NCBI RefSeq assembly: GCF_900117395.1
Contig: NZ_FPEG01000001.1
Location: forward strand, 580,192-644,191
Origin: Agrococcus sp. Marseille-P2731
Lineage (GTDB): Bacteria; Actinomycetota; Actinomycetes; Actinomycetales; Microbacteriaceae
DNA: 64,000 nucleotides
Direction of reading: 5' to 3'
Shown here in pieces: positions 1 through 64,000 of this stretch (positions within the stretch are counted from its first letter, which is position 1; each line of letters starts with the position of its first letter). Both the position numbers and the translations under genes were made by a program. The notes under the pieces are model-generated. The model searched no databases and was not told the DNA's origin. It saw nothing but the letters and a program-made list of their open reading frames with translations.

Positions 1-1379
1 ATCGAGAGCAGGTCGAGCGCCTTGTCCATGTCGGCCTCGCTCAGCTCACCGCGCTCCACGTAGCCGAGGTCGATGACGGCCTCGCGCACCGTGATGCCCT
101 GCTTGACCGAGTGCTTGGCGATCTTCGCGGCCGCCTCGTAGCCGATCAGGCGGTTGAGGGGCGTGACGATCGAGGGGCTCATGCCGGCGAGCGCCGCAGC
201 GCGCTCGACGTTGGCCTCGAGCCCGGCGACCGTCTTGTCGGCGAGCACGCGCGAGGCGTTCGAGAGCAGGCGGATCGACTCGAGCAGGGCCGTGCCCATC
301 ACCGGGATCTGCACGTTGAGCTCGAAGGAGCCAGAGGCGCCGGCCCACGCGACCGTCGCATCGTTGCCGATGACGCGCGAGGCGACCATGAGCACGGCCT
401 CCGGCACCACCGGGTTGACCTTGCCGGGCATGATCGACGAGCCCGGCTGCAGGTCGGGGATCGCGATCTCGCCCAGGCCCGTGTTGGGGCCGGAGCCCAT
501 CCAGCGCAGGTCGTTGTTGATCTTCGTGAGCGACACCGCGATGGTGCGCAGCGCACCGGACGCCTCGACGAGGCCGTCGCGGTTGGCCTGCGCCTCGAAG
601 TGGTTGCGCGCCTCGGTGATCGGCAGCCCGCTCGAGGCGGCGATCTCGGCGATGACCCGCTCGGGGAAGCCGAGCGGCGTGTTGATGCCGGTGCCGACGG
701 CCGTGCCGCCCTGCGGCACCTCGGCGACGCGGGGGAGCGCGGCCTCGATGCGCTCGATGCCGTAGCGGATCTGCGCGGCATAGCCGCCGAACTCCTGGCC
801 GAGCGTGACGGGCGTGGCGTCCATCAGGTGCGTGCGGCCGGGCTTGACGGCGTCGGCCCAGAGGCTCGCCTTCTCCTCGAGCGCGCCCGCGAGGTGCGCG
901 AGCGCGGGGATCGCCTGCTCGATGAGGGCGCCGGTGACGGCGATGTGCACCGAGGTGGGGAAGACGTCGTTCGACGACTGCGAGGCGTTCACGTGATCGT
1001 TGGGGTGGACCGCCTCGCCGCGGTGCTTGGTCGCGAGCGTCGCGAGCACCTCGTTCATGTTCATGTTCGACGAGGTGCCGGAGCCGGTCTGGTAGGTGTC
1101 GACCGGGAACTGGTCGTGGTGGGCGCCGCCGATGATCTCGTCGGCCGCGGCGACGATCGCGTCGGCGACCGATGCCTCGAGGATGCCGAGGTCGCGGTTC
1201 GCGATCGCTGCCGCGCGCTTGATGCGCGCGAGCGCCACGATCTGGGCGGGCTCGAGACCCGAGCCCGAGATGGGGAAGTTCTCGACGGCTCGCTGCGTCT
1301 GCGCGGCGTACAGCGCGTGCTTGGGGACGCGCACCTCGCCCATCGTGTCGTGCTCGATCCGGTAGTCGACGTCGTTCAC
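1..1379 (-). CDS. fumC: Class II fumarate hydratase (3' end cut by window edge)
   Basis: Interconverts fumarate and L-malate in the TCA cycle as a cytosolic homotetramer. The frame opens at GTG ([15 protein letters not shown]) and runs 459 codons to the window edge, so only a few C-terminal residues should be missing from a family of about 465. The signature [11 protein letters not shown] lies near residue 313 and the substrate-loop [10 protein letters not shown] near residue 100, both diagnostic for the fumarase/aspartase superfamily; FumC is favoured over aspartase because of the actinobacterial xseB-DUF4245-fumC order. It is the last visible gene of a leftward operon, 43 bp after the DUF4245 gene. 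Confidence 0.96.
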
Positions 1380-1422
1380 TGCGCTGTGCCTCTCGTTGGC
1401 GGTATCGGTCGTGTCTGGCGGT

Positions 1423-2070
1423 CTAGTCGCCGGCGGGCTCGCCCGCGTCGAGCGCAGCGGTCACCGCTTCGGCGAAGTGCTGCAGCTCGGCGTCGTCGGC
1501 GGTGCCGGCGACGATGACGGTGGATGCGCCGTGCTCGGTCGTGAGCACGAACTCGAGGTTGCCGGGGTCCTCCGTCTCGCGCTGGTCGTGCTCGACCCAG
1601 GTGGTGCCCCCGATCACGCGCTCGCCGGTCGGCACCGCATCCTCGATCGTGGTGACGAGCCAGGTCGGGTTCGCGTCGACCGCCTGCTGGAAGGACAGGA
1701 ACTGCTGCTCGGGCGTCACGTAGCCGGCGTACCAGCTGAAGACCTGATCGGTGCCCGTGCGGATCTCGGCCGCGTTCGACGCCCAGCCCTCGTCGAGCTG
1801 CGGCACGATGAGGGGCTCGTCGGTGGTGACCTGCGCCGCGGCGGCTGCGGCCGCGACGTCGATCGGCTCGCGCGCGGGCAGGCCTGGACGGACGACCACG
1901 AGCACCATCACGAGCACGATGCCCAGGCTGACGGCGACGCCGGCGAGCAGGTTGATGAAGCTGCGGTTCTCGCGGTGACGGCGCGAGGTCTCCGCCTTGC
2001 GGGCAGCGGTCTCCTCCGGCGTCTCCGGTCGCCCGAGCTCTGCGACGACGCGCGGCTCCTTGCGGCTCAT
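1423..2070 (-). CDS. DUF4245 family single-pass membrane protein
   Basis: A 215-residue protein with a charged cytosolic N-terminus (1-37), one membrane segment at about 38-60 and an extracytoplasmic domain that reads like the actinobacterial DUF4245 family. The molecular function of that family is not known. The ATG overlaps the stop of xseB (ATGA), implying translational coupling, and fumC follows directly. The same trio occurs in other actinobacteria, so this is a conserved neighbourhood rather than a chance one. The cytosolic part is rich in Arg and Glu. Confidence 0.85.
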
Positions 2071-2315
2071 GCCTCGTCGGCCTCCGCAGGCGCGGACCCT
2101 GCTGCCGCGCTGCTGCGAGCGGCGTCGAGCCGCTGCTTCGCGCCCTGCAGCCACTGCTCGCAGCGGTCGGCGAGCGCGTTGCCGCGCTCCCACAGCGCGA
2201 GCGACTCCTCGAGCGTCGCACCGCCCGACTCGAGGGCGGTCACGACGCGCACCAGCTCGTCGCGCGCGGCCTCGTAGGAGAGCGCTGCGACGTCGCTGTT
2301 CTCGGGGGTGCTCAC
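2067..2315 (-). CDS. xseB: Exodeoxyribonuclease VII small subunit
   Basis: Small subunit of ExoVII, which degrades single-stranded DNA together with the XseA large subunit. The 82-residue product contains the typical XseB core (YEAARDELVRVVTALESGG, then LEESLALWERGNAL) followed by an Ala/Glu-rich tail. It starts at GTG, six bases after a TAGGCT box, consistent with leaderless translation from its own promoter. Normally xseB directly follows xseA; here 2.6 kb carrying two genes on the other strand separate them. Confidence 0.95.
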   Translation of the reverse strand: MSTPENSDVAALSYEAARDELVRVVTALESGGATLEESLALWERGNALADRCEQWLQGAKQRLDAARSSAAAGSAPAEADEA

Positions 2316-2321
2316 CCCGCC

Positions 2322-2327
2322 AGCCTA
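2322..2327 (-). promoter_or_regulatory. Leaderless -10 box of xseB-DUF4245-fumC
   Basis: TAGGCT on the minus strand ends six bases before the GTG of xseB, so the transcript should begin at or next to the start codon. It shows that xseB no longer depends on an xseA promoter. No convincing -35 was identified. Confidence 0.55.
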
Positions 2328-2411
2328 CCGCTCGCACCCGACATGCGAGACGGCGTCCCGGGGCTGTGCGACGATTGCGGTTTGCGCATCCACCCACCGT
2401 CAGGAGCTCTC

Positions 2412-3587
2412 GTGCCCGCCTCGCCAGCCGCATCCACGATGGCTGAGATCACCGACCTCATCCGCCTCGACACCACCAGCCGCGAGTCGAACCTCGCCCT
2501 CGTCGACCACGTCGTCGAGCGGCTGCGCGCCGTCGGCGTCGAGCCGGTGCTGGTGCCGAACGCGGAGGGCACGAAGGCCAACGTGCTCGCGACCTTCCCC
2601 GCCGCCGACGGCTCGGTCGAAGGCGGGATCGTGCTCTCGGCGCACACCGATGTGGTGCCGGTCGACGGCCAGCGGTGGAGCAGCGAGCCCTTCGAGCCCA
2701 CCGAGCGCGACGGCAGGCTCTACGCGCGCGGCAGCGCCGACATGAAGTCGTTCCTCGGCGTGCTGCTGGCGAAGGCCCCGGCCCTTGCCGAGGCGCAGCT
2801 CGCCGAGCCCGTGCACCTCGCGCTCTCCTACGACGAGGAGGTCGGATGCGTCGGCGCCGTCGACCTCGTCGACGAGATCGTGCGGCGAGGGCTGCGACCG
2901 CGCGGCTGCGTCGTCGGCGAGCCGACGAGCATGCGGATCGTGCGCGGGCACAAGTCGATGAACGTCTTCCGCGCCGAGGTGCGGGGCGTCGCGATCCACT
3001 CCTCGCTCGCTCCGCACGGCGTCAACGCCATCCGCTTCGCGACCGAGCTCGTGCGCTTCGTCGAGGGCGTCGCCGACGAGATGCGCGAGCAGGGTCCCTT
3101 CGACGAGGGCTACCTCGTGCCGTACACGACCGTCAGCGTCAACCGCATCGACGGTGGCATCGCCATCAACACCGTGCCCGCCGAGTGCACGGTGCACTTC
3201 GAGTTCCGGGGCCTGACGAGCATCGACCACGCCGCCCTCTCCGCGCGCTTCGCCGATGAGTGCCGCCGCATCGAGGCCGCCATGCGCGAGCTGGACGACT
3301 CGTGCCGGGTCGAGCTGGCGGTCACCGCCTCGGCCCCCGGCGTGGACACGCCCGCCGACGCCCAGATCGTCGCGCTCGCCGCCGAGTGGGGCGGCGAGCC
3401 CAGCGACGCCAAGGTCACCTACGGCACCGAGGCGGGGCTGTTCGCCGAGGCCGGGATCCCCACCGTCGTGTGCGGCCCTGGCGACATCGCCCAGGCGCAC
3501 GGCCCCGACGAGTTCGTCGAGCTCGAGCAGATCGCGCAGTGCGAGACCTTCGTCGACCGGCTCATCGACGGCCTCCGCGCCGCCTGA
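2412..3587 (+). CDS. M20 family amidohydrolase (acetylornithine deacetylase-like)
   Basis: A 391-residue zinc peptidase/deacylase of the ArgE/DapE/CPG2 superfamily. Visible metal and catalytic positions are H78-T-D80 (SAHTDVVP), D110 in GSADMKSF, the acidic pair in SYDEEVGC (142-143), a Glu in VVGEPTS (about 171) and a late His in AQAHGPDEF. The start is GTG because AGGAG lies six bases upstream; the frame is open further upstream but without a ribosome site. It closely resembles ArgE-type enzymes, but pairing with a transporter 26 bp downstream and not with arginine genes suggests it deacylates an imported N-acyl amino acid or dipeptide (inference). Confidence 0.85.
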   Translation: MPASPAASTMAEITDLIRLDTTSRESNLALVDHVVERLRAVGVEPVLVPNAEGTKANVLATFPAADGSVEGGIVLSAHTDVVPVDGQRWSSEPFEPTERDGRLYARGSADMKSFLGVLLAKAPALAEAQLAEPVHLALSYDEEVGCVGAVDLVDEIVRRGLRPRGCVVGEPTSMRIVRGHKSMNVFRAEVRGVAIHSSLAPHGVNAIRFATELVRFVEGVADEMREQGPFDEGYLVPYTTVSVNRIDGGIAINTVPAECTVHFEFRGLTSIDHAALSARFADECRRIEAAMRELDDSCRVELAVTASAPGVDTPADAQIVALAAEWGGEPSDAKVTYGTEAGLFAEAGIPTVVCGPGDIAQAHGPDEFVELEQIAQCETFVDRLIDGLRAA

Positions 3588-3613
3588 CCACCACGTCCCA
3601 TCCAGGAGCACCC

Positions 3614-4888
3614 ATGACCACCACCGCGCCCCAGGCCACGCCCGAACGGCTCGCCGCCGCCCGCAAGGCGGTGATCTCCAGCTCGATCGGCGCCGCCCTC
3701 GAGTGGTTCGACATCATCGTCTACGCCTCGTTCGCGGTGGTCATCACCGAGGTGTTCTTCCCCGACGCCGGCGCCTACGGCCTCATCTACACCTTCGCGA
3801 CCTTCGCGACGACCTACCTCATCCGCCCCCTCGGCGGCATGGTGCTCGGCAGCTTCGCCGACCGCAAGGGCCGCAAGAACGCGCTCACCATCACGCTGCT
3901 GCTCATGATGGTGGGCACGCTCCTGATGGCCATCGCGCCCACCTACGCGATGGTCGGCGTCTGGGGCGGCGTGGTCATCCTGCTCTCGCGCCTCATCCAG
4001 GGCTTCTCCGCCGGCGGCGAGTTCGGCACGGCGACGACCTTCCTGATCGAGACCGCGCCGCACAAGAAGATGTTCTACGCCTCGTGGCAGATCGCCGCGC
4101 AGGGCGCCTCGATGCTGCTCGCGTCGGGCTTCGGCTTCGCGCTCAACACCTGGCTGTCGGAGGAGGACCTCTACTCCTGGGGCTGGCGCGTGCCGTTCTT
4201 CGTCGGCCTGCTGATCGGCCCGGTCGGCCTCTACATCCGCGCGCGCCTCGCAGAGCCCGAGGAGCTCGGCGCGACCGAGCGCACGAAGTCGCCGCTCGGC
4301 TCGCTGCTGCGCGAGCACCTCGGCCGGGTGCTCGCCGGCTCTGCCGTCATCGGCGTCGCGACGATCTCGGTCTACATGATCCTCTACATGCCCACCTTCG
4401 CGGTCTCGAACCTGGGCATCCCGCCGACCGCCGCCTACCTCGGCGGCGTCGTGGCGGGCACGATCACGGTCTTCGGCTCGCCCTTCGTCGGGCACCTGGC
4501 CGACCGCTTCGGCCCCGCGCGCATCATGACCTACGCCGCGGTCGCGGCGCTCGTGCTCGCGTGGCCGATCTTCCAGATCATCGTGACGCTGCGCAGCGTG
4601 CCGGCGCTCATCATCGCGATCGCGCTGCTCGGCGCCATCATGACGTGCTACTTCGCGCCGCTGCCCGGCCTGCTGTCGAACATGTTCCCGAAGGAGGTGC
4701 GCGGCACCGGCCTCTCTGTCGCGTACAACGTCGGCGTCACCCTGCTCGGCGGCATCGCGCCGCTCGTGCTGACGTGGCTGCTGACGGTGACCGGATCGCT
4801 CAACGCGCCGAGCATCTACTACATGGCGATCGCCGTGCTCTCGCTCGTCGGCCTGTACTTCGTGCGCAAGCGCTACAGCCAGCGCTGA
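3614..4888 (+). CDS. MFS transporter, metabolite:H+ symporter (MHS) type
   Basis: A 424-residue, 12-helix secondary transporter. The N-terminal region (SSSIGAALEWFDIIVYA) and the loop GSFADRKGRKNAL are hallmarks of the MHS branch that includes ProP, KgtP and ShiA, which move organic acids, betaines or amino-acid derivatives with protons. AGGAG precedes the ATG by five bases. It lies 26 bp after the M20 hydrolase and is probably co-transcribed with it, so it may import the substrate of that enzyme. Substrate cannot be read from sequence. The operon runs against the flanking xse genes and ends at a shared hairpin. Confidence 0.88.
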   Translation: MTTTAPQATPERLAAARKAVISSSIGAALEWFDIIVYASFAVVITEVFFPDAGAYGLIYTFATFATTYLIRPLGGMVLGSFADRKGRKNALTITLLLMMVGTLLMAIAPTYAMVGVWGGVVILLSRLIQGFSAGGEFGTATTFLIETAPHKKMFYASWQIAAQGASMLLASGFGFALNTWLSEEDLYSWGWRVPFFVGLLIGPVGLYIRARLAEPEELGATERTKSPLGSLLREHLGRVLAGSAVIGVATISVYMILYMPTFAVSNLGIPPTAAYLGGVVAGTITVFGSPFVGHLADRFGPARIMTYAAVAALVLAWPIFQIIVTLRSVPALIIAIALLGAIMTCYFAPLPGLLSNMFPKEVRGTGLSVAYNVGVTLLGGIAPLVLTWLLTVTGSLNAPSIYYMAIAVLSLVGLYFVRKRYSQR

Positions 4889-4895
4889 TCGCTCG

Positions 4896-4925
4896 CGCGA
4901 CCCCGGGCTGTGGCTCGGGGTCGCG
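4896..4925. terminator. Bidirectional hairpin between MFS gene and xseA
   Basis: CGCGACCCCG (4896-4905) pairs perfectly with CGGGGTCGCG (4916-4925) around a 10-base loop. It lies in the 43-bp gap between two convergent stop codons. There is no clear T tract, as is common in GC-rich actinobacteria. Confidence 0.7.
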
Positions 4926-4931
4926 TCGCGG

Positions 4932-6155
4932 TCAGTGCTCCGGATGCGCGGCGCGCACGTCCGCGTCCAGGGTGCCGGAGGCGAGGGTCACCAGCAGCGC
5001 GTCGCCCGCCGTGACGGCCGCCGCGTCGCGCGCGACCGAGCCGGAGGCCGTCTGCACGACGGCGTAGCCGCGGTCGAGCGTCGCCTGCGGGCTGAGCGCC
5101 CGGAGCGTCTGGCGCAGGTGGTCGAGCCGCTGGCCGTGCAGCTCGACGCTGCGGGCTGCCAGCTCGTCGCTGCGCGCGGTCAGCCGCGCGAGGTCCTGCC
5201 AGAGCGACTCGAGCATCGTGCCGGGGCGAGCGAGCGCTGGCCGGGATCGGAAGGACTCCAGCCGCTCCGCCTCGCGGTGCACGTGCTGCGTGGCCCTGGC
5301 GCGCAGCTGCGCCCGCGCCTGCGTGATCCGGTTGAGCTCCTCCGCGACGTCGGGCACGATGCGCTTCGCCGCATCCGTCGGCGTCGACGCGCGCAGGTCG
5401 GCGACCTCGTCGAGCAGCGGGCGGTCGGCCTCGTGGCCGATCGCCGAGACGATCGGCGTGGTGGCGGCGGCGACCGCGCGCACGAGCGCCTCGTCGCTGA
5501 AGCCGAGCAGGTTCTGGAAGTCGCCGCCGCCGCGCGCGATGACGATGACGTCGACCTCGGGGTCTGCCTCGAGCCGCGCGAGCGCCGCGAGCACGGTCGG
5601 CACCGTCTGGTCGCCCTGCACGGCGGCGTGCTCGACGCGGAACTCGACCCCTGGCCAGCGCAGCTGGGCGTTGCGGAGCACATCCTTCTCGGCGTCGGAG
5701 TCGCGTCCGGTGATGAGGCCGATGCGGTTCGGCAGGAACGGCAGCGGCCGCTTGCGCGAGGCGTCGAAGAGGCCCTCCTGCGCGAGGCTGCGTCGCAGCG
5801 CCTCGAGGCGGGCGAGCAGCTCGCCGAGGCCGACGTGGCGGATCTGGGCGGCGACCATCGAGAGGGTGCCGCCGCGCGGCCAGTAGTCGGGCTTCACGAG
5901 CAGCACCGCGCGGTCGCCCTGGGCGAAGTCGCCCTCGATGCGGCTGAGCGTCGAGCTCCAGACGTTGAACGAGATGGTGGCGTCGGCCGAGACGTCCTTG
6001 AGCTTGCCAAACACGTTGCCCCGCGAGTTCGACCACTGGGTGATCTCGCCCTCGACCCAGAGGTGGCCGAGGCGCCCGATGTAGCTCTTGAGCTCTGCGC
6101 CGAGGCGCTCGACGCTCCACGGCTCGTCGGGGGTGCCGGTGATGCGCTCCGCCAT
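4932..6155 (-). CDS. xseA: Exodeoxyribonuclease VII large subunit
   Basis: Catalytic subunit of ExoVII. The 407-residue product has the N-terminal OB-fold (LWVEGEITQW, then VFGKLKDVSADATISFNVW), the nuclease-domain motif IGLITGRDSDAEKDV near residue 147, the glycine-rich VIVIARGGGDFQNL and SAIGHEADRPLLDEVADLRA. The C-terminal part is helical. Its ATG follows an AGAGGAG ribosome site. It is divergent from ispH, as usual in actinobacteria, but its normal downstream partner xseB lies beyond an inserted operon. Confidence 0.96.
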   Translation of the reverse strand: MAERITGTPDEPWSVERLGAELKSYIGRLGHLWVEGEITQWSNSRGNVFGKLKDVSADATISFNVWSSTLSRIEGDFAQGDRAVLLVKPDYWPRGGTLSMVAAQIRHVGLGELLARLEALRRSLAQEGLFDASRKRPLPFLPNRIGLITGRDSDAEKDVLRNAQLRWPGVEFRVEHAAVQGDQTVPTVLAALARLEADPEVDVIVIARGGGDFQNLLGFSDEALVRAVAAATTPIVSAIGHEADRPLLDEVADLRASTPTDAAKRIVPDVAEELNRITQARAQLRARATQHVHREAERLESFRSRPALARPGTMLESLWQDLARLTARSDELAARSVELHGQRLDHLRQTLRALSPQATLDRGYAVVQTASGSVARDAAAVTAGDALLVTLASGTLDADVRAAHPEH

Positions 6156-6223
6156 CGTGCTCCTCTGGTGTGCCGGTCTGTTCGCCCTTGGCGACCGCGG
6201 GGGTCGCGGGCTGGCTCCAACGG

Positions 6224-6229
6224 TAGACT
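6224..6229 (+). promoter_or_regulatory. Leaderless -10 box of ispH
   Basis: TAGACT is followed after six bases by the GTG at 6236, which places the expected transcription start on the start codon. Confidence 0.55.
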
Positions 6230-6235
6230 GGGCCG

Positions 6236-7264
6236 GTGACGATCACGAACGGAAGGGTGCCGCTGGACATGCCGCGGCCTGCGCTCCGGAGGGGTCGGCT
6301 CCAGGATCTCCCGGTCGGCGGCGAGAAGCGGATCCTGCTCGCGACCCCGCGCGGCTACTGCGCGGGCGTCGACCGCGCGGTGCTCGCCGTCGAGAAGGCG
6401 CTCGAGCAGTACGAGGGCCCGATCTACGTGCGCAAGGAGATCGTGCACAACAAGCACGTCGTCTCGCAGCTGACCGAGCAGGGCGCGATCTTCGTCGACG
6501 AGGTCGACCAGGTGCCCGAGGGCGAGCGCGTGATCTTCAGCGCCCACGGCGTCAGCCCCGCGGTCGTGCAGGGCGCCGCGGATCGCGGCCTGGACGCGAT
6601 CGATGCGACGTGCCCGCTCGTGACGAAGGTGCACCGCGAGGCCGTGCGCTTCGCGCGCGACGACTACGAGATCCTGCTCGTCGGCCACGAGGGCCACGAG
6701 GAGGTCGAGGGCACCGCCGGGCACGCCCCCGATCGCGTCACGATCGTGAACAACCCGGACGAGGCCGACACCGTGCAGGTGCAGAACCCCGACCGGCTCG
6801 TCTGGCTCAGCCAGACGACGCTCTCGGTCGACGAGACGATGGAGACCGTGCGCCGACTGCGCGTGCGCTTCCCCAACCTGCAGGACCCGCCGAGCGACGA
6901 CATCTGCTACGCCACCCAGAACCGCCAGGTCGCCATCAAGAAGGTGGCGGCGGATGCGGATCTCGTCATCGTCGTCGGCAGCGCGAACTCGTCGAACTCG
7001 GTGCGGCTCGTCGAGGTGGCGCTGGAGTACGGCGCGAAGGCCGCGTACCGCGTCGACTACTCGAGCGAGATCCAGCAGGAGTGGCTCGAGGGCGTGCACT
7101 CGATCGGCGTGACGAGCGGCGCGAGCGTGCCGGAGGGCCTGGTGCACGAGGTGCTGCAGGAGCTCGACGACGCCGGCTACCGCGACATCGCCGAGATCCG
7201 CACGGCCGAGGAGGACCTCATCTTCTCCCTGCCCAAGGAGCTGCGCCCGACCCGCAGGCGCTGA
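6236..7264 (+). CDS. ispH: 4-hydroxy-3-methylbut-2-enyl diphosphate reductase
   Basis: Last enzyme of the MEP isoprenoid pathway; reduces HMBPP to IPP and DMAPP with a [4Fe-4S] cluster. The three cluster cysteines are present: C42 (PRGYCAGVD), C126 (DATCPLVTK) and C224 ([10 protein letters not shown]). The substrate-contact histidines H71 (VHNKHV) and H104 (SAHGVS) and the EVEGT loop are also seen. The GTG start is chosen because a TAGACT box sits six bases upstream. An ATG at 6269 with GGAAGG upstream is the alternative and would give a protein 11 residues shorter at the N-terminus. Confidence 0.97.
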
Positions 7265-7290
7265 TCCTGGTGGCGCTCAGGCGCCGTGGC

Positions 7291-7296
7291 TACGAT
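7291..7296 (+). promoter_or_regulatory. Leaderless -10 box of the acidic protein gene
   Basis: TACGAT followed by seven bases and then the ATG at 7304. Confidence 0.5.
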
Positions 7297-7303
7297 CGGC
7301 CCC

Positions 7304-7642
7304 ATGACTGACGCACAGCCCCAGAACGAGCAGGCCCCGACCGAGCAGGACGACCAGTGGGCCGACCAGATGGCCGACGGCGAGGACTTCGACGAGTCGA
7401 TGGGCGACTCGACCGATGAGGACCGCGTGCTGGCCACCGACCAGCTCGACGAGATCGGCAGCGACGACGCCCCGGAGGGCGCGGAGGGCCGAGACGAGGA
7501 GTGGGAGGGGGACGACCCCGCCGACATCCCCGACGAGCACGGCGGCACGCAGGCGGGCGTCGACACCGACGACAACGGCGTCGACGACACCGTGATGCCC
7601 GAGGGCACCGACCGCATCATCGACGCGGGCGACTGGGAGTAG
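7304..7642 (+). CDS. Very acidic small hypothetical protein
   Basis: A 112-residue soluble protein in which roughly 40% of residues are Asp or Glu, spread over the whole length, with few hydrophobic stretches; it is probably intrinsically disordered. The end (MPEGTDRIIDAGDWE) is the least biased part. I do not recognise a family. It has its own TACGAT box and lies between ispH and a strong shared terminator with fbaA. Codon bias matches its neighbours, so it looks native. An earlier in-frame ATG at 7286 overlaps the promoter and is less likely as a start. Confidence 0.75.
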   Translation: MTDAQPQNEQAPTEQDDQWADQMADGEDFDESMGDSTDEDRVLATDQLDEIGSDDAPEGAEGRDEEWEGDDPADIPDEHGGTQAGVDTDDNGVDDTVMPEGTDRIIDAGDWE

Positions 7643-7667
7643 CGCACCTCCGCCGGACGAGGAGCGA

Positions 7668-7707
7668 GACGGAGGACGGGCACCCCGAGGGGTGCCCGTC
7701 CTCCGTC
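7668..7707. terminator. Strong bidirectional terminator
   Basis: GACGGAGGACGGGCACCCC (7668-7686) is complementary over 19 bases to 7689-7707, with only GA left between them; in practice about 18 pairs around a CGAG tetraloop. It separates the convergent acidic-protein gene and fbaA. Confidence 0.85.
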
Positions 7708-7718
7708 TGCTGCCGGTG

Positions 7719-8744
7719 CTACTTGCTGGACCAGCCGGCCGAGCCGAGCTGCTGCGTGGCCGAGGCGACGCGGGCGGCCATGGCCGTCTCCGCCGCCTTG
7801 CCCCACGCGCGCGGGTCGTAGACCTTCTTGTTGCCGACCTCGCCGTCGAGCTTCAGCACGCCCTCGTAGCCGCCGAACATGCTGCCGGCGACCGAGCGGG
7901 TGTAGGCGTACTGCGTGTCGGTGTCGATGTTCATCTTGATGACGCCGCTGCGCACCGCCTCGGCGATCTCCTCGTCGGTCGAGCCGGAGCCGCCGTGGAA
8001 GACGAGGTCGAGCGGCTTCGCCTCGGTGCCGTACTTCTCGGCGATGCCCGCCTGGATCTGCCCGAGCAGCTCTGGGCGCAGCTTGACGTTGCCGGGCTTG
8101 TACACGCCGTGCACGTTGCCGAAGGTGAGCGCTGCCATGTAGCGGCCCTGGTCGCCCATGCCGAGCGCCTCGACCGTCGCGATGGCGTCGTCGAGGGTCG
8201 TGTAGAGCTGGTCGTTGATCTCGTGGCTGACGCCGTCCTCCTCGCCGCCGACGACGCCGATCTCGACCTCGAGGATCTGCTGCAGGGCGTGCGTGCGGGG
8301 GAGGATCTGCTTCGCGATCTCGAGGTTCTCCTCGAGCGGCACGGCCGAGCCATCCCACATGTGCGACTGGAAGAGCGGGGCGCGGCCGGCCCTGACCTCC
8401 TCCTCGCTCGCCTCGAGCAGCGGGAAGACGAAGCCGTCGAGGGCGTCCTTCGGGCAGTGGTCGGTGTGGAGCGCGACCTTGATTGGGTAGGCCTTCGCGA
8501 CCTCGGTGGCGAAGCGGGCGAAGGCGACGGCGCCTCCCGCGCGGTTCTTGACGCTCTGGCCGGCGAAGAAGTCGGCACCGCCCGTCGTCACCTGGATGAT
8601 GCCGTCGGAGCCGGTGTCGGCGAGCCCCTGCAGCACCGCGTTGATCGTCGACGACGACGAGACGTTGATGGCGGGGTAGGCGAAGGCGTTCTTCTTCGCC
8701 TTGTCGAGCATCTCTGCGTACTCTTCTGGCGTTGCGACGGGCAT
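7719..8744 (-). CDS. fbaA: Class II fructose-bisphosphate aldolase
   Basis: Zinc-dependent cleavage and synthesis of fructose 1,6-bisphosphate in glycolysis and gluconeogenesis. The 341-residue product starts MPVATPEEYAEMLDKAKKN, the standard start of the actinobacterial type A enzyme, with AGGAG upstream. Zinc and catalytic motifs are LHTDHCPKD (93-100), EIGVVGGEEDGV, FGNVHGVYKPG and VFHGGSGSTDEE. The frame stays open upstream only because of the 20-bp repeat array, which is not part of the protein. The gluconeogenic partner glpX lies about 10 kb away. Confidence 0.97.
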   Translation of the reverse strand: MPVATPEEYAEMLDKAKKNAFAYPAINVSSSSTINAVLQGLADTGSDGIIQVTTGGADFFAGQSVKNRAGGAVAFARFATEVAKAYPIKVALHTDHCPKDALDGFVFPLLEASEEEVRAGRAPLFQSHMWDGSAVPLEENLEIAKQILPRTHALQQILEVEIGVVGGEEDGVSHEINDQLYTTLDDAIATVEALGMGDQGRYMAALTFGNVHGVYKPGNVKLRPELLGQIQAGIAEKYGTEAKPLDLVFHGGSGSTDEEIAEAVRSGVIKMNIDTDTQYAYTRSVAGSMFGGYEGVLKLDGEVGNKKVYDPRAWGKAAETAMAARVASATQQLGSAGWSSK

Positions 8745-8805
8745 GGCACAGCTCCTGTCTCGTCCGGGGTGCGGACCGCAGATCGCGGCCGCGCGGGTCG
8801 TGGTC

Positions 8806-8811
8806 AGTCTA
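8806..8811 (-). promoter_or_regulatory. Candidate -10 box of fbaA
   Basis: TAGACT on the minus strand, about 60 bp before the fbaA start, on the gene side of the repeat array. No clear -35. Confidence 0.4.
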
Positions 8812-8920
8812 GGTCGGCGCACGTGCGGGCGCGCGCGTACGTCGCACCTCCCCGCCTCGTGCGCGTCCGCTGCCATCGGTGCCCTCCAGCATCCACTGGT
8901 ACTTCGCAGCATCCCGCGGC

Positions 8921-9220
8921 GCCTCTTGCCGTCGATCGGCGCCTTCCGCGCTCGAGTGGCGCCTCCCGCACCTGAATGGCGCCTTCCGCGCTTGAGTGGC
9001 GCCTTCCGCGTCTGAGTGGCGCCTTCCGCGCTTGAGTGGCGGCTTCCGCGTCTGATCGGCGCCTTCTGCGCCTGAGTGGCGCCTTCCGCGCTTGAGTGGC
9101 GGCTTCCGCGTCTGATTGGCGCCTTCCGCGCTTGAGTGGAGGCTTCCGCGTCTGATCGGCGCCTTCCGCATCTGACTGGCGCTTTCTGCGCTCGAGGCGC
9201 GCCTTCCGCGCTCGAGTGGC
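8921..9220 (+). repeat. 20-bp tandem repeat array, forward arm
   Basis: Fifteen units of exactly 20 bp, consensus GCCTTCCGCGCTTGAGTGGC, with the first unit degenerate. Variation is mainly in positions 11-13 (CTT/TCT/CTC) and tends to alternate between units. Register is kept without any indel. The fbaA promoter lies on one side and a dihydroxyacetone/erythrulose kinase operon on the other. Function unknown. Confidence 0.92.
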
Positions 9221-9260
9221 GCGTCGACGCCTTCCGGCCCGACCCGAGCGGACCCAGTGG

Positions 9261-9420
9261 ATGCTGGGAGGCGCCACTCGAGCGCGGGAGGCGCCAGTGG
9301 ACGCTGAGAGGCGCCACTCGATCGCGGGAGGCGCCACTCGAGCGCGGGAGGCGCCACTCGATCGCGAGGGGCGCCAATGGATGCTGGGAGGCGCCAATGG
9401 ATGCCGGGAGACGCGGCTGC
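9261..9420 (-). repeat. 20-bp tandem repeat array, inverted arm
   Basis: Eight units of 20 bp (for example GGAGGCGCCACTCGAGCGCG) that are the reverse complement of the forward units, still on the same 20-bp grid. A 40-bp spacer at 9221-9260 ends with CAGTGGATGCTG, whose reverse complement occurs at the outer border of the forward arm near 8889. A transcript through both arms could fold into one long hairpin. Confidence 0.9.
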
Positions 9421-9450
9421 GGCGGCGGGGCCCCCACGGGTGGCGCCGGG

Positions 9451-9479
9451 GTGACAGTCAACCCAACTTCCTATAGGAT
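9451..9479 (+). promoter_or_regulatory. Promoter and operator of the kinase-isomerase-GntR operon
   Basis: GTGACA (9451-9456), 17 bp, TAGGAT (9474-9479). The -10 is embedded in TTCCTATAGGAT (9468-9479), whose core TCCTATAGGA is a perfect palindrome. The same 12-mer occurs at the promoter of the second operon (13322-13333). The GntR protein encoded at 12472-13230 is the obvious candidate ligand. Confidence 0.7.
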
Positions 9480-9527
9480 TTCGGCGACGCCTGCGCCACC
9501 GCGGGCATCCGAAGCGAGGAGAGCGCG

Positions 9528-11255
9528 ATGACGCGACTGTTCAATGATCCCAGCAGGTTCGCCGACGAGATGATCGAGGGCTTCGTCGCCGCTGCAGGCC
9601 GCTGGGTGCAGGCCGCCCCGGGCGGCGTCGTCCGATCCACCCAGGCGGACGAGGCCACGGTCGCCCTCGTGATCGGCGGAGGCAGCGGCCACTACCCGGC
9701 CTTCGGCGGCCTGGTCGGCCCGGGCCTCGCGCACGGCGCCGCCATGGGCAACCTCTTCGCCTCGCCCTCGTCGCAGCAGGTCTACTCGATCGCGAAGGCC
9801 GCCGACCAGGGCAAGGGCGTGCTGCTGAGCTACGGCAACTACGCCGGCGACGTCCTCCACTTCGACCAGGCGCAGGAGAAGCTGCGCGCCGAGGGCATCG
9901 ATGTGCGCACCGTCACGGTCACCGACGACATCTGGAGCGCGCCGCAGGAAGAGCTGCACAAGCGCCGCGGCATCGCCGGCGACCTCTCCGTCTTCAAGGT
10001 GGCCGGTGCCGCCGCTGCCGCCGGCTACGACCTCGACGGCGTCGAGCGCGTCGCGCAGCTCGCCAACGCCCGCACCCGCTCGTTCGGCGTCGCCTTCTCG
10101 GGCTGCACGCTGCCGGGCGCGAGCGAGCCGCTGTTCACCGTGCCGGAGGGCAAGATGGCGGTGGGCCTGGGCATCCACGGCGAGCCCGGCATCGACGAGG
10201 TCGACGTGCCGACGGCCGACGAGCTCGCAGCGATGTTCATCGACAAGCTGCTCGAGGAGGTGCCCGAGGGCGTCTCGCTCGAGGGCGCTCGGGTCGTGCC
10301 GCTGCTCAACGGCCTCGGCAACCTGAAGTACGAGGAGATGTTCGTCGTCTTCCGCCGCATCGCCCAGCTGCTCGACGAGCGCGGCATCGCGATCGTCGAG
10401 CCCGAGGTGGGCGAGCTCTGCACGAGCTTCGACATGTCGGGCGTCTCGCTCACGCTCCTGTGGCTCGACGAGGAGCTCGAGACGCTGTGGGCTGCGCCCG
10501 CCGACAGCTCCGGCTTCACCAAGGGCTCCGTCGCCCCGCAGCGCGCCGCCGACGCGGTCGTGACGACCGAGGCCGACACCGCGATCCCGGAGGCGAGCGA
10601 CGACTCGCGCGCCGCCGCAGCGCTCGTGGATGCGGCGCTGACCGCTGTCGCCGCCACCCTCGACGAGGCGGCCGACGAGCTCGGGCACATGGATTCGATC
10701 GCCGGCGACGGCGACCACGGCATCGGCATGCAGCGCGGCTCCCGCGCGGGCGCCGCCGCCGCGACGACCGCGGCGCAGGCCGGTGCCGGTGCGCAGACCA
10801 CGCTCGAGCGAGCGGCGGATGCGTGGAGCGACCGAGCCGGCGGCACGAGCGGCGCGCTGTGGGGCGAGATGCTCCGCACGCTGGGCGAGCGCCTGGGCGA
10901 CACCGAGCCCGTGACGGCCGGGGCCGTCGCCGAGGGCGTCGCTGCGGCGAAGGACGCCGTCATGGCCTTCGGCAAGGCCAAGGTCGGCGACAAGACCATG
11001 GTCGACGCCATCGTGCCCTTCGCCGACGAGCTCGCGCGCCGCGTCAGCGCCGGCGAGGGGGTGCGCCAGGCATGGGCCGCCGCCGCCGCGCTCAGCCAGA
11101 CCGCGGCGCAGTCGACCGCCGACCTCGCCGCGACGCTCGGCCGCGCCCGCTCGCACGGCGACAAGTCGATCGGCACGCCCGACCCGGGCGCGATCTCCTT
11201 CGCGCTCATCACCAAGACCATCCACGACGTCCTCACGACATCCAAGGAGCAGTGA
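9528..11255 (+). CDS. DhaK-DhaL fused ketose kinase (erythrulose/dihydroxyacetone kinase)
   Basis: A 575-residue ATP-dependent kinase of the DAK family. The DhaK domain (1-330) has H55 (GGGSGHYP), D108 (NYAGD) and the covalent substrate-binding H217 (LGIHGEPG). The DhaL domain (about 360-575) has the Mg-ATP aspartates D389, D394 and D396 (IAGDGDHG), GGTSGALWG and GDKTMVDA. Neighbouring RpiB-like and TIM-like isomerases match the tetritol loci of Mycobacterium smegmatis, where such kinases (DerK, LerK) phosphorylate D- or L-erythrulose. I infer erythrulose rather than dihydroxyacetone as the substrate, but the enantiomer cannot be told. It is the first gene of the operon. Confidence 0.85.
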   Translation: MTRLFNDPSRFADEMIEGFVAAAGRWVQAAPGGVVRSTQADEATVALVIGGGSGHYPAFGGLVGPGLAHGAAMGNLFASPSSQQVYSIAKAADQGKGVLLSYGNYAGDVLHFDQAQEKLRAEGIDVRTVTVTDDIWSAPQEELHKRRGIAGDLSVFKVAGAAAAAGYDLDGVERVAQLANARTRSFGVAFSGCTLPGASEPLFTVPEGKMAVGLGIHGEPGIDEVDVPTADELAAMFIDKLLEEVPEGVSLEGARVVPLLNGLGNLKYEEMFVVFRRIAQLLDERGIAIVEPEVGELCTSFDMSGVSLTLLWLDEELETLWAAPADSSGFTKGSVAPQRAADAVVTTEADTAIPEASDDSRAAAALVDAALTAVAATLDEAADELGHMDSIAGDGDHGIGMQRGSRAGAAAATTAAQAGAGAQTTLERAADAWSDRAGGTSGALWGEMLRTLGERLGDTEPVTAGAVAEGVAAAKDAVMAFGKAKVGDKTMVDAIVPFADELARRVSAGEGVRQAWAAAAALSQTAAQSTADLAATLGRARSHGDKSIGTPDPGAISFALITKTIHDVLTTSKEQ

Positions 11256-11257
11256 CC

Positions 11258-11713
11258 ATGGGCATCCGCCTCATCATCGGCAGCGACAAGGCCGGCTTCG
11301 ACTACAAGCAGATCCTCAAGCGCGACATGGAGGCGAACGAGCTCGTCGACTCCGTGGTCGACGTGGGCGTCGACGACGCCGAGGGCACCACCTCCTACCC
11401 CAAGATCGCCATCGAGGCCGCCGAGCGCGTCGCTCGCGGCGAGGCCGACCGCGCGCTGCTCCTCTGCGGCACGGGCATCGGCGTCGCGATCGCGGCCAAC
11501 AAGGTCGCCGGCATCCGGGCCACCGTCGCGCACGACTCGTTCTCGGTCGAGCGCTCGGTGCTCTCGAACGACTGCCAGGTCCTCACGATGGGCCAGCGCG
11601 TCGTCGGCATCGAGCTCGCGCGCCGCCTGGCGGGGGAGTGGCTGACCTACACCTTCGACCCGTCGAGCCACTCGCAGGCGAACGTGGACGACATCTGCGC
11701 CTACGAGGGCTGA
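11258..11713 (+). CDS. RpiB/LacAB-family sugar-phosphate isomerase
   Basis: A 151-residue aldose-ketose isomerase. The catalytic Cys is C70 in LLCGTGIGVAIAANK, and the N-terminal GSDKAGFDYK phosphate region is typical. The ATG lies 2 bp after the kinase stop, with AAGGAG inside the end of the kinase gene. In tetritol pathways the RpiB-like enzyme converts D-erythrulose 4-phosphate to D-erythrose 4-phosphate (EryI/DerI). Ribose-5-phosphate isomerase is the alternative, but its position between an erythrulose-type kinase and a TIM-like isomerase favours the tetrose role. Confidence 0.85.
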   Translation: MGIRLIIGSDKAGFDYKQILKRDMEANELVDSVVDVGVDDAEGTTSYPKIAIEAAERVARGEADRALLLCGTGIGVAIAANKVAGIRATVAHDSFSVERSVLSNDCQVLTMGQRVVGIELARRLAGEWLTYTFDPSSHSQANVDDICAYEG

Positions 11714-11716
11714 GAC

Positions 11717-12475
11717 GTGCTGATCGGCTCGAGCCTGAAGATGTACTTCGGGCGCGCCCGCACGCTCGAGTGGACGCGGGCCGTCGCCGCGATCTGCGCC
11801 GAGCACCCGGCCGTGCGGCGGGGGCTGGTCGAGCCGTTCGTGATCCCGAGCTTCCCGTCGATCCCCGATGTCGTCCCGATCGCGACGGATGCGGGGATGC
11901 TGGTGGGCGCGCAGGACCTGCACTGGGAGGACACCGGGGCGTTCACCGGAGAGGTCTCGGCCGCCGAGCTCGCCGAGCACGGCGTGGCGCTCGCAGAGAT
12001 CGGTCACGCCGAGCGGCGGCGGATGTTCGGCGAGACCGACGAGACGGTGGCGCGGAAGGTCGCTGCGGCGCTGCGGCACGGCCTCGCGCCGGTGCTCTGC
12101 ATCGGCGAGGAGGCGCGCGGCGACCACGACGCGGCCGCGGCCGCGTGCGTCGCGCAGCTCGGCGCATCCCTCGCCATCGCCCGCGACGAGGGGCTCGGCG
12201 GACGGCTGATCGTTGCCTACGAGCCCGTCTGGGCGATCGGCGCGCCGGAGCCGGCGGACGACGAGCACATCCGCGCGATCGGGCAGGCGCTGCGGGCGCA
12301 CGCCGCCAGCCTGCCCTTCGATGTGCAGGTGATCTATGGCGGCAGTGCGGGCCCTGGCCTGCTGCCGCGCATCGCCGACTCCGTGGACGGCATGTTCCTC
12401 GGTCGCTTCGCGCACGATCCCGCCGCCTTCGCGGCGATCCTCGACGAGGCGCTGGCGCTGGAGGCGCAGCGATGA
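11717..12475 (+). CDS. Triose-phosphate-isomerase-like enzyme (L-erythrulose 1-phosphate isomerase type)
   Basis: A 252-residue TIM-family barrel with K8 (SSLKMYFG replacing the usual NWKMN), H97 (IGHAERRRMFGE) and E169 (AYEPVWAIG). The changed N-terminal motif and the substitution after AYEPVWAIG are seen in EryH/LerI enzymes, which isomerise L-erythrulose 1-phosphate to D-erythrulose 4-phosphate, rather than in housekeeping TpiA. GTG start, 3 bp after the RpiB-like gene; its stop overlaps the GntR start (ATGA). With the RpiB homologue it completes a route from an erythrulose phosphate to erythrose 4-phosphate. Confidence 0.82.
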   Translation: MLIGSSLKMYFGRARTLEWTRAVAAICAEHPAVRRGLVEPFVIPSFPSIPDVVPIATDAGMLVGAQDLHWEDTGAFTGEVSAAELAEHGVALAEIGHAERRRMFGETDETVARKVAAALRHGLAPVLCIGEEARGDHDAAAAACVAQLGASLAIARDEGLGGRLIVAYEPVWAIGAPEPADDEHIRAIGQALRAHAASLPFDVQVIYGGSAGPGLLPRIADSVDGMFLGRFAHDPAAFAAILDEALALEAQR

Positions 12476-13230
12476 GCGCGGCGGTTCCGAGCGGCTCGGG
12501 CACAGCCGCCCTCGACCAGGACGGCATCGGCTCGCTGCGCGTGAGCGAGATCGAGCGCCGCGGGCTGCGCGACCGCGTCTACGACCGCATCCTCGAGCTG
12601 CTGCTCGAGGGGCGCGTCGAGCCGGGCTCGCGGCTGTCGATCGACATGCTCGCGAAGCAGCTCGACGTCTCGCCGACGCCCGTGCGCGAGGCGATGGTGC
12701 AGCTGGAGCGCACCGGCCTCGTCACCCGCGAGGCGCTCAAGGGCTACCGCGTCGCGCCGCCGCTGGACGCGCAGCAGCTCGATGAGCTCTTCGACGCGCG
12801 CCTGATGCTCGAGCTCGAGGCGACTCGCCTCGCGCTGCCGCGCGCCGCCGAGCTGCTGCCGCGGCTGCGCGCGGCGCACGAGCTGCACGAGGAGCGCGCC
12901 GGGCGCGTGATCGAGACGCTGCGCGGCGAGCCGAGCCTGCGGGTCACGCAGGAGTACTTCGCGGCCGACGCAGCCTTCCACCGCGCCATCTTCGGCGGCA
13001 CGGGCAACCGCTACCTCGTCGCGATGCACGATGACCTGGGGGCCATGACGCACCGGCTGCGGCAGGCTGTGATCCGCGGCGCGAACGACGTGCGCGAGGC
13101 CCACGCCGAGCACCAGGCGGTGCTCGATGCCTTCGAGGCGGGCGACGCGGACGCGGCGATCGCCGCGATGCGCGCGCACATCGAGGGCGTGCGCGCTCGC
13201 TCGGTGGGGGAGGAGTCCACCTCGGGCTGA
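12472..13230 (+). CDS. GntR-family (FCD-type) transcriptional regulator
   Basis: A 252-residue repressor-like protein with a winged helix-turn-helix at about 30-95 (RDRVYDRILELLLEGRVEPG, then LAKQLDVSPTPVREAM) and a helical FCD ligand domain at about 100-230 that should bind a metal and a small organic ligand. It is the last gene of the operon, coupled to the preceding isomerase. The repeated operator TTCCTATAGGAT at 9468 and 13322 suggests that it controls both its own operon and the next one, with a pathway intermediate as likely inducer. Confidence 0.88.
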   Translation: MSAAVPSGSGTAALDQDGIGSLRVSEIERRGLRDRVYDRILELLLEGRVEPGSRLSIDMLAKQLDVSPTPVREAMVQLERTGLVTREALKGYRVAPPLDAQQLDELFDARLMLELEATRLALPRAAELLPRLRAAHELHEERAGRVIETLRGEPSLRVTQEYFAADAAFHRAIFGGTGNRYLVAMHDDLGAMTHRLRQAVIRGANDVREAHAEHQAVLDAFEAGDADAAIAAMRAHIEGVRARSVGEESTSG

Positions 13231-13235
13231 GGCCA

Positions 13236-13279
13236 CCCCGCGCCGGGGCGATCCGGCGCATCCAGCGCCGATCCGGCGC
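13236..13279 (+). terminator. Possible terminator after the GntR gene
   Basis: Short nested inverted repeats: GCGCCG at 13240-13245 and 13265-13270 can each pair with CGGCGC at 13254-13259 or 13274-13279. No T tract; weak support. Confidence 0.35.
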
Positions 13280-13293
13280 GCCCGCATCCGTGC

Positions 13294-13333
13294 TTGCGCG
13301 GAGCGGGACCGGCGACTACATTTCCTATAGGAT
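13294..13333 (+). promoter_or_regulatory. Promoter and operator of the barrel-dehydrogenase-MFS operon
   Basis: TTGCGC (13294-13299), 17 bp, TACATT (13317-13322). It is immediately followed by TTCCTATAGGAT (13322-13333), identical to the operator ahead of the kinase operon. The site covers the expected transcription start, a classical repression geometry. Confidence 0.72.
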
Positions 13334-13379
13334 CTTCGATCAGGGCACTCGGCCCGACGATTGCAATGGAGCAGACGAC

Positions 13380-14315
13380 ATGGCAGTGCAGCCCGCATTC
13401 ACCGCAGAGACCTGGCCCATCGCCACGTGCCTGCACGGCATCCCCGCCGTCTCGAAGGACGGCGTGGCCCTCCACGACGCAGATCCCCAGGTGTGGGACG
13501 ACGCCTTCGCCCAGGTGGCCGACGTGGGCTTCGACCTCGCCGAGCTGCCCGACAGCCACATCCGCCCCGCCGACCTCGAGGCGAGCCGCAAGGACGAGCT
13601 GTTCTCGGTCCTCGAGCGGCACGGCGTGCGCCTGCCCTCCGTGCACCTGCAGCGCCAGAGCGTGATCATGCCGGGCCACGAGGAGCGCAACCTCGAGTAC
13701 GCCCACCGCACGATCGACGCCGCCGCCGAGTGGGGCATGGAGGTCTTCTCGACCGGCCTGCACCAGCCCTTCAACGAGGCGCAGCGCAAGGCGCTCTGGT
13801 TCTGGACGGCGCAGGGCCCGAAGGACCCGGAGGACCCCGAGGTCTGGAGCGCCGCCGTCACGCGCCTGCGCGAGCTCGGGAAGCACGCCGCAGAGGTGGG
13901 CCTGAAGATGTCGCTCGAGATGTACGAGGACACCTACCTCGGCACCGCCGACTCGGCCGTGCGCCTGGTCGAGGAGATCGGCCTCGACAACGTGGGCCTC
14001 AACCCCGACATCGCCAACCTCATCCGCCTGCACCGCCCGATCGAGGACTGGCGCGAGATGCACGCGAAGACCCTGCCCTACGCGAACTACTGGCACGTGA
14101 AGAACTACACGCGCGACGAGTCGGCGGATGGGTCGTGGGCGACGAGCGTGCCCAGCACGATGGAGGGCGGGCTCATCAACTACCGCCAGGTCGTGCGCGA
14201 TGCGATCGAGCTCGGCTTCGACGGCATCTTCCTCATGGAGCACTACGGCGGCGACAGCCTCGGCAACTGCTCCACCAACCAGCGCTACCTGCGCTCGCTC
14301 CTCCCGAAGGGCTGA
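13380..14315 (+). CDS. TIM-barrel sugar isomerase/epimerase or dehydratase (AP endonuclease family 2 fold)
   Basis: A 311-residue protein of the xylose-isomerase-like/AP-endonuclease-2 barrel superfamily. A metal site is suggested by E in SLEMYED, D in LNPDIANL, H in WHVKNY and E in MEHYGGD, the usual E-D-H-E order on the C-terminal barrel strands. These folds isomerise, epimerise or dehydrate sugars and inositols; the exact reaction cannot be assigned. First gene of the second operon, with the shared operator directly upstream. The frame is open upstream across the promoter, so the ATG after GGAGC is the chosen start. Confidence 0.75.
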   Translation: MAVQPAFTAETWPIATCLHGIPAVSKDGVALHDADPQVWDDAFAQVADVGFDLAELPDSHIRPADLEASRKDELFSVLERHGVRLPSVHLQRQSVIMPGHEERNLEYAHRTIDAAAEWGMEVFSTGLHQPFNEAQRKALWFWTAQGPKDPEDPEVWSAAVTRLRELGKHAAEVGLKMSLEMYEDTYLGTADSAVRLVEEIGLDNVGLNPDIANLIRLHRPIEDWREMHAKTLPYANYWHVKNYTRDESADGSWATSVPSTMEGGLINYRQVVRDAIELGFDGIFLMEHYGGDSLGNCSTNQRYLRSLLPKG

Positions 14316-14317
14316 TC

Positions 14318-15274
14318 ATGACCACCATCACGAACATCGCCGTCGTCGGCTCCGGCTACATGGGCGGCGGGATCGCTCAGGTGCTCGCGCTCGCGGGCTA
14401 TGACGTGCAGATCGCCGACATCAGCGCCGAGATCGCCGAGAGCAACCGCACGCGCCTGCTCGACGAGGCCGCGGCGTTCGTCGCCGACGGGCTCTTCCCC
14501 GAGGACGCCGTCGAGCGCATCGAGGCACGCATCACGGCGGCGGAGTCGATCGAGTCGGCCGTCGCCGATGCCGACTTCATCGAGGAGGCCGTCCCCGAGA
14601 AGATCGAGATCAAGCACGCGACGCTCGCGCGCATCTCGGCAGCCGCTCGCCCCGACGCGATCATCGGCTCGAACACCTCGACCATCCTGATCGGCACGCT
14701 CGCGGAGGCCGTCGAGCACCCCGAGCGGTTCCTCGGCGTGCACTTCTCGAACCCGGCACCCTTCATCCCGGGCGTCGAGCTCATCGGCCACGAGGGCACC
14801 GACGACTCGGTCTTCGCGCCCGTCGAGGCGCTCGTCGCGGCCACCGGCAAGGAGACCGCGCGCGTCGGCGACGCCACGGGCTTCGTGCTGAACCGCCTGC
14901 AGTACGCGCTCTTCCACGAGGCGACGCAGCTCGTCGAGGAGGGCGTCGCGACGCCCGACGACATCGACACCATCGTGCGCACGACCTTCGGCTTCCGCCT
15001 GCCGGTCTTCGGCCCCTTCGCGATCGCCGACATGGCCGGGCTCGACGTCTACTCGTTCTGCTACGCCTCGCTGCAGACCCGTTGGCCCGAGCGCTTCGCA
15101 ACGCCCGACTCGCTCAAGGAGCTCGTCGACGCCGGCAAGTTCGGCACGAAGTCGGGCGCCGGCTACCTCGACGTGCCCGCCGATCGCACGGCAGAGCTCG
15201 TCGCCTACCGCAACAAGGCATACGTCGCCATCAAGCAGCTCATGGACGAGCTCGGCCCGGCCCCCATCCACTGA
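14318..15274 (+). CDS. 3-hydroxyacyl-CoA-dehydrogenase-like NAD-dependent oxidoreductase
   Basis: A 318-residue protein with an N-terminal NAD-binding Rossmann fold (GSGYMGGGIAQ at about 11-21), the SNTSTI and VHFSNPAPF motifs of the 3HCDH family, and the C-terminal helical domain (ATGFVLNRLQYALFHEA). Members in sugar clusters oxidise hydroxy acids such as L-gulonate instead of acyl-CoA; no thiolase or crotonase gene is nearby, so a sugar-acid or polyol role is inferred. The ATG follows the barrel gene by 2 bp. The substrate remains open. Confidence 0.78.
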   Translation: MTTITNIAVVGSGYMGGGIAQVLALAGYDVQIADISAEIAESNRTRLLDEAAAFVADGLFPEDAVERIEARITAAESIESAVADADFIEEAVPEKIEIKHATLARISAAARPDAIIGSNTSTILIGTLAEAVEHPERFLGVHFSNPAPFIPGVELIGHEGTDDSVFAPVEALVAATGKETARVGDATGFVLNRLQYALFHEATQLVEEGVATPDDIDTIVRTTFGFRLPVFGPFAIADMAGLDVYSFCYASLQTRWPERFATPDSLKELVDAGKFGTKSGAGYLDVPADRTAELVAYRNKAYVAIKQLMDELGPAPIH

Positions 15275-15300
15275 CCCGCATCGCAGACTCGGAGACCCCC

Positions 15301-16071
15301 ATGGCAACCGCCTTCCCCGAAGCCCGGACCGTCGTCCTCACCGGCGCCGCCTCCCCGCGCGGCATCGGCCGCGCATCCGCCCACTACCTGGCCGAGCACG
15401 GCTGGAGCGTCGGCATCATCGACCTCGACGCCGATGCGGCCAAGGCCGTCGCCGCCGAGATCGCCGAGCAGCACGGCGTGCAGGCAGCCGGCGCGGGCGC
15501 CAACGTCGCCGATGAGGCGCAGGTGCGCGCAGCCTTCGACGAGCTCGAGGCAGCGCTGCCGCAGGTCGTCGCGCTCGTCAACCTCGCCGGCGTCTCGAGC
15601 CCCGTGCCCTACCTCGAGGTGACGGCCGAGGAGTGGGACCGCGTCATGAGCATCAACATGAACGGCGTGCACTACGCGACCCGCCGCGCCGTCGAGTCGA
15701 TGGTGGACCACGGCGTCGGCCGCGTGGTCAACCTCTCCTCCGTCTCCGCCCAGCGCGGCGGCGGCACCTTCTCGAAGACGGTCTACTCGGCGGCGAAGGC
15801 CGGCGTCATCGGCTTCTCGCGCTCGGTCGCGCGCGAGCTCGGCCAGCACGGCGTGACGGTCAACGTCGTCTCGCCCGGCCCGATCGACACCGACATCATG
15901 GGCGGCACGCTCACCGAGGAGCGCAAGACCGCGATGGCCGCCGACGGCGTGCTGCCGCGCATCGGCACGCCGCGCGACATCGCGGCCGCCATCGCCTACC
16001 TGATCTCTGAGGACGCAGGCTTCGTGACGGGGCAGACCCTGAACGTCGACGGCGGCCTCTACATGCACTGA
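15301..16071 (+). CDS. Short-chain dehydrogenase/reductase (polyol dehydrogenase candidate)
   Basis: A 256-residue classical SDR: cofactor loop TGAASPRGIGRAS near residue 14, NLAG structural motif, catalytic Ser in NLSSVSAQ and YSAAK, and the C-terminal FVTGQTLNVDGG. An Asp after beta-strand 2 (IIDLDADAA) suggests NAD rather than NADP. In related tetritol loci an SDR (DthD-type) oxidises threitol to erythrulose, which would feed the kinase upstream; this is inference from context. RBS GGAG lies before the ATG, 26 bp after the preceding gene. Confidence 0.82.
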   Translation: MATAFPEARTVVLTGAASPRGIGRASAHYLAEHGWSVGIIDLDADAAKAVAAEIAEQHGVQAAGAGANVADEAQVRAAFDELEAALPQVVALVNLAGVSSPVPYLEVTAEEWDRVMSINMNGVHYATRRAVESMVDHGVGRVVNLSSVSAQRGGGTFSKTVYSAAKAGVIGFSRSVARELGQHGVTVNVVSPGPIDTDIMGGTLTEERKTAMAADGVLPRIGTPRDIAAAIAYLISEDAGFVTGQTLNVDGGLYMH

Positions 16072-16074
16072 CCC

Positions 16075-16182
16075 ATGAGCAGCCAAGGCTCGTGGTCCAG
16101 GTCCCGCATCCTCTTCCTCGCACTGGGCATCGTCCTGGTCGGGGTCGGCCTGTGGCTCATCCTCCCCTCCCTGCTCGGCTGA
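16075..16182 (+). CDS. 35-residue single-pass membrane peptide
   Basis: Begins MSSQGSWSRSRI and continues as one hydrophobic helix (about residues 12-34) ending LPSLLG. The ATG is 3 bp after the SDR stop, and the next gene (an MFS transporter) begins 40 bp downstream behind its own AGGAG. The positive residues before the helix suggest N-in orientation. It resembles the small accessory peptides found next to transporters, but I recognise no family. Confidence 0.6.
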   Translation: MSSQGSWSRSRILFLALGIVLVGVGLWLILPSLLG

Positions 16183-16222
16183 CGCCGAGCGCACCCCCTC
16201 ACCGCACTCAAAGGAGAGTCTC

Positions 16223-17606
16223 GTGTCCGACAAGACCGTGACCACCGGGTCGACGAGCAACCCCGCTCTCGACTCGGCCATCAAGAAGGCCGCGAAGCAT
16301 CTCATGCCGATGCTCGTGGTCCTGTACTTCGTCGCGTTCCTCGACCGCACCAACGTCGGCTTCGCCGAGGATGCCCTGCAGATGGACCGCGGGATCTCGG
16401 CGGGAGCCTTCGCACTCGGCGCCGGCATCTTCTTCATCGGCTACGCCATCTTCGAGATCCCCTCGAACCTGCTGCTGAAGCGCTTCGGCGCTCGCTTCTG
16501 GCTCGCGCGCATCGCGATCACCTGGGGCATCGTCGCCTCCTGCTTCGCGTTCGTGACCGACGACACGTCGTTCATCGTGCTGCGCTTCCTGCTCGGCGTC
16601 ACCGAGGCCGGCCTCTTCCCGGGCGTCATCCTCTTCCTCTCCGAGTGGTTCCCGAACAAGCACCGCGTGCAGATGTTCGCGATCTTCTACCTCGCGCAGC
16701 CCTTCTCGCAGATGCTCGGCGCTCCGCTGTCTGGCGGCCTCATCAGCTTCGGCGAGACGCTGACGCCGTGGGCCGGGTGGCAGGTGATGTTCTTCGTCGA
16801 GGGCATGATGGCCGTCGTCGCCGGCATCGCAGCCATTCCTGCTCATCAACGGGCCGCAGGACGCGAAGTGGCTGAACGACGAGGAGAAGCGCGCCCTCAT
16901 CGACGTCATGGCCAAGGAGGACACCGTCCGCGAGTCGGACGGCCCCACCGGCATCTGGCGCGCGATGGGCAACTGGAAGGTGTGGTACTTCACCGTCATC
17001 TACTTCTGCCTCCAGATCGCGGTCTACGGCACGACCTTCTACCTCCCGCAGCAGGTGGCGAACCTGCTCGGCCAGGACGTCGGCTGGCAGGTCGGCCTCG
17101 TCGCCGCCATCCCGTGGCTCGTGGGCCTGTTCGCCTGCTACTACTTCGGTCGCGCGGCGAACACGATCGTCCGCCGCCGCAACTGGGGCACGATGTTCTA
17201 CATCATCACGGGCGTCGCGATCCTCGCCTCGGCGTGGGCGGGCAGCGCTGGGCAGCCGATCCTCGGCATCCTGTTCATCACCATCGCGGTCGCGAGCTTC
17301 CTCTCGGTCGGCCCGATCACGTGGTCCTACCCGACGGCGTTCCTCACGGGCACCGCGGCGGCTGCGGGCATCGGCCTCATCAACTCGCTCGGCAACCTCG
17401 GCGGCTTCGTCGCGCCGCTGATGCGCACGGGCATCAACGAGGCCGTGCCGACCGACTCGGGAGCATGGGGCGTCGTCTCGCTCGGCGTCTTCGCGTTCCT
17501 CGCGGCGATCATGCTGTTCTGCACGAAGTTCTTCAGCTCGAAGGCGGATGCGCTGCTCGAGGCCGAGCAGGACGCCGACGTGGAGACGACGGCACCCGGC
17601 CACTGA
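16223..17606 (+). pseudogene. MFS transporter (ACS-type) disrupted by a frameshift
   Basis: The GTG start (AAGGAG upstream) opens a frame that reads a normal anion:cation-symporter-type MFS protein (FLDRTNVGFAED near residue 34) to about residue 204. A single-register slip near 16833-16836 then moves the sequence to the +1 frame, where it resumes immediately (FLLINGPQDAKWLNDEEK) and continues to the end, giving helices 7-12. Joined, the halves give about 460 residues, the usual family length. Either one extra or two missing bases, by mutation or sequencing error. It is the only transporter in the two-operon sugar locus, so the frameshift would remove uptake. Confidence 0.85.
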
Positions 17607-17653
17607 GCCGGGCAGGCACCGCGAACACAGGCGTGCACCCGCAGGGTGCACCA

Positions 17654-17691
17654 CAGGCCGGATCGGGACCCGCGACACCCGATCCGGCCTG
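17654..17691 (+). terminator. Terminator of the second sugar operon
   Basis: CAGGCCGGATCGGG (17654-17667) pairs over 14 bases with CCCGATCCGGCCTG (17678-17691); 10-base loop, followed by CTTCGTCT. Confidence 0.8.
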
Positions 17692-17800
17692 CTTCGTCTG
17701 CAGCGCGAGTCGCCCGCCGCCGGGCGTCCACGTGCCGCCAGGGTCGGCGGTCTAGGCTTCTGGCGAGCGCCGGGGCCGCCGCGCGCCGAGGGAGGCACCG

Positions 17801-18409
17801 ATGCATCCGCAGGACGAACAGGCACTCGACACGCTGGTGCGCGCAGCGCTCGAGCGCATCGTCGCCTCGCTGGAGGAGGCGCGCGAGGAGCTCGACGAGC
17901 TCGACGCCGTCGCTGACGACGGCAACCACGGCACGAACGTGCTGACCGGAGCGACCGCTGCCAGTGCGGCCGCCGCAGCAGCCGGGCAAGGGCAGGCGCT
18001 CGCCGCCGCCGCCGAGGCCTGGGCCGCCGAGGAGGGCAGCGCGAACTCGCTCTGGGGCGCCATGGGCACTGCGGCCGCCGCGGTGCTCGACGCTGGCCCC
18101 GTCGCCGTGGTCGACGCCGCGCTCCGCGCGCTCGAGGCCTCCACCGACGCGCACATCGGCGACAAGTCGATCGTCGACACCCTCGCGCCCGCCCTGGGCG
18201 ACGCGCACGTGCACCTCGAGCGCGGCGAGCCCGGGCTCGACGCCGCGGCGCACGCGGCCGGCGTGGCAGAGGAGGCCGCGGTCGAGACGGCGGCGTTCCC
18301 TGACCGCTTCGACGCCTCGACGCCCGACCTGGGGTTCCCCGACCCGGGCGCGACCTCCTCGGCGCTGATCCTCTCGGCGATCGCCGAGGTCATCGCAGAG
18401 CACAGCTGA
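17801..18409 (+). CDS. Degenerate DhaL (DAK2)-domain protein
   Basis: A 202-residue stand-alone paralogue of the DhaL domain of the kinase upstream. It keeps D35 and D40 of the Mg-ATP triad but has Asn at the third position (VADDGNHG, N42, where active DhaL has GDGDHG). GGTSG is replaced by GSANSLWG, and the GRASYLGE-type loop has become FPDRFDAS. GDKSIVDTL and FPDPGATSSA remain. A low-activity enzyme or a non-catalytic partner or sensor is more likely than a working kinase. GGGAGG precedes the ATG and a TAGGCT box lies at 17753-17758, so it has its own promoter after the operon terminator. Confidence 0.75.
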   Translation: MHPQDEQALDTLVRAALERIVASLEEAREELDELDAVADDGNHGTNVLTGATAASAAAAAAGQGQALAAAAEAWAAEEGSANSLWGAMGTAAAAVLDAGPVAVVDAALRALEASTDAHIGDKSIVDTLAPALGDAHVHLERGEPGLDAAAHAAGVAEEAAVETAAFPDRFDASTPDLGFPDPGATSSALILSAIAEVIAEHS

Positions 18410-18517
18410 CCGGCACCTGCGCGAAGGAACCGCGGGACTTTCGCCGCACCGCACCGCGAGCCCCGCACATCCGCTGAGTAGGCTCGCAAGCAAGCCCTGA
18501 CCCGATGGAGGACACCC

Positions 18518-19516
18518 GTGCCGCAGAGCGACTCGCCGAAGGCTCCCGTCTTCGACAACCCCGACCGCAACCTCGCGATGGAGCTCGTGCGAGCCACGGA
18601 GGCAGCGGCGATCCGAGCGGTGCCCTACATCGGCCGCGGCGACAAGAACGCCGCCGACGGGGCAGCCGTCGACGCGATGCGCACCTTCCTCGCCACGGTC
18701 GCCTTCGACGGCGTGATCGTCATCGGCGAGGGTGAGAAGGACGAGGCGCCGATGCTCTTCAACGGCGAGCACGTCGGCAACGGCCGCGGCCCCTCTGCCG
18801 ACATCGCGGTCGACCCGATCGACGGCACCTCGCTGACGGCGACCGGCCGCCCGAACGCGCTCAGCGTCATCGCCGTCGCCGACCGCGGCTCGATGTACGA
18901 CCCGGTCGACGCGTTCTACATGGACAAGCTCGTCGGCGGAGCGGAGGCGCGCGGCGTCATCTCGCTCGAGCAGTCGATGGGCGACAACATCCGCGAGCTC
19001 GCGCGCGCCAAGGGCAAGGACGTCGGCGACATCGTCGTCGCGGTGCTCGACCGCCCGCGGCACGCGGCGCTCATCGACGAGATCCGCTCGGCCGGCGCCG
19101 GCACGCGCCTCATGCGCGACGGCGACGTGGCCGGCGGCATCAACGCCGCCCGCTGGGAGAGCCGGATCGACCTGTGCGCGGGCGCCGGCGGCACGCCGGA
19201 GGGCGTCATCACCGCGTGCGCGATCAAGGCGCTCGGCGGCTTCATGGAGGGCCGCCTCGCGCCCCAGAGCGACGACGAGCACCGCAAGGTGGTGGCCGCG
19301 GGCCACGACCTCCAGCGCGTGCTCGGGCTCGACGACCTGGTGTCGAGCGACAACACCTACTTCGTCGCGACCGGCGTCACCGACGGCATGCTGCTCGACG
19401 GCGTGCGCCGCAAGGGGCCGCTGATCCGCACCGAGTCGCTCGTGCTGCGCTCGAAGACCGGCACCGCCCGCCGGGTCATCGCCGAGCACCGCGCCGAGAA
19501 GTGGCTCGAGCAGTAG
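18518..19516 (+). CDS. glpX: Class II fructose-1,6-bisphosphatase
   Basis: Gluconeogenic hydrolysis of fructose 1,6-bisphosphate to fructose 6-phosphate. The 332-residue GlpX-type protein has the metal-binding motifs VIGEGEKDEAPML and AVDPIDGTSLTATGRPNA (about residues 67-112), RHAALIDEIRSAG and AGGTPEGVITACA near the C-terminus. It starts at GTG behind GAGGAC, with a TAGGCT box at 18479-18484. Its partner fbaA is on the other side of the sugar locus. Confidence 0.96.
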   Translation: MPQSDSPKAPVFDNPDRNLAMELVRATEAAAIRAVPYIGRGDKNAADGAAVDAMRTFLATVAFDGVIVIGEGEKDEAPMLFNGEHVGNGRGPSADIAVDPIDGTSLTATGRPNALSVIAVADRGSMYDPVDAFYMDKLVGGAEARGVISLEQSMGDNIRELARAKGKDVGDIVVAVLDRPRHAALIDEIRSAGAGTRLMRDGDVAGGINAARWESRIDLCAGAGGTPEGVITACAIKALGGFMEGRLAPQSDDEHRKVVAAGHDLQRVLGLDDLVSSDNTYFVATGVTDGMLLDGVRRKGPLIRTESLVLRSKTGTARRVIAEHRAEKWLEQ

Positions 19517-19555
19517 CCGCGAGCCCCCGCGCCGCAGCTGCGAGAGCATGACGGG

Positions 19556-20725
19556 GTGAGCGGCGCGCGCCTGATCGGCATCGACCTCGCGAGGCTCGTC
19601 GCCGTCGCGGGCATGATGGGCGCGCACACGCTCAGCGTCGGCGAGCCGCAGCCTGCGGCCGTGACCGCACTGGTCGACGGTCCGCCGTCCACGCTCTTCG
19701 CGGTGCTCGGAGGCGTGAGCGTCGTGCTGGCCGCGCGCGCTCGGCTCGCAGCGGGGGAGCGGTCGGCTGCCGTGCGCGCGACCCTCGGGCGCGGTGCCGT
19801 CGTCGCACTGCTCGGGCTGCTGGTGATCCCCTTCGCCGCGGCCGTCTACGTCGTGCTGGTGCCCTTCGGCGTGGCGATCGTGCTGGCCGCCGGGCTGCTC
19901 CTGCTGCCCAGCTGGGCCCTCGCCGCGCTCGCGGTGGTGCTCGCCACGGTCGGCGGCTGGATCGCGGCCTTCGCTCGGCTGCACCTGCCGGGGCTCGAGG
20001 GCACGCACGGCATTCTGTCGCTCGCGGCCGATCCGCTCGGCACGCTCATCGACGTGACGCTCTCCGGTGTCTACCCCGTGCTCACCTGGGTCACGTACGT
20101 GGCGATCGGCATGCTCGTCGCCCGAGCGCTGCTCGCTGCGCGCGCCGCTGCCCGCGAGCGCCGAGCGCTCGTCGCGGTCGGCGCGATCGGCGCGGTGCTG
20201 ATCGTCACCGGCGTGCTCTCGAGCGAGCTGGGGCTGCGGATGGTGGCGGCGGGTGCCGGCGGAGGGCTCGCCCTCGACCGCAGCGTGATGCTCGCGAACG
20301 GCTACGGCGCGGCACCGGGCATCGAGCCGGTGCTGCAGCTGATCGCCGCGCCGCACACCGGCACGCCGGCCGACATCGCGCGCACCGTCGGCATGGCGCT
20401 CGTCGTCATCGCCGCGCTCGGCCTGCTCGCTGCTGCGCTGCCGCCGCGCGCTCTGCGGCTGCTCGAGCCGCTGCGGGCAGCGGGCGCGGCGCCGCTCACG
20501 ATCTACGTCCTGCACGTCGTGCTCCTCACGCTGCTCGGCAGCACGCTGTCGCAGACCGCCCCTGCTCTGGTGGGCGGGTGGGGTGCCTGGGCCCTGCAGC
20601 TGGGGGTCGCGCTCGCGATCGGCGGGGTGCTGGCGGCGTCGCGCGCTCGCGGGCCGCTCGAGCTGCTGGTCGGTGCAGCTGCAGTCCGAGCCGCGGGAGC
20701 GCGTGATCGTGCCCTGCCGCGCTGA
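19556..20725 (+). CDS. Multi-spanning membrane protein, DUF418/DUF1624-like
   Basis: A 389-residue, Ala/Leu/Val-rich integral membrane protein with roughly ten helices. The opening GIDLARLVAVAGMMGAHT and the loop LTIYVLHVVLLTLLG near the C-terminus resemble the DUF418/DUF1624 (acyltransferase-like) families, some of which acetylate or transport cell-surface sugars. Catalytic residues cannot be assigned with confidence. GTG start 39 bp after glpX, probably co-transcribed with it. Confidence 0.7.
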   Translation: MSGARLIGIDLARLVAVAGMMGAHTLSVGEPQPAAVTALVDGPPSTLFAVLGGVSVVLAARARLAAGERSAAVRATLGRGAVVALLGLLVIPFAAAVYVVLVPFGVAIVLAAGLLLLPSWALAALAVVLATVGGWIAAFARLHLPGLEGTHGILSLAADPLGTLIDVTLSGVYPVLTWVTYVAIGMLVARALLAARAAARERRALVAVGAIGAVLIVTGVLSSELGLRMVAAGAGGGLALDRSVMLANGYGAAPGIEPVLQLIAAPHTGTPADIARTVGMALVVIAALGLLAAALPPRALRLLEPLRAAGAAPLTIYVLHVVLLTLLGSTLSQTAPALVGGWGAWALQLGVALAIGGVLAASRARGPLELLVGAAAVRAAGARDRALPR

Positions 20726-20753
20726 CGCCGAGCACCCGAGCGCGAGCCTGGGG

Positions 20754-20804
20754 TTGACGTCCGTCCAGCGCCGGTGTACATTGCTAATAGGTTATAGAAC
20801 CTAT
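20754..20804 (+). promoter_or_regulatory. Promoter and ArsR operator
   Basis: TTGACG (20754-20759), exactly 17 bp, TACATT (20777-20782). The perfect inverted repeat ATAGGTT-ATAG-AACCTAT (20787-20804) follows. The dyad covers the expected transcription start, so a bound ArsR dimer would block RNA polymerase. Confidence 0.8.
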
Positions 20805-20825
20805 AGGTGATGAAAGGGGTGCAGC

Positions 20826-21233
20826 GTGGAGGCGAACGACCGTGACGACAGCGTTCCGGACGACAGCGCGCTCGACCGCATCTTCGCCGCGCTCTCGGAT
20901 CGCACGCGCCGCCGCATCCTGCTGCGGCTGCGATCCGGCCCTGCGACCGTCACCGAGCTCACGGCGCTCGCCGGCCTGTCGCAGCCCGCTGTCTCGAAGC
21001 ACCTCAAGGTGCTGGGCGAGGCGGGCCTCGTGCGGGCCGAGCGCGATGCGCAGCGCATCCACCGCCTGATCGAGCTCGCGCCGCTGGTCCGCGCCGCGGT
21101 CTTCGTCTCGCAGTTCGAGGTCCAGGTCGACGCCCGACTCGACCGCCTCGACGCGCACCTCCGCTCGGGCACCACCGCACCCACCGAAGCCGGCGCGACC
21201 GCCGCATCCCACACCGAGGAGCACCCATCATGA
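20826..21233 (+). CDS. ArsR-family repressor
   Basis: A 135-residue winged-helix protein: IFAALSDRTRRRILLRL, TVTELTALAGLSQPAVSKHL (recognition helix) and the wing around VRAERDAQRIHRL. No metal-binding cysteine pair is present, placing it with the non-metal ArsR group that pairs with SRPBCC proteins. The tail (110-135) is Thr/Ala-rich. GTG start behind GAAAGGGG. It is coupled to the next gene by an ATGA overlap and almost certainly autoregulates through the dyad directly upstream. Confidence 0.9.
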   Translation: MEANDRDDSVPDDSALDRIFAALSDRTRRRILLRLRSGPATVTELTALAGLSQPAVSKHLKVLGEAGLVRAERDAQRIHRLIELAPLVRAAVFVSQFEVQVDARLDRLDAHLRSGTTAPTEAGATAASHTEEHPS

Positions 21234-21706
21234 AGACCCGATTCAGCCTGCCCGACGACACCTCCATCGCCTACGAGCGCGAGTTCCACGCACCCGCGGC
21301 CGACGTCTGGCGGGCGTACACCGACCCCGAGATCGTGCGCACGTGGATGCTCGGCCCGGGGGAGGACACCGAGTTCACGACCTGCGAGATGGACGTGCGT
21401 GCGGGCGGCTCCTTCCGCTGGGTGTGGGTCGACGCCGCGGGCGAGCTCATCATCGCCGGCGACGTGCTCGAGGCCGAGGCGCCGCACCGCTTGGTGACGA
21501 CCGAGACGATGGGCGGCTCGGCCATGGGCGGCCTCGAGCTGCCGGCCAGCACCAACACCGTGACGCTCACCGAGGCCGACGGTGTCACCACCATGCGCAC
21601 CGTCTCGGTCTACGCCTCCCGCGAGGTCCGCGACGGCGCCTACGCGAGCGGCATGGACGTCGGCGTCGACGCGAGCTACGAGCGGCTCGCCGCCCGCTGG
21701 GGCTGA
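21230..21706 (+). CDS. SRPBCC (AHSA1-like) domain protein
   Basis: A 158-residue START/AHSA1-type helix-grip protein (YEREFHAPAADVWRAYTDPE, then WMLGPGEDTEF and GGSFRWVW). Such proteins bind a hydrophobic ligand; in actinobacteria they are standard partners of ArsR repressors, where they may sense or modify the inducer. No enzymatic residues can be named. Its end overlaps the end of the convergent ABC transporter gene by 31 bp. Confidence 0.87.
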   Translation: MKTRFSLPDDTSIAYEREFHAPAADVWRAYTDPEIVRTWMLGPGEDTEFTTCEMDVRAGGSFRWVWVDAAGELIIAGDVLEAEAPHRLVTTETMGGSAMGGLELPASTNTVTLTEADGVTTMRTVSVYASREVRDGAYASGMDVGVDASYERLAARWG

Positions 21707-23421
21707 GCGCCGAAGAGCCTGGCCGTCGGGCCGTCGCCGTGCAGCAGCGCGTGCGGCGGCCCGATCTCGATGAGCCGGCCGGCGCGCAGGTGCCAGACGA
21801 CGTCGGCGGATGCGACCATGTCGGCGTCGTGGGTGATGACGAGCGTCGTGCCGGTGCGGGCCCGCACCACCGCGCGGAGGGTCTCGCGCGTCTGCGCGTC
21901 CAGGTGCGCGTCGGCCTCGTCGAGCACGAGGATGCGCGGGTCGCCGAGCATCGCGCGGGCGAGCGCGACGCGCGTGCGCTGCCCGGCGGAGAGTCGGCGG
22001 CCGCTCTCGCCGACATCGGTCGCCCAGCCCTCGTCGAGCTGCTCGGCCAGCGCGTCGACGCCGGTGAGGGCGGCGACCGCGGCCACCTCGTCGTCGCCGA
22101 TGCGCGGGTGGCGGTAGCGCAGGTTGCGATCGAGCGAGCCGCGCATGAGCGGCAGGTCGGGGCCGACGACGCCGATCGCGCGCCGCACGGAGCGCAGCCG
22201 CGCCGTGCGCAGGTCGGTGCCGTCGAGCTCGACGGCGCCGTGCTCGGGGTCGACCAGGCGAGCCGCGACGCTGCCGAGCGTCGACTTGCCCGCGCCGTTG
22301 CCGCCGACGACCGCGATCGTCTGGCCGGCCTCCGCCGTCGCGCTCACCCCGCGCAGTCCCGGTTCGAGCACCAGTTCGTGCAGCCGCAGCACGCCCGGCC
22401 CGTCGGGCAGCTCCGCCAGACCCTCGGGGTCGGGCAGCGGCTCGAGCTGCAGGAAGCGGATCGCGGCCTCGCGGGCGACGCCGGCCCGCGCGTGGTACTC
22501 GGCGACGCGGCCGAGGTCGCGCAGGTGGGTGGCGAGGAAGCCGACCACCGAGATGGCACCGACGATCGCGCTCGGCGAGGTGTCGCCCGAGCGCACGTCG
22601 AGCGCTCCGGCGATCAGCACGGCGATCGTCGCGACGCCGCCCGTCGCCTCCGCCACTCCGCGCGCGGCGCCCGCGGCCCTCGCCTGCCGGATCATCGCGT
22701 CGGCCACGGCTGCGCCGCGCCGGCCGATGCGCCGGCGCTCGCGCTGCTCCTGCCCTGAGGACTGCAGCACGCCGACGTTCGACAGCCGCTCGGAGACCTC
22801 GCCCGTGAGCTTCGCGCGGCGGTTGCGGGCTCGGCGGGATGCCTCGGCGAGGCTGACGCCGACGGCCGCGGTGCAGAGGGTGCCGGTGACGAGCGCGAGC
22901 GCGACGGCGATGGTGAGCCGCGGCGCGATGGTCGCGAGCACGGCGAGCACGAGCACGACCGACACGCCGCTCACGACGAGGCGCGACAGGCCGAGGCTCA
23001 CCCACGAGCGCAGCGCGGAGAGGTCGCCGGCGAATCGCAGCAGCAGCGAGCCGCTCGCCTTGCGGCCGAGCACGCGCGCCGGCACCCGCGTGAGGTGGGC
23101 GAAGAGCTGGTCCCGCACCTCCTGCACGTAGTGCTGGCCCATGCGCTCCGCCACGCTGCGCTCGGCCGATCTGCAGAGCGCCATGAGCGCCACGGCCGCC
23201 GCGAGCAGGGCCACGATGCCCGCGAGCCGCCGCCAGTCGGGGTCGTCTGCCGGCTCGGGCGTCGCCCACGCACCGACGATCGCGTCGAAGGCGAGCTGCA
23301 CGAGCATCGCGAGCCCGATCGCGCCGGCTGCCTGGCCGACGCCGATGCCGACGAGCAGCGCGAACGCGCCGATGCGGCCGCGCGCGACCGGCCGCGGCAG
23401 CCGGGCAGCGCGCTCGCTCAT
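21676..23421 (-). CDS. ABC transporter, fused permease and ATPase (exporter half)
   Basis: A 581-residue exporter half-molecule with six helices in residues 20-310 and a C-terminal ATPase. Walker A is GGNGAGKST, the signature LSAGQRTRV and Walker B ILVLDEADAHLD; the H-loop His is in VITHDAD. Two positions deviate: the D-loop is DAHLD in place of SALD, and the Q-loop Gln is not evident (VVGPDLPLMRG). As a half-transporter it would need to homodimerise. It is coupled by a 4-bp overlap to the upstream P-loop protein gene, suggesting joint function. Substrate unknown. Confidence 0.82.
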   Translation of the reverse strand: MSERAARLPRPVARGRIGAFALLVGIGVGQAAGAIGLAMLVQLAFDAIVGAWATPEPADDPDWRRLAGIVALLAAAVALMALCRSAERSVAERMGQHYVQEVRDQLFAHLTRVPARVLGRKASGSLLLRFAGDLSALRSWVSLGLSRLVVSGVSVVLVLAVLATIAPRLTIAVALALVTGTLCTAAVGVSLAEASRRARNRRAKLTGEVSERLSNVGVLQSSGQEQRERRRIGRRGAAVADAMIRQARAAGAARGVAEATGGVATIAVLIAGALDVRSGDTSPSAIVGAISVVGFLATHLRDLGRVAEYHARAGVAREAAIRFLQLEPLPDPEGLAELPDGPGVLRLHELVLEPGLRGVSATAEAGQTIAVVGGNGAGKSTLGSVAARLVDPEHGAVELDGTDLRTARLRSVRRAIGVVGPDLPLMRGSLDRNLRYRHPRIGDDEVAAVAALTGVDALAEQLDEGWATDVGESGRRLSAGQRTRVALARAMLGDPRILVLDEADAHLDAQTRETLRAVVRARTGTTLVITHDADMVASADVVWHLRAGRLIEIGPPHALLHGDGPTARLFGAQPQRAASRS

Positions 23422-24539
23422 CGGTCGCGCGCCTCGCGCGCGGTCTCGAGCACCCGACGGGCGCGGCGCGGGTCGATGAGCGCCTCCACGTCCCAGATGG
23501 GCGTCGACGTCTGGCCCTCCAGCTCGCGCATCGCGAGCGGGGAGGCCGTCAGCACGCCGGACACCGCGAGCGGTGCGTGGCCGCGCGCCGCGAGCCAGTC
23601 GATGCCGGCGATGCCGCAGAGCGCATCCGTGGCCGCGAACAGCACGGCGTCGACGAGCTCGACGAAGGCGGGATGCGTGACGAGGGCGCCGGTCTCGCGC
23701 TGGAAGACGCCGTCGGCGACCTCGACGACGATGGCCGTGCAGCCGTCGGCCGTGAGCCGCGCGATGCCGCGGCGCAGGATCTCGGCGACCGCCTCGACGC
23801 CGATGTCGGCGGTCGTGGCCCAGCCGAAGTCCGTGAAGTCGTAGGCGACGCTCGCACCGTGGTCGACGAACGAGAAGACGTCGCCGCCGGAGCCGGTGCC
23901 CGTGACCTTGATGGCCCCGACGCGCTCGCCCGCCGTCGCCAGGCCCTGCGCGAGCTTCGCGACGGTGGTGGTCTTGCCGGAGTTCATCGCGGCACCGACG
24001 ACTGCGATGACCGGCGGCCGGGCGTGCGCGGGCGAGTCGCCGATGGCACCGTCGGCGACGTTCAGCACGCGGCCGGCGGCGTCGGCGAGCAGCCCGACGG
24101 GCAGCAGCTCGGTGGCGTCGAGCATGGTGGCGTGCTGGGCGACGACCCGGCCGGCGATGCCGCCGCCGGCGACGAGCCGCGCGGGGCCGAGGTCGTCGGG
24201 CACGACGGCCTCGAACTGGTCGGGTGCGTAGCGGTTCGAGTAGGCGACGATGATCTGCTCGCCCTCGCGCAGCGGCGCGCGGCGGCCGGAGGGCAGCTCG
24301 ATGCGCGGGTGCTGGCCGATCTCGCCGACGCGGGCGAGTACGAGGTCGCCGTTCTGCGGCGCGAGGTCGGTGCGCAGCCGTGCGGCGCCGTCGAGCGCGA
24401 CGCGGCGGGTCGAGTAGGCGCGCTTGACGCCCACGAGGTCGGCGGGGGTCAGCGCGCGGCTGTCGGGCGAGGATGCGCGCTGGCGCGCAGGCCGCGGGCT
24501 CTGCTGGGTCTCGGACCGGGTGGGAGTGCTGATGCTCAT
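23418..24539 (-). CDS. Uncharacterised P-loop NTPase (MobB/DUF1611-like C-terminal domain)
   Basis: A 373-residue protein. Residues 1-30 are polar and probably disordered. The region 35-165 is an unidentified beta-rich domain (ADLVGVKRAYSTRRVALDG, then YSNRYAPDQFEAVVP). The C-terminal half is a P-loop fold with Walker A GAAMNSGKTTT near residue 182, GAIKVTGTGSGGD and VVEVADGVFQRE, resembling MobB/DUF1611-type proteins. AGAGGT precedes the ATG. It is followed, with overlapping codons, by an ABC exporter. I do not recognise the pathway; an energy-dependent partner of the exporter or a tailoring step for its substrate are guesses. Confidence 0.7.
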   Translation of the reverse strand: MSISTPTRSETQQSPRPARQRASSPDSRALTPADLVGVKRAYSTRRVALDGAARLRTDLAPQNGDLVLARVGEIGQHPRIELPSGRRAPLREGEQIIVAYSNRYAPDQFEAVVPDDLGPARLVAGGGIAGRVVAQHATMLDATELLPVGLLADAAGRVLNVADGAIGDSPAHARPPVIAVVGAAMNSGKTTTVAKLAQGLATAGERVGAIKVTGTGSGGDVFSFVDHGASVAYDFTDFGWATTADIGVEAVAEILRRGIARLTADGCTAIVVEVADGVFQRETGALVTHPAFVELVDAVLFAATDALCGIAGIDWLAARGHAPLAVSGVLTASPLAMRELEGQTSTPIWDVEALIDPRRARRVLETAREARDR

Positions 24540-24904
24540 GGTGTGACCTCTCGTCGTCGTGTCGGGATCCATTCGAGCGGCGCCGCGTGAGCCGAGCATT
24601 GCGGCCGGATGAGACGGCTCTCACCGTCGCTCGGCCGCGGCGCTCCGCACGGTGCGCCCCTGCCGCCGCTGCCGCGATTGACACGCGGCACGCGAGGGAC
24701 GCATCCTGGGACCTGAGACATGAACCACCGTTCATGTCCTGGCATCACGTCGCCCCACACCGCTGTGCTCGCTCGTCCAGCGCCTCGGCGACGCTCGAGC
24801 TGGAAGGGCTGCATGCGCACGGCACGGTCGCTGGGAGGGCTCGACGAGCCTCCGGCAGCACGCGCGCTGCGCCGGTCGTCCGATGCAGAGACGGCGGATG
24901 CGTC
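24540..24904. other. Divergent regulatory region between the P-loop and TetR genes
   Basis: 365 bp without a convincing gene. It holds a nested hairpin on the P-loop-gene side (GCGGCCG 24601-24607 with 24632-24638; inner GACGG 24613-24617 with CCGTC 24624-24628), a TTGACA hexamer at 24678-24683 pointing towards the TetR gene, and a perfect dyad at 24717-24738. The rest has no structure I can support. Confidence 0.6.
24717..24738. promoter_or_regulatory. TetR-type operator
   Basis: Perfect 9-4-9 inverted repeat GACATGAAC-CACC-GTTCATGTC. It lies 34 bp after TTGACA, about 170 bp ahead of the TetR start, in the divergent intergenic region, and could control one or both directions. Confidence 0.7.
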
Positions 24905-25543
24905 GTGAACGCGCCGAGGACGAAGCGCGGCGAGCAGACCAAGGCCAAGCTGCTGGCTGCCGCCGAGCAGGTGTTCGCCGAGCAGGGCTACCAGACGGCG
25001 TCGATCTCGCGCATCACCGAGCGCGCCAGCGTCGCGCAGGGCACGTTCTACCTCTACTTCTCGTCGAAGCTGGACCTGTTCGAGCAGCTCGTCGAGGATC
25101 TGCACCGGCGCGTGCGCATCGCGATGAGCGACGGCGCGGCGCGCGGCAGCGGCCGCGCGGAGGTGGCGGCCGGGGGCTTCCGCGAGCTCTTCGCCTTCGC
25201 CGCCGAGCATCCGGCCCTCTATCGCGTCGTGCGCGAGGCCGAGTTCGTCTCGCCGGGCGCGATGCGGTCCCACTACGAGCGCATCGCGGAGGGCTACCGC
25301 GAGGAGCTCGAGCGTGCGCGTGCGAACGGCGAGATCGCCGACATCGACCCGGAGGTCGCCGCTTGGGCGCTCATGGGCATCGGCGAGATGATCGGGATGC
25401 GCTACGTGCTGTGGCCGACGGGGCACGCGGGCCCCTCCGGCGCCGGTGCGACTCCCGTGCCAGACCACGTGTTCGACGAGATGGTCGCCCTCGTGCGGCG
25501 CGCGCTCGGCACGGCAGTAACCCCGATCGAGGAGGAACCATGA
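24905..25543 (+). CDS. TetR-family transcriptional regulator
   Basis: A 212-residue regulator with a canonical N-terminal TetR domain (AAEQVFAEQGYQTASISRI, then ASVAQGTFYLYFSSKLDLFE) and an all-helical ligand domain with hydrophobic positions suited to an acyl-CoA or ketone ligand. GTG is preferred because the homology starts at PRTKRGEQTKAKLL. It is the first gene of the ketone-body operon and overlaps the dehydrogenase start (ATGA), so it is likely to regulate this operon. Confidence 0.9.
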   Translation: MNAPRTKRGEQTKAKLLAAAEQVFAEQGYQTASISRITERASVAQGTFYLYFSSKLDLFEQLVEDLHRRVRIAMSDGAARGSGRAEVAAGGFRELFAFAAEHPALYRVVREAEFVSPGAMRSHYERIAEGYREELERARANGEIADIDPEVAAWALMGIGEMIGMRYVLWPTGHAGPSGAGATPVPDHVFDEMVALVRRALGTAVTPIEEEP

Positions 25544-26286
25544 GCACGCTCGCTGGACGCAGGGCCGTCATCACCGGCGGTGCCGCCGGGATCGGGGCCG
25601 CGATCGCCCGCTCGTTCGCCGCAGAGGGCGCCGAGGTGGTCGTCGCCGACCGCGACGGCGCGGCGGCAGCGGCGCTCGCGGCCGAGCTGGGCGGCGAGTC
25701 GTGGGCGGTCGACCTGCTCGACACCGCCGCGCTCGAGTCGCTCGAGCTGCGCGCCGACATCCTCGTGAACAACGCGGGCATCCAGCGGGTCGCGCCGATC
25801 GACGAGCTCGAGCCGGAGATGTGGCGCAGGATCCACGCGCTCATGCTCGAGGCGCCGTTCCTGCTGATCCGCGCCGCGCTGCCCGGGATGCGCGAGCGCG
25901 GCTTCGGCCGCGTGCTGAACCTCTCGAGCGTCCACGGCCTCCGCGCATCCGCGTTCAAGTCTGCCTACGTCGCGGCCAAGCACGGCCTCGAGGGCCTGTC
26001 GAAGGTGACGGCGCTCGAGGGCGCCCCGCACGGCATCACCTCGAACTGCATCAACCCTGGCTACGTGAGGACGGCGCTCGTCGAGGCGCAGATCGCCGAC
26101 CAGGCGGCGACGCACGGGATCCCCGAGTCGGAGGTGCTCGAGAAGGTCATGCTGACCGAGGCTGCGATCAAGCGCCTCGTGGAGCCCGAGGAGGTCGCGT
26201 CTCTCGCGACCTGGCTCGCGGGCCCGCACGCGGGCATGGTGACGGGAAGCTCCTACGTGATGGATGGCGGGTGGAGCGCCAGGTGA
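25540..26286 (+). CDS. 3-hydroxybutyrate dehydrogenase (SDR)
   Basis: Oxidises 3-hydroxybutyrate to acetoacetate with NAD. The 248-residue SDR has TGGAAGIGAAIA near residue 13, NNAGIQ, Ser in NLSSVHGL, YVAAKHG, and the substrate-region features typical of BdhA (GLEGLSKVTALEG, NCINPGYVRTALVEAQI, KVMLTEAAIKRL). Position beside succinyl-CoA:acetoacetate CoA-transferase genes supports the assignment. RBS GGAGGAA. It overlaps the following hydrolase gene (GTGA). Confidence 0.9.
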   Translation: MSTLAGRRAVITGGAAGIGAAIARSFAAEGAEVVVADRDGAAAAALAAELGGESWAVDLLDTAALESLELRADILVNNAGIQRVAPIDELEPEMWRRIHALMLEAPFLLIRAALPGMRERGFGRVLNLSSVHGLRASAFKSAYVAAKHGLEGLSKVTALEGAPHGITSNCINPGYVRTALVEAQIADQAATHGIPESEVLEKVMLTEAAIKRLVEPEEVASLATWLAGPHAGMVTGSSYVMDGGWSAR

Positions 26287-27212
26287 CGCCGGCCGCGCAG
26301 CCTGCGGCGGCGGCGGCGACCGAGACCGCGCTGCGCGTGCCCGTCGACGGGGGCGAGCTCGTCGCGACCCTCTTCGACGCGGCAGCGCCGGGCGTGCCGA
26401 TCGTCGCGATCCACGGCATCACCGCCAACCACCGCTCCTTCGCGCCGCTCGCAGCCCGCACGCCGGCGCCGATGCTCGCCGTCGACCTGCGCGGGCGCGG
26501 CGGCTCGCGCGCCCTGCCCGGCCCCTTCGGCCTCGTGCAGCACGCCGACGACGTCGCCGCGGCCATCCGGGCGGCGGGCTTCGAGCGGGTCATCGTCGTC
26601 GGCCACTCGATGGGCGCGTTCGTGGCGGTGCGGCTCGCGCAGCGGCACCCCGAGCTCGTCGGCGCGCTGCTGCTCGTCGACGGCGGGCTCCCGCTGCGGC
26701 CTGCGGACGATGGGCTGCGCGCCGAGGACGTGCTGGGCCCGGCGATCGAACGCCTCGCGCGCACCTTCCCCTCGGGCGCGGCGTACCGCGACTTCTGGCG
26801 CGCGCATCCGGCCTTCGGCCCCTACTGGAGCGCGGCGATCGAGGAGTACGTCGACCACGACCTCGTCGACGTCGACGGGGCGCTGCGGCCTGCCGCTATC
26901 GCCGATGCCGTGGTCGCCGACCTCGTCGAGCTCGACGGCCGCGACGGCTACGCCGACGCGCTGCGGGCGCTGACGGTGCCGATGGAGCTGCTGCGCAGCC
27001 CCCGCGGGCTCATCGACCAGGCGCCGGGACTCTACGATGATGAGTGGCTGGCGACATGGAGGTCGCGCCTGCCGGAGCTCTCCGTCACCGACGTCGAGCA
27101 CACGAACCACTACACGATCCTGATGGGTCAGGGGGTGGATGCGGTGGCCGCTGCAGTCGCGCGCCTCGCCCCTGCACCAGATGACGATGCACGGCAGAAG
27201 GAGGCACGCTGA
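26283..27212 (+). CDS. Alpha/beta hydrolase (ester hydrolase candidate)
   Basis: A 309-residue alpha/beta hydrolase: oxyanion HGITANHRS, DLRGRGGS, nucleophile Ser in VVGHSMGAFVA and a late His in VEHTNHYTIL. The GTG start overlaps the dehydrogenase stop. In a 3-hydroxybutyrate operon the simplest role is hydrolysis of hydroxybutyrate esters or oligomers to the free acid, ahead of the dehydrogenase; that is inference, and the family is too diverse for certainty. Confidence 0.8.
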   Translation: MTPAAQPAAAAATETALRVPVDGGELVATLFDAAAPGVPIVAIHGITANHRSFAPLAARTPAPMLAVDLRGRGGSRALPGPFGLVQHADDVAAAIRAAGFERVIVVGHSMGAFVAVRLAQRHPELVGALLLVDGGLPLRPADDGLRAEDVLGPAIERLARTFPSGAAYRDFWRAHPAFGPYWSAAIEEYVDHDLVDVDGALRPAAIADAVVADLVELDGRDGYADALRALTVPMELLRSPRGLIDQAPGLYDDEWLATWRSRLPELSVTDVEHTNHYTILMGQGVDAVAAAVARLAPAPDDDARQKEAR

Positions 27213-27982
27213 TGATCGACAAGACCTATGCGTCCGCGGCGGAGGCGGTCGCAGACATCTCGGACGGCGCGACGCTCGCCGTGGGCGGCTTCGGGCTGTC
27301 CGGCAACCCGATGGCGCTGATCCGAGCGCTCGAGGAGCGCGGCGTGAGCGGCCTGCGGGTCGTCTCGAACAACTGCGGCGTCGACGACTGGGGCCTCGGC
27401 CTGCTGCTGCGCAACGGGCAGATCGACAAGATGACCTCCTCCTACGTCGGCGAGAACAAGGAGTTCGAGCGCCGCTACCTCACGGGCGAGCTCGAGCTCG
27501 AGCTGACGCCGCAGGGAACGCTGGCCGAGAAGCTGCGGGCCGGCGGCTCGGGGATCGCGGCGTTCTACACCCGCACGGGCGTCGGCACCCAGGTGCAGGA
27601 GGGCGGGCTGCCGCAGCGCTACAACGCCGACGGCTCGATCGCCAAGGCCTCCGCGCCGAAGCCGACCGCGACCTTCGACGTCGACGGGGAGCCTGCGGAG
27701 TTCGTGCTCGAGGAGGCGATCACGACCGACTTCTCGCTCGTGCACGCCCTGCGCGGCGACCGCCACGGCAACCTGGTGTTCAACAAGGCGGCGCGGCAGT
27801 TCTCCCCGCCGGCCGCGATGGCGGGCCGCATCTGCATCGCGCAGGTCGAGGAGCTCGTCGAGCCCGGTGAGATCGACCCGGATGCGGTGCACCTGCCGGG
27901 TGTGTTCGTGCACCGGATCGTCGAGGTCGGCTCCGACATCGAGAAGCGCATCGAGCGACGCACCGTGCGAGAGGACGACTGA
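27212..27982 (+). CDS. scoA: 3-oxoacid CoA-transferase subunit A
   Basis: Alpha subunit of succinyl-CoA:3-ketoacid (acetoacetate) CoA-transferase. The 256-residue protein shows the family I signature ([61 protein letters not shown]). The start codon shares one base with the hydrolase stop (TGATG), and AGGAGG is close upstream. Together with ScoB it activates acetoacetate to acetoacetyl-CoA. No thiolase gene is in the window. Confidence 0.95.
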
Positions 27983-27983
27983 G

Positions 27984-28613
27984 ATGGCACTGACCCGCAA
28001 CGAGATGGCCGCGCGAGCTGCCCGCGAGCTCGAGGACGGCATGTACGTCAACCTCGGCATCGGCCTGCCGACGCTCGTGCCGAACTACGTGCCCGACGAC
28101 ATCACCGTCGTGCTCCAGAGCGAGAACGGCATCCTCGGTGTCGGCCCGTACCCGACCGAGGCCGACGTCGACCCCGACCTCATCAACGCCGGCAAGGAGA
28201 CCGTGACCACGCTGCCGGGCACGTCGTTCTTCGACTCGGCGACGTCGTTCGCGATGATCCGCGGCGGCAAGATCGATGCGGCGATCCTCGGCGCCATGCA
28301 GGTCTCCGCAGGCGGCGACATCGCGAACTGGATGATCCCGGGCAAGATGGTGAAGGGCCCAGGCGGCGCGATGGACCTCGTGCACGGCGCCGCGAGGGTC
28401 ATCGTGCTCATGGAGCACGTCGCGAAGGACGGCTCGCCGAAGATCGTGCGTGCGTGCTCGCTGCCGCTGACCGGCAAGGGCGTCGTCGACCGCATCATCA
28501 CCGACCTCGCCGTGCTCGACGTGACGGCCGAGGGCCTGCGGCTCGTCGAGCTCGCACCCGGCGTCACCATCGAGGAGCTGCGCGAGCAGACCGAGCCCGA
28601 GATCCTCGCGTGA
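27984..28613 (+). CDS. scoB: 3-oxoacid CoA-transferase subunit B
   Basis: Beta subunit carrying the catalytic Glu in [10 protein letters not shown] (near residue 48), which forms the glutamyl-CoA thioester intermediate. The 209-residue protein also shows [40 protein letters not shown] and the C-terminal [14 protein letters not shown]. One base separates it from scoA, and its stop overlaps the next hydrolase gene (GTGA). Confidence 0.96.
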
Positions 28614-29686
28614 CGACGCTCCTCGACGGCATCGAGCACGAGAGCGTGCAGACCGACCGGCTGCGCGCATCCGTGCTGCGCTGTGCCGGTGCCGGTGCCG
28701 GTGCCGGTGCGGGCGCCGGTGTCGCCGCGCCGATCGTGCTGATCCACGGCAACGTCTCGTCGTCGCTGTTCTTCCAGCCGCTCATGCTCGCCCTGCCGCG
28801 GCCGTCGATCGCGATCGACCTGCGTGGCTTCGGCGACAGCGAGACGCTGCCGGTCGATGCGACACGCGGCCTGCGCGACTTCTCCGACGACGTCGCCTCG
28901 GTGCTCGACGCGCTCGGCATCACCGCCGCGCACGTGGTGGGCTGGTCGATGGGCGGCGGTGTCGTGCTGCAGCTGCTGCTCGACCGGCCAGAGCTCGTGC
29001 GCTCGCTGACGCTGCAGGCGCCGGTGCCGCCGCAGGGCTTCGGCACGCGGCTGGACGGCTCGCTGTGCACGACGGATGCGGCGGGCACCGGCGGCGGGGG
29101 AGCGAACGCCGACTTCGTGGCGCGGCTCGCAGCCGGCGACACCTCGGCCGACGAGCAGTCGAGCCCGCGCAGCGTCTACCGCTCGAGCTACGTGGCGCCG
29201 GGCTTCCAGGACGAGCACGAGGACCTCTGGGTCGAGTCGATGCTGACCACGAGGACCGGGGTCGGGAACTACCCGGGAGACGGCGTCGAGTCGGCGTCGT
29301 GGCCGGGCTTCGCGGCCGGCGACTTCGGCGTCCTGAACGCGATGTCGGGCAAGCACCTCGACCTGACGGGCATCGTCGAGGCGCGCGTGCAGCCCTCGAT
29401 CCTGTGGGTGCGCGGCGCGCTCGACGCGATCGTCGGCGACGAGTCGTTCTTCGACCTCCACACCCTCGGCAAGCACGGCGTCGTGCCGGGGTGGCCGGGC
29501 GAGGCGATCGCGCCGCCGCAGCCGATGGTGGCGCAGACGCGAGCGGTGCTCGACGCGTATGCGGCGAACGGGGGCTCGTACGAGGAGGTCGTCTTCGAGG
29601 GCGCTGGCCACTCGCCGCACCTGGAGGAGCCCGAGCGCTTCCGCGAGCTGCTGCTGCAGCACGTCGCAGCCGCAGAGGCGGCGTAG
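28610..29686 (+). CDS. Alpha/beta hydrolase with Ala-Gly repeat
   Basis: A 358-residue alpha/beta hydrolase: [10 protein letters not shown] oxyanion region, DLRGFGDSE, nucleophile Ser in [11 protein letters not shown] and catalytic His in [11 protein letters not shown]. It is larger than the other hydrolase of the operon because of a cap insert (about 145-260). Near the N-terminus a hexanucleotide repeat encodes alternating Ala-Gly. Last gene of the ketone-body operon; probable esterase for a hydroxybutyrate-type substrate (inference). Confidence 0.82.
28683..28706 (+). repeat. Hexanucleotide repeat GTGCCG x4
   Basis: Four perfect units followed by degenerate ones, inside the second alpha/beta hydrolase gene. 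Changes in copy number keep frame and would only lengthen the Ala-Gly stretch. Confidence 0.75.
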
Positions 29687-29822
29687 CAGGCGAGCAGCAG
29701 GGCGCAGGAGAAGCGGCAGCAGGGACCGCACCCGGCGCGAGCACACAGCGCAGCGAAGCGGCGAGGGCGGCGCAGCCGGTGGGGGCGGAACGCTGAGCGA
29801 GGCGGCGGCGAGCCGCGCGCGA

Positions 29823-30305
29823 TCAGGTGCGCAGCACGACTCGAACCCGCGGACGCAGGTCGAGGAGAGTGGCACGACGAGCGCCCGGGCCAGATCGTCT
29901 GACGACTCGGCGCAGACGAGCCTCGATGCTGCTGCGATGCCGTGGCGGCCGCACCAGCAGGTCTGCTCGGTGTGGCGCGAGCTCCGGACGGTGGGTGAGA
30001 TCGACGCCGGTGCTCTGCGGCGCCCGGATCGCCAGGCCCCGCGGCCCGTCCGCGGCCGACGAGGAGCGCGGGTGGGCGGTCTGCACGCCCGGTCCTCGCC
30101 GAGCAGCCGGTGCAGCGCTCGAGTCAGCCGCCGCCCGCATCGCGGCGAGGGTGGGCTCGCCGCTGCGCGTCGCGCGGGCAGAGCGGTCGGCGGGGCGCAG
30201 CTGGGCGCGAACGCGCCAATGCCCCGGGCCGGTGCCGTCTGCCTCGACCAGGAGGCGACCGGCGTGGACCTCGAGGTGGTAATAGTTGCAGAGCAGGATG
30301 CCGTT
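29823..30305 (-). pseudogene. 3' fragment of a DUF222/HNH endonuclease gene
   Basis: Read on the minus strand from the element border, the frame begins NGILLCNYYHLEVHAGR, which is the Asn...His half of an HNH motif, and continues 160 codons to a stop through an Arg/Pro-rich tail. The missing first part of the gene lies 3.87 kb away (34167-35441), in the same orientation and in the matching codon phase. The fragment lacks its own start and is probably not expressed as a nuclease. Confidence 0.85.
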
Positions 30306-30306
30306 G
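30299..30306. repeat. Left attachment-site core (direct repeat 1)
   Basis: TGCCGTTG, identical to 34166-34173. On the coding strand of the HNH gene it is CAACGGCA, covering the conserved Asn-Gly codons of the HNH motif. Confidence 0.7.
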
Positions 30307-30318
30307 GCGACACCTCGT

Positions 30319-30324
30319 TAGTCT
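30319..30324 (+). promoter_or_regulatory. Leaderless -10 box of the serine recombinase
   Basis: TAGTCT followed by six bases and the ATG at 30331, just inside the left element border. Confidence 0.5.
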
Positions 30325-30330
30325 GACCTC

Positions 30331-31742
30331 ATGAGGAGCATCCGGTCGGCGGAGATCTACGCGCGCATCTCTCGGGACCAGGCGGGCGAGGGCCTCGGGA
30401 TCGCCCCGGCAGCTGGAAGATTGTCGTCGGCGCGCGGCTGGCCGTGGCCGAGGGGTACGTCGACAACGACGTGTCGGCGTACCGCGCGAAGGCGCATCCT
30501 CAGTACGCCCGCATGCTCGCAGACATCGAGGCTGAACGGATCGACGCGGTGCTCGCCTACCACAAGGACCGGCTGACGCGACGGCCGATCGAATTCGAGG
30601 AGTTTACGGCGCTGTGCTTTCGCTCCGGCGTCGAGCAGCTGGCGACCGTCGCGTCCGACGTGGATTTCGGCAACGACAACGGCATGCTCGTTGCCCGGAT
30701 CACCGCTGCAGTCGCCGCGAACGAGTCGGCGCGAAAGTCGGCCCGCGTCAAGCGCAAGGTTCTGCAGAACGTCGAACAGGGGTTGCCGAACGGTGGCGCG
30801 AATCGCCCGTTCGGCTACGAGCCGGACAGGATCACGGTGCGGGAGTCAGAGGCCAAGATCATCCGGGTCTTGGCGTCGCGGTTCCTCGCGGGCGAGTCTC
30901 TGCGCTCGCTGGTGTCGTGGATGAACGCCCAGGAGATCCCGACGACCGGCAAGGCCGAGGAGTGGCGCACGCCGACACTGCGGCAGATCCTGACAGGAGG
31001 GCGGATCGCTGGTGTCCGCGACCACCGGGGCGAGCCGGCCGGCCCAGCCGCGTGGCCGGCGATCATCACCGCCGAGCAGCACGAGCAGATCCGGGCCGTG
31101 ATGCGTTCAAAGCAGCGAACCGGGCAGAGGACGCCGCGCCGCTACCTGCTCAGCGGACTGCTGCTGTGCGGAAAGTGCGGGAATCGGCTCTACAGCGCAG
31201 CGCGGCAAGAACGCCGTCGCTACGTGTGCCAGGCGGGCCCAGACGATGGCGGATGCGGGCGGCTGACCGTCGTGGCGCAGCCCGTCGAGGATTTGATCGC
31301 ACGCGCGGTCCTGATGCGACTCGACACCCCAGCCATGGCCGACACGCTCGCGGGCCGCGCGGCCGCGGACGAGCGTCACGCAAGCCTTGTTGCCGAGGTC
31401 GCCGCCGCCCAGGCGAGGATGACGGAACTCGCGGAGATGTTCGGCCTGCGCGAGATCACGCGCCCCGAGTGGCTCGCGGCGCGAAAGCCAGCCGAGACGC
31501 GCATCGTCGCCGCTCAGCGGCAACTGGACCAGATCAGCGGAGCAAACGCGCTCGATGGTCTGGTCGGGGACGGCGTCGCCCTCGGTGAATCGTGGGCGCA
31601 GCTGAACCTGGACCGCCAGCACGCCATCGTGCGCGCCGTGATGGAGTCCGCCACCGTACTGCCGGGCCAGCCGGGCCAGCCGGGCCAGCCGGGGGCGCGG
31701 GGCCTCGACTCGTCCCGCATCGTTCCCCGTTGGGTCTCCTAG
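30331..31742 (+). pseudogene. Large serine recombinase (integrase) with two frameshifts
   Basis: The first frame gives the catalytic N-terminus (AEIYARISRDQAGEGLGIA; the Ser of ARISRD is the nucleophile). The conserved RQLEDCR appears only in a second frame at 30407-30427. From about 30435 a third frame continues (LAVAEGYVDNDVSAY) to the end with LAYHKDRLTRRP, the recombinase domain, the zinc-ribbon cysteines (LLCGKCGNRLY...YVCQ...GCGRL), a coiled coil and a Gly-Gln-Pro tail. Joined length is about 470 residues, typical for such integrases. The slips lie at a CCCC run near 30404-30407 and between 30428 and 30437; either real decay or sequencing error. Integrates or excises the surrounding element. 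Confidence 0.88.
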
Positions 31743-31904
31743 GAGCGCCCGGAGCGCGGCGCGGCACCTGCGGTGCCCCCCGGCCGCTCCCAGCAGAACC
31801 CCGACTTGCGAAACGAGCGCGGGATCCGTGACGTGTACAGGCACGCCCTGCGCCTCACACGAGGCGACGAGCCTCGCACGCACCGCGTCGAGATCGCCGC
31901 TCAC
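31107..31904 (-). CDS. Small element protein of unknown function (3' extent uncertain)
   Basis: The GTG has a TAGGGGC ribosome site and lies 12 bp after the Rep stop. The first 85 or so residues look like a real protein (SGDLDAVRARLVASCEAQG, then VHVTDPALVSQVGVLLG). Beyond that the frame runs antisense to the recombinase and loses protein-like character, so the true product may be shorter or the 3' end may have been lost. Similar short proteins accompany Rep genes of actinobacterial elements. An ATG at 31973 is an alternative start overlapping the Rep gene. Confidence 0.4.
   Translation of the reverse strand: MSGDLDAVRARLVASCEAQGVPVHVTDPALVSQVGVLLGAAGGHRRCRAALRALLGDPTGNDAGRVEAPRPRLARLARLARQYGGGLHHGAHDGVLAVQVQLRPRFTEGDAVPDQTIERVCSADLVQLPLSGDDARLGWLSRREPLGARDLAQAEHLREFRHPRLGGGDLGNKACVTLVRGRAARERVGHGWGVESHQDRACDQILDGLRHDGQPPASAIVWARLAHVATAFLPRCAVEPIPALSAQQQSAEQVAARRPLPGSLL
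31662..31688 (+). repeat. 9-bp repeat CCGGGCCAG x3
   Basis: Three perfect copies encoding Pro-Gly-Gln near the C-terminus of the recombinase. Confidence 0.7.
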
Positions 31905-31915
31905 GGTCAACGCCC

Positions 31916-32584
31916 CTACTGCGCCCAAATCGCGGGTGCTCCCTGCCACTCGGGGTTCTCGAGCGACGACCACTGAGTGAAGGGCTGCCCGCCCATCAAC
32001 CCCGATGCGTCTTCGAGCACGGCATGAGCAGATCGGCCCGGCAGGCGAAGGCGCTCCGGCTGGAAGCGCTGAGCCACGTCGTATCGGTGTGAGCCGAGGT
32101 CGCGGCCGCCCGCATCAGAGAAGGTCTTCGCGACGTACTTGGACAGGTAGGTTGCCGCGATCCGCGCCTCCGAAACCGCGCCAGCACCCACCGGGAGGTC
32201 CCCGATCAACCTGATATCGATAAAGCCGCGGCCCCAGGCCATCTCGATCAGGCTGCGCTTGATGTACCGGCCGACCGCGAAGTGCGCGTGGAGCCCGTGC
32301 CCGCTCTTGTGCCACTCGGGCACCCAGGCATACGGCAAGGGCTGGCCGTCGAGCGACGAGCGGAGATCACAGGAGAACTCGCCGAGATTCTCGCGCAGGA
32401 CGGCCGCGTCGTGGTTGCCCGAGCCGCGATACGTGAGCGTGCCGAGCCGGTCCAGGCGATTTGCGGCGCAATAGCGGCGCAGCTTGGGCCGCGCGCGACG
32501 GCCAGCCTCTGCTGCGGACCGTTCAGGGTCCACTGCCTGACCGCGCGCGACGTACGCGGGACCGTCCGCATGCGCCGCTGGCAC
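31916..32584 (-). CDS. HUH-type replication initiator (Rep) of the element
   Basis: A 222-residue protein with the motifs of rolling-circle Rep-like HUH nucleases: motif I LGTLTYRG near residue 48, metal-binding HAHFAVG in WHKSGHGLHAHFAVGRY (motif II, near residue 100), and the catalytic-Tyr region YLSKYVAK (motif III). The preceding helix RARPKLRRYCAANRLDRL is typical of actinobacterial element Reps. The N-terminus is shorter than most relatives, so it may be truncated or start upstream at a non-standard codon. It would nick a replication or transfer origin, perhaps in the 430-bp gap upstream. Confidence 0.75.
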   Translation of the reverse strand: MPAAHADGPAYVARGQAVDPERSAAEAGRRARPKLRRYCAANRLDRLGTLTYRGSGNHDAAVLRENLGEFSCDLRSSLDGQPLPYAWVPEWHKSGHGLHAHFAVGRYIKRSLIEMAWGRGFIDIRLIGDLPVGAGAVSEARIAATYLSKYVAKTFSDAGGRDLGSHRYDVAQRFQPERLRLPGRSAHAVLEDASGLMGGQPFTQWSSLENPEWQGAPAIWAQ

Positions 32585-33014
32585 GAGCCACCGCCCTCAC
32601 CCGCGGCCGGGCAGAGTGTGAACGACCAGCCCGCATCTGGGCGCAACAGAGTCGACAGCGGTGACGTGGAGGGGACTGACACGAGGGAGACCGTTCGGAG
32701 GCGTCGACAAAGGAGTCGCCCAGAACAGATGTTCGCGCGATGGGCACCGGCCGGTGGCGTCGCACGGCCACTCGGGTACGGGGCCCCTCTGCAGTTCTTG
32801 TCTCGGGTCGCCCGCCGGATCTACCTGTCGGGACTTGCTCACATCTAAGCCGAAGCAGTTCGCGCGGCGCAACCGCGCGCAGCTGCCGGGCAGCCGCCCC
32901 CTACGGCGCCGCCCGCTTGCCACCAATGAGGTGAGCGGCTCCCGAGTTATGTTGCAGATTCAAGTCAAGGGGCGCTCCGCGCCCGGTAGGGTTCGGGAAC
33001 GCTCAAGAGCAACA
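32585..33014. other. Rep-cargo divergent intergenic region
   Basis: 430 bp between the divergent Rep and membrane-protein genes. Open frames cross it, but none has convincing protein character. A TAGGGT hexamer at 32987-32992 may be the -10 of the cargo gene. A Rep nick site or double-strand origin would be expected here, but I could not recognise one by eye. Confidence 0.45.
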
Positions 33015-34145
33015 ATGAGGGAGCCGTTTGTGCTAGCTGCATTCGTCGATGGGTTGATGCCGGGAATCCGGAGCCTTCGCCCGCCCGTATTTGCGGGCAT
33101 CCTTTGGGGCTTGCTCGCGTGGATACTAATCGCCAACGAGGTTCCTGCTGCCGGTGAAGCCACGGGATGGCTCAGTCAGGTTTATGCCGTGATGGGCTCG
33201 ATCGGTAGTGCGGGCCTGGCAGTCGTCGTCAGCGTCGCGGTCTTCTTGATCGGAGTTGCCGCGCTCGCGCTTACAGAGCCATTGACGTCAATGGTTGGGC
33301 GATCCGGCAGGGAGTTCGCAGCCCTTGCTCAGTGGCAGCGACACGCCCGAATACGGCGCAAGCACTTCAAGAAAATTAAAGTGGATGCATTGGAAGTCCT
33401 AGAATCAACGACCGAAGAATCCGGTTATTCGGTGCGACGCCGGGAAGCGGCCGAGGCGAACCTCGCCGAGGCGGAACAGGCTGAGAAGTACTTCGGGGGC
33501 CGCGCCAATCCACGACGCCTGTACACTCCGCGCTCGAAGAAGGCGCGTCAGGTCATCGGGGAGCCACCTCTGTCTGCGTTCGAGTCTGAGTCCGCCGTCG
33601 TCCAGCAGCTCATCGTCGATGCTCTATACGATGCAATGTACGCAGACCAAAAGGCACCAGACGATTACTTCCGCTTCTTCGTCGACGAAAGCGGGCATCC
33701 CAAGATCGCCGAACGCTTGCATAAAGAACTCGGCTCTGACCCACTCGAAGTGGTTAGGGTCTTGGACGAAGGACTGTACAGCGACTTGGATCGCGAACGC
33801 GGCGAACGATTGGTTCGCCTCGCGGTCTCAACCCCAATGGTCGCACTGGGTGTCTTCATCGGGACGACCATTGAACCTTGGATCGGAGTCGTCATTGCGG
33901 CGGCTGGTACGATCCTGCTGGTGCGTCATTCAACCGTGCAATCTGGCGAACGTAGTCGAATCCTGAACCTATTGATCCTGAATAACCGGCACACTCAGGC
34001 GATGAAGGCGGCAGTGCGAGAGGGTCAACTCCGCTACGCGGCGCTCCGAAGGGAGTACGACCGGGACATAGAGCGCGAGGCGGAGAGGGAGCAACGAGCC
34101 GCGGAGTTTGCTGCGCAAGGACAGCAGGAGCCGAAGACGCCTTAG
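33015..34145 (+). CDS. Unknown membrane protein, cargo of the element
   Basis: A 376-residue protein with two N-terminal helices (about 20-45 and 55-90), a charged soluble middle part (95-265) with a helical segment AAEANLAEAEQAEKYF and a domain rich in Asp/Glu/Lys, two more helices (about 278-315: TPMVALGVFIGTTIEPWIG, then VVIAAAGTILLVRH), and a C-terminal charged coiled coil (REYDRDIEREAEREQRAAE). No enzymatic motif seen. Codon use is AT-richer than anything else in the window, a sign of recent transfer. The frame is open to 32661, but the ATG with AAGAGC upstream and immediate hydrophobic homogeneity is preferred. Fourfold membrane topology plus coiled coil is compatible with a defence or superinfection-exclusion protein, a guess only. 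Confidence 0.75.
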   Translation: MREPFVLAAFVDGLMPGIRSLRPPVFAGILWGLLAWILIANEVPAAGEATGWLSQVYAVMGSIGSAGLAVVVSVAVFLIGVAALALTEPLTSMVGRSGREFAALAQWQRHARIRRKHFKKIKVDALEVLESTTEESGYSVRRREAAEANLAEAEQAEKYFGGRANPRRLYTPRSKKARQVIGEPPLSAFESESAVVQQLIVDALYDAMYADQKAPDDYFRFFVDESGHPKIAERLHKELGSDPLEVVRVLDEGLYSDLDRERGERLVRLAVSTPMVALGVFIGTTIEPWIGVVIAAAGTILLVRHSTVQSGERSRILNLLILNNRHTQAMKAAVREGQLRYAALRREYDRDIEREAEREQRAAEFAAQGQQEPKTP

Positions 34146-35441
34146 GGGGGCGGCTTCCAGAATTGTGCCGTTGTTCACGTCGGTGCGGCCGCCGTGCTCC
34201 CACCAGACGACGTGGTGCGCCTCGCACCAGGCGGCGGGGATGCCGCAGCCGCGCACGCGGCAGCCGCGATCGCGGACGGCCAGCGCCCGTCGCTGCGCGC
34301 GGGTGAAGAGCCGCTCGGCGCGGCCAAGCTCGAGCACGTGACCTTCGGCATCGACCACCGCTCGCTGGAGCGCCGCATGGCAGAGGAATCGGCCGATGGT
34401 CTCGATCGGCACGAGGTCGCCCGTGTGCTCGATCGTGAGCGTGCGATCCGTCGAGGGCCGGTCGTGCAGGTAGTCGCCGAATGCCTGGACGGTGCCGGTG
34501 AGCACCAGCACCGGAGGCTCGCCGGCGGCGACCGGGGCGTCGCCCGAGGCCGCGTGCGCCTGCACGAGCCCGACGAGCACGTCGTGGCGCTTCTGCTCCG
34601 GCGTGCGGTCGTCGAGCGGGGCCTCTTCCTCGAGCGGGTCACCGTCGCCTGCGTGAGGCACCTCGGCGCCGTCGACGTCGCAACCGGGCTCGCCGTCGTC
34701 GCGGAACGCGACGCGCACCCGCGGTGACAGGTAGGCATCCAGCAGCGACTTGATCGCGGCGGCGGCCTCTGGCGGGCAGACCATGCGCAGCTGCCACATG
34801 CCGTCCTCCTGCTGCCAGAGCTTGAGACTGCGCATCGCGCGCTGGCGCTCGGCAGAGGGGAGCACGCCGTCGGGGTCGAGGACCGCGACGTAGGCCCGTG
34901 CCTGCGTCACCAGCAGCTCTGGACCGAGCGGGGCGTGGGGGTCGGTCGCCGCGTCCACCAGCGCGCCCTCGGCCCACGCGAGGATCGCGAGGTCGGCGCG
35001 CGGCGAGGCAGGCTCGAGGTGGTCGACGATCGCCTGCGCCTGCGCCAGCGAGATCCCGGCAGCGTCGAAGGCCGCAGCGACCCTCGGGTACTTCGCGGCG
35101 ACGTCGCCGCCCGTGAGGCTCAGCTGCGGAGTCGTCAGCGCAGCCATCCGCAGCAGCGCCTGGGCCGCGCTGCCGCGGATGCCGAGCACGGCGGCGACCG
35201 CGGCCCGCGCGTGCCTGTGGCCCATCGTGCGGCAGAGCGCCTGGTCAGCGGGGCCGCGCGAGCGCTCCCCGAGCTCGCCGGCCAGCCGCACCTGCAGTGC
35301 GGTGAGCGTGCGGGAGAGCTCTGCCGCGTGACCGAGCACCGCGACGACCTCGCGATCGGTCATCGAGGCGAACGAGGGGGCCCCGGCGAGCAGCGCGCGA
35401 GCGGCGTCGGCTGCTGCCGCTACCTGCTCGATCCCCGTCAC
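33969..35441 (-). pseudogene. DUF222/HNH endonuclease, 5' part, interrupted by the element
   Basis: Starts at GTG behind AAGGAGCGCAG. Residues 1-423 are native: DUF222 domain (LAGELGERSRGPADQALC, LILAWAEGAL-type helices, VCPPEAAAAIKSLLDAYLSP) and the first HNH half (CRVRGCGIPAAWCEAHH, then WWEHGGRTDVNNG). After NNG the frame runs 67 codons through element DNA to a stop, so the His-containing second half is absent; it survives at 29823-30305. HNH proteins of this family are abundant in actinobacteria and of uncertain function; here the catalytic motif is split. Confidence 0.88.
34166..34173. repeat. Right attachment-site core (direct repeat 2)
   Basis: TGCCGTTG, matching 30299-30306. Flanks differ on both sides apart from these eight bases, as expected for attL/attR of a serine integrase. 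Confidence 0.7.
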
Positions 35442-35594
35442 CTGCGCTCCTTCGTTGCGAGCGATCCAGGCGGGGCCACTGACATCGCTCGAGCGCTGTG
35501 GAGGACCGGGATGCGCGCCCGGCCGAGCTCGAGCGCGCGCCGCGCGCCGCGCATCCGCCGCGCGCCGCGCATCCGCCGCGCCCATCGCGACGCA

Positions 35595-35632
35595 GCAGGG
35601 CCCCGCACCGAAGACCGGATGCGGGGCCCTGC
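35595..35632 (-). terminator. Terminator of the betaine transporter operon
   Basis: GCAGGGCCCCGCA (35595-35607) pairs over 13 bases with TGCGGGGCCCTGC (35620-35632) around a 12-base loop, 16 bp after the stop of the binding-protein gene. Confidence 0.8.
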
Positions 35633-35647
35633 GTCGAGCGGGAAGGA

Positions 35648-36565
35648 CTAGGACGTCGCCGTCAGCCCGTCGACGTACTCCTGGTTCTCAGAGATCCAGG
35701 TCTCGACGACCTCGGGGTAGTCGCTCGCCTCGACGTCGCTGTTGAACATCGCGTTCTCGAGCGAGAAGAGCAGCTCGGAGTCCATCGCGAACGCCTCGAG
35801 CCACGTCTGCAGCTGCGGGAAGTCGGCGTCGAAGCCGGCGCGGGCGATGGAGTGGATGCCCTCCGCCTCGCCGAGGGTGCCCTCGGGGTCCTCGAGGTCG
35901 CGGATGGCGAACTCGTCGTAGGCCCAGTGCGGGCGCCACAGCGTCACGACGACGTTGTCGCCGGCGTCGATGGCGGAGCTCAGCTCCGCGAGCATGGCGG
36001 GCGTCGACGAGGTCACGAACTCCATGCCCTCGAGGCCGTAGGTCGGGATGACCTCGTCCTGCGTCGCGGCGGTGAGGCCAGCGCCCGGCTCGATGCCGAC
36101 GATGCGGTTCCCGAACGCGTCGGCGTTGTCGGCGAGCTCCTCGATCGACGTGATGGGAGCATCCTCGTTGACCGCCATCGTGAGCACGGCGTCCTCGTTC
36201 CAGGCGCCGAGGTCGATCAGCTCTGCACCGAACTCCTCCATGTAGGAGGCGTGCGTCATGGGCAGCCAGCCGTCGAGCGCGACGTCGTAGTCGCCACCGG
36301 CGAGGCCCGCGAAGACGGGGCCCGCATCGGCGTACTCGAGCTCGACGTCGTAGCCCTGCTCCTCGAGGATCGCCTCCCACAGGTAGGAGACGGCCTCGCC
36401 CTCGGGCCAGCCGTTGAAGACGCCGATGGTCAGATCGGTCTGGTCGGTGGTCGCGGTGCCCTCGGTGCCCTCGGGTGCCTCGTCGTCGCCGGCTGCTGCG
36501 CAACCTGCGAGGGTGAGCGCGCCGACGGCGGCGATGGCCGCTCCGCGGATGAATCGCTTCTGCAT
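35648..36565 (-). CDS. Glycine betaine/choline-type substrate-binding lipoprotein
   Basis: A 305-residue ABC binding protein of the OpuAC/ProX type. Signal peptide with lipobox (VGALTLAGCAAA, Cys near residue 22) anchors it to the membrane, followed by an acidic linker. The two lobes carry aromatic and acidic residues typical of quaternary-amine cages (FNGWPEGEAVSYLWEAI, GWLPMTHASYMEEFG, TLWRPHWAYDEF). AGAGAGGA precedes the ATG. It is last in an ATPase-permease-binding-protein operon. Expected role: compatible-solute or choline uptake. Confidence 0.9.
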   Translation of the reverse strand: MQKRFIRGAAIAAVGALTLAGCAAAGDDEAPEGTEGTATTDQTDLTIGVFNGWPEGEAVSYLWEAILEEQGYDVELEYADAGPVFAGLAGGDYDVALDGWLPMTHASYMEEFGAELIDLGAWNEDAVLTMAVNEDAPITSIEELADNADAFGNRIVGIEPGAGLTAATQDEVIPTYGLEGMEFVTSSTPAMLAELSSAIDAGDNVVVTLWRPHWAYDEFAIRDLEDPEGTLGEAEGIHSIARAGFDADFPQLQTWLEAFAMDSELLFSLENAMFNSDVEASDYPEVVETWISENQEYVDGLTATS

Positions 36566-36599
36566 GCTGTGTCCTCTCTCGTTTCGTGTCATCTGTTCG

Positions 36600-37568
36600 T
36601 CAACGGCCGCTGGCGGCGGTCGCTTCGGTGTGTGGTGCGGCAGCGGGGATCGCCGCGGTCGAGACCGAGGGCATCCCCGTGCCCTTGACCTGCCGCGCGC
36701 CCCACGCGCGGGCTCGGTACTTGGCGATCGGGCTGTGGTCCTGCAGGCTTCCGAGCGAGTTCGTCAGGCGATCCAGCACGATCGCCAGGATCACGACCGA
36801 CAGGCCCGCCTCGGCGCCGAGCCCCACGTCGATGCGCTGCAGCGCCTGCACGATGGGCTGGCCGAGGCCTCCCGCACCGACCATCGCCGCGATCACGACC
36901 ATCGAGAGCGACAGCATGATGATCTGGTTGACGCCGGTCATGATCGTCGGCAGCGCGAGCGGCAGCTGGATCTGGCGCAGGATGCGGCCGGGTGAGGCCC
37001 CGAAGGCGGAGCCCGCCTCGACGATCTCCTTGTCGACCCCGCGGATGCCGAGCTCCGTCAGGCGCACGCCGGGCGCCATCGCGAACGCGATCGTCGCGAT
37101 GATGCCGGGCACGACGCCGACGCTGAACAGGATGATCGCGGGGATCAGGTAGACGAAGGCCGGCATCGTCTGCAGGAAGTCGAGCACCGGGCGCAGCAGC
37201 GCCGACACCGTGTCGTTGCGCGCCGCCCAGATGCCGAGCGGGATCGCGATCACGAGGGCGAAGCACGCGGCCACGAGCGTGAGTGCGAGGGTCGACATCG
37301 CGTTCTCCCACTGGTTCACGAGCACGATCACGAAGAGCCCGGCGACCGTCGCGACGCCCATCTTCCAACCTCGCACCGCGAACGCGAGCGCAGCCAGGAT
37401 GAGGATCATGACGAGCGCGGGCGGCTCGACGAGCAGCAGCTCGACGAAGTCGTAGAGCGCGAGCACGACCGTCTTGATGACGTCGAAGAGGATCGCCGCG
37501 TGGACGGTGACCCACGCGACGCCAGCCTCGACCCAGTCGCCGAGCGGCAGTCGAAGGTCATCGAGCAT
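36600..37568 (-). CDS. Glycine betaine/proline-type ABC permease
   Basis: A 322-residue inner-membrane subunit of the OpuAB/ProW class with about seven helices. The EAA loop is seen in GVDKEIVEAGSAFGASPGRI; the flanking PAFVYLIPAIILFSVGVVPG and SMVVIAAMVGAGGLGQPIV are highly characteristic. The C-terminal 40 residues are an Ala/Ser/Thr-rich tail without helices. It overlaps the ATPase gene by 11 bp upstream. Confidence 0.93.
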   Translation of the reverse strand: MLDDLRLPLGDWVEAGVAWVTVHAAILFDVIKTVVLALYDFVELLLVEPPALVMILILAALAFAVRGWKMGVATVAGLFVIVLVNQWENAMSTLALTLVAACFALVIAIPLGIWAARNDTVSALLRPVLDFLQTMPAFVYLIPAIILFSVGVVPGIIATIAFAMAPGVRLTELGIRGVDKEIVEAGSAFGASPGRILRQIQLPLALPTIMTGVNQIIMLSLSMVVIAAMVGAGGLGQPIVQALQRIDVGLGAEAGLSVVILAIVLDRLTNSLGSLQDHSPIAKYRARAWGARQVKGTGMPSVSTAAIPAAAPHTEATAASGR

Positions 37569-38874
37569 CGCGCACCTCCGTGGCGTCGAGGGTCTGCGTG
37601 ACGAGCGCCGAGTCGACCGCCGGCGGCAGGTCGATCACGTTCAGCTCACTGGTGTTGGTCGAGACGTTGCCCAGAGCCGCGAGCAGCAGCACGCGCGGGA
37701 TGACGCCCTGCAGCCGGCCGTCGTCGCCAACGACGGCGATCGGCAGGCCGCTGGTGATGGCGAGCTCCGGCAGGTCGGCGAGGCTCGCATCGGGGCCGAC
37801 GCGCGGCACCTCGGCGTCGACGAGGTCGGTGAGGTCCCGCGTGCCGCGCTGCACGGCGCGCAGGACGTCGCGATCGGTGACCGCGCCGAGCACGGTGCGG
37901 CCCGGGCCGAGCACGAGCAGCGTCGACGTCTGCAGGTCGCGCATGATCTTGAGCGCGCCGCGCGGGCCCACGGTGATGGGCACGGATGCGGCGGGCGGCT
38001 CCATCACGCTGGATGCCGTGAGCACGCGGGTGCGGTCGACGTCCTGCACGAACTGGGCGACGTAGTCGTTGGCCGGGTCGGTGAGGATGTCCTCGGGCGT
38101 ACCGATCTGCACGATGCGCCCGTCGCGCATGACGGCGATGCGGTCGCCGAGGAACATCGCCTCGTTGAGGTCGTGCGTGATGAAGACGATCGTCTTGCCG
38201 AGCTCTGCCTGCAGCTCGACGAGCTGCTCCTGCATCTCGCGGCGGATGAGCGGGTCGAGCGCGCTGAACGCCTCGTCCATGAGCAGCACGGGCGTGTCGG
38301 CGCAGAGCGCGCGGGCGATGCCGACGCGCTGCTGCATGCCGCCGGAGAGCTCGCTCGGCAGCCGCTGCTCCCAGCCGGAGAGGCCGACGCGCTCGACGAC
38401 GTCGCGGGCGAGGCGCAGTCGCTCGGCGCGGTCGACGCCCTGGATCTCGAGGCCGTAGGCGACGTTCTCGAGCACCGTGCGGTGGGGGAGCAGCGCGAAG
38501 TGCTGGAACACCATCGACACCTGCGAGCGGCGCACGGCGCGCAGCCGCTTCGGCTCGATGCCGGTGACGCGCTCGCCGTCGATCTCGACCGAGCCGGCCG
38601 TCGCATCCAGCAGCCCGTTGAGCATGCGGATCAGCGTCGACTTGCCAGAGCCCGAGAGCCCCATCACCACGAAGATCTCGCCGCGGCGCACCTCGAAGGA
38701 GGCATCGATCACCGCTGCGGTGCCGAGCTTGGCGACCTCGTCGCGGGTGGCGCCCTGCGCCAGCCGCTCGGCTGCCTCTCGGCCGCGTCGGCCGAACACC
38801 TTGGTGAGGTGCTCGACGCGCACGGCGATGTCATCGACGACGGATGGGTCGTCGGTCGCGCGGGGTCCGCTCAC
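37558..38874 (-). CDS. Glycine betaine/proline-type ABC ATPase with CBS domains
   Basis: A 438-residue ATPase of the OpuAA/ProV class. Walker A GLSGSGKSTL near residue 71, signature LSGGMQQRVGIARAL, Walker B VLLMDEAFSALD. The N-terminal extension (REAAERLAQGATRDEVAKLG) is the one typical of ProV, and the C-terminal 140 residues form a tandem CBS module, which in OpuA senses ionic strength or cyclic di-AMP. The GTG follows AGGAG. First gene of the operon. Confidence 0.94.
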   Translation of the reverse strand: MSGPRATDDPSVVDDIAVRVEHLTKVFGRRGREAAERLAQGATRDEVAKLGTAAVIDASFEVRRGEIFVVMGLSGSGKSTLIRMLNGLLDATAGSVEIDGERVTGIEPKRLRAVRRSQVSMVFQHFALLPHRTVLENVAYGLEIQGVDRAERLRLARDVVERVGLSGWEQRLPSELSGGMQQRVGIARALCADTPVLLMDEAFSALDPLIRREMQEQLVELQAELGKTIVFITHDLNEAMFLGDRIAVMRDGRIVQIGTPEDILTDPANDYVAQFVQDVDRTRVLTASSVMEPPAASVPITVGPRGALKIMRDLQTSTLLVLGPGRTVLGAVTDRDVLRAVQRGTRDLTDLVDAEVPRVGPDASLADLPELAITSGLPIAVVGDDGRLQGVIPRVLLLAALGNVSTNTSELNVIDLPPAVDSALVTQTLDATEVRDAR

Positions 38875-39216
38875 GTTCGCTCCTGTCGCCCCGGAAGGGG
38901 CTCAGTCGTGGACGGGTGCAGCCGCGCGGGCGTGTTCGTCTGCCGTTCTCGCACGAGTCCCCTCGTTCGCGAAGCGGCACCATACGCTCGCCGACGGGAG
39001 GGTCGGCGAGCGCGTCCTTGTGTGGACGCGGTCGGCCAGGGCAGTCGACCGCGTGATTCCCAGGCTACCGAGCGCCAGAAGCAGGGATTCTTGCTCCGGG
39101 CCTCGCGCCGCTCGAGATCCGCAGGAACACGCGGATGCCGTGCTTCCGCACGGCGGGGATCGTAACGACTTCGTTATGGCTTGGGGGACAAGAAGTCGAG
39201 GATCAGTACGACGAGT
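38875..39216. other. Upstream region of the betaine transporter operon
   Basis: 342 bp without a convincing gene. The part nearest 39160-39190 is AT-richer and holds a perfect 6-2-6 palindrome, TAACGA-CT-TCGTTA (39163-39176), next to a minus-strand TACGAT hexamer (39159-39164): a plausible regulated promoter giving a long 5' leader of about 280 bases. Nothing else recognised. Confidence 0.45.
39163..39176. promoter_or_regulatory. Palindromic candidate operator of the betaine operon
   Basis: TAACGACTTCGTTA, perfect inverted repeat with a 2-base centre, overlapping a possible -10 (TACGAT on the minus strand). Confidence 0.4.
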
Positions 39217-39855
39217 TCACTGCCACCAGGGCCGCTCGCGCTGCGCTGCGCGCCGCTTCGCCTCGAGCTCGGCCATCTGCTCGTGACGCTCACCGATCTC
39301 GTGGATCGCCGACACGCAGCACTTGACGAGCGCATCCAGATCCTCGGCCTCGTGCCGCCTGGCCGCACCGATGACGATGGCGGCGCAGGCCTCGGCGTCG
39401 CCCGCGGCATCGTGGTGCTGGAAGTCGTCGAAGCCCGCCGCGAGCGCCGCGACCGGCAGGCGGTAGGACTCGAGAGCGTAGGTCTTGCGGGCGATGCGGA
39501 GCGAGTCGGTCCAGCGCATGTCGGGGACCGGCAGGCGCGAAGCCTTCGCCGCGGCGCGCATGACGCCCTTGTCGAAGCCGGCGTTGTGCGCGACGTAGAC
39601 GTCGTCGCCACCGAAGTCGAGGATGCGCTCCTGCGCCTCGGTCCAGCCGGGCGCGTCGAAGACCTGGTGCGGCTGGATCCCGTGGATCCGGATGTTCCAC
39701 TCCCAGAACTCGTCGTAGGGGGCGGGCGGCTGGATCAGCGTCGACCAGCGGTCGACGACGAGGCCCCCGCGCACCTTCACCAGGCCCACCGCGCAGGCCG
39801 ATGCGGCGTTGCCGTTGGCGGTCTCGAAATCGATCGCGGTGAAGTCGAGCGCCAT
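39217..39855 (-). CDS. DEDDh 3'-5' exonuclease (DNA polymerase III epsilon-like)
   Basis: A 212-residue exonuclease-fold protein. Exo I is FTAIDFETAN (D9, E11), Exo II VAHNAGFDKGVM, Exo III HHDAAGDAEACA with the His of the DEDDh type. No C-terminal helicase, BRCT or UvrC-like domain follows, only a basic Gln/Arg-rich tail. It is therefore a stand-alone proofreading-like or oligonucleotide exonuclease; the substrate is open. RBS GGAGG before the ATG. Confidence 0.88.
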   Translation of the reverse strand: MALDFTAIDFETANGNAASACAVGLVKVRGGLVVDRWSTLIQPPAPYDEFWEWNIRIHGIQPHQVFDAPGWTEAQERILDFGGDDVYVAHNAGFDKGVMRAAAKASRLPVPDMRWTDSLRIARKTYALESYRLPVAALAAGFDDFQHHDAAGDAEACAAIVIGAARRHEAEDLDALVKCCVSAIHEIGERHEQMAELEAKRRAAQRERPWWQ

Positions 39856-39925
39856 GCCGACCATCCTCCCAGAGCGCACCAACACGCCTGGCCGCGCCGG
39901 CGCATCCGTCTGCCAGCATTGACGC

Positions 39926-40297
39926 ATGGCAAACCCCACGCTCGACGCCCTGCACGCCATCGACGCCACCGATCACGCGGGTGCGTGGTCGCTCGTGCGC
40001 GAGGCAGAGCTCGTGGTGCCGGCCGTGGTCGAGGATCCCCGCGATCCGGGCTCCGGCAAGTTCCTGGTGCTCCCGCATCGCGACATGCAGCTGGTCGTCG
40101 CGTTCACCGCGACCGACCGCATCGGAGGCTTCGCGACGCGCACGCGCAAGCACCTGCGGCTCACGGGCGCGGAGCTCGCCGCCGCGATCCCCGCGGGGCA
40201 CGCGATCGTGCTCGACCCGGGCCACGACGACGGGCGCGTCTTCCTGCCGGAGGTCATCGCCGCCGACGCGGCAGCTGACCAGACGCCCGACGCCTGA
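39926..40297 (+). CDS. SseB N-terminal domain-like protein
   Basis: A 123-residue cytosolic protein resembling the SseB N-terminal family (FLVLPHRDMQLVVAFTATDR, then LTGAELAAAIPAGHAIVLDP). The biochemical role of the actinobacterial members is unknown. A CAGCAT box six bases before the ATG fits a leaderless promoter. Divergent from the exonuclease gene. Confidence 0.7.
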   Translation: MANPTLDALHAIDATDHAGAWSLVREAELVVPAVVEDPRDPGSGKFLVLPHRDMQLVVAFTATDRIGGFATRTRKHLRLTGAELAAAIPAGHAIVLDPGHDDGRVFLPEVIAADAAADQTPDA

Positions 40298-40367
40298 CCC
40301 ATCCGGCGCCGGCGTGCGGATGCCCGCGGCTGGTGATCGCCGGCGAGTGAGCGACTCCCCGCCGGGA

Positions 40368-40841
40368 CTACGAGCAGGCGCCGACGAGCTCCGTGCGGTC
40401 GACGGCGCTCGAGACCGCCTCGAGCGCGGTGATGGCGCTCACGACGTTCGTGTCGACGACGACCTCGGTCGCGGGAGAGCGGCCGTAGCTCACGAAGGTC
40501 CAGACCGACTCCTCCTGGGCAACCTCGAGCCAGTGCACCTCGCTGTCGATCCCGACCTGGATGCCGGTGCAGCGCTGGGTGGACGGCGCGGGCTCCGGCA
40601 TGCCGCAGCGCAGCGTCATCGCGCTCGGGTCGCCCCACGCCGCGGTGCCCTGCGAGCTCGTGTCGCGGCGCTCGAGCGGGTCTGGGAGGCTCTCGTCACC
40701 GATGACCGGCGGCAGCGAGACGATGACTCCGGCGCATCCTGGGTCAGCGGCCTCGTCGGCCACCGGCAGCGACACGGTGCTCGCGCAGCCGGTCAGCGCG
40801 AGCAGCGCCACGGCGGCGGCGAGGATGCGGAGGCGGGGCAC
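40368..40841 (-). CDS. DUF3515 family lipoprotein
   Basis: A 157-residue secreted lipoprotein: signal peptide with lipobox LALTGCAS (Cys about residue 19) and a domain with paired Cys (GCAGVIV, LRCGMPEP, QRCTGIQV) and a C-terminal Cys, matching DUF3515, a family found next to thiL in actinobacteria. Function unknown. GTG start six bases after TAGGCT (40848-40853, minus strand): leaderless, divergent from thiL. Confidence 0.85.
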   Translation of the reverse strand: MPRLRILAAAVALLALTGCASTVSLPVADEAADPGCAGVIVSLPPVIGDESLPDPLERRDTSSQGTAAWGDPSAMTLRCGMPEPAPSTQRCTGIQVGIDSEVHWLEVAQEESVWTFVSYGRSPATEVVVDTNVVSAITALEAVSSAVDRTELVGACS

Positions 40842-40847
40842 CGGACG

Positions 40848-40921
40848 AGCCTACCGAGGCGAAGCGCGGCCAGTGCCGCGCGGCCCGTGCCGAGCGAGCG
40901 CCGCCGCCCGGCGGCTAGCGT
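40848..40921. promoter_or_regulatory. Divergent leaderless promoters, DUF3515 and thiL
   Basis: Minus-strand TAGGCT (40848-40853) lies six bases from the DUF3515 GTG; plus-strand TAGCGT (40916-40921) lies seven bases from the thiL ATG. Confidence 0.55.
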
Positions 40922-40928
40922 TGCGAGC

Positions 40929-41933
40929 ATGGACGACCCCACGCTGCACGAGGCCGGCGAGCTCGAGGCGCTCCGACGCTTCCTGCCGCTGCTGCCGGCC
41001 GGCGACGTCACCGACGTGGGCCCGGGCGACGACGCCGCGGTCGTGCGCGCGCCCGACGGCCGCTTCGTCGTCACGACCGACACGATGCTCGAGGGCGCCG
41101 ACTTCCGCCTCTCGTGGTCGAGCTGGCACGACCTCGGCTGGAAGGCCGTCGCGACGAACCTCATCGACGTCGCCGCGATGGGGGCGCGCCCGACCTCGCT
41201 CGTGGTGGCGCTCGCGGTCGCGCCGTCGACGCGGGTGTCGGCCCTCGAGGCCTTCGCGCGCGGGCTCGCTGACGCGATCGCCGCCATGGCCCCCGGCTGC
41301 GGCGTCGTCGGGGGCGATCTCGGCACTGCGCCGCACGCGACGATCGCGGTGACGGCCTTCGGCGACCTCGGCGGCCGCGCGCCCGTGCTGCGCTCAGGGG
41401 CACGGGTGGCGGATGCGGTGTGGTGCGTCGGCGGGCTCGGACTGGCCGCGACGGGGCTGCGGCGGCTCTTCGCCGAGGCCCACGGCGAGGGCGCCGAGCC
41501 GGCGAGCGAGGCGACCGCGCGCCTGCGCGCCGGCTCGCACGGGCGTGCGGTGGATGCGCAGCTCGCGCCCGTCTCGCCCGTCGCCGCGGGCACGATGCTC
41601 GCCGACCTCGGCGCCACCGCGATGCTCGACGTCTCCGACGGGCTCGCGCTGGATGCCGCTCGCATCGCCCGCGCATCCGGGGTGCGGATCGCGCTCGAGT
41701 CAGCCGCCGTCGACGCCGCCTCGCCGGGCGCCGAGCGCTCGGCGGCGCTGCACGGCGGTGAGGATCACGCGCTGCTCGTGACCCTGCCCGCGGGCGTCGA
41801 GCCTCCCGCCGTGCTCGCGGGGCAGCCGGTGCGCCGGCTGGGCGTCGTCGAGGCGGCGACCGACGGCATCGGGTCGGTGGCGCTCGACGGCGAGCCGCTC
41901 GATGCGCGCGGCTGGGACCCCTACCGGGCCTGA
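40929..41933 (+). CDS. thiL: Thiamine-monophosphate kinase
   Basis: ATP-dependent phosphorylation of thiamine monophosphate to thiamine diphosphate. The 334-residue AIR-synthase-fold protein has VGPGDDAAVV near residue 31, TTDTMLEGADFRL, WKAVATNLIDVAAMGA, GVVGGDLG and the C-terminal MLDVSDGLALDAARIA. Slightly acidic N-terminus (GELEALRRFLPLL) is typical. No thiamine riboswitch was seen in the short leaderless upstream region. Confidence 0.95.
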   Translation: MDDPTLHEAGELEALRRFLPLLPAGDVTDVGPGDDAAVVRAPDGRFVVTTDTMLEGADFRLSWSSWHDLGWKAVATNLIDVAAMGARPTSLVVALAVAPSTRVSALEAFARGLADAIAAMAPGCGVVGGDLGTAPHATIAVTAFGDLGGRAPVLRSGARVADAVWCVGGLGLAATGLRRLFAEAHGEGAEPASEATARLRAGSHGRAVDAQLAPVSPVAAGTMLADLGATAMLDVSDGLALDAARIARASGVRIALESAAVDAASPGAERSAALHGGEDHALLVTLPAGVEPPAVLAGQPVRRLGVVEAATDGIGSVALDGEPLDARGWDPYRA

Positions 41934-41934
41934 G

Positions 41935-42447
41935 TCAGACCGCTGCGCGCGGCGCGCTCGCGACCTGGAGGGCGAGCGTCATGAAGGTGCTGTTGGGGTC
42001 GGGCCGGTAGGCGCCGAACGGCTCGCACTCGACGAACCCGTGCTTCGCGTAGAGCGCTCGCGCGGGCGCGAAGAACGGCTGGCTGCCGGTCTCGAGCGAG
42101 ACGCGGCCGACGGAGCGCGACCGGGCGTCAGCGAGCGCGTGCAGCAGCAGCGTCGACGCGATGCCCGCGCCGCGCCGCGCCGGGTCGGTGCGCATGCTCT
42201 TGAGCTCCTCGTGCCCGGGCTCGACCGAGGCGAGCGCGCCCGTGCCGACCAGCGCGCCGTCCGGTGCGCGCGCCACCCAGAGCCGCACGCCGTCGCGCTG
42301 CAGGCCGGTGAGGTCGAGCGCGTGCTGGCTGCACGCGGGCGCCGTCGGTGCGAGGTCGTCGAGGTGCGCCTGCAGGAACGCTGCGAGCGCGGCGTCCTCG
42401 AAGTCGGCCCGCGCGATCTGCAGCGCCGTCGCCGCGTGCGCCGTCAC
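41935..42447 (-). CDS. GNAT N-acetyltransferase
   Basis: A 170-residue GNAT protein with the acetyl-CoA loop in RTDPARRGAGIASTLL and the C-terminal FFAPARALYAKHGF beta-bulge region. Substrate not identifiable. GTG start overlaps the rsmD stop (GTGA), so both are translated from one transcript; its stop nearly touches the thiL stop (one base apart). Confidence 0.85.
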   Translation of the reverse strand: MTAHAATALQIARADFEDAALAAFLQAHLDDLAPTAPACSQHALDLTGLQRDGVRLWVARAPDGALVGTGALASVEPGHEELKSMRTDPARRGAGIASTLLLHALADARSRSVGRVSLETGSQPFFAPARALYAKHGFVECEPFGAYRPDPNSTFMTLALQVASAPRAAV

Positions 42448-43043
42448 GGAGCCGGCGCCGACTCGGGGCGCGCCGCGTCGGCGGCGGTGCCGGTGGTCGC
42501 GAGGTAGTGCAGCCTCGTGTCGCCGTAGTCGCGGGTGCGCTCGACCTCGAGGTCACCGGGCGGCTCGAGCGCGCCGGCCTTGCGCGCCCGCTCGACGACG
42601 ACCGTCGCTGGGTGCTGCAGCAGCGGCGCCAGCTCGGCGAGCACAGCGGTGAGCTCATCGTCGCCGAGGTCGTAGGGCGGGTCGACGAAGACCAGGTCGA
42701 AGGTGCGCGCCGAGCGCTGCAGGAAGGTGCGCACGGCCGCCGGCTCGACGAGTGCCCGCACGGCGCCCGCCTTCGCGACCGTCTCGGCGTTCCGCTGCGC
42801 GATCTTCGCGGCGCCCTTGTCGCGCTCCACGAGCACGACCGACTCGGCGCCCCGGCTCGCTGCCTCGAGCCCGAGCGCACCGGAGCCCGCGAACAGGTCG
42901 AGCACGAGCGCGCCATCGCACAGGCTCCGCGCGTCCAGCGCGCTGAAGATCGCCTCCCGCACCCGCTCAGAGGTCGGCCTGGTGCCCCGCACCGGCACGA
43001 GCAGCCGTGCGCCGCCTGCGAGGCCTCCGATGATCCGCGTCAT
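42444..43043 (-). CDS. rsmD: 16S rRNA (guanine966-N2)-methyltransferase
   Basis: Methylates G966 of 16S rRNA using S-adenosylmethionine. The 199-residue protein starts MTRIIGGLAGGARL, the typical RsmD start, with the SAM motif LDLFAGSGALGLEAASRG near residue 50 and the catalytic VDPPYDLGD near residue 120. The frame is open upstream, but homology begins at this ATG. Divergent from recG across a strikingly symmetrical promoter region. Confidence 0.93.
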   Translation of the reverse strand: MTRIIGGLAGGARLLVPVRGTRPTSERVREAIFSALDARSLCDGALVLDLFAGSGALGLEAASRGAESVVLVERDKGAAKIAQRNAETVAKAGAVRALVEPAAVRTFLQRSARTFDLVFVDPPYDLGDDELTAVLAELAPLLQHPATVVVERARKAGALEPPGDLEVERTRDYGDTRLHYLATTGTAADAARPESAPAP

Positions 43044-43049
43044 GCCCAC

Positions 43050-43137
43050 ATCTTGACGCATCCCGCCCACGTGGGTGGCGCATCCGCCACCACCAGCGGG
43101 CGGATGCGCTGCGCCCGTGGGCGGCCCGACATACCCT
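43050..43137. promoter_or_regulatory. Symmetrical divergent promoter region of rsmD and recG
   Basis: Minus-strand CAAGAT (43050-43055) and plus-strand TACCCT (43132-43137) each lie six bases before their start codons. Between them, inverted repeats GCGCATCCGCC (43078-43088) with 43099-43109, and GCCCAC (43065-43070) with GTGGGC (43117-43122), share the centre 43093.5, which is also the midpoint of the two -10 boxes and of the two start codons. Confidence 0.6.
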
Positions 43138-43143
43138 GGCAGG

Positions 43144-45402
43144 GTGGCGAGTGAGGAAGCGGGCGGCACGGCCCTGCCCGACGGGTTCGGGCGACCGCTC
43201 GAGCGCGTGGTCGGCAAGGCGACCGCCGGCAAGCTCGAGCGCGCCTTCGGCATGGCGACGCTCGGCGACCTCGTCTGGCACCTGCCGCGCCGCTACGCGA
43301 AGCGCGGCGAGCTCACCGACTTCGCGAGCCTCGTGCCGGGCGAGCACGTCACCCTCGTCGCGCGGGTGCGCTCGGTCGAGTCGCGCGAGCTCGCGCGCGA
43401 CCAGAAGGGCCGCCGCCGCTCGCTCACGACCATCACGATCACCGACGGCGAGGGCAGCATCGACCTGGCGTTCTTCAACCAGGCGTTCCGTAAGGAGCAG
43501 CTGCGCCAGGGCGTCACCGCCCTCTTCTCGGGCACCGTCGGCATCTACAAGGATCGCTGGCAGCTCGCGCACCCCGACGTCGAGCTCTTCGACGAGGCGG
43601 AGGGCATCGACGCCGAGGAGTGGGCCAACCAGCCCGTGCCGATCTACCCCGCCACCGCATCCGTCACCACCACCAAGCTGCAGGCGCTCGTCGAGCAGGC
43701 GCTCGACGCGATCGGCGACCAGCCCGATCCGGTGCCGCCGTCGGTGCGCATGGCCAACCGCCTCATGCCGCTCGTGGAGGCGCTGCGCATGGTGCACGCG
43801 CCGCGCATCGAGCAGGACGCCTACCGCGCCCGCCACAGCCTCGCGTGGCAGGAGGCGTTCCTGCTGCAGACCTATCTGCTGGCCACCCGCTCGTGGCTCG
43901 ACACGCTGCCGACCGCGCCGCGGCACGCGGGTGCCCTGCTCGCGCGATTCGACGCCGCGCTGCCCTGGCAGCTCACCGACGACCAGCTGGCAGCCGGCGA
44001 GGCGATCGCGGCCGACCTCGCGAGCGGCACGGCGATGCACCGGCTCGTGCAGGGCGAGGTGGGCTCCGGCAAGACGGTCGTCGCGACCCGCGCGATGCTC
44101 GCGGTCGCCGAGTCGGGCGGTCAGTCGGCGCTGCTCGCGCCGACCGAGGTGCTCGCCGTGCAGCACCTGCGCTCGATCACGCGGGCGCTCGGGCCCGATC
44201 TCGCCGCCGAGCTGCAGCCGACGCTGCTCACCGGCCAGCTGCCCGCCGCTGAGCGCAAGCGGGCCATGCTGCGCATCGCCGCCGGTCAGGCGCGCATCGT
44301 CGTCGGCACGCACGCGCTGCTGAGCGAGAAGACCTCGTTCGCCGAGCTCGGGCTCGTCGTGATCGACGAGCAGCACCGCTTCGGCGTCGCGCAGCGCGAG
44401 GCCCTGCGCGCCAAGGGCACCCATCCGCACACGCTCGTGCTCACCGCCACGCCCATCCCTCGCACGATCGCCATGACGGCCTTCGGCGACCTCGACGTCT
44501 CGACCATCCGCTCGCTGCCCGCCGGCCGCAGCCCCATCCAGACCTTCGTGGTCGACAAGGGCGACGTCGCGGTCTTCCACCGCATCTGGGGGCGCATGCA
44601 CGAGGAGCTCGAGCGCGGCCGCCAGGCCTTCGTGGTCTGCCCTGCCATCTCGCCCGGCACCCTCGAGGGGGTCAGCGCGCACGACGGGGGCACGGCTGGC
44701 GGGGCAGGCGACGGCTCGCGCTCGGGCGGCGGCTCCGGTCCGGGTGGCACCGGCACGGATGCCCCGGCGAGCGCCGCGCCGGCGGCACCCGTCGACGACG
44801 TGGTGACGACCCTGCGGCAGCTGCAGGCGAGCCCGGCGCTCGCGGGGCGCCGGATCGAGCCGCTCACCGGCACGATGTCGACCGATGCGAAGGACGCCGT
44901 CATGCAGGCCTTCCGCGCCGGCGAGATCGACGTGGTGGTCGCGACGACCGTCATCGAGGTGGGCGTCGACGTGCCGAACGCCACCATGATGGTCGTGCTC
45001 TCGGCCGACCGCTTCGGCGTCTCGCAGCTGCACCAGCTGCGCGGCCGCGTCGGGCGCGGCGAGCACGCGGGGCTCTGCATGCTCGTGACCTCGGCCGACC
45101 CCTTCAGCGACGCGATGGTGCGGCTCGAGGCGGTGGCGAGCACGCTCGACGGCTTCGAGCTGGCCGAGGTCGACCTCGAGCAGCGCGGCGAGGGCGATGT
45201 GCTCGGGCACGTGCAGTCCGGCGGCCGCAGCGGCCTGCGAGCGCTGCGGGTCGCCCGCGACGGCGCCGTCATCGAGGCCGCGCGTGCCGCCGCGCAGGAG
45301 GTGCTGGCCGACGACCCGAAGCTCGCCCACCACACGACGCTGCGCCTGGCCGTGCACGCGCGCCTCGACCCCGACGCGCGCGCGGCGCTCGTGACCGCCT
45401 GA
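43144..45402 (+). CDS. recG: ATP-dependent DNA helicase RecG
   Basis: Remodels stalled forks and Holliday junctions. The 752-residue protein has the N-terminal wedge/OB domain, helicase motifs Walker A QGEVGSGKTVVA near residue 304, VIDEQHRFGVAQ, TATPIPRTIAMT, and the C-terminal RecG-type LRGRVGRGEHAGLC with the TRG region downstream. A Gly/Ser/Ala-rich insertion of about 45 residues interrupts the second RecA domain (after CPAISPGTLEG), a common actinobacterial feature. GTG start six bases after TACCCT. Confidence 0.96.
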   Translation: MASEEAGGTALPDGFGRPLERVVGKATAGKLERAFGMATLGDLVWHLPRRYAKRGELTDFASLVPGEHVTLVARVRSVESRELARDQKGRRRSLTTITITDGEGSIDLAFFNQAFRKEQLRQGVTALFSGTVGIYKDRWQLAHPDVELFDEAEGIDAEEWANQPVPIYPATASVTTTKLQALVEQALDAIGDQPDPVPPSVRMANRLMPLVEALRMVHAPRIEQDAYRARHSLAWQEAFLLQTYLLATRSWLDTLPTAPRHAGALLARFDAALPWQLTDDQLAAGEAIAADLASGTAMHRLVQGEVGSGKTVVATRAMLAVAESGGQSALLAPTEVLAVQHLRSITRALGPDLAAELQPTLLTGQLPAAERKRAMLRIAAGQARIVVGTHALLSEKTSFAELGLVVIDEQHRFGVAQREALRAKGTHPHTLVLTATPIPRTIAMTAFGDLDVSTIRSLPAGRSPIQTFVVDKGDVAVFHRIWGRMHEELERGRQAFVVCPAISPGTLEGVSAHDGGTAGGAGDGSRSGGGSGPGGTGTDAPASAAPAAPVDDVVTTLRQLQASPALAGRRIEPLTGTMSTDAKDAVMQAFRAGEIDVVVATTVIEVGVDVPNATMMVVLSADRFGVSQLHQLRGRVGRGEHAGLCMLVTSADPFSDAMVRLEAVASTLDGFELAEVDLEQRGEGDVLGHVQSGGRSGLRALRVARDGAVIEAARAAAQEVLADDPKLAHHTTLRLAVHARLDPDARAALVTA

Positions 45403-45450
45403 CACCGCCCCCGCGCCGCCGACGTTCGCGGTGCCCATGGCGTCGTGACC

Positions 45451-45456
45451 TAGGCT
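45451..45456 (+). promoter_or_regulatory. Leaderless -10 box of coaD
   Basis: TAGGCT, seven bases before the ATG. Confidence 0.5.
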
Positions 45457-45463
45457 GGAGCGC

Positions 45464-45946
45464 ATGCCCCGCATCGCCGTCGTGCCCGGTTCGTTCGACC
45501 CCGTGACCCTGGGTCACCTGGATGTCGTGGCGCGCGCCGCGAAGCTCTTCGACGAGGTGCACGTCGTGGTCACCCACAACCCCGGCAAGGCGGCGTTCCT
45601 GCCGGTGCCGGAGCGCGAGCAGCTGATCGAGCGCGCGATCGCCGAGGCGCGCATCGAGGGGCACATCCGCATCGCGAACTGGTCGATGGGCCTGCTCGTC
45701 GACTACTGCCAGCAGGTGGGGGCCGAGGTGCTCGTCAAGGGCATCCGCTCGTCGACCGACCTGTCCTACGAGACGCCGATGTCGATCGTGAACCGCAACC
45801 TCGCGGGCGTCGAGACCATCTTCATGCTGCCGAACCCCGAGAACGCGCACGTCTCGTCGAGCCTCGTGCGCCAGGTGTCCGAGCTCGGTGGCGACATCAG
45901 CCCCTACGTGCCGCGAGCGGTCGCCACCTTCCTGCAGCAGCGATGA
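45464..45946 (+). CDS. coaD: Phosphopantetheine adenylyltransferase
   Basis: Penultimate step of coenzyme A synthesis. The 160-residue nucleotidyltransferase has [16 protein letters not shown] (T/HxGH motif), [16 protein letters not shown] and [14 protein letters not shown]. Length and motifs are standard. Its TGA overlaps the ATG of cofE, so the two are coupled. Confidence 0.97.
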
Positions 45947-46755
45947 CGGGGCTGCACGGCGCCGACCTCGAGCTGCTGGCGGTGCGCGGCATGGGCGAGA
46001 TCCGCCCGGGCGACGACCTGACCGCGCTGATCGCCGATGCGCTCGCGCCGCTCGCCCCGCAGGACGGCGATGTCGTCGTCGTCACCAGCAAGGTCATCTC
46101 CAAGGCCGAGGGGCGCATCCGCCCCGCCGACGAGCGCGAGCAGGCCATCGACGAGGAGTCGGTGCGGCTGGTCGCCTCGCGCACGCACCCGGGCGGCGTG
46201 ACCCGCATCGTCGAGCACCGCACGGGCCTCGTGCTCGCGGCGGCGGGCATCGACGCCTCGAACACCGATGAGGGCACGATCCTGCTGCTCCCGGTCGACT
46301 CGGATGCGTCGGCGCGCGCGATCGCCGGGGGGCTGCGGGCGCGCTTCTGCGCGGCGATCGGCGTCGTGGTGAGCGACACGCTGGGGCGCGCCTGGCGCGT
46401 CGGCCAGACCGACGTCGCGATCGGCGCCGCCGGCATCCGCGTGCTCGAGCCCCTCAGCGGCCAGCTGGACGCGAGCGGCCGGCCGCTCGTGGTCACGGCG
46501 CCGGCGATCGCCGACGAGATCGCCGGCGCCGCCGACCTCGTCGCGGGCAAGGCCGACGGCGTGCCCGTCGTGCTCGTGCGGGGGATGGGCCGCCACGTCG
46601 CGGCGCTGGACGAGCCGGGCGCGACCAGGCTCGTGCGCGCGCCGGAGGACGACATGTTCAGGCTCGGCGCCGACGAGGCGTATCGCGAGGGCTACGAGGC
46701 GGGCAGGCGCGACGCCGCGGCGCCGGCTGCAGGACAGGCGAGGATGCAGGCATGA
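45943..46755 (+). CDS. cofE: Coenzyme F420-0:L-glutamate ligase
   Basis: Adds glutamate residues to F420-0 (CofE, or the N-terminal half of FbiB). The 270-residue protein shows the family regions [18 protein letters not shown] near residue 42, [32 protein letters not shown] and [21 protein letters not shown]. The nitroreductase-like domain of mycobacterial FbiB is absent, so it is a stand-alone CofE. Overlaps coaD and the MoxR gene (ATGA) on either side. cofC and cofD are 5-6 kb downstream. Confidence 0.93.
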
Positions 46756-47750
46756 GCGAGGCGAGCATGGCGGAGCGGGATGTCCATCGGCGCGAGCCGG
46801 AGCGGGAGGCAGAGCCCGGGCGCGAGACCGCCGGCGAGCGCATCGAGGCAGCCGTGGGGAGCGTCATCTCGGGCAAGCACGCCGAGATCCGCACGATGCT
46901 GACCGTGCTGCTCGCCGAGGGGCACGTACTGCTCGAGGACGTCCCCGGCGTCGGCAAGACCCAGCTGGCCCGCGCGTTCGCCGCGGCGATCGGCGGCAGC
47001 GTGCGCCGCATCCAGTGCACGCCCGATCTGCTGCCGAGCGACATCACGGGCATGTCGGTGCTCGACCAGAAGACCGGCGAGCTGCGCTTCCAGCCCGGCC
47101 CCGTCTTCGCCAACATCGTCATCGCCGACGAGATCAACCGCGCGAGCCCCAAGACGCAGGCGGCGCTGCTCGAGTGCATGGCGGAGGGCCAGGTGACGGT
47201 CGACGGCGTGACGCACGTGCTGCCGACGCCGTTCCTCGTGGTCGCGACGCAGAACCCGATCGACATGGAGGGCACCTATGCGCTGCCGGAGGCGCAGCGC
47301 GACCGCTTCATGGCCAGGCTCGAGCTCGGCTACCCCGACGAGGCCGCGGAGCACGCCATGGTCACCGCGCGCGAGACGGCGCAGCCGCTGGACGCCGTGC
47401 GGGCGGTCACGAGCCAGGCGCAGTTCCAGGCAGAGATCGACGAGGCACGGGCCGTGCGCGCGCACGAGCTGGTGGAGCGCTACGCCGTGCGCCTGGCGCG
47501 GGCCACGCGCGGCCACCCCGATGTGCGGCTCGGCGCGAGCCCCCGGGCGACGCTGCAGCTGGTGCGCGCGGCGAAGGCGCACGCCCACCTGCTGGGCCGC
47601 GACTGGCTCTCGCCCGACGACGTGAAGGCCCTCGCTCCCCACGTGCTGCCGCACCACCTCGTGATGCACGACCCCCAGGCGCGCCACGACGAGGCGCGCG
47701 CGGTGGTCGCGCAGGCGCTCGCGTCGACGGCCGCCCCCATCATGCGCTGA
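46752..47750 (+). CDS. MoxR-family AAA+ ATPase
   Basis: A 332-residue chaperone-like ATPase. Walker [13 protein letters not shown] near residue 61, Walker [19 protein letters not shown], sensor [19 protein letters not shown] with the MoxR arginine finger. It probably assembles or activates a partner with a VWA or DUF58 fold; the DUF58 protein gene follows with overlapping codons. N-terminal 30 residues are charged and probably flexible. Confidence 0.94.
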
Positions 47751-48925
47751 TGGCCCGAGGCTCCCGCACCGAGGACAGCGAGGTCGCGCCGAGCGGTGCC
47801 GAGGCGCGCCGGGCGCGAGCGAGGCTGCGCCGCGGGGGCGACTCGGCGAGGGTGCGCCCGACCGCTCGCGGAGCCGTGCTGCTGCTGATCGGCCTGCTGC
47901 TGCTCGTCGCCGCCTACTGGGAGCGCCAGGCGGTGCTGCTGGTGCCGGCCGCGCTCTGCCTCGGCGTGCTGCTGCTCGGGCTCTGGTGGGCGCTCGGCGC
48001 CGTCGGCGCGGTGCGGCTGGGCGTGCCGGGCGTCGTGCAGGAGGGCGAGGATGCGTCGCTGCGCGTCGCGGGCGACCGTCGGCACGCGGGTGCCACCTGG
48101 TCGACCTGGGCGCCCGGGCCCGAGCGCTACCTGCTGCTCGAGGGCGAGCTGGACGACGAGGGCCGCGCCGCGGTCGACCTCGGTGCGCATCCGCGCGGGC
48201 GCTGGCGGCTCGCGCCGGTCGCGATCGTGGCGCTCGACCCGTTCCGGGTGATGCGCTCGACGCGCACGGTCGATGCGCGCGCGAGCCTCGTCGTGGGGCC
48301 GGAGGTGCTGAGCCTGTCATCGACGACGCTGCGCTCGAACCGCGAGGAGGGCCGGCTCGCGCAGTCGCGCACCGCCGACAGCGTCGATGCGATGGTCCGC
48401 GAGTGGCGCCCCGGTGACCCCCAGCGGCGCGTCCACTGGCGGCAGAGCGCGAAGCGCGGCCAGCTGATGGTGCGGCAGGAGGCGAACCCCGCCACCGACG
48501 ACGACGTCGTCGTGCTCGACACGGCGAGCGCCGTCGGCGCCGACCGCGAGGCGCAGGATCGCCTCGCGCGGGCAGCGTGCTCGCTCGTGCGCGCGCTCGC
48601 GGGTGGCGACCGCAGGGTGGTGGTGCGCGAGACCGGCGAGCCGAGCATGCCGGCGGCCGACTGGCGCGACCTGCCTGCCACCCTCGCGGCCTTCGCGTCC
48701 CTGGAGGCGAGGGCGGCCGCCCAGTCGCCCGGGCGCCGCGACGCACCCGTCGCGCACCTGATCGCCTTGGCAGAGCATGCCCCGGAGACCTGGACGCTGC
48801 CGCCCGGCACGACGCTCTGGCTCGTCTCCGCGCGCGACGCGAGCCTGCTGCGCGTGCCACCCGGGTCGCGCGTGCGCATCCGCCGCTGGATCGATCGCGT
48901 CGGTCCCGTCCGGGAGCTCGCATGA
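47750..48925 (+). CDS. DUF58 domain membrane protein
   Basis: A 391-residue protein with two membrane helices (about 43-60 and 63-85) and a cytosolic DUF58 domain marked by REWRPGDPQRRVHWRQSAKR near residue 210, a VWA-like partner of MoxR ATPases. The ATG overlaps the MoxR stop (TGATG). The MoxR-DUF58-transglutaminase trio is conserved in actinobacteria and is thought to act at the cell envelope; its substrate is unknown. Confidence 0.9.
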   Translation: MARGSRTEDSEVAPSGAEARRARARLRRGGDSARVRPTARGAVLLLIGLLLLVAAYWERQAVLLVPAALCLGVLLLGLWWALGAVGAVRLGVPGVVQEGEDASLRVAGDRRHAGATWSTWAPGPERYLLLEGELDDEGRAAVDLGAHPRGRWRLAPVAIVALDPFRVMRSTRTVDARASLVVGPEVLSLSSTTLRSNREEGRLAQSRTADSVDAMVREWRPGDPQRRVHWRQSAKRGQLMVRQEANPATDDDVVVLDTASAVGADREAQDRLARAACSLVRALAGGDRRVVVRETGEPSMPAADWRDLPATLAAFASLEARAAAQSPGRRDAPVAHLIALAEHAPETWTLPPGTTLWLVSARDASLLRVPPGSRVRIRRWIDRVGPVRELA

Positions 48926-51168
48926 GCGGCGCGGATGCCGGCCCCGGTACCGAGCCGGACGCATCCGACCGGGTGCCGCGGCGCGTCCGCGCCGGCATCG
49001 TCGAGACCGTCGCGCTCGCGCTGCTGCCGATCGGATGGCTGTGGTCGGCGATCTCGGTGCTCGGTCAGGCGTGGCTGTGGCCCGTGGTCGTCGCGGTCGG
49101 CTCGCTCGCGCTCAGCTCGGCGCTCGTGCGCTCGGTGGCGCCGGCGCTGGTCGGCACGGCGGCCGCCGCGCTCGTGGGCGCCGGGTGGGTGACGGCGCTG
49201 ACCGCGCCGGAGGAGGCGCTGCTCGCCGTCGTGCCGACGCCCGACTCGCTGCCCGAGACGATGCGAGTGCTCAACCAGGGCGTCGTCGACATCGCCTGGG
49301 CGGTCTCGACGCCGCTGGATGCGACCGGCCCTGTGCTGGCCGTCGTCGTGGGCGCCGCGATCGCGCTGACGCTCCTCATCGACGTCGTCGGCCACGGGCT
49401 GCGCGTGCCGGCGATCGCGCTCGTGCTCGCGGCGACGCCGCTCGTGCTGCCGATCGCCTTCCGCCTCGAGGTGCCCTGGTGGCACGCCATGCCGGGCGTG
49501 ATCCTGAGCGCGCTCGTGCTCGCGGCGCCGGCGATCGACGAGCGCGCCGCGCGTGGCCGCGGCTGGCTCGCGCCGATCGCGCTCGTCGGCGTCGCCGCGG
49601 TCCTCTCGGCCGCGCTGCCGATCGTGGCGCCGGCGCCGCGCGAGACCGCGATCGACCTGCCGACGCTCGAGGAGCTCTTCAGCCCCGCGACGCCGCTGCT
49701 CGACGCCGACATCGACCTGGGCGACCAGCTGCGCAGGCCCGCCGACCGCCCCGTCTTCACCTACTCGACGACCGACGGCGAGCCGATCCTCACGCGCCTG
49801 ATGACGCTGCCGCTCGCGGGGGAGGCGGGCTTCGAGGCCGCGCCCATCGAGCCCGGCAGCCCCACGGTGCTCGTCGAGGGTGCCGACAGCGGCCAGTCGC
49901 TGCAGATGACGGTGCGGATGGCGGACGTGCGCGCCGAGAGCCTGCCGACGCCGGAGCGCGTGGTGCGGGTGCCGCGGCCTGAGGGCAGCAGCTGGGACGT
50001 GGCGAACGATGCGCTCCGCATCGGCCTCGACATCGAGACGGCCGGCCTCGAGTACACCGCCGCCGGCTCGCGCTCGGCGTCGCTCGACGAGCTGCCCGCG
50101 GCAGCCGGCTCCTCCGGCCACGATGCCTACCTCGCCATGCCGGAGGCCGCGCAGGCGATCGCGCGCCAGGGAGCCGAGCTCGTCTCGCCCGGCATGAGCG
50201 CTGCGAGGCGCGTCGTCGCGGTGCACGAGTTCATGACCGCCGGCCTCTGGGACTACTCCGAGCAGCTCGACCTGCCCGGCTTCGGCGGCACGGGCGGTGA
50301 GGGCTGGGATGCGCTCGCCGGGTTCCTCGAGACCCGCAGCGGTTACTGCGTGCACTACGCGAGCGCCACGGCCGGCCTGCTGCGCGGCGCCGGGGTGCCG
50401 GCCCGCGTGGTCGTGGGCTTCCTGCCCGGCAGCGAGATCAGCGGCGGATGGGCGGTGTCGACGAACGAGATGCACGCCTGGGCCGAGGCGTGGATCGACG
50501 GCGCCGGCTGGGTGCGCGTGGAGACGACGCCCGGGGCCGGCACCGGTGCCGCGAGCCCCGAGGGCGCCGTGCCGACGCGGAGCCCCACGCCCGAGCCGAC
50601 ACCGACCACCCCGCCGGCCAGCGAGTCGCCGACCCCGTCGCCCTCGCCGGGGGACTCCGCGGGCGCGTCGACGCCTCCGACCGCGCCCGCGCCCTCTGGC
50701 AGCGCCGCGCCCGGCGCCCCGGGCGGCTTCACGCTCGATCCCGCGGTCGTGCGCACGATCCTCATCGTGCTCGGCGTGCTGCTGCTGCTCGCCCTGCCGG
50801 CGATCGCGCGGGCGGTGCAGCGAGCCGTGCGGCTGCGGCGCGGCGCACCCGGTGGCTGGCTCGAGCTGCGGGCGACGCTCGCCGACCTCGGCGCTCGGCT
50901 CCCGGCGTCGGCGACGCCGGGAGCGGTGCACGAGGCGATCGCGGCCCGCAGCCCAGACGCGGCATCGGCCGCAGATCGCGTGCGGCTGGCCGCCGAGCGC
51001 GCCGTGTTCGACGCCGGGCCGCGCGAGCCGGGCGCGGTCGACGGCGACGTGCGCGCGGCGCGGCGCGCGCTGAGCGCATCCGCCCCGCGCTGGCGGCAGG
51101 CCCTCGCGGCGCTGCTCCCGCCCAGCCTGCTCGGGGTCGAGGCTTGGGAGCGCGAGCGGGACGCCTGA
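48922..51168 (+). CDS. Transglutaminase-domain membrane protein (TgpA-like)
   Basis: A 748-residue protein with about six N-terminal helices (30-230), an extracytoplasmic region with the transglutaminase core (nucleophile Cys in RSGYCVHYASATAGL near residue 477, His in NEMHAWAEAW; the third position is Glu, in VRVETTPG), a Pro/Ser/Thr-rich linker (550-590), one more helix (about 610-630) and a C-terminal cytosolic DUF4129-like helical part. Coupled to the DUF58 gene by ATGA. Likely modifies or crosslinks surface proteins. Confidence 0.92.
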   Translation: MSGADAGPGTEPDASDRVPRRVRAGIVETVALALLPIGWLWSAISVLGQAWLWPVVVAVGSLALSSALVRSVAPALVGTAAAALVGAGWVTALTAPEEALLAVVPTPDSLPETMRVLNQGVVDIAWAVSTPLDATGPVLAVVVGAAIALTLLIDVVGHGLRVPAIALVLAATPLVLPIAFRLEVPWWHAMPGVILSALVLAAPAIDERAARGRGWLAPIALVGVAAVLSAALPIVAPAPRETAIDLPTLEELFSPATPLLDADIDLGDQLRRPADRPVFTYSTTDGEPILTRLMTLPLAGEAGFEAAPIEPGSPTVLVEGADSGQSLQMTVRMADVRAESLPTPERVVRVPRPEGSSWDVANDALRIGLDIETAGLEYTAAGSRSASLDELPAAAGSSGHDAYLAMPEAAQAIARQGAELVSPGMSAARRVVAVHEFMTAGLWDYSEQLDLPGFGGTGGEGWDALAGFLETRSGYCVHYASATAGLLRGAGVPARVVVGFLPGSEISGGWAVSTNEMHAWAEAWIDGAGWVRVETTPGAGTGAASPEGAVPTRSPTPEPTPTTPPASESPTPSPSPGDSAGASTPPTAPAPSGSAAPGAPGGFTLDPAVVRTILIVLGVLLLLALPAIARAVQRAVRLRRGAPGGWLELRATLADLGARLPASATPGAVHEAIAARSPDAASAADRVRLAAERAVFDAGPREPGAVDGDVRAARRALSASAPRWRQALAALLPPSLLGVEAWERERDA

Positions 51169-51243
51169 CGGCGAGAGGGCTCTCGAGGGCGCCGCTGACG
51201 GCTTCCTGAGCGTCGCCGGTCGAGCGAGGCATCCCGGCAGACG

Positions 51244-51249
51244 TAGTCT
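51244..51249 (+). promoter_or_regulatory. Leaderless -10 box of cofC
   Basis: TAGTCT, seven bases before the ATG. Confidence 0.5.
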
Positions 51250-51256
51250 GGAGGGC

Positions 51257-51862
51257 ATGCTGTGGTCGATCGTGATCCCCGTCAAGGGGTCGATCGGCAA
51301 GTCGCGCCTCGATGCGGGTGACGCGCGGGCCGCGCTCGCCGTGGCCTTCGCGCGCGACGCCATCGCGGCTGCGCGCGCGGCCGCATCCGTCGACCGCGTC
51401 ATCGTCGTCACGAATGACGAGGCCGTGTGCTGCGGGCTCACGGGCGTCGAGGTCGTCGCCGACCCCGGCACCGGGCTCGCCGCGGCGATCAGGGCGGGGC
51501 TCGCCGCGCTGCCCGGCGACCGGCCGAGCGCCGTCATGCTCGGCGACCTGCCGGCGCTCACGCCCGCGGCGCTCGACGCCGCGCTCGAGCTCGCCGGCCG
51601 CGAGCACCGCGCCTACGTGCCCGACGCGATCGCCACCGGCACCACGCTGCTCACGGCGAGGCGAGCGGATGCGCTGCGGCCGCGCTTCGGGCCCGGCTCC
51701 GCCCGGCTGCACCGGCTCGCCGGCCACGTCGAGCTGCCCGTCGACCCGGAGTCGGGGCTGCGCACCGACGTCGACGAGCTCGCCGACCTGCACATCGCGA
51801 TCGACCTCGGCGTCGGCGAGCACACGCACGCCGTGCTGCAGGGCGCGGCGATCGCGGCATAG
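51257..51862 (+). CDS. cofC: 2-phospho-L-lactate/phosphoenolpyruvate guanylyltransferase
   Basis: Activates 2-phospholactate or PEP with GTP for F420 synthesis (CofC/FbiD). The 201-residue nucleotidyltransferase-fold protein has the N-terminal VIPVKGSIGKSRL, VVTNDEAV, MLGDLPALTP (the GDLP motif), YVPDAIATGTTLL and the C-terminal DPESGLRTDVDELADL. It lies tail-to-tail with cofD, 30 bp apart. Confidence 0.93.
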   Translation: MLWSIVIPVKGSIGKSRLDAGDARAALAVAFARDAIAAARAAASVDRVIVVTNDEAVCCGLTGVEVVADPGTGLAAAIRAGLAALPGDRPSAVMLGDLPALTPAALDAALELAGREHRAYVPDAIATGTTLLTARRADALRPRFGPGSARLHRLAGHVELPVDPESGLRTDVDELADLHIAIDLGVGEHTHAVLQGAAIAA

Positions 51863-51892
51863 GGGCGTCGTCGCCCGTCGTCGCCGCGGCGC

Positions 51893-52870
51893 CTAGTCGA
51901 GCGCCAGGGAGAGCGCGTCGTGCGCGACCTGCGCGGCCGGCCCGCCGGGCGTGAGCAGCAGCGGCCGTGCCTCGGCGCGCAGGCCGAGCTCCCGCAGCTC
52001 GGGCAGCGAGTGCGCGTCCTCCTCGGCGACGAGCCAGCCGTCGAGGAGGCCCTGCCCGCCCGCGTCGCCGCCCGACCGCGCGCAGTAGTGCGCGGCGACC
52101 GCAGCCGCATCCGCTTCGACCCCGATGGTCTCGAGGCACGCGGCCGCCATGCCGCGCAGCGCTCGCCCCCCGATGATGGGCGAGACGCCGACGATCGGCG
52201 CGGGCGCCGCGGCGAGCGCCTCGCGCGCCCCCGGGATGCCGAGGATCGTGTCGATCGAGACGACCGGGTTCGAGGGCGCGACGAGCACAACGTCGGCGCT
52301 CGCGATCGCGGCGCTCGCGGCTTGCGAGATGCGGGCGCGCTCGACGCCGTGCTGCACGAAGCGCCGCGCGCGCACCGTCGCCCGCGTGCGCACCCACCAC
52401 TCCTCGAAGTGCAGCACGCCCTCGTCGGTCTCGACGTGGGTGGGCACCTCGTCGTCGGTCACCGGCAGCAGCGTGACGCCGAGCGGCCAGCGAGCGGTGA
52501 GCCTGGCGGTCGCCGCCGTGAGCGTCGCCCCGTCGCGCAGCAGCGCGGTGCGCGCCAGGTGCGTGCCGAGGTCGAGGTCGCCGAGCGTGAACCACGGCCA
52601 GCCCACGCCGAAGGCCGCGAGCTCGGCGGCGACGCGCTCGCTCTCGCCCTCGCGGCCCCAGCCGCGCTCGGTGTCGTTGACGCCCGCGAGCGCGTACATG
52701 AGCGAGTCGAGATCGGGGCAGACCTTGACGCCCGCGAGCCACAGGTCGTCGCCGACGTTCGCGACGATCGTGATGTCGGCCGCGTCGCCGAAGCGCTCCT
52801 GCGCGGCCTCGCGCAGGCCGAGCGCGAAGCGCGCCCCGCCGACGCCTCCGGCGAGCACGGTGATCCTCAT
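51893..52870 (-). CDS. cofD: 2-phospho-L-lactate transferase (F420-0 synthase)
   Basis: Transfers the phospholactyl-type group to Fo to form F420-0 (CofD/FbiA). The 325-residue protein has MRITVLAGGVGGARFALGL at its start, NVGDDLWLAGVKVCPDLDSL, GWFTLGD-type WPWFTLGDLDLGTHL, FEEWWVRTRA and APSNPVVSIDTILGIPG. Its ATG overlaps the stop of an ABC ATPase gene by 4 bp, so it is the last gene of a transporter operon. Confidence 0.95.
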   Translation of the reverse strand: MRITVLAGGVGGARFALGLREAAQERFGDAADITIVANVGDDLWLAGVKVCPDLDSLMYALAGVNDTERGWGREGESERVAAELAAFGVGWPWFTLGDLDLGTHLARTALLRDGATLTAATARLTARWPLGVTLLPVTDDEVPTHVETDEGVLHFEEWWVRTRATVRARRFVQHGVERARISQAASAAIASADVVLVAPSNPVVSIDTILGIPGAREALAAAPAPIVGVSPIIGGRALRGMAAACLETIGVEADAAAVAAHYCARSGGDAGGQGLLDGWLVAEEDAHSLPELRELGLRAEARPLLLTPGGPAAQVAHDALSLALD

Positions 52871-53700
52871 GGCTGCACCCTTCGGTAGCGGATCGCGACG
52901 CCCGCCTCGTCGGCGTCGATCGACGCCTCCACGCCGTAGACCGAGCGGATGCGCTCGGCCGTCAGCACCGCATCCGCCGTGCCCTCGGCGACGACCCGGC
53001 CGCCGTCGACCAGCACGATGCGGTCGGCGTGCGTGGCCGCGAGGGCGAGGTCGTGCACGGTCAGCACGACCGGGCGGTCGGCGGCGAGGCGGCGGATGAG
53101 GTCGAGCAGGTCGAGCTGCCAGGCGACGTCGAGGTGGTTCGTCGGCTCGTCGAGCAGCAGCGCGCTGCCGGCCACCGCGCCGGACTGCTGCGCGAGCGCC
53201 CGGGCGATGTGCACGCGCTGCAGCTCGCCGCCGGAGAGCTCGCCGAGGGGCCGCTCGGCGAGCGGCGCGGCGCCGGCGTCGGCGAGCGCCGCCTCGACGA
53301 CGTGCTCGTCGCCGAGCGAGAAGCCGAGCATGCGGTGGTGCGGGGTGCGGCCGAGGCGCACGGTCTCGCGCGCGGTGAGCTGCGGAGCGGCGTCGGCGAG
53401 CTGCTCGACGAGCGCGACGCGGCGGGCGCGGGCACGGGCCGGCATGGTGTCGAGCCGCTCGCCGCCCAGGTGCACGCTGCCGGAGCGGGTCGCGCGCTCT
53501 GGCACGACGCCGGCGATGGCGCGGAGCATCGTCGACTTGCCCGCGCCGTTCGGCCCGACGAGGGCGGTGATGCTGCCGGCCGCGGCGCTCCAGCTCGCGT
53601 GCTCGACCAGCGTGCGGCCGCGCACGGCGATGCTGAGGTCGCGCACCTGCAGGGCGGTCGTCGACGCTGCCGGGCCCTCGGCGGGCAGGTGGCCGCTCAC
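52867..53700 (-). CDS. Putative F420-0 ABC transporter, ATPase
   Basis: A 277-residue FecE/BtuD-type ATPase: Walker A VGPNGAGKST, signature ELSGGELQRVHIARAL, Walker B LLLDEPTNHLD, H-loop VLTVHD. By fold it belongs with siderophore/cobalamin importers. Actinobacterial members encoded beside cofCD are classed as a putative F420-0 transporter, a role assigned from co-occurrence and not by biochemistry. GTG start overlaps the permease stop. Confidence 0.85.
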   Translation of the reverse strand: MSGHLPAEGPAASTTALQVRDLSIAVRGRTLVEHASWSAAAGSITALVGPNGAGKSTMLRAIAGVVPERATRSGSVHLGGERLDTMPARARARRVALVEQLADAAPQLTARETVRLGRTPHHRMLGFSLGDEHVVEAALADAGAAPLAERPLGELSGGELQRVHIARALAQQSGAVAGSALLLDEPTNHLDVAWQLDLLDLIRRLAADRPVVLTVHDLALAATHADRIVLVDGGRVVAEGTADAVLTAERIRSVYGVEASIDADEAGVAIRYRRVQP

Positions 53701-54770
53701 GTGCGCACCCGACCCGTCAGCATGAGCGCCGCGAAGACGGGCGCGCCGAGCAGCGCGGTGACGATGCCGACCGGCAGCTCGCGCGGATCGAAGGCGGCAC
53801 GCGCCGCGGTGTCGGCGACGAGCAGCACGATCGCGCCCGCGAGGCCCGAGGCCGGCAGCAGCAGCGCGTGCGCGCCGCCGACCACGAGCCGCACCGCGTG
53901 GGGCACGACGAGGCCGATGAAGCCGATCGCCCCGGAGACCGAGACGAGCACGCCGGTCACGAGGGCGCAGGCGACGAGCAGCAGCCAGCGGGTGCGCCGC
54001 GCGTCGACGCCGAGCGCGCCGGCAGCGCTGTCGCCGAGGGCGAGCGCGTCGAGCACGCGCCCGCTCGCGAGCAGCGGCAGCGCGAGGGCGACGCCGACGA
54101 GCGCGATCGTGGCGCTCGGCCAGGTGATCGAGGCGAGCGAGCCGAGCAGCCACGCGAGGATCTCGCGGAAGGCGTCGCCGGCGGCGCTCCAGAAGATGAC
54201 GAGCGAGACGAGGGCGCTGGCGGCGGATGCGACGACCACGCCCGCGAGCACGGTGCGGGTGGGCGTGGCGCCGCCAGCGGCACCCGCGAGCCCGAGCGTG
54301 GCGAGCAGCGCGAGCAGCGCGCCCGCGAAGGCCGCGACCGGCAGCAGCGCGCCGAGCCCGGCGATCAGCACGAGCACCGCGCCGACGGATGCGCCGGAGG
54401 AGACGCCGAGCAGGTAGGGATCGGCGAGCGGGTTGCGCACGAGCGCCTGCATCACGACGCCGACGATGGCGAGGCCGGCGCCGACCGCGCAGGCGGCGAG
54501 CACGCGGGGGAGGCGCAGGTCGACGACGATCGCGTCGTCGACCCGGTCGAGCGGAGTGGCGCCGATGCCCGCGCGGGCGGCGAGCGCTGCGAGCGCGTCG
54601 GCCGGAGCGATGCCCGCGGCGCCGAAGCACACCGCGGCGAGCGCGAGCGCGAGCATGCCAGCGCCCAGCAGTGGCAGCGCCCAGCGCCGCCCGCGACGCG
54701 GTCGTTGCCCGCGCGCTCGCTGCTGCTGGCGCTGCGGCACCGCGAGCGCGGTGTGCCCCGCGCGCGTCAT
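53697..54770 (-). CDS. Putative F420-0 ABC transporter, permease
   Basis: A 357-residue FecCD/BtuC-type permease with about nine or ten helices. Typical stretches are LRLPRVLAACAVGAGLAIVG, MQALVRNPLADPYLLGVSSG, SGAIGFIGLVVPHAVRLVVG and ADTAARAAFDPRELPVGIVT. The first 30 residues are Gln/Arg-rich and precede the first helix. Coupled by 4-bp overlaps to the binding-protein remnant upstream and the ATPase downstream. Confidence 0.9.
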   Translation of the reverse strand: MTRAGHTALAVPQRQQQRARGQRPRRGRRWALPLLGAGMLALALAAVCFGAAGIAPADALAALAARAGIGATPLDRVDDAIVVDLRLPRVLAACAVGAGLAIVGVVMQALVRNPLADPYLLGVSSGASVGAVLVLIAGLGALLPVAAFAGALLALLATLGLAGAAGGATPTRTVLAGVVVASAASALVSLVIFWSAAGDAFREILAWLLGSLASITWPSATIALVGVALALPLLASGRVLDALALGDSAAGALGVDARRTRWLLLVACALVTGVLVSVSGAIGFIGLVVPHAVRLVVGGAHALLLPASGLAGAIVLLVADTAARAAFDPRELPVGIVTALLGAPVFAALMLTGRVRT

Positions 54771-55423
54771 CCGAGCGCCATCGGTCGCACGGCATCCGTC
54801 ACGAGCTGCACCGCCCCGACCGAGCCGACCCCGGCCTCCGCCGTCGGGAAGGGGATGGTGACGAAACGCTCGGCCTGGACCGCCTCGAGCTGGGCCGTGG
54901 CCGGGTTGGCGCGCAGCCGCTCGATCTTCGAGGCGGCGGTGTGCCAGGGCGCGTCGACGAGCACGATCACGTCGGGGTCGCTCGAGGCGAGCGCCTCCCA
55001 CGACATGGTCGTCCAGGTCTCGTCGACGTCGGCGGCCACGTTCGTCAGCCCCGCGGCCTCGAGCACGAGCTGCGGTGCGCCGGAGCCCGCGCCGACGTAG
55101 GGCGCATCCTCGCCGGAGGAGTACCAGAGCGCGGTCGGCGCGTCGCCAGCTGCCGTCGCGACCGCGACCGGCTCGATCTCCTCGAGCGCGGCGCGCTGCT
55201 CCTCGGCGAGCGCGGCGCCGGCCTCCGGGACGCCGAGCGCGGTACCCGCGTCGCGCAGCTCTGCGAACAGGGCATCCCACGTCAGCGCCGGCACCTCCGT
55301 CGACCAGCACGCGGCGGGGGAGACCCACGTCTGGATGCCCAGGGCCTGCAGCTGCTCGCGGCTGGGCATGCTGACGCGAACGGTGGTGCGGTTCGCGCGC
55401 GGTGGTGATGCCCGGCGCGGCAC
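54767..55423 (-). pseudogene. Putative F420-0 ABC transporter binding protein, N-terminally truncated
   Basis: From MPSREQLQALGIQTWVSPAA onwards the frame reads the second half of a BtuF/FecB-type periplasmic binding protein (VSPAACWSTEV, LWYSSGEDAPYVGAGSG, AALASSDPDVIVLVDAPW-like region). The signal peptide, lipobox and about the first 100 residues of the expected 320 are missing. Only 18 unrelated codons precede, back to a GTG that sits 2 bp from a TAGACT box (55426-55431, minus strand), too close for normal initiation; the ATG at 55369 is the likelier start. A cytosolic half-protein could not bind substrate outside the cell. The next gene upstream is divergent and belongs to another pathway. 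Confidence 0.75.
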
Positions 55424-55547
55424 CGAGTCTACGCGAGGCGGCAGCGGCCGCCCGCTCTGCGGCCCGCGCCCCTACCCATTCGCCTCGCGGTGGGGTTGAC
55501 TGGCCCTTCGGCGACTGCCGACTCCCGACGACGAAGCTGGAGACACG

Positions 55548-56396
55548 ATGACGACGGTGCGCGCAGCCATCACGCAGACCACCTGGACGGGCGACAAGGC
55601 ATCGATGCTCGACCGCCACGAGGCCTTCCAGCGCGAGGCAGCCGCGCAGGGCGCGCAGGTCATCTGCTTCCAGGAGCTCTTCTACGGCCCCTACTTCGGC
55701 ATCACGCAGGACAAGCGCTACTACGACTACGCCGAGCCCGCGGACGGGCCGATCGTGCAGCGCTTCGCCGCGCTCGCGAAGGAGCTCGGCATGGTCACGA
55801 TCCTGCCGATCTACGAGGAGGAGCAGACCGGCGTCTACTACAACTCCGCCGTGGTCGTCGATGCCGACGGGTCGATCCTCGGCACCTACCGGAAGCACCA
55901 CCTGCCCCACCTCGACCGCTTCTGGGAGAAGTTCTACTTCCGGCCCGGCAACCTCGGCTACCCGGTCTTCGACACCGCCGTCGGCAAGGTCGGTCTGTAC
56001 ATCTGCTACGACCGCCACTTCCCCGAGGGGTGGCGCGAGCTGGGCTTGAACGGCGCGCACATCGTCTTCAACCCCAATGCCACGAAGCCCGGCCTCTCGA
56101 ACCGGCTGTGGGAGGTCGAGGGGCCCGCCGCCGCCGTCGCGAACGGCTACTTCGTGCTGCAGCCCAACCGCGTCGGCCGCGAGGACAACGAGTACGGCGA
56201 GCTGGCCGTCGACTTCTACGGCACCAGCCAGGTGATCGACCCGCGCGGCGAGTTCGTCGGCGAGCGCGGCTCGTCGAGCGGCGAGGAGCTGATGGTGCGC
56301 GACCTGGAGATGGACCTCGTGCGCGAGATGCGCGACGACTGGCAGTTCTACCGGGATCGCCGCCCCGACTCCTACACCCGGATCGCGAAGCCGTAG
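55548..56396 (+). CDS. Nitrilase-family N-carbamoyl-beta-alanine amidohydrolase (beta-ureidopropionase)
   Basis: Hydrolyses N-carbamoyl-beta-alanine to beta-alanine, CO2 and ammonia, last step of reductive pyrimidine degradation. The 282-residue nitrilase-fold protein has the Glu-Lys-Cys triad: E43 in CFQELFYGPYF, K in TYRKHHLPH (near residue 113) and C in LYICYDRHFPEGWREL (near residue 148). The tract FWEKFYFRPGN is characteristic of beta-ureidopropionases. Starts at an ATG behind CTGGAGA. First gene of the cluster. Confidence 0.9.
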   Translation: MTTVRAAITQTTWTGDKASMLDRHEAFQREAAAQGAQVICFQELFYGPYFGITQDKRYYDYAEPADGPIVQRFAALAKELGMVTILPIYEEEQTGVYYNSAVVVDADGSILGTYRKHHLPHLDRFWEKFYFRPGNLGYPVFDTAVGKVGLYICYDRHFPEGWRELGLNGAHIVFNPNATKPGLSNRLWEVEGPAAAVANGYFVLQPNRVGREDNEYGELAVDFYGTSQVIDPRGEFVGERGSSSGEELMVRDLEMDLVREMRDDWQFYRDRRPDSYTRIAKP

Positions 56397-56405
56397 GGGG
56401 CGCGC

Positions 56406-57842
56406 ATGGCCACCACCCTCATCCGCGGCGGCACCGTCGTGACCGCCACCGGCCGCTCGCTCGCCGACGTGCTCGTCGACGGCGAGACCATCCGAGCCGT
56501 CCTGGAGCCCGGCAGCCAGCTCCTCGGGCTCGACCTCGCCGCATCCGTCGACGCGGTGGTGGATGCGACGGGCAAGTACGTGATCCCCGGCGGGATCGAC
56601 GCGCACACTCACATGGAGATGCCCTTCGGGGGCACGCAGGCGAGCGACACCTTCGAGACCGGCACGCGCGCTGCCGCGTGGGGCGGCACGACCACGATCG
56701 TCGACTTCGCCGTGCAGACGGTCGGTCAGCACGTGCAGGACTCGCTCGCCGCCTGGCACGAGAAGGCCGCGGGGAGCTGTGCCATCGACTACGGCTTCCA
56801 CCAGATCGTCGGTGACGTGAACGACGCCTCGCTCGCCGCGCTGCGCGGGCTCGAAGCCGAGGGCGTCACGAGCTACAAGCTCTTCATGGCCTATCCGGGC
56901 GTCTTCTACTCCGACGACGCGCAGATCCTGCGGGCCATGCAGGTCGGGGCCGACACGGGCCTGATGACCATGATGCACGCCGAGAACGGACCGGCGATCG
57001 ACGTGCTCGTGCAGCAGCTGCTCGCCGAGGGCAAGACCGATCCGTACTACCACGGCATCGCCCGCGCCTGGCAGATGGAGGAGGAGGCGACCCACCGCGC
57101 GATCATGCTCGCGAACCTCACGGGCGCGCCGCTCTACATCGTCCACGTGAGCGCCAAGCAGGCCGTCGCGCAGCTCGCCGCCGCGCGCGACGCCGGGCAG
57201 AACGTCTTCGGCGAGACCTGCCCGCAATATCTCTACCTCTCGCTCGAGGACCAGCTGGGCGCCTCGAGCGACGAGTGGGGCAGCTTCGAGGGCTCGAAGT
57301 GGGTGTGCTCGACACCGCTGCGCTCGAAGCACGAGCACCACCAGGACGAGCTGTGGACGGCGCTGCGCACGAACGACCTGCAGATGGTCTCCACCGACCA
57401 CTGCCCCTTCTGCATGAAGGATCAGAAGGAGCTCGGGCTCGGTGACTTCTCGAAGATCCCGAACGGCATCGGCTCGATCGAGCACCGCATGAACCTGCTC
57501 TACCAGGGCGTCGTCGACGGCCACATCACCCTCGAGCGCTGGGTGGAGATCACCGCGACCACGCCGGCGCGCATGTTCGGGCTCTACGGCCAGAAGGGCG
57601 TGATCCAGCCCGGTGCCGACGCCGACATCGTGATCTACGACCCGAGCGGCCACACCTCGATCGGGCTCGACAAGACCCACCACATGCAGATGGACCACGC
57701 CGCATGGGAGGGCTACGAGATCGACGGCCACGTGGACACCGTCATGAGCCGCGGCCGCATCGTCGTCGACGGCGACCGCTACCTCGGCAGCGCGGGCGAC
57801 GGACGCTTCGTCAAGCGCGGCCTGAGCCAGTACCTGCTGTAG
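56406..57842 (+). CDS. hydA: Dihydropyrimidinase / D-hydantoinase
   Basis: Opens dihydrouracil or hydantoin rings to N-carbamoyl amino acids. The 478-residue metallo-amidohydrolase has the binuclear zinc motifs GGIDAHTHMEMPFGG near residue 60, the carboxylated Lys in SYKLFMAYPG, MMHAENG, YIVHVSAKQAV and MVSTDHCPF. The segment GIGSIEHRMNLLYQGVV is typical of dihydropyrimidinases. It begins 9 bp after the amidohydrolase gene. Confidence 0.94.
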   Translation: MATTLIRGGTVVTATGRSLADVLVDGETIRAVLEPGSQLLGLDLAASVDAVVDATGKYVIPGGIDAHTHMEMPFGGTQASDTFETGTRAAAWGGTTTIVDFAVQTVGQHVQDSLAAWHEKAAGSCAIDYGFHQIVGDVNDASLAALRGLEAEGVTSYKLFMAYPGVFYSDDAQILRAMQVGADTGLMTMMHAENGPAIDVLVQQLLAEGKTDPYYHGIARAWQMEEEATHRAIMLANLTGAPLYIVHVSAKQAVAQLAAARDAGQNVFGETCPQYLYLSLEDQLGASSDEWGSFEGSKWVCSTPLRSKHEHHQDELWTALRTNDLQMVSTDHCPFCMKDQKELGLGDFSKIPNGIGSIEHRMNLLYQGVVDGHITLERWVEITATTPARMFGLYGQKGVIQPGADADIVIYDPSGHTSIGLDKTHHMQMDHAAWEGYEIDGHVDTVMSRGRIVVDGDRYLGSAGDGRFVKRGLSQYLL

Positions 57843-57856
57843 GACGAGGGAGCACC

Positions 57857-58891
57857 ATGGACATCGGCGCCGTCTTCCAGACCAATCCGCCCGCCTCCCG
57901 ATTCGTGCAGCTCTCGCAGCTCGCCGAGGCGCACGGCTTCAGCCACGTCTGGACCTTCGACTCGCACGTGCTGTGGCAGGAGCCCTACGTCATCATGTCG
58001 GCCGCGCTCGCGGCGACGCGGCGCGTCACCGTCGGCACCTTCGTCACGAATCCCGCGACGCGCGACTGGAGCGTCACGGCCTCGACCTTCGCGACCCTCA
58101 ACGAGATGTACGGCAACCGCACGATCTGCGGCATCGGGCGCGGCGACTCGGCCGTGCGCGTCGGCGGGGGCGAGCCCACGACGCTCAGGAAGCTGCGCGA
58201 GGCGGTGCACGTGATCCGCGAGCTCGGCTCCAGCCGCTCGGTCGAGGTGGGCGACGTCACGCTGCGGCTGCCGTGGTCCGAGGGCTCGCAGGTGCCGGTG
58301 TGGGTCGCCGCCTACGGCCCGCGCGCGCTGCAGCTCGCGGGCGAGGTTGGCGACGGCTACATCCTGCAGCTCGCCGACCCCGAGATCGCGAAGTGGATGA
58401 TCGAGCACGTGCGCACCGCGGCCGACGATGCCGGCCGCGACCCGATGTCCGTCAAGATCTGCGTCGCCGGCCCGGCCTACGTCGGCGACGACCTGGCGCA
58501 CCAGCGCGACCAGTCGCGGTGGTTCGGCGGCATGGTCGGCAACCACGTCGCCGACATCGTCGCCCGCTACGGCCGGGGAGCCGACGGCGGAGCCGCGGGT
58601 GCGATCCCCGCCGACCTGGCGGCCTACATCGAGCAGCGCGAGGGCTACGACTACAACACGCACGGCAGGGCCGACAACGACCACGTCGACTTCGTCCCGG
58701 ATGCGATCGTCGACCGGTTCTGCGTGCTCGGCACCGTCGACGACCACATCGAGAAGCTCACGAGGCTGCGCGAGCTCGGCGTCGACCAGTTCGCCGCCTA
58801 CGTGATGCACGACGACAAGGAGGAGACGCTGCGGCAGTACGGGGAGCGCATCATCCCGGCGCTCCGCGAGAGCGCGAGGGCGAGGTCCTGA
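57857..58891 (+). CDS. Luciferase-like (LLM) flavin/F420-dependent oxidoreductase of the hydantoinase cluster
   Basis: A 344-residue bacterial-luciferase-like TIM barrel (MDIGAVFQTNPPASRFVQL, FDSHVLWQEPYVIMSAAL, GTFVTNPATRDWSV, ICGIGRGDSAVRVGG, VWVAAYGPRALQLAGEVGDG). It matches the LLM subfamily repeatedly found beside hydantoinases. The cofactor could be FMN or F420; F420 synthesis genes are adjacent here. No dihydropyrimidine dehydrogenase is present, so it may perform the redox step of the pathway (inference). GAGGGAG ribosome site, 14 bp after hydA. Confidence 0.85.
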   Translation: MDIGAVFQTNPPASRFVQLSQLAEAHGFSHVWTFDSHVLWQEPYVIMSAALAATRRVTVGTFVTNPATRDWSVTASTFATLNEMYGNRTICGIGRGDSAVRVGGGEPTTLRKLREAVHVIRELGSSRSVEVGDVTLRLPWSEGSQVPVWVAAYGPRALQLAGEVGDGYILQLADPEIAKWMIEHVRTAADDAGRDPMSVKICVAGPAYVGDDLAHQRDQSRWFGGMVGNHVADIVARYGRGADGGAAGAIPADLAAYIEQREGYDYNTHGRADNDHVDFVPDAIVDRFCVLGTVDDHIEKLTRLRELGVDQFAAYVMHDDKEETLRQYGERIIPALRESARARS

Positions 58892-58899
58892 GGCGCCGA

Positions 58900-58905
58900 T
58901 AGCAT
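58900..58905 (+). promoter_or_regulatory. Leaderless -10 box of the aminotransferase gene
   Basis: TAGCAT, seven bases before the ATG, so the gene may also be transcribed independently of the upstream cluster. Confidence 0.45.
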
Positions 58906-58912
58906 CGCCATC

Positions 58913-60223
58913 ATGACGACTCCCGACGCTGCAGACGGTGACCGCGCCCGCGACCTCGACCGGCACATCCTGCACTCCTGGTCGAAGCACGGCAGCACCA
59001 ACCCCTTCGCGATCGCCCGCGGCGAGGGCGTGCGGCTCTGGGACCACGAGGGCCGCGAGTACCTCGACTTCTCGAGCCAGCTCGTCAACACGAACATCGG
59101 CCACTCGCACCCGAAGGTCGTCGCGGCCATCCAGCAGCAGGCGGCAGAGCTCGCCACCATCGCACCCGCGACGACGAACCTGCGCCGCGGCGAGGCGGCG
59201 GAGCGCATCCTCTCGAAGATCGATGGGATGGCCGCCGTCTTCTTCACGAACGGCGGGGCGGATGCGGTGGAGAACGCCATCCGCATGGCGCGCGTGCACA
59301 CGGGGCGCACGAAGGTGCTCTCGCACTACCGCTCGTACCACGGCAACACCGGCGCGGCGATCAACGCGACGGGGGACACCAGGCGCGTCGACAACGAGTA
59401 CGCCCTCGGCCACGTGCACTGCTTCGGGCCCTTCGCCTATCGCTCGGAGTTCTGGTCGGAGAGCGAAGAGCAGGAGTGCGAGCGGGCGCTGCAGCACGCC
59501 CGCCGCGTCATCGAGTCGGAGGGACCCTCGACGTTCGCGGCCATCCTCGTCGAGCCGGTGCCCGGCACCGCCGGCATCCTGGTGCCGCCGGCCGGCTACC
59601 TGCAGGGGCTGCGCGAGCTCGCCGATCGCTACGGCATCGTGCTCATCCTCGACGAGGTCATGGCGGGCTTCGGCCGCACGGGCGAGTGGTTCGCGCATCA
59701 GCACGACGGCGTGAGGCCGGACCTCGTGACCTTCGCGAAGGGCGTGAACTCCGGCTACGTGCCCGTCGGCGGCGTGATCATCAGCCCCGAGATCCTCGCG
59801 ACCTTCCAGGAGCGCGCGATCCCCGGCGGCCTCACCTACTCCGGGCATCCGCTCGCCGCCGCGTCGATCGTCGCCGCGATCGACGCGATGACCGATGAGG
59901 GCATCGTCGAGCACGCAGCGCACCTGGGGGCCGACATCCTCGGACCGGGCCTGCGCGAGCTCGCCGAGCGGCACGCGATCATCGGCCAGGTGCGAGGGCG
60001 CGGCTGCTTCTGGGCGCTCGACCTCGTGACCGACCGCGCGACGCGCGCGCCGGTGGACGCATCCGTCATCGCCTCGCTGAAGGCCGCGCTGCTGGAGCGC
60101 GGCTACGTGCCCTTCGCGGCCGACAACCGCATCCACGTCGTGCCGCCGCTCGTGATGAGCGACGACGACGCTCGCCGCGGCCTCGCCATCCTCGACGAGG
60201 TCTTCTCGGCTCACGCTTCCTGA
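58913..60223 (+). CDS. Class III PLP aminotransferase (beta-alanine/omega-amino acid type)
   Basis: A 436-residue PLP enzyme: FFTNGGADAVENAIRMAR (phosphate-binding), YRSYHGNT, LILDEVMAGFGRTGEW (PLP-binding Asp), and the Schiff-base Lys in TFAKGVNSGYVPVGG. The sequence is of the omega-amino acid:pyruvate/alpha-ketoglutarate group. In this cluster the logical substrate is beta-alanine released by the ureidopropionase, giving malonate semialdehyde. The stop codon and last residues lie in the first partial copy of the 46-bp repeat that follows. Confidence 0.9.
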   Translation: MTTPDAADGDRARDLDRHILHSWSKHGSTNPFAIARGEGVRLWDHEGREYLDFSSQLVNTNIGHSHPKVVAAIQQQAAELATIAPATTNLRRGEAAERILSKIDGMAAVFFTNGGADAVENAIRMARVHTGRTKVLSHYRSYHGNTGAAINATGDTRRVDNEYALGHVHCFGPFAYRSEFWSESEEQECERALQHARRVIESEGPSTFAAILVEPVPGTAGILVPPAGYLQGLRELADRYGIVLILDEVMAGFGRTGEWFAHQHDGVRPDLVTFAKGVNSGYVPVGGVIISPEILATFQERAIPGGLTYSGHPLAAASIVAAIDAMTDEGIVEHAAHLGADILGPGLRELAERHAIIGQVRGRGCFWALDLVTDRATRAPVDASVIASLKAALLERGYVPFAADNRIHVVPPLVMSDDDARRGLAILDEVFSAHAS

Positions 60224-60240
60224 GCCGGACGGCTCCCGAG

Positions 60241-60413
60241 CCGCTCCGCGCCGGAGGCGCCGAGCGTGTCGAAGCAGCTTCCTGAGCCGCTCCGCGCCGG
60301 GGGCGCCGAGCGTGTCGAAGCAGCTTCCTGAGCCGCTCCGCGCCGGAGGCGCCGAGCGTGTCGAAGGAGCTTCCTGAGCCGCTCCGCGCCGGAGGCGCCG
60401 AGCGTGTCGAAGG
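60241..60413 (+). repeat. 46-bp tandem repeats, four copies
   Basis: Units start at 60241, 60287, 60333 and 60379 (CCGCTCCGCGCCGGAGGCGC...), differing at only one or two bases. Each unit contains an imperfect hairpin (CGCTC-C-GCGCC / GGCGC-C-GAGCG) and the element GTGTCGAAG. A further partial copy (GCTTCCTGAGCCG) overlaps the aminotransferase stop. Similar TTCGACACGCTCGGC-type intergenic repeats occur in many Microbacteriaceae. Confidence 0.9.
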
Positions 60414-60429
60414 ATGGCAGACTCGAGCC

Positions 60430-61140
60430 ATGAGCATCCACCTGCTGGGCGGCGGCTGGGCCGACGACGAGTCGACCTGGACGGGCCGCTTCATCGACGA
60501 GGCGCGGGAGCGCGCCGGCGGCCCGCCCGTGATCGCGGTCGTGTTGTGGGCGGCCGATGAGGCCGAGGGCGCCTCGTGGCACGCCGACTACGTCGCCGAC
60601 ATGACGAAGCTCGGCGCCGGTGAGGTCAGGATCGTGCAGCTGACCACCGAGCGCACCCTGCTGCCCACCGACCTCGGCAGCGCCGACGGCATCTTCATCG
60701 GCGGCGGGCTCACGCCCGGCTACCACGCGGCCGTCATGCCCGCGGCAGACACGATCCGCGGCCTCGTCTCCACCGGTGTGCCGTACGCCGGCTTCTCGGC
60801 GGGCGCGATGCTCGCCGGCGACGTCGCGCTGCTGGGCGGCTGGCGCATCGGCGGTGTGCCCGTGTGCCCCGAGGCGTGCTCCGAGCAGCTCGACGACGTC
60901 ACGCTCGACGCGGGCCTCGGCCTCGTCGACCTCGTCGTCGACGTGCACGCGGCGCAGTACGGCACGCTCTCTCGTGCGGTCGCGATCGTGCACGCGGGGC
61001 TCGCCGATCGCGTCGTCGCGATCGATGAGTGCACCTCGCTCATCGTCGCGGCGGGCGGCCTCGTCGTCGCGGGCGAGGGCAGCGTCTGGACGGCGGATCG
61101 CGATGGCGACCGCGTCAGCGTCGGAGTGCTCGCCGCATGA
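60430..61140 (+). CDS. Peptidase S51 (peptidase E-like)
   Basis: A 236-residue serine peptidase of the dipeptidase E fold. The nucleophile Ser is in [14 protein letters not shown] (near residue 122) and the glycine-rich [13 protein letters not shown] is the family strand-turn. Members cleave Asp-X dipeptides or act as cyanophycinase-like enzymes; the specificity is not evident. A CAGACT box six bases before the ATG suggests leaderless expression, immediately after the tandem repeats. Stop overlaps the ung start (ATGA). Confidence 0.8.
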
Positions 61141-61871
61141 CGGCGCGCCCGCTCGCCGAGCTCGTCGAGGCGGGCTGGGCGGATGCGCTGGCACCGGTCG
61201 AGCACGTCGTGCACGACCTGGGCGAGCGGCTGCGCGCCGAGACCGCCGCTGGTCGGCACTACCTGCCGGCGGGCGAGCGGGTGCTGCGCGCCTTCACGCA
61301 GCCGCTCGAGGACGTCCGGGTGCTCATCGTCGGCCAGGACCCGTACCCCACGCCTGGACATCCGATCGGCCTGTCGTTCGCGGTCGAGGAGCACGTGCGG
61401 CCGCTGCCGCGCTCGCTGCAGAACATCTACCGCGAGCTGCACGACGACCTCGGCATCGCTCCGGCCGAGCACGGTGACCTGAGCGCGTGGAGCGAGCAGG
61501 GCGTGCTGCTGCTCAACCGCGTGCTGACGGTCGGGGCAGGCCAGCCCGCCTCGCATCGCGGCTGGGGCTGGGAGCAGGTGACCGAGGCGGCCATCAGGGC
61601 CCTCGTCGACCGGCGCGGTCCCGACGGCTCGCCCGCACCACTCGTCGCGATCCTCTGGGGCGCGCAGGCGCAGTCCCTGACGCCCCTGCTCGAGGGCGCA
61701 TCCGTCATCGCCTCGCCGCACCCCTCGCCGCTGAGCGCTCGCCGCGGCTTCTTCGGCTCCCGCCCGTTCTCCCGCGCCAATGACGCGCTCGTGGCGCAGG
61801 GCGCGCATCCGATCGACTGGCGCGTGACGGCCGCAGGCGTGTCAGTGTCCGATGGCACCATGTCGCCATGA
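61137..61871 (+). CDS. ung: Uracil-DNA glycosylase
   Basis: Removes uracil from DNA. The 244-residue family 1 enzyme has the water-activating motif [11 protein letters not shown] near residue 64, the LLLNRVLTV strand, [11 protein letters not shown] and the DNA-minor-groove loop [20 protein letters not shown]. Typical length. Coupled on both sides by ATGA overlaps. Confidence 0.97.
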
Positions 61872-62263
61872 CGGAGTTCGACCGGTGGCGCGACGATCGT
61901 GAGCGCGCAGACGTGCAGGCAGCGGCGCTCGCGGGCGACATCGGGGCGACGGTCACCGACCTCGGGCCAGGGTTCTGGATGGTGTCGGTCAGCGGCCAGA
62001 CGCGCGGCTTCGTGATCCAGGTCGAGGTGCGGGGGGAGGTGCGCTACGACGCGCGTCTGCGCCATCTGAACCCGCGGCAGGGCACGCGCATCGGGGAGTA
62101 CTGGGAGCTCGCGAAGGCGGTCGCCGCGATCGTCGCCGAGCCGCCGCGCTACGTGGGGCGCGACCCGTTCCGCGAGCTCACGAACTACGTGAGCCGCGAC
62201 GAGATGCGCGAGCGCACGGAGCGCAAGCGACTGCAGCGCCGCGCCGGGCGGTTCCTGGGATGA
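61868..62263 (+). CDS. Small conserved-looking hypothetical protein
   Basis: A 131-residue soluble protein: acidic helical start ([21 protein letters not shown]), a predicted beta sheet ([33 protein letters not shown]) and a strongly basic C-terminus ([20 protein letters not shown]), which could bind nucleic acid. No family recognised. It lies between ung and an amidase gene with 4-bp overlaps on both sides, so it is clearly expressed with them. Confidence 0.8.
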
Positions 62264-63744
62264 GCGACCCCTTCGCGCAGGCGACGGCGATCCACGAGCT
62301 GGGGGCGCTCGAGCTGTGGCGGCTGCTGCACGCGCGCGAGCTGAGCGCCGTCGAGGTCGCCCAGCACCAGCTCGACCGCATCGAGCGGCTCGACGCGGCT
62401 TCGGCCTTCGTGCACGTCGACGGCGAGCTCGCCCTCGCGCGCGCCCGCGCCGCAGACGAGGCGGAGGACCGCACGGGCATCATCCACGGCCTGCCCTTCG
62501 CCGACAAGGATCTCACGCCACGCGCCGGGCAGCCCGCGTCGATGGGCAGTCGCTGGCTCGAGGGCGCCGTCGCCGAGGCCACGCACCCGGTGGCGCAGGT
62601 GCTCGACGAGGGCGGCGGCGTCGTGCTCGGCCGAACGGCAGCCCCCGAGCTCGGCTTCGCGGGCTACACGCGCTCCGCGCTGCACGGCGCCACGACGCTG
62701 CCCGGCCACCCCGGCCTGCACGCGGGCGGCTCCTCCGGCGGCGCCGCGGCCGCGGTCGCCCAGGGGCTGCTGCCCTTCGCCCCCGGGTCCGACGGCGGCG
62801 GCTCCATCCGCATCCCCGCAGCGACCTGCGGCCTCGTGGGCCTGAAGCCCACCCGCGGCCGCATCCCCGCGCAGGGCGGCGTCGGGGCGGTGGGCGGCCT
62901 CGTGACGGCGGGGGCGATCGCGCGCTCGGTCATCGACGTGGCGCTCCTCACCGACGCGCTCATCGGGCGGCAGAACGGCGTCGTGCGGCATCCGCTCGTC
63001 CTGCGCGCGCCCGAGCGCGACGACGGCTCGCTGCTCGCGGCAGCGATGCGCGGCGAGGGCCGCTTCCGCATCGCCGTGCTCACCGGTGGCACGCCCTGGG
63101 ACGCGACGCACGACATCCGCATCTCGCCGGAGGCGACGGCCGCCGTGGAGGCGACCGTGCGCGCTCTCGAGGCCTTCGGGCACGAGCTGGGCGAGGTGGC
63201 GCTGCCGGAGGCCTCGGGCGACCTGGGCGTGCCGGGTGTCGGCGGGTATGCGGCCGCCTTCACCGACCTGTGGCGGGGTGGCGCGGCGACGATCCCCATC
63301 CCGCTGGGGGAGCGGGATCGGCTCGAGCCGCTCGCTCGCTGGATCGTGGAGACGAGCGACGCCCTCACCGCAGGCGGCTTGGCGCGGGCGCAGCTGTGGG
63401 CGACGGAGTACGAGCGGCGCGTGCTCGCGGCGTTCGGTCCGTGGGATGCGGTGCTGACGCCGACGACCGCGCTCACGCCGCGGCCGCTGGGCTGGTACCC
63501 GAGCGACGACGGCGAGGCCGACTTCGACGCGCAGGTGCTGCACACGCCGCACACCTCGTTCGTCAACCTCACCGGGCTGCCGGCGATCACGCTGCCCGTG
63601 CACGAGACCGTCGAGGGGCTGCCGATGGGCGCGCAGCTGATCGGGCGGCCGGGGGAGGAGGCGACCCTGCTGGCCATCGGCCGCCAGCTCGAGCGCCGCA
63701 TCCCCTGGACGGCGCGGGCCCTCGCCCGATTCCCAACCGGCTGA
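62260..63744 (+). CDS. Amidase-signature family enzyme
   Basis: A 494-residue amidase of the GatA/AtzF fold. The Ser-cisSer-Lys triad is visible: K in LPFADKDLTPRAG (near residue 84), cis-Ser in GGSSGGAAAAVA and nucleophile Ser in GSDGGGSIRIPAATCGL. GatA itself is unlikely because no gatB or gatC is adjacent and the C-terminal half differs; hydrolysis of an aliphatic or aryl amide is more probable. Coupled to the preceding small gene. Confidence 0.88.
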   Translation: MSDPFAQATAIHELGALELWRLLHARELSAVEVAQHQLDRIERLDAASAFVHVDGELALARARAADEAEDRTGIIHGLPFADKDLTPRAGQPASMGSRWLEGAVAEATHPVAQVLDEGGGVVLGRTAAPELGFAGYTRSALHGATTLPGHPGLHAGGSSGGAAAAVAQGLLPFAPGSDGGGSIRIPAATCGLVGLKPTRGRIPAQGGVGAVGGLVTAGAIARSVIDVALLTDALIGRQNGVVRHPLVLRAPERDDGSLLAAAMRGEGRFRIAVLTGGTPWDATHDIRISPEATAAVEATVRALEAFGHELGEVALPEASGDLGVPGVGGYAAAFTDLWRGGAATIPIPLGERDRLEPLARWIVETSDALTAGGLARAQLWATEYERRVLAAFGPWDAVLTPTTALTPRPLGWYPSDDGEADFDAQVLHTPHTSFVNLTGLPAITLPVHETVEGLPMGAQLIGRPGEEATLLAIGRQLERRIPWTARALARFPTG

Positions 63745-63803
63745 TCGGTCGGGTAGTACCTGGTGGGGCGCGGGCAACCAGTCGACCGGTCGAGCGGCGG
63801 GGA

Positions 63804-64000
63804 TCAGGCGTCGCGCTGCGCGTCGGGGCCGCGCTTGGGCAGGTAGCCGCCCTGCTCCAGCCCCGCCTCGATCTCGAAGCGGTTGCGCTTCGCGTCGATG
63901 CCGGCTGCGTAGTACATCGGGATGAACCAGAGGCCGTAGCGCTCCCACTGCTGGCGGTGCACGTCCTCGTGCTCGAGCACCGCGGGCGAGTCGGATGCGC
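63804..64000 (-). CDS. Hypothetical protein with HExxH-like motif (5' part outside window)
   Basis: Only the last 65 or so residues are in the window, ending LEQGGYLPKRGPDAQRDA. The stretch VLEHEDVHRQQWERYG reads like a zinc-binding HExxH in a helix, followed by a hydrophobic segment (LWFIPMYYAAGI). It may be a small membrane-associated metalloprotease-like protein; too little is visible to name it. Convergent with the amidase gene. Confidence 0.65.
   Translation of the reverse strand, partial: ASDSPAVLEHEDVHRQQWERYGLWFIPMYYAAGIDAKRNRFEIEAGLEQGGYLPKRGPDAQRDA

Follow-up and report, generated by a model that had tools for sequence, protein, structure and literature searches.

The nearest published precedent that we found for the element described here appears, by description, to be Faln2929, an actinobacterial AICE that carries a serine recombinase, disrupts a putative endonuclease gene and, in the account of PMC3218068, was seen to excise. 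AICEs bring an integrase and a rolling-circle-type replication gene together in one integrated unit, as outlined in the same paper (PMC3218068). Then there is phiRv1 of Mycobacterium tuberculosis, which carries a serine recombinase, is located in REP13E12 according to PMC9317374, and is described in papers as prophage-like. IMEs are small integrated units whose transfer could be borrowed from others. A relaxase or oriT for mobilization is a feature of that class. Inoviruses and other small ssDNA phages keep a morphogenesis ATPase and coat genes beside their Rep. In integrons, the gene cassettes are single genes exchanged beside a hairpin-bearing site.

The element that concerns us lies in the window, by which we mean the whole 64,000-nucleotide stretch of an Agrococcus genome analysed here. 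It belongs to a family in which a large serine recombinase and a rolling-circle Rep of PF23343 go with a single cargo module, and we found no description of such elements in the published literature. Our preferred reading, which we hold with considerable confidence, is of small elements that their serine recombinase is predicted to insert into codons of the DUF222 HNH motif, and that likely move as rolling-circle circles with one exchangeable, probably often anti-phage, gene. We infer the mobility, replication and defence role of the family from sequence.

The family resembles AICEs in pairing integrase with replication gene and differs from them in lacking an FtsK/TraB-type translocase (domain searches found none among the ORFs of the window element), in measuring 3.9 to 5.8 kb and in having one variable cargo module. 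Nor is the window Rep, a PF23343 protein, of the AICE initiator types RepSA, RepAM or Prim-Pol. The elements are small integrated units, as IMEs are, and here too transfer could be borrowed; they show no recognised relaxase or oriT, a part in which the Rep might serve. The 13E12 proteins, which we take to be DUF222/HNH proteins, bring in phiRv1. The initial annotation had drawn this parallel, and it holds for the serine recombinase and for a target in a repeated gene family (PMC9317374), a likeness at the gene-family level; it fails for phage genes, the window element having three genes, none of phage structure. Domains of the morphogenesis and coat kinds are likewise missing from it, and no relatives of its Rep were found in IMG/VR. 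With integron cassettes the likeness is one of layout only: there is no tyrosine integron integrase or attC here. The family appears to behave as a pared-down AICE, or as a rolling-circle plasmid that integrates, while falling outside the definitions of both AICE and prophage, and it likely integrates by serine recombination into HNH-motif DNA and replicates as a circle.

An element within a DUF222/HNH gene

Two copies of TGCCGTTG bound the insert as a direct repeat, and the unit between their equivalent points is 3,867 bp long, with a G+C content of 66.4% against 72.7% for the window (Table 1). Once it is removed, the two minus-strand halves of the gene join in one frame, GGRTDVNNG-ILLCNYYHLEVH, the break falling in frame at the Asn of an Asn-Gly pair. 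The C-terminal part covers columns 459-538 of our own DUF222 profile. Repeat, spacing, matching codon phase and in-frame join had all been proposed in the initial annotation, and the letters and reading frames confirm them. The span given there, 29823-35441, takes in the element and the split gene; the N-terminal open frame starts at 35585. The serine recombinase, the Rep, the 27-bp motif, the turnover of cargo and the broken frames, all described below, go beyond that annotation.

Table 1 Features of the integrated element and of the gene it interrupts, in window coordinates
Feature	Position	Strand	Remarks
C-terminal part of DUF222/HNH gene (ILLCNYYHLEVH...)	29823..30298	-	in frame with the N-terminal part after removal of the insert
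8-bp shared core TGCCGTTG, recombinase end	30299..30306	.	dinucleotide common to all 14 elements at 30304-30305
Integrated element	30307..34173	.	3,867 bp
Start of serine recombinase (IYARIS...)	30331..30576	+	other frame than the rest; tblastn with first 40 residues of intact relatives
Large serine recombinase, main part	30444..31742	+	PF00239, PF07508, PF13408; PHROG integrase E 5.5e-76
Rolling-circle Rep (ORF2/G2P type), main frame	31916..32584	-	PF23343 E 5e-12; PHROG rolling-circle initiation E 3e-17
Conserved 27-bp motif CGAGTTATGTTGCAGATTCAAGTCAAG	32943..32969	+	putative origin of replication and boundary of the cargo
Short G+C hairpin immediately following the motif	32970..32984	+	from sequence; hairpins follow the motif in most relatives
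Cargo gene for an orphan protein, mostly helical and of membrane type	33015..34145	+	relatives exist; no family match
8-bp shared core TGCCGTTG, cargo end	34166..34173	.	shared dinucleotide at 34171-34172
N-terminal part of DUF222/HNH gene, to ...GGRTDVNNG	34174..35585	-	PF02720 E 1.5e-33; own profile columns 24-465

On its own the repeat is weak evidence for an insertion and could be chance: the window holds four copies of TGCCGTTG where 1.1 are expected, and in 4 of 100 shuffles the count was four or higher. Comparison is what makes the insertion convincing, through an uninterrupted syntenic gene in L012 and 13 other elements at the same codon. L012 is another species of the genus. Its DUF222 gene aligns with the rejoined gene of the window at 288 of 468 identical residues (62%), with no gap at the junction. 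Here is an unbroken homologue that carries the joined sequence in the corresponding chromosomal position, whose absence would have told against the initial annotation. In both genomes an alpha/beta-hydrolase adjoins the DUF222 gene, the two hydrolases being 78% identical. When this neighbour was sought in 30 relative loci, it turned up in L012 and in L039, where the syntenic orthologue is broken near the same motif by an ORF with the look of a transposase, judged by eye alone.

DUF222 genes were expected to exist in many copies and to offer many sites, and the window's own genome bears this out with eight DUF222 places. A second copy of the family, L153, decayed and deleted, sits in this genome at the same codon of another DUF222 gene. 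It runs from the DUF222 N half (ending at column 463) through cargo, motif and a recombinase remnant (columns 2-48) to the DUF222 C half; Rep is absent from it. An 18-mer searched with two mismatches matched the genome four times and in reversed form three times, so only the two exact matches are meaningful: the interrupted gene and one uninterrupted DUF222 copy.

A family with a preferred codon

A recombinase search of 99 relative genomes gave matches in 36. Five loci, counting the window, reached 43% identity or more, and each had DUF222 and Rep no farther than 1.5 kb away; one of them (L072/L043) adjoins an intact DUF222 gene rather than lying inside it. None of 25 distant serine-recombinase loci (25-36% identity, flanks up to 1.5 kb) had either DUF222 or this Rep. 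Among 398 genomes of the bacterial family, 16 had the recombinase at E <= 1e-60. We assembled 39 related recombinase loci: 36 named ones from a scan of the GTDB contig collection, together with the window, L070 and L072. Two of the 36 are identical records to L071 and L073, which were left out as duplicates. Rep is present at 25 of them.

Both DUF222 halves are present at 14 of the 39 loci. Against our 540-column profile, the N halves end at columns 461-465 and the C halves start at 458-462; were insertion uniform, the probability that all 14 N halves end within a single stretch of five columns would be about 2e-26, though the family shares ancestry. The conserved Asn-Gly of the HNH motif, which the initial annotation had named as the target, is broken at the same codon in 13 further elements, and these comparisons return the same boundary. 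Three more loci have only a DUF222 C half by profile (L076, L082 and L095, the contig ending first in L082 and L095), and two have an HNH-like C half by eye (L080, L089). Four show, again by eye, the C half of an ATPase broken at its GKT motif (L091, L092, L107, L108), presumably of the CpaF/TadA type. No recognised target was found at 16 of the 39, a group that includes the five most divergent recombinases (L101, L103-L106); at L098 a DUF222 gene lies nearby, unsplit. The recombinase sits next to the C half in 13 elements and is reversed in L102. In a tree of 37 recombinases, from which L089 and L108 were left out for their short length, the window is grouped with L070 (100/99). HNH targeting takes 7 changes on this tree, where shuffles take 12.6, and the three CpaF rows fall into a single clade.

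The ends of the elements are alike. In the orientation of DUF222, the C-side end starts near GTCAnATTAGC, and the end on the N side has (g/c)ACAAnTT...CCCC. Positions 1, 2 and 4 of the Asn-Gly codons are common to both sides in all 14 elements; the only neighbouring positions common to all are 1-2, in the Asn codon, with AA in 11 and GA in three. Relatives differ in the length of the shared core, which runs from about 2 to 11 bp. Such a short core, with the same central dinucleotide at either end, is a feature of serine-integrase elements.

Recombinase, Rep and the state of the window copy

The main part of the recombinase holds Resolvase, Recombinase and zinc-ribbon domains. Its N-terminus, intact in relatives, is frame-broken in the window. 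Rep belongs to rolling-circle initiator families (PF23343, PHROG 3419), and by eye it shows HxH and Y-x3-K-like motifs; the stretch at 32551-32667, which corresponds to the first 43 or so residues of its relatives, is read in a different frame from the main part. With both frames broken, the window copy looks decayed and has probably lost its autonomy. The open frames of the neighbouring hydrolase and of the DUF222 N part make decay a more probable cause than faulty assembly.

Does the element exist outside the chromosome? Rep was not found in 72,556 plasmid records or 50,697 phage records, and we set aside a free plasmid form on the plasmid count. Two small contigs, L087 and L092, lack overlapping termini and give no sign of being circular. 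Rep P0052 and the cargo relative P0123 are each listed with six contigs, the longest 4,045 bp, and these contigs may be one element.

The 27-bp motif

As CGAGTTATGTTGCTTATTCAAGTAAAG, with up to seven differences, the motif was found at 23 of the 25 Rep-bearing loci (it is missing in L086 and L087), at one of the 15 other loci (the decayed L153) and never in 100 random sequences. Under a stricter pattern, 19 of the 398 genomes had 21 sites between them, and its reversed control gave none. Twelve sites have Rep within 1.5 kb (one partial). Of the nine without, seven have an ORF directed towards the motif that stops no more than 26 bp from it; at L153 the cargo gene begins 37 bp away, and L176 has no clear arrangement. 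Two sister species, L182 and L183, hold at one locus different cargo with the motif in opposite orientation, and neither recombinase nor Rep. We also compared elements chosen for their closeness. DNA similarity continued past the motif into cargo in none of nine informative pairs, ending at motif and hairpin in four (window-L070, L078-L082, L078-L084 and L102-L184) and stopping before the motif in five.

The Rep-less sites, their converging ORFs and the sister species suggest a different role for the motif. With its hairpin it would be a cargo-linked site, an exchange point or regulatory end rather than an origin; motif and cargo would be the mobile unit, and recombinase and Rep one vehicle among others. 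We regard this as possible but doubtful. The motif keeps a fixed orientation relative to Rep and accompanies it at nearly all Rep-bearing loci, and the copies without Rep may have arisen by decay, which is evident in L153 and L179.

Cargo modules

We compared 15 cargo modules, those of the 14 bounded elements and of L153. Seven have domains typical of phage defence: AIPR/AbiU (L074, L083), a CAP12-type TIR (L096), a TIR effector (L084, PADLOC only), SIR2/ThsA (L097), RelA_SpoT/PDC-S33 (L077) and GmrSD_N with HEPN (L153, Pfam only). Three have weak or generic matches, namely PIN_8 in L075, AAA/PDC-S59 in L078 and HEAT/OloA in L094, and five have no recognised domain (the window, L070 with a match below cut-off, L081, L085 and L102). 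As a control, 3 of 10 ordinary flanking genes also matched PADLOC, through generic ATPase and methyltransferase models; given that, PADLOC matches through generic ATPases were discounted. Read from its domains, the cargo is probably often anti-phage. Two genomes hold two elements with different cargo: that of the window, with L153, and Lacisediminihabitans profunda, with L078 and L084.

The window cargo itself has no match in Pfam, PADLOC, PHROGs or NCBIfam. It has at least three close relatives among 7,994 candidates scored, and matches in six other genomes gave four distant ones. Where one neighbouring ORF of each distant relative was scanned, two of the four had AbiTii or MrcB_N, a hint of a defence role. 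Two fold models reached pLDDT 50.8 and 69.9 (pTM 0.51 for the second), and Foldseek against the PDB returned nothing at E <= 0.001, the best match being at 0.28.

Possible origins

Could the family be a reduced AICE, or a mobilizable derivative of one, that once had an FtsK-type transfer gene and now depends on a helper? Recombinases 53-54% identical adjoin FtsK/SpoIIIE genes on plasmids of Gordonia and Mycobacterium avium, the latter also with a replication initiator there, and 19 of the 144 AICEs counted in PMC3218068 have serine recombinases. We think this descent conceivable, if on balance unlikely: the window element has no FtsK gene, its Rep is PF23343 and not RepSA, and small size and layout persist over many genera.

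A good deal less probable is an origin as a small phiRv1-like prophage or phage satellite, its recombinase a remnant of a temperate phage stripped of structural genes. The recombinase does match a PHROG integrase family, and phiRv1 does use a serine recombinase in REP13E12 (PMC9317374), but the three genes include none for structure, packaging or lysis, and the closest integrases are only 34% (phage records) and 36% (IMG/VR) identical. Neither Rep nor motif was found in IMG/VR, nor Rep in phage records. Phage origin was set aside after these scans, which covered recombinase, Rep and motif in IMG/VR and recombinase and Rep in the phage records and gave no close relative. The three-gene layout recurs in intact relatives, so the element is not a random phage remnant.

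An ordinary transposon with an 8-bp target duplication, which the flanking repeat and the transposase-like ORF of L039 might bring to mind, is scarcely credible beside a core of varying length, unlike a fixed duplication, a large serine recombinase as the sole recombinase, and insertion recurring at one codon.

What the family may mean

We return to our preferred reading, of small elements inserted by their own recombinase into DUF222 HNH codons. The recombinase would join the att site of the element to the gene at the shared dinucleotide, the first two bases of the Asn codon, and excision would restore the DUF222 gene. Rep, acting at or near the 27-bp motif, would produce circles, and cargo would be kept through its benefit to the host. 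The choice of site would come down to DNA that codes for a motif conserved across a large gene family; almost every actinobacterial genome offers such a site, and many offer several. The elements have the recombinase-Rep backbone in common, and the cargo changes.

A bolder version, to which we give little weight for now, sees minimal couriers of actinobacterial defence, with a fixed backbone in DUF222 HNH codons and the motif and hairpin as a point at which single antiviral genes are exchanged. It would take in the motif-plus-gene units that have no backbone, and would resemble integron cassettes run by rolling-circle chemistry. If our preferred reading is right, cargo genes of no recognised function, the membrane protein of the window among them, would be candidate antiphage genes with defined ends. 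The motif meanwhile frames a testable question: replication origin, cargo exchange point, or both. The logic of the target, a motif of a multi-copy gene family (and apparently an ATPase motif in four cases), suggests that such an element may find a site in almost any host. And with an attB in a gene family common to most relatives searched, these recombinases could serve as integration tools for poorly tractable actinobacteria.

Cargo and backbone

The same two-gene cargo, an AAA_21-type ATPase with a small partner, turned up twice, once in the company of recombinase and Rep and once next to the 27-bp motif only (L079, L180). At one locus in two sister species (L182, L183), adjoining an intact DUF222 gene, each insert comprises motif and cargo, the two inserts differing and lying in opposite orientations. 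Neither insert contains a recombinase or Rep; they have in common a 92-bp segment with a hairpin close to the far end.

Loci in relatives and in the window's own genome
Locus	Position	Feature
L079	11910-13843	AAA_21-type cargo pair
L180	5294-7194	AAA_21-type cargo pair
L182	6887-8524	Motif-plus-cargo insert
L183	4864-7231	Motif-plus-cargo insert
L153	C2:747000-758000, 2047-7700	Second element, own genome
L039	1657-3306	Broken orthologue of the split gene

Recombinases and target genes

Recombinases 53-54% identical to the family's are encoded on plasmids of Gordonia and Mycobacterium avium (L137, L138), where adjoining FtsK/SpoIIIE genes make the setting resemble an AICE. Four related elements (L091, L092, L107, L108) appear to lie within a gene for a CpaF/TadA-type ATPase, at the codons of the GKT motif, judged by eye from the gene's C-terminal half only, the part read upstream of the recombinase.

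The window's own genome holds another family element, internally deleted but retaining GmrSD_N and HEPN genes, which splits another DUF222 gene at the identical profile column. In another species, the syntenic orthologue of the window's split gene is also broken, close to those HNH codons; the interrupting ORF is unrelated and looks like a transposase. This spot takes two kinds of insertion, the family element and a transposase-like ORF.
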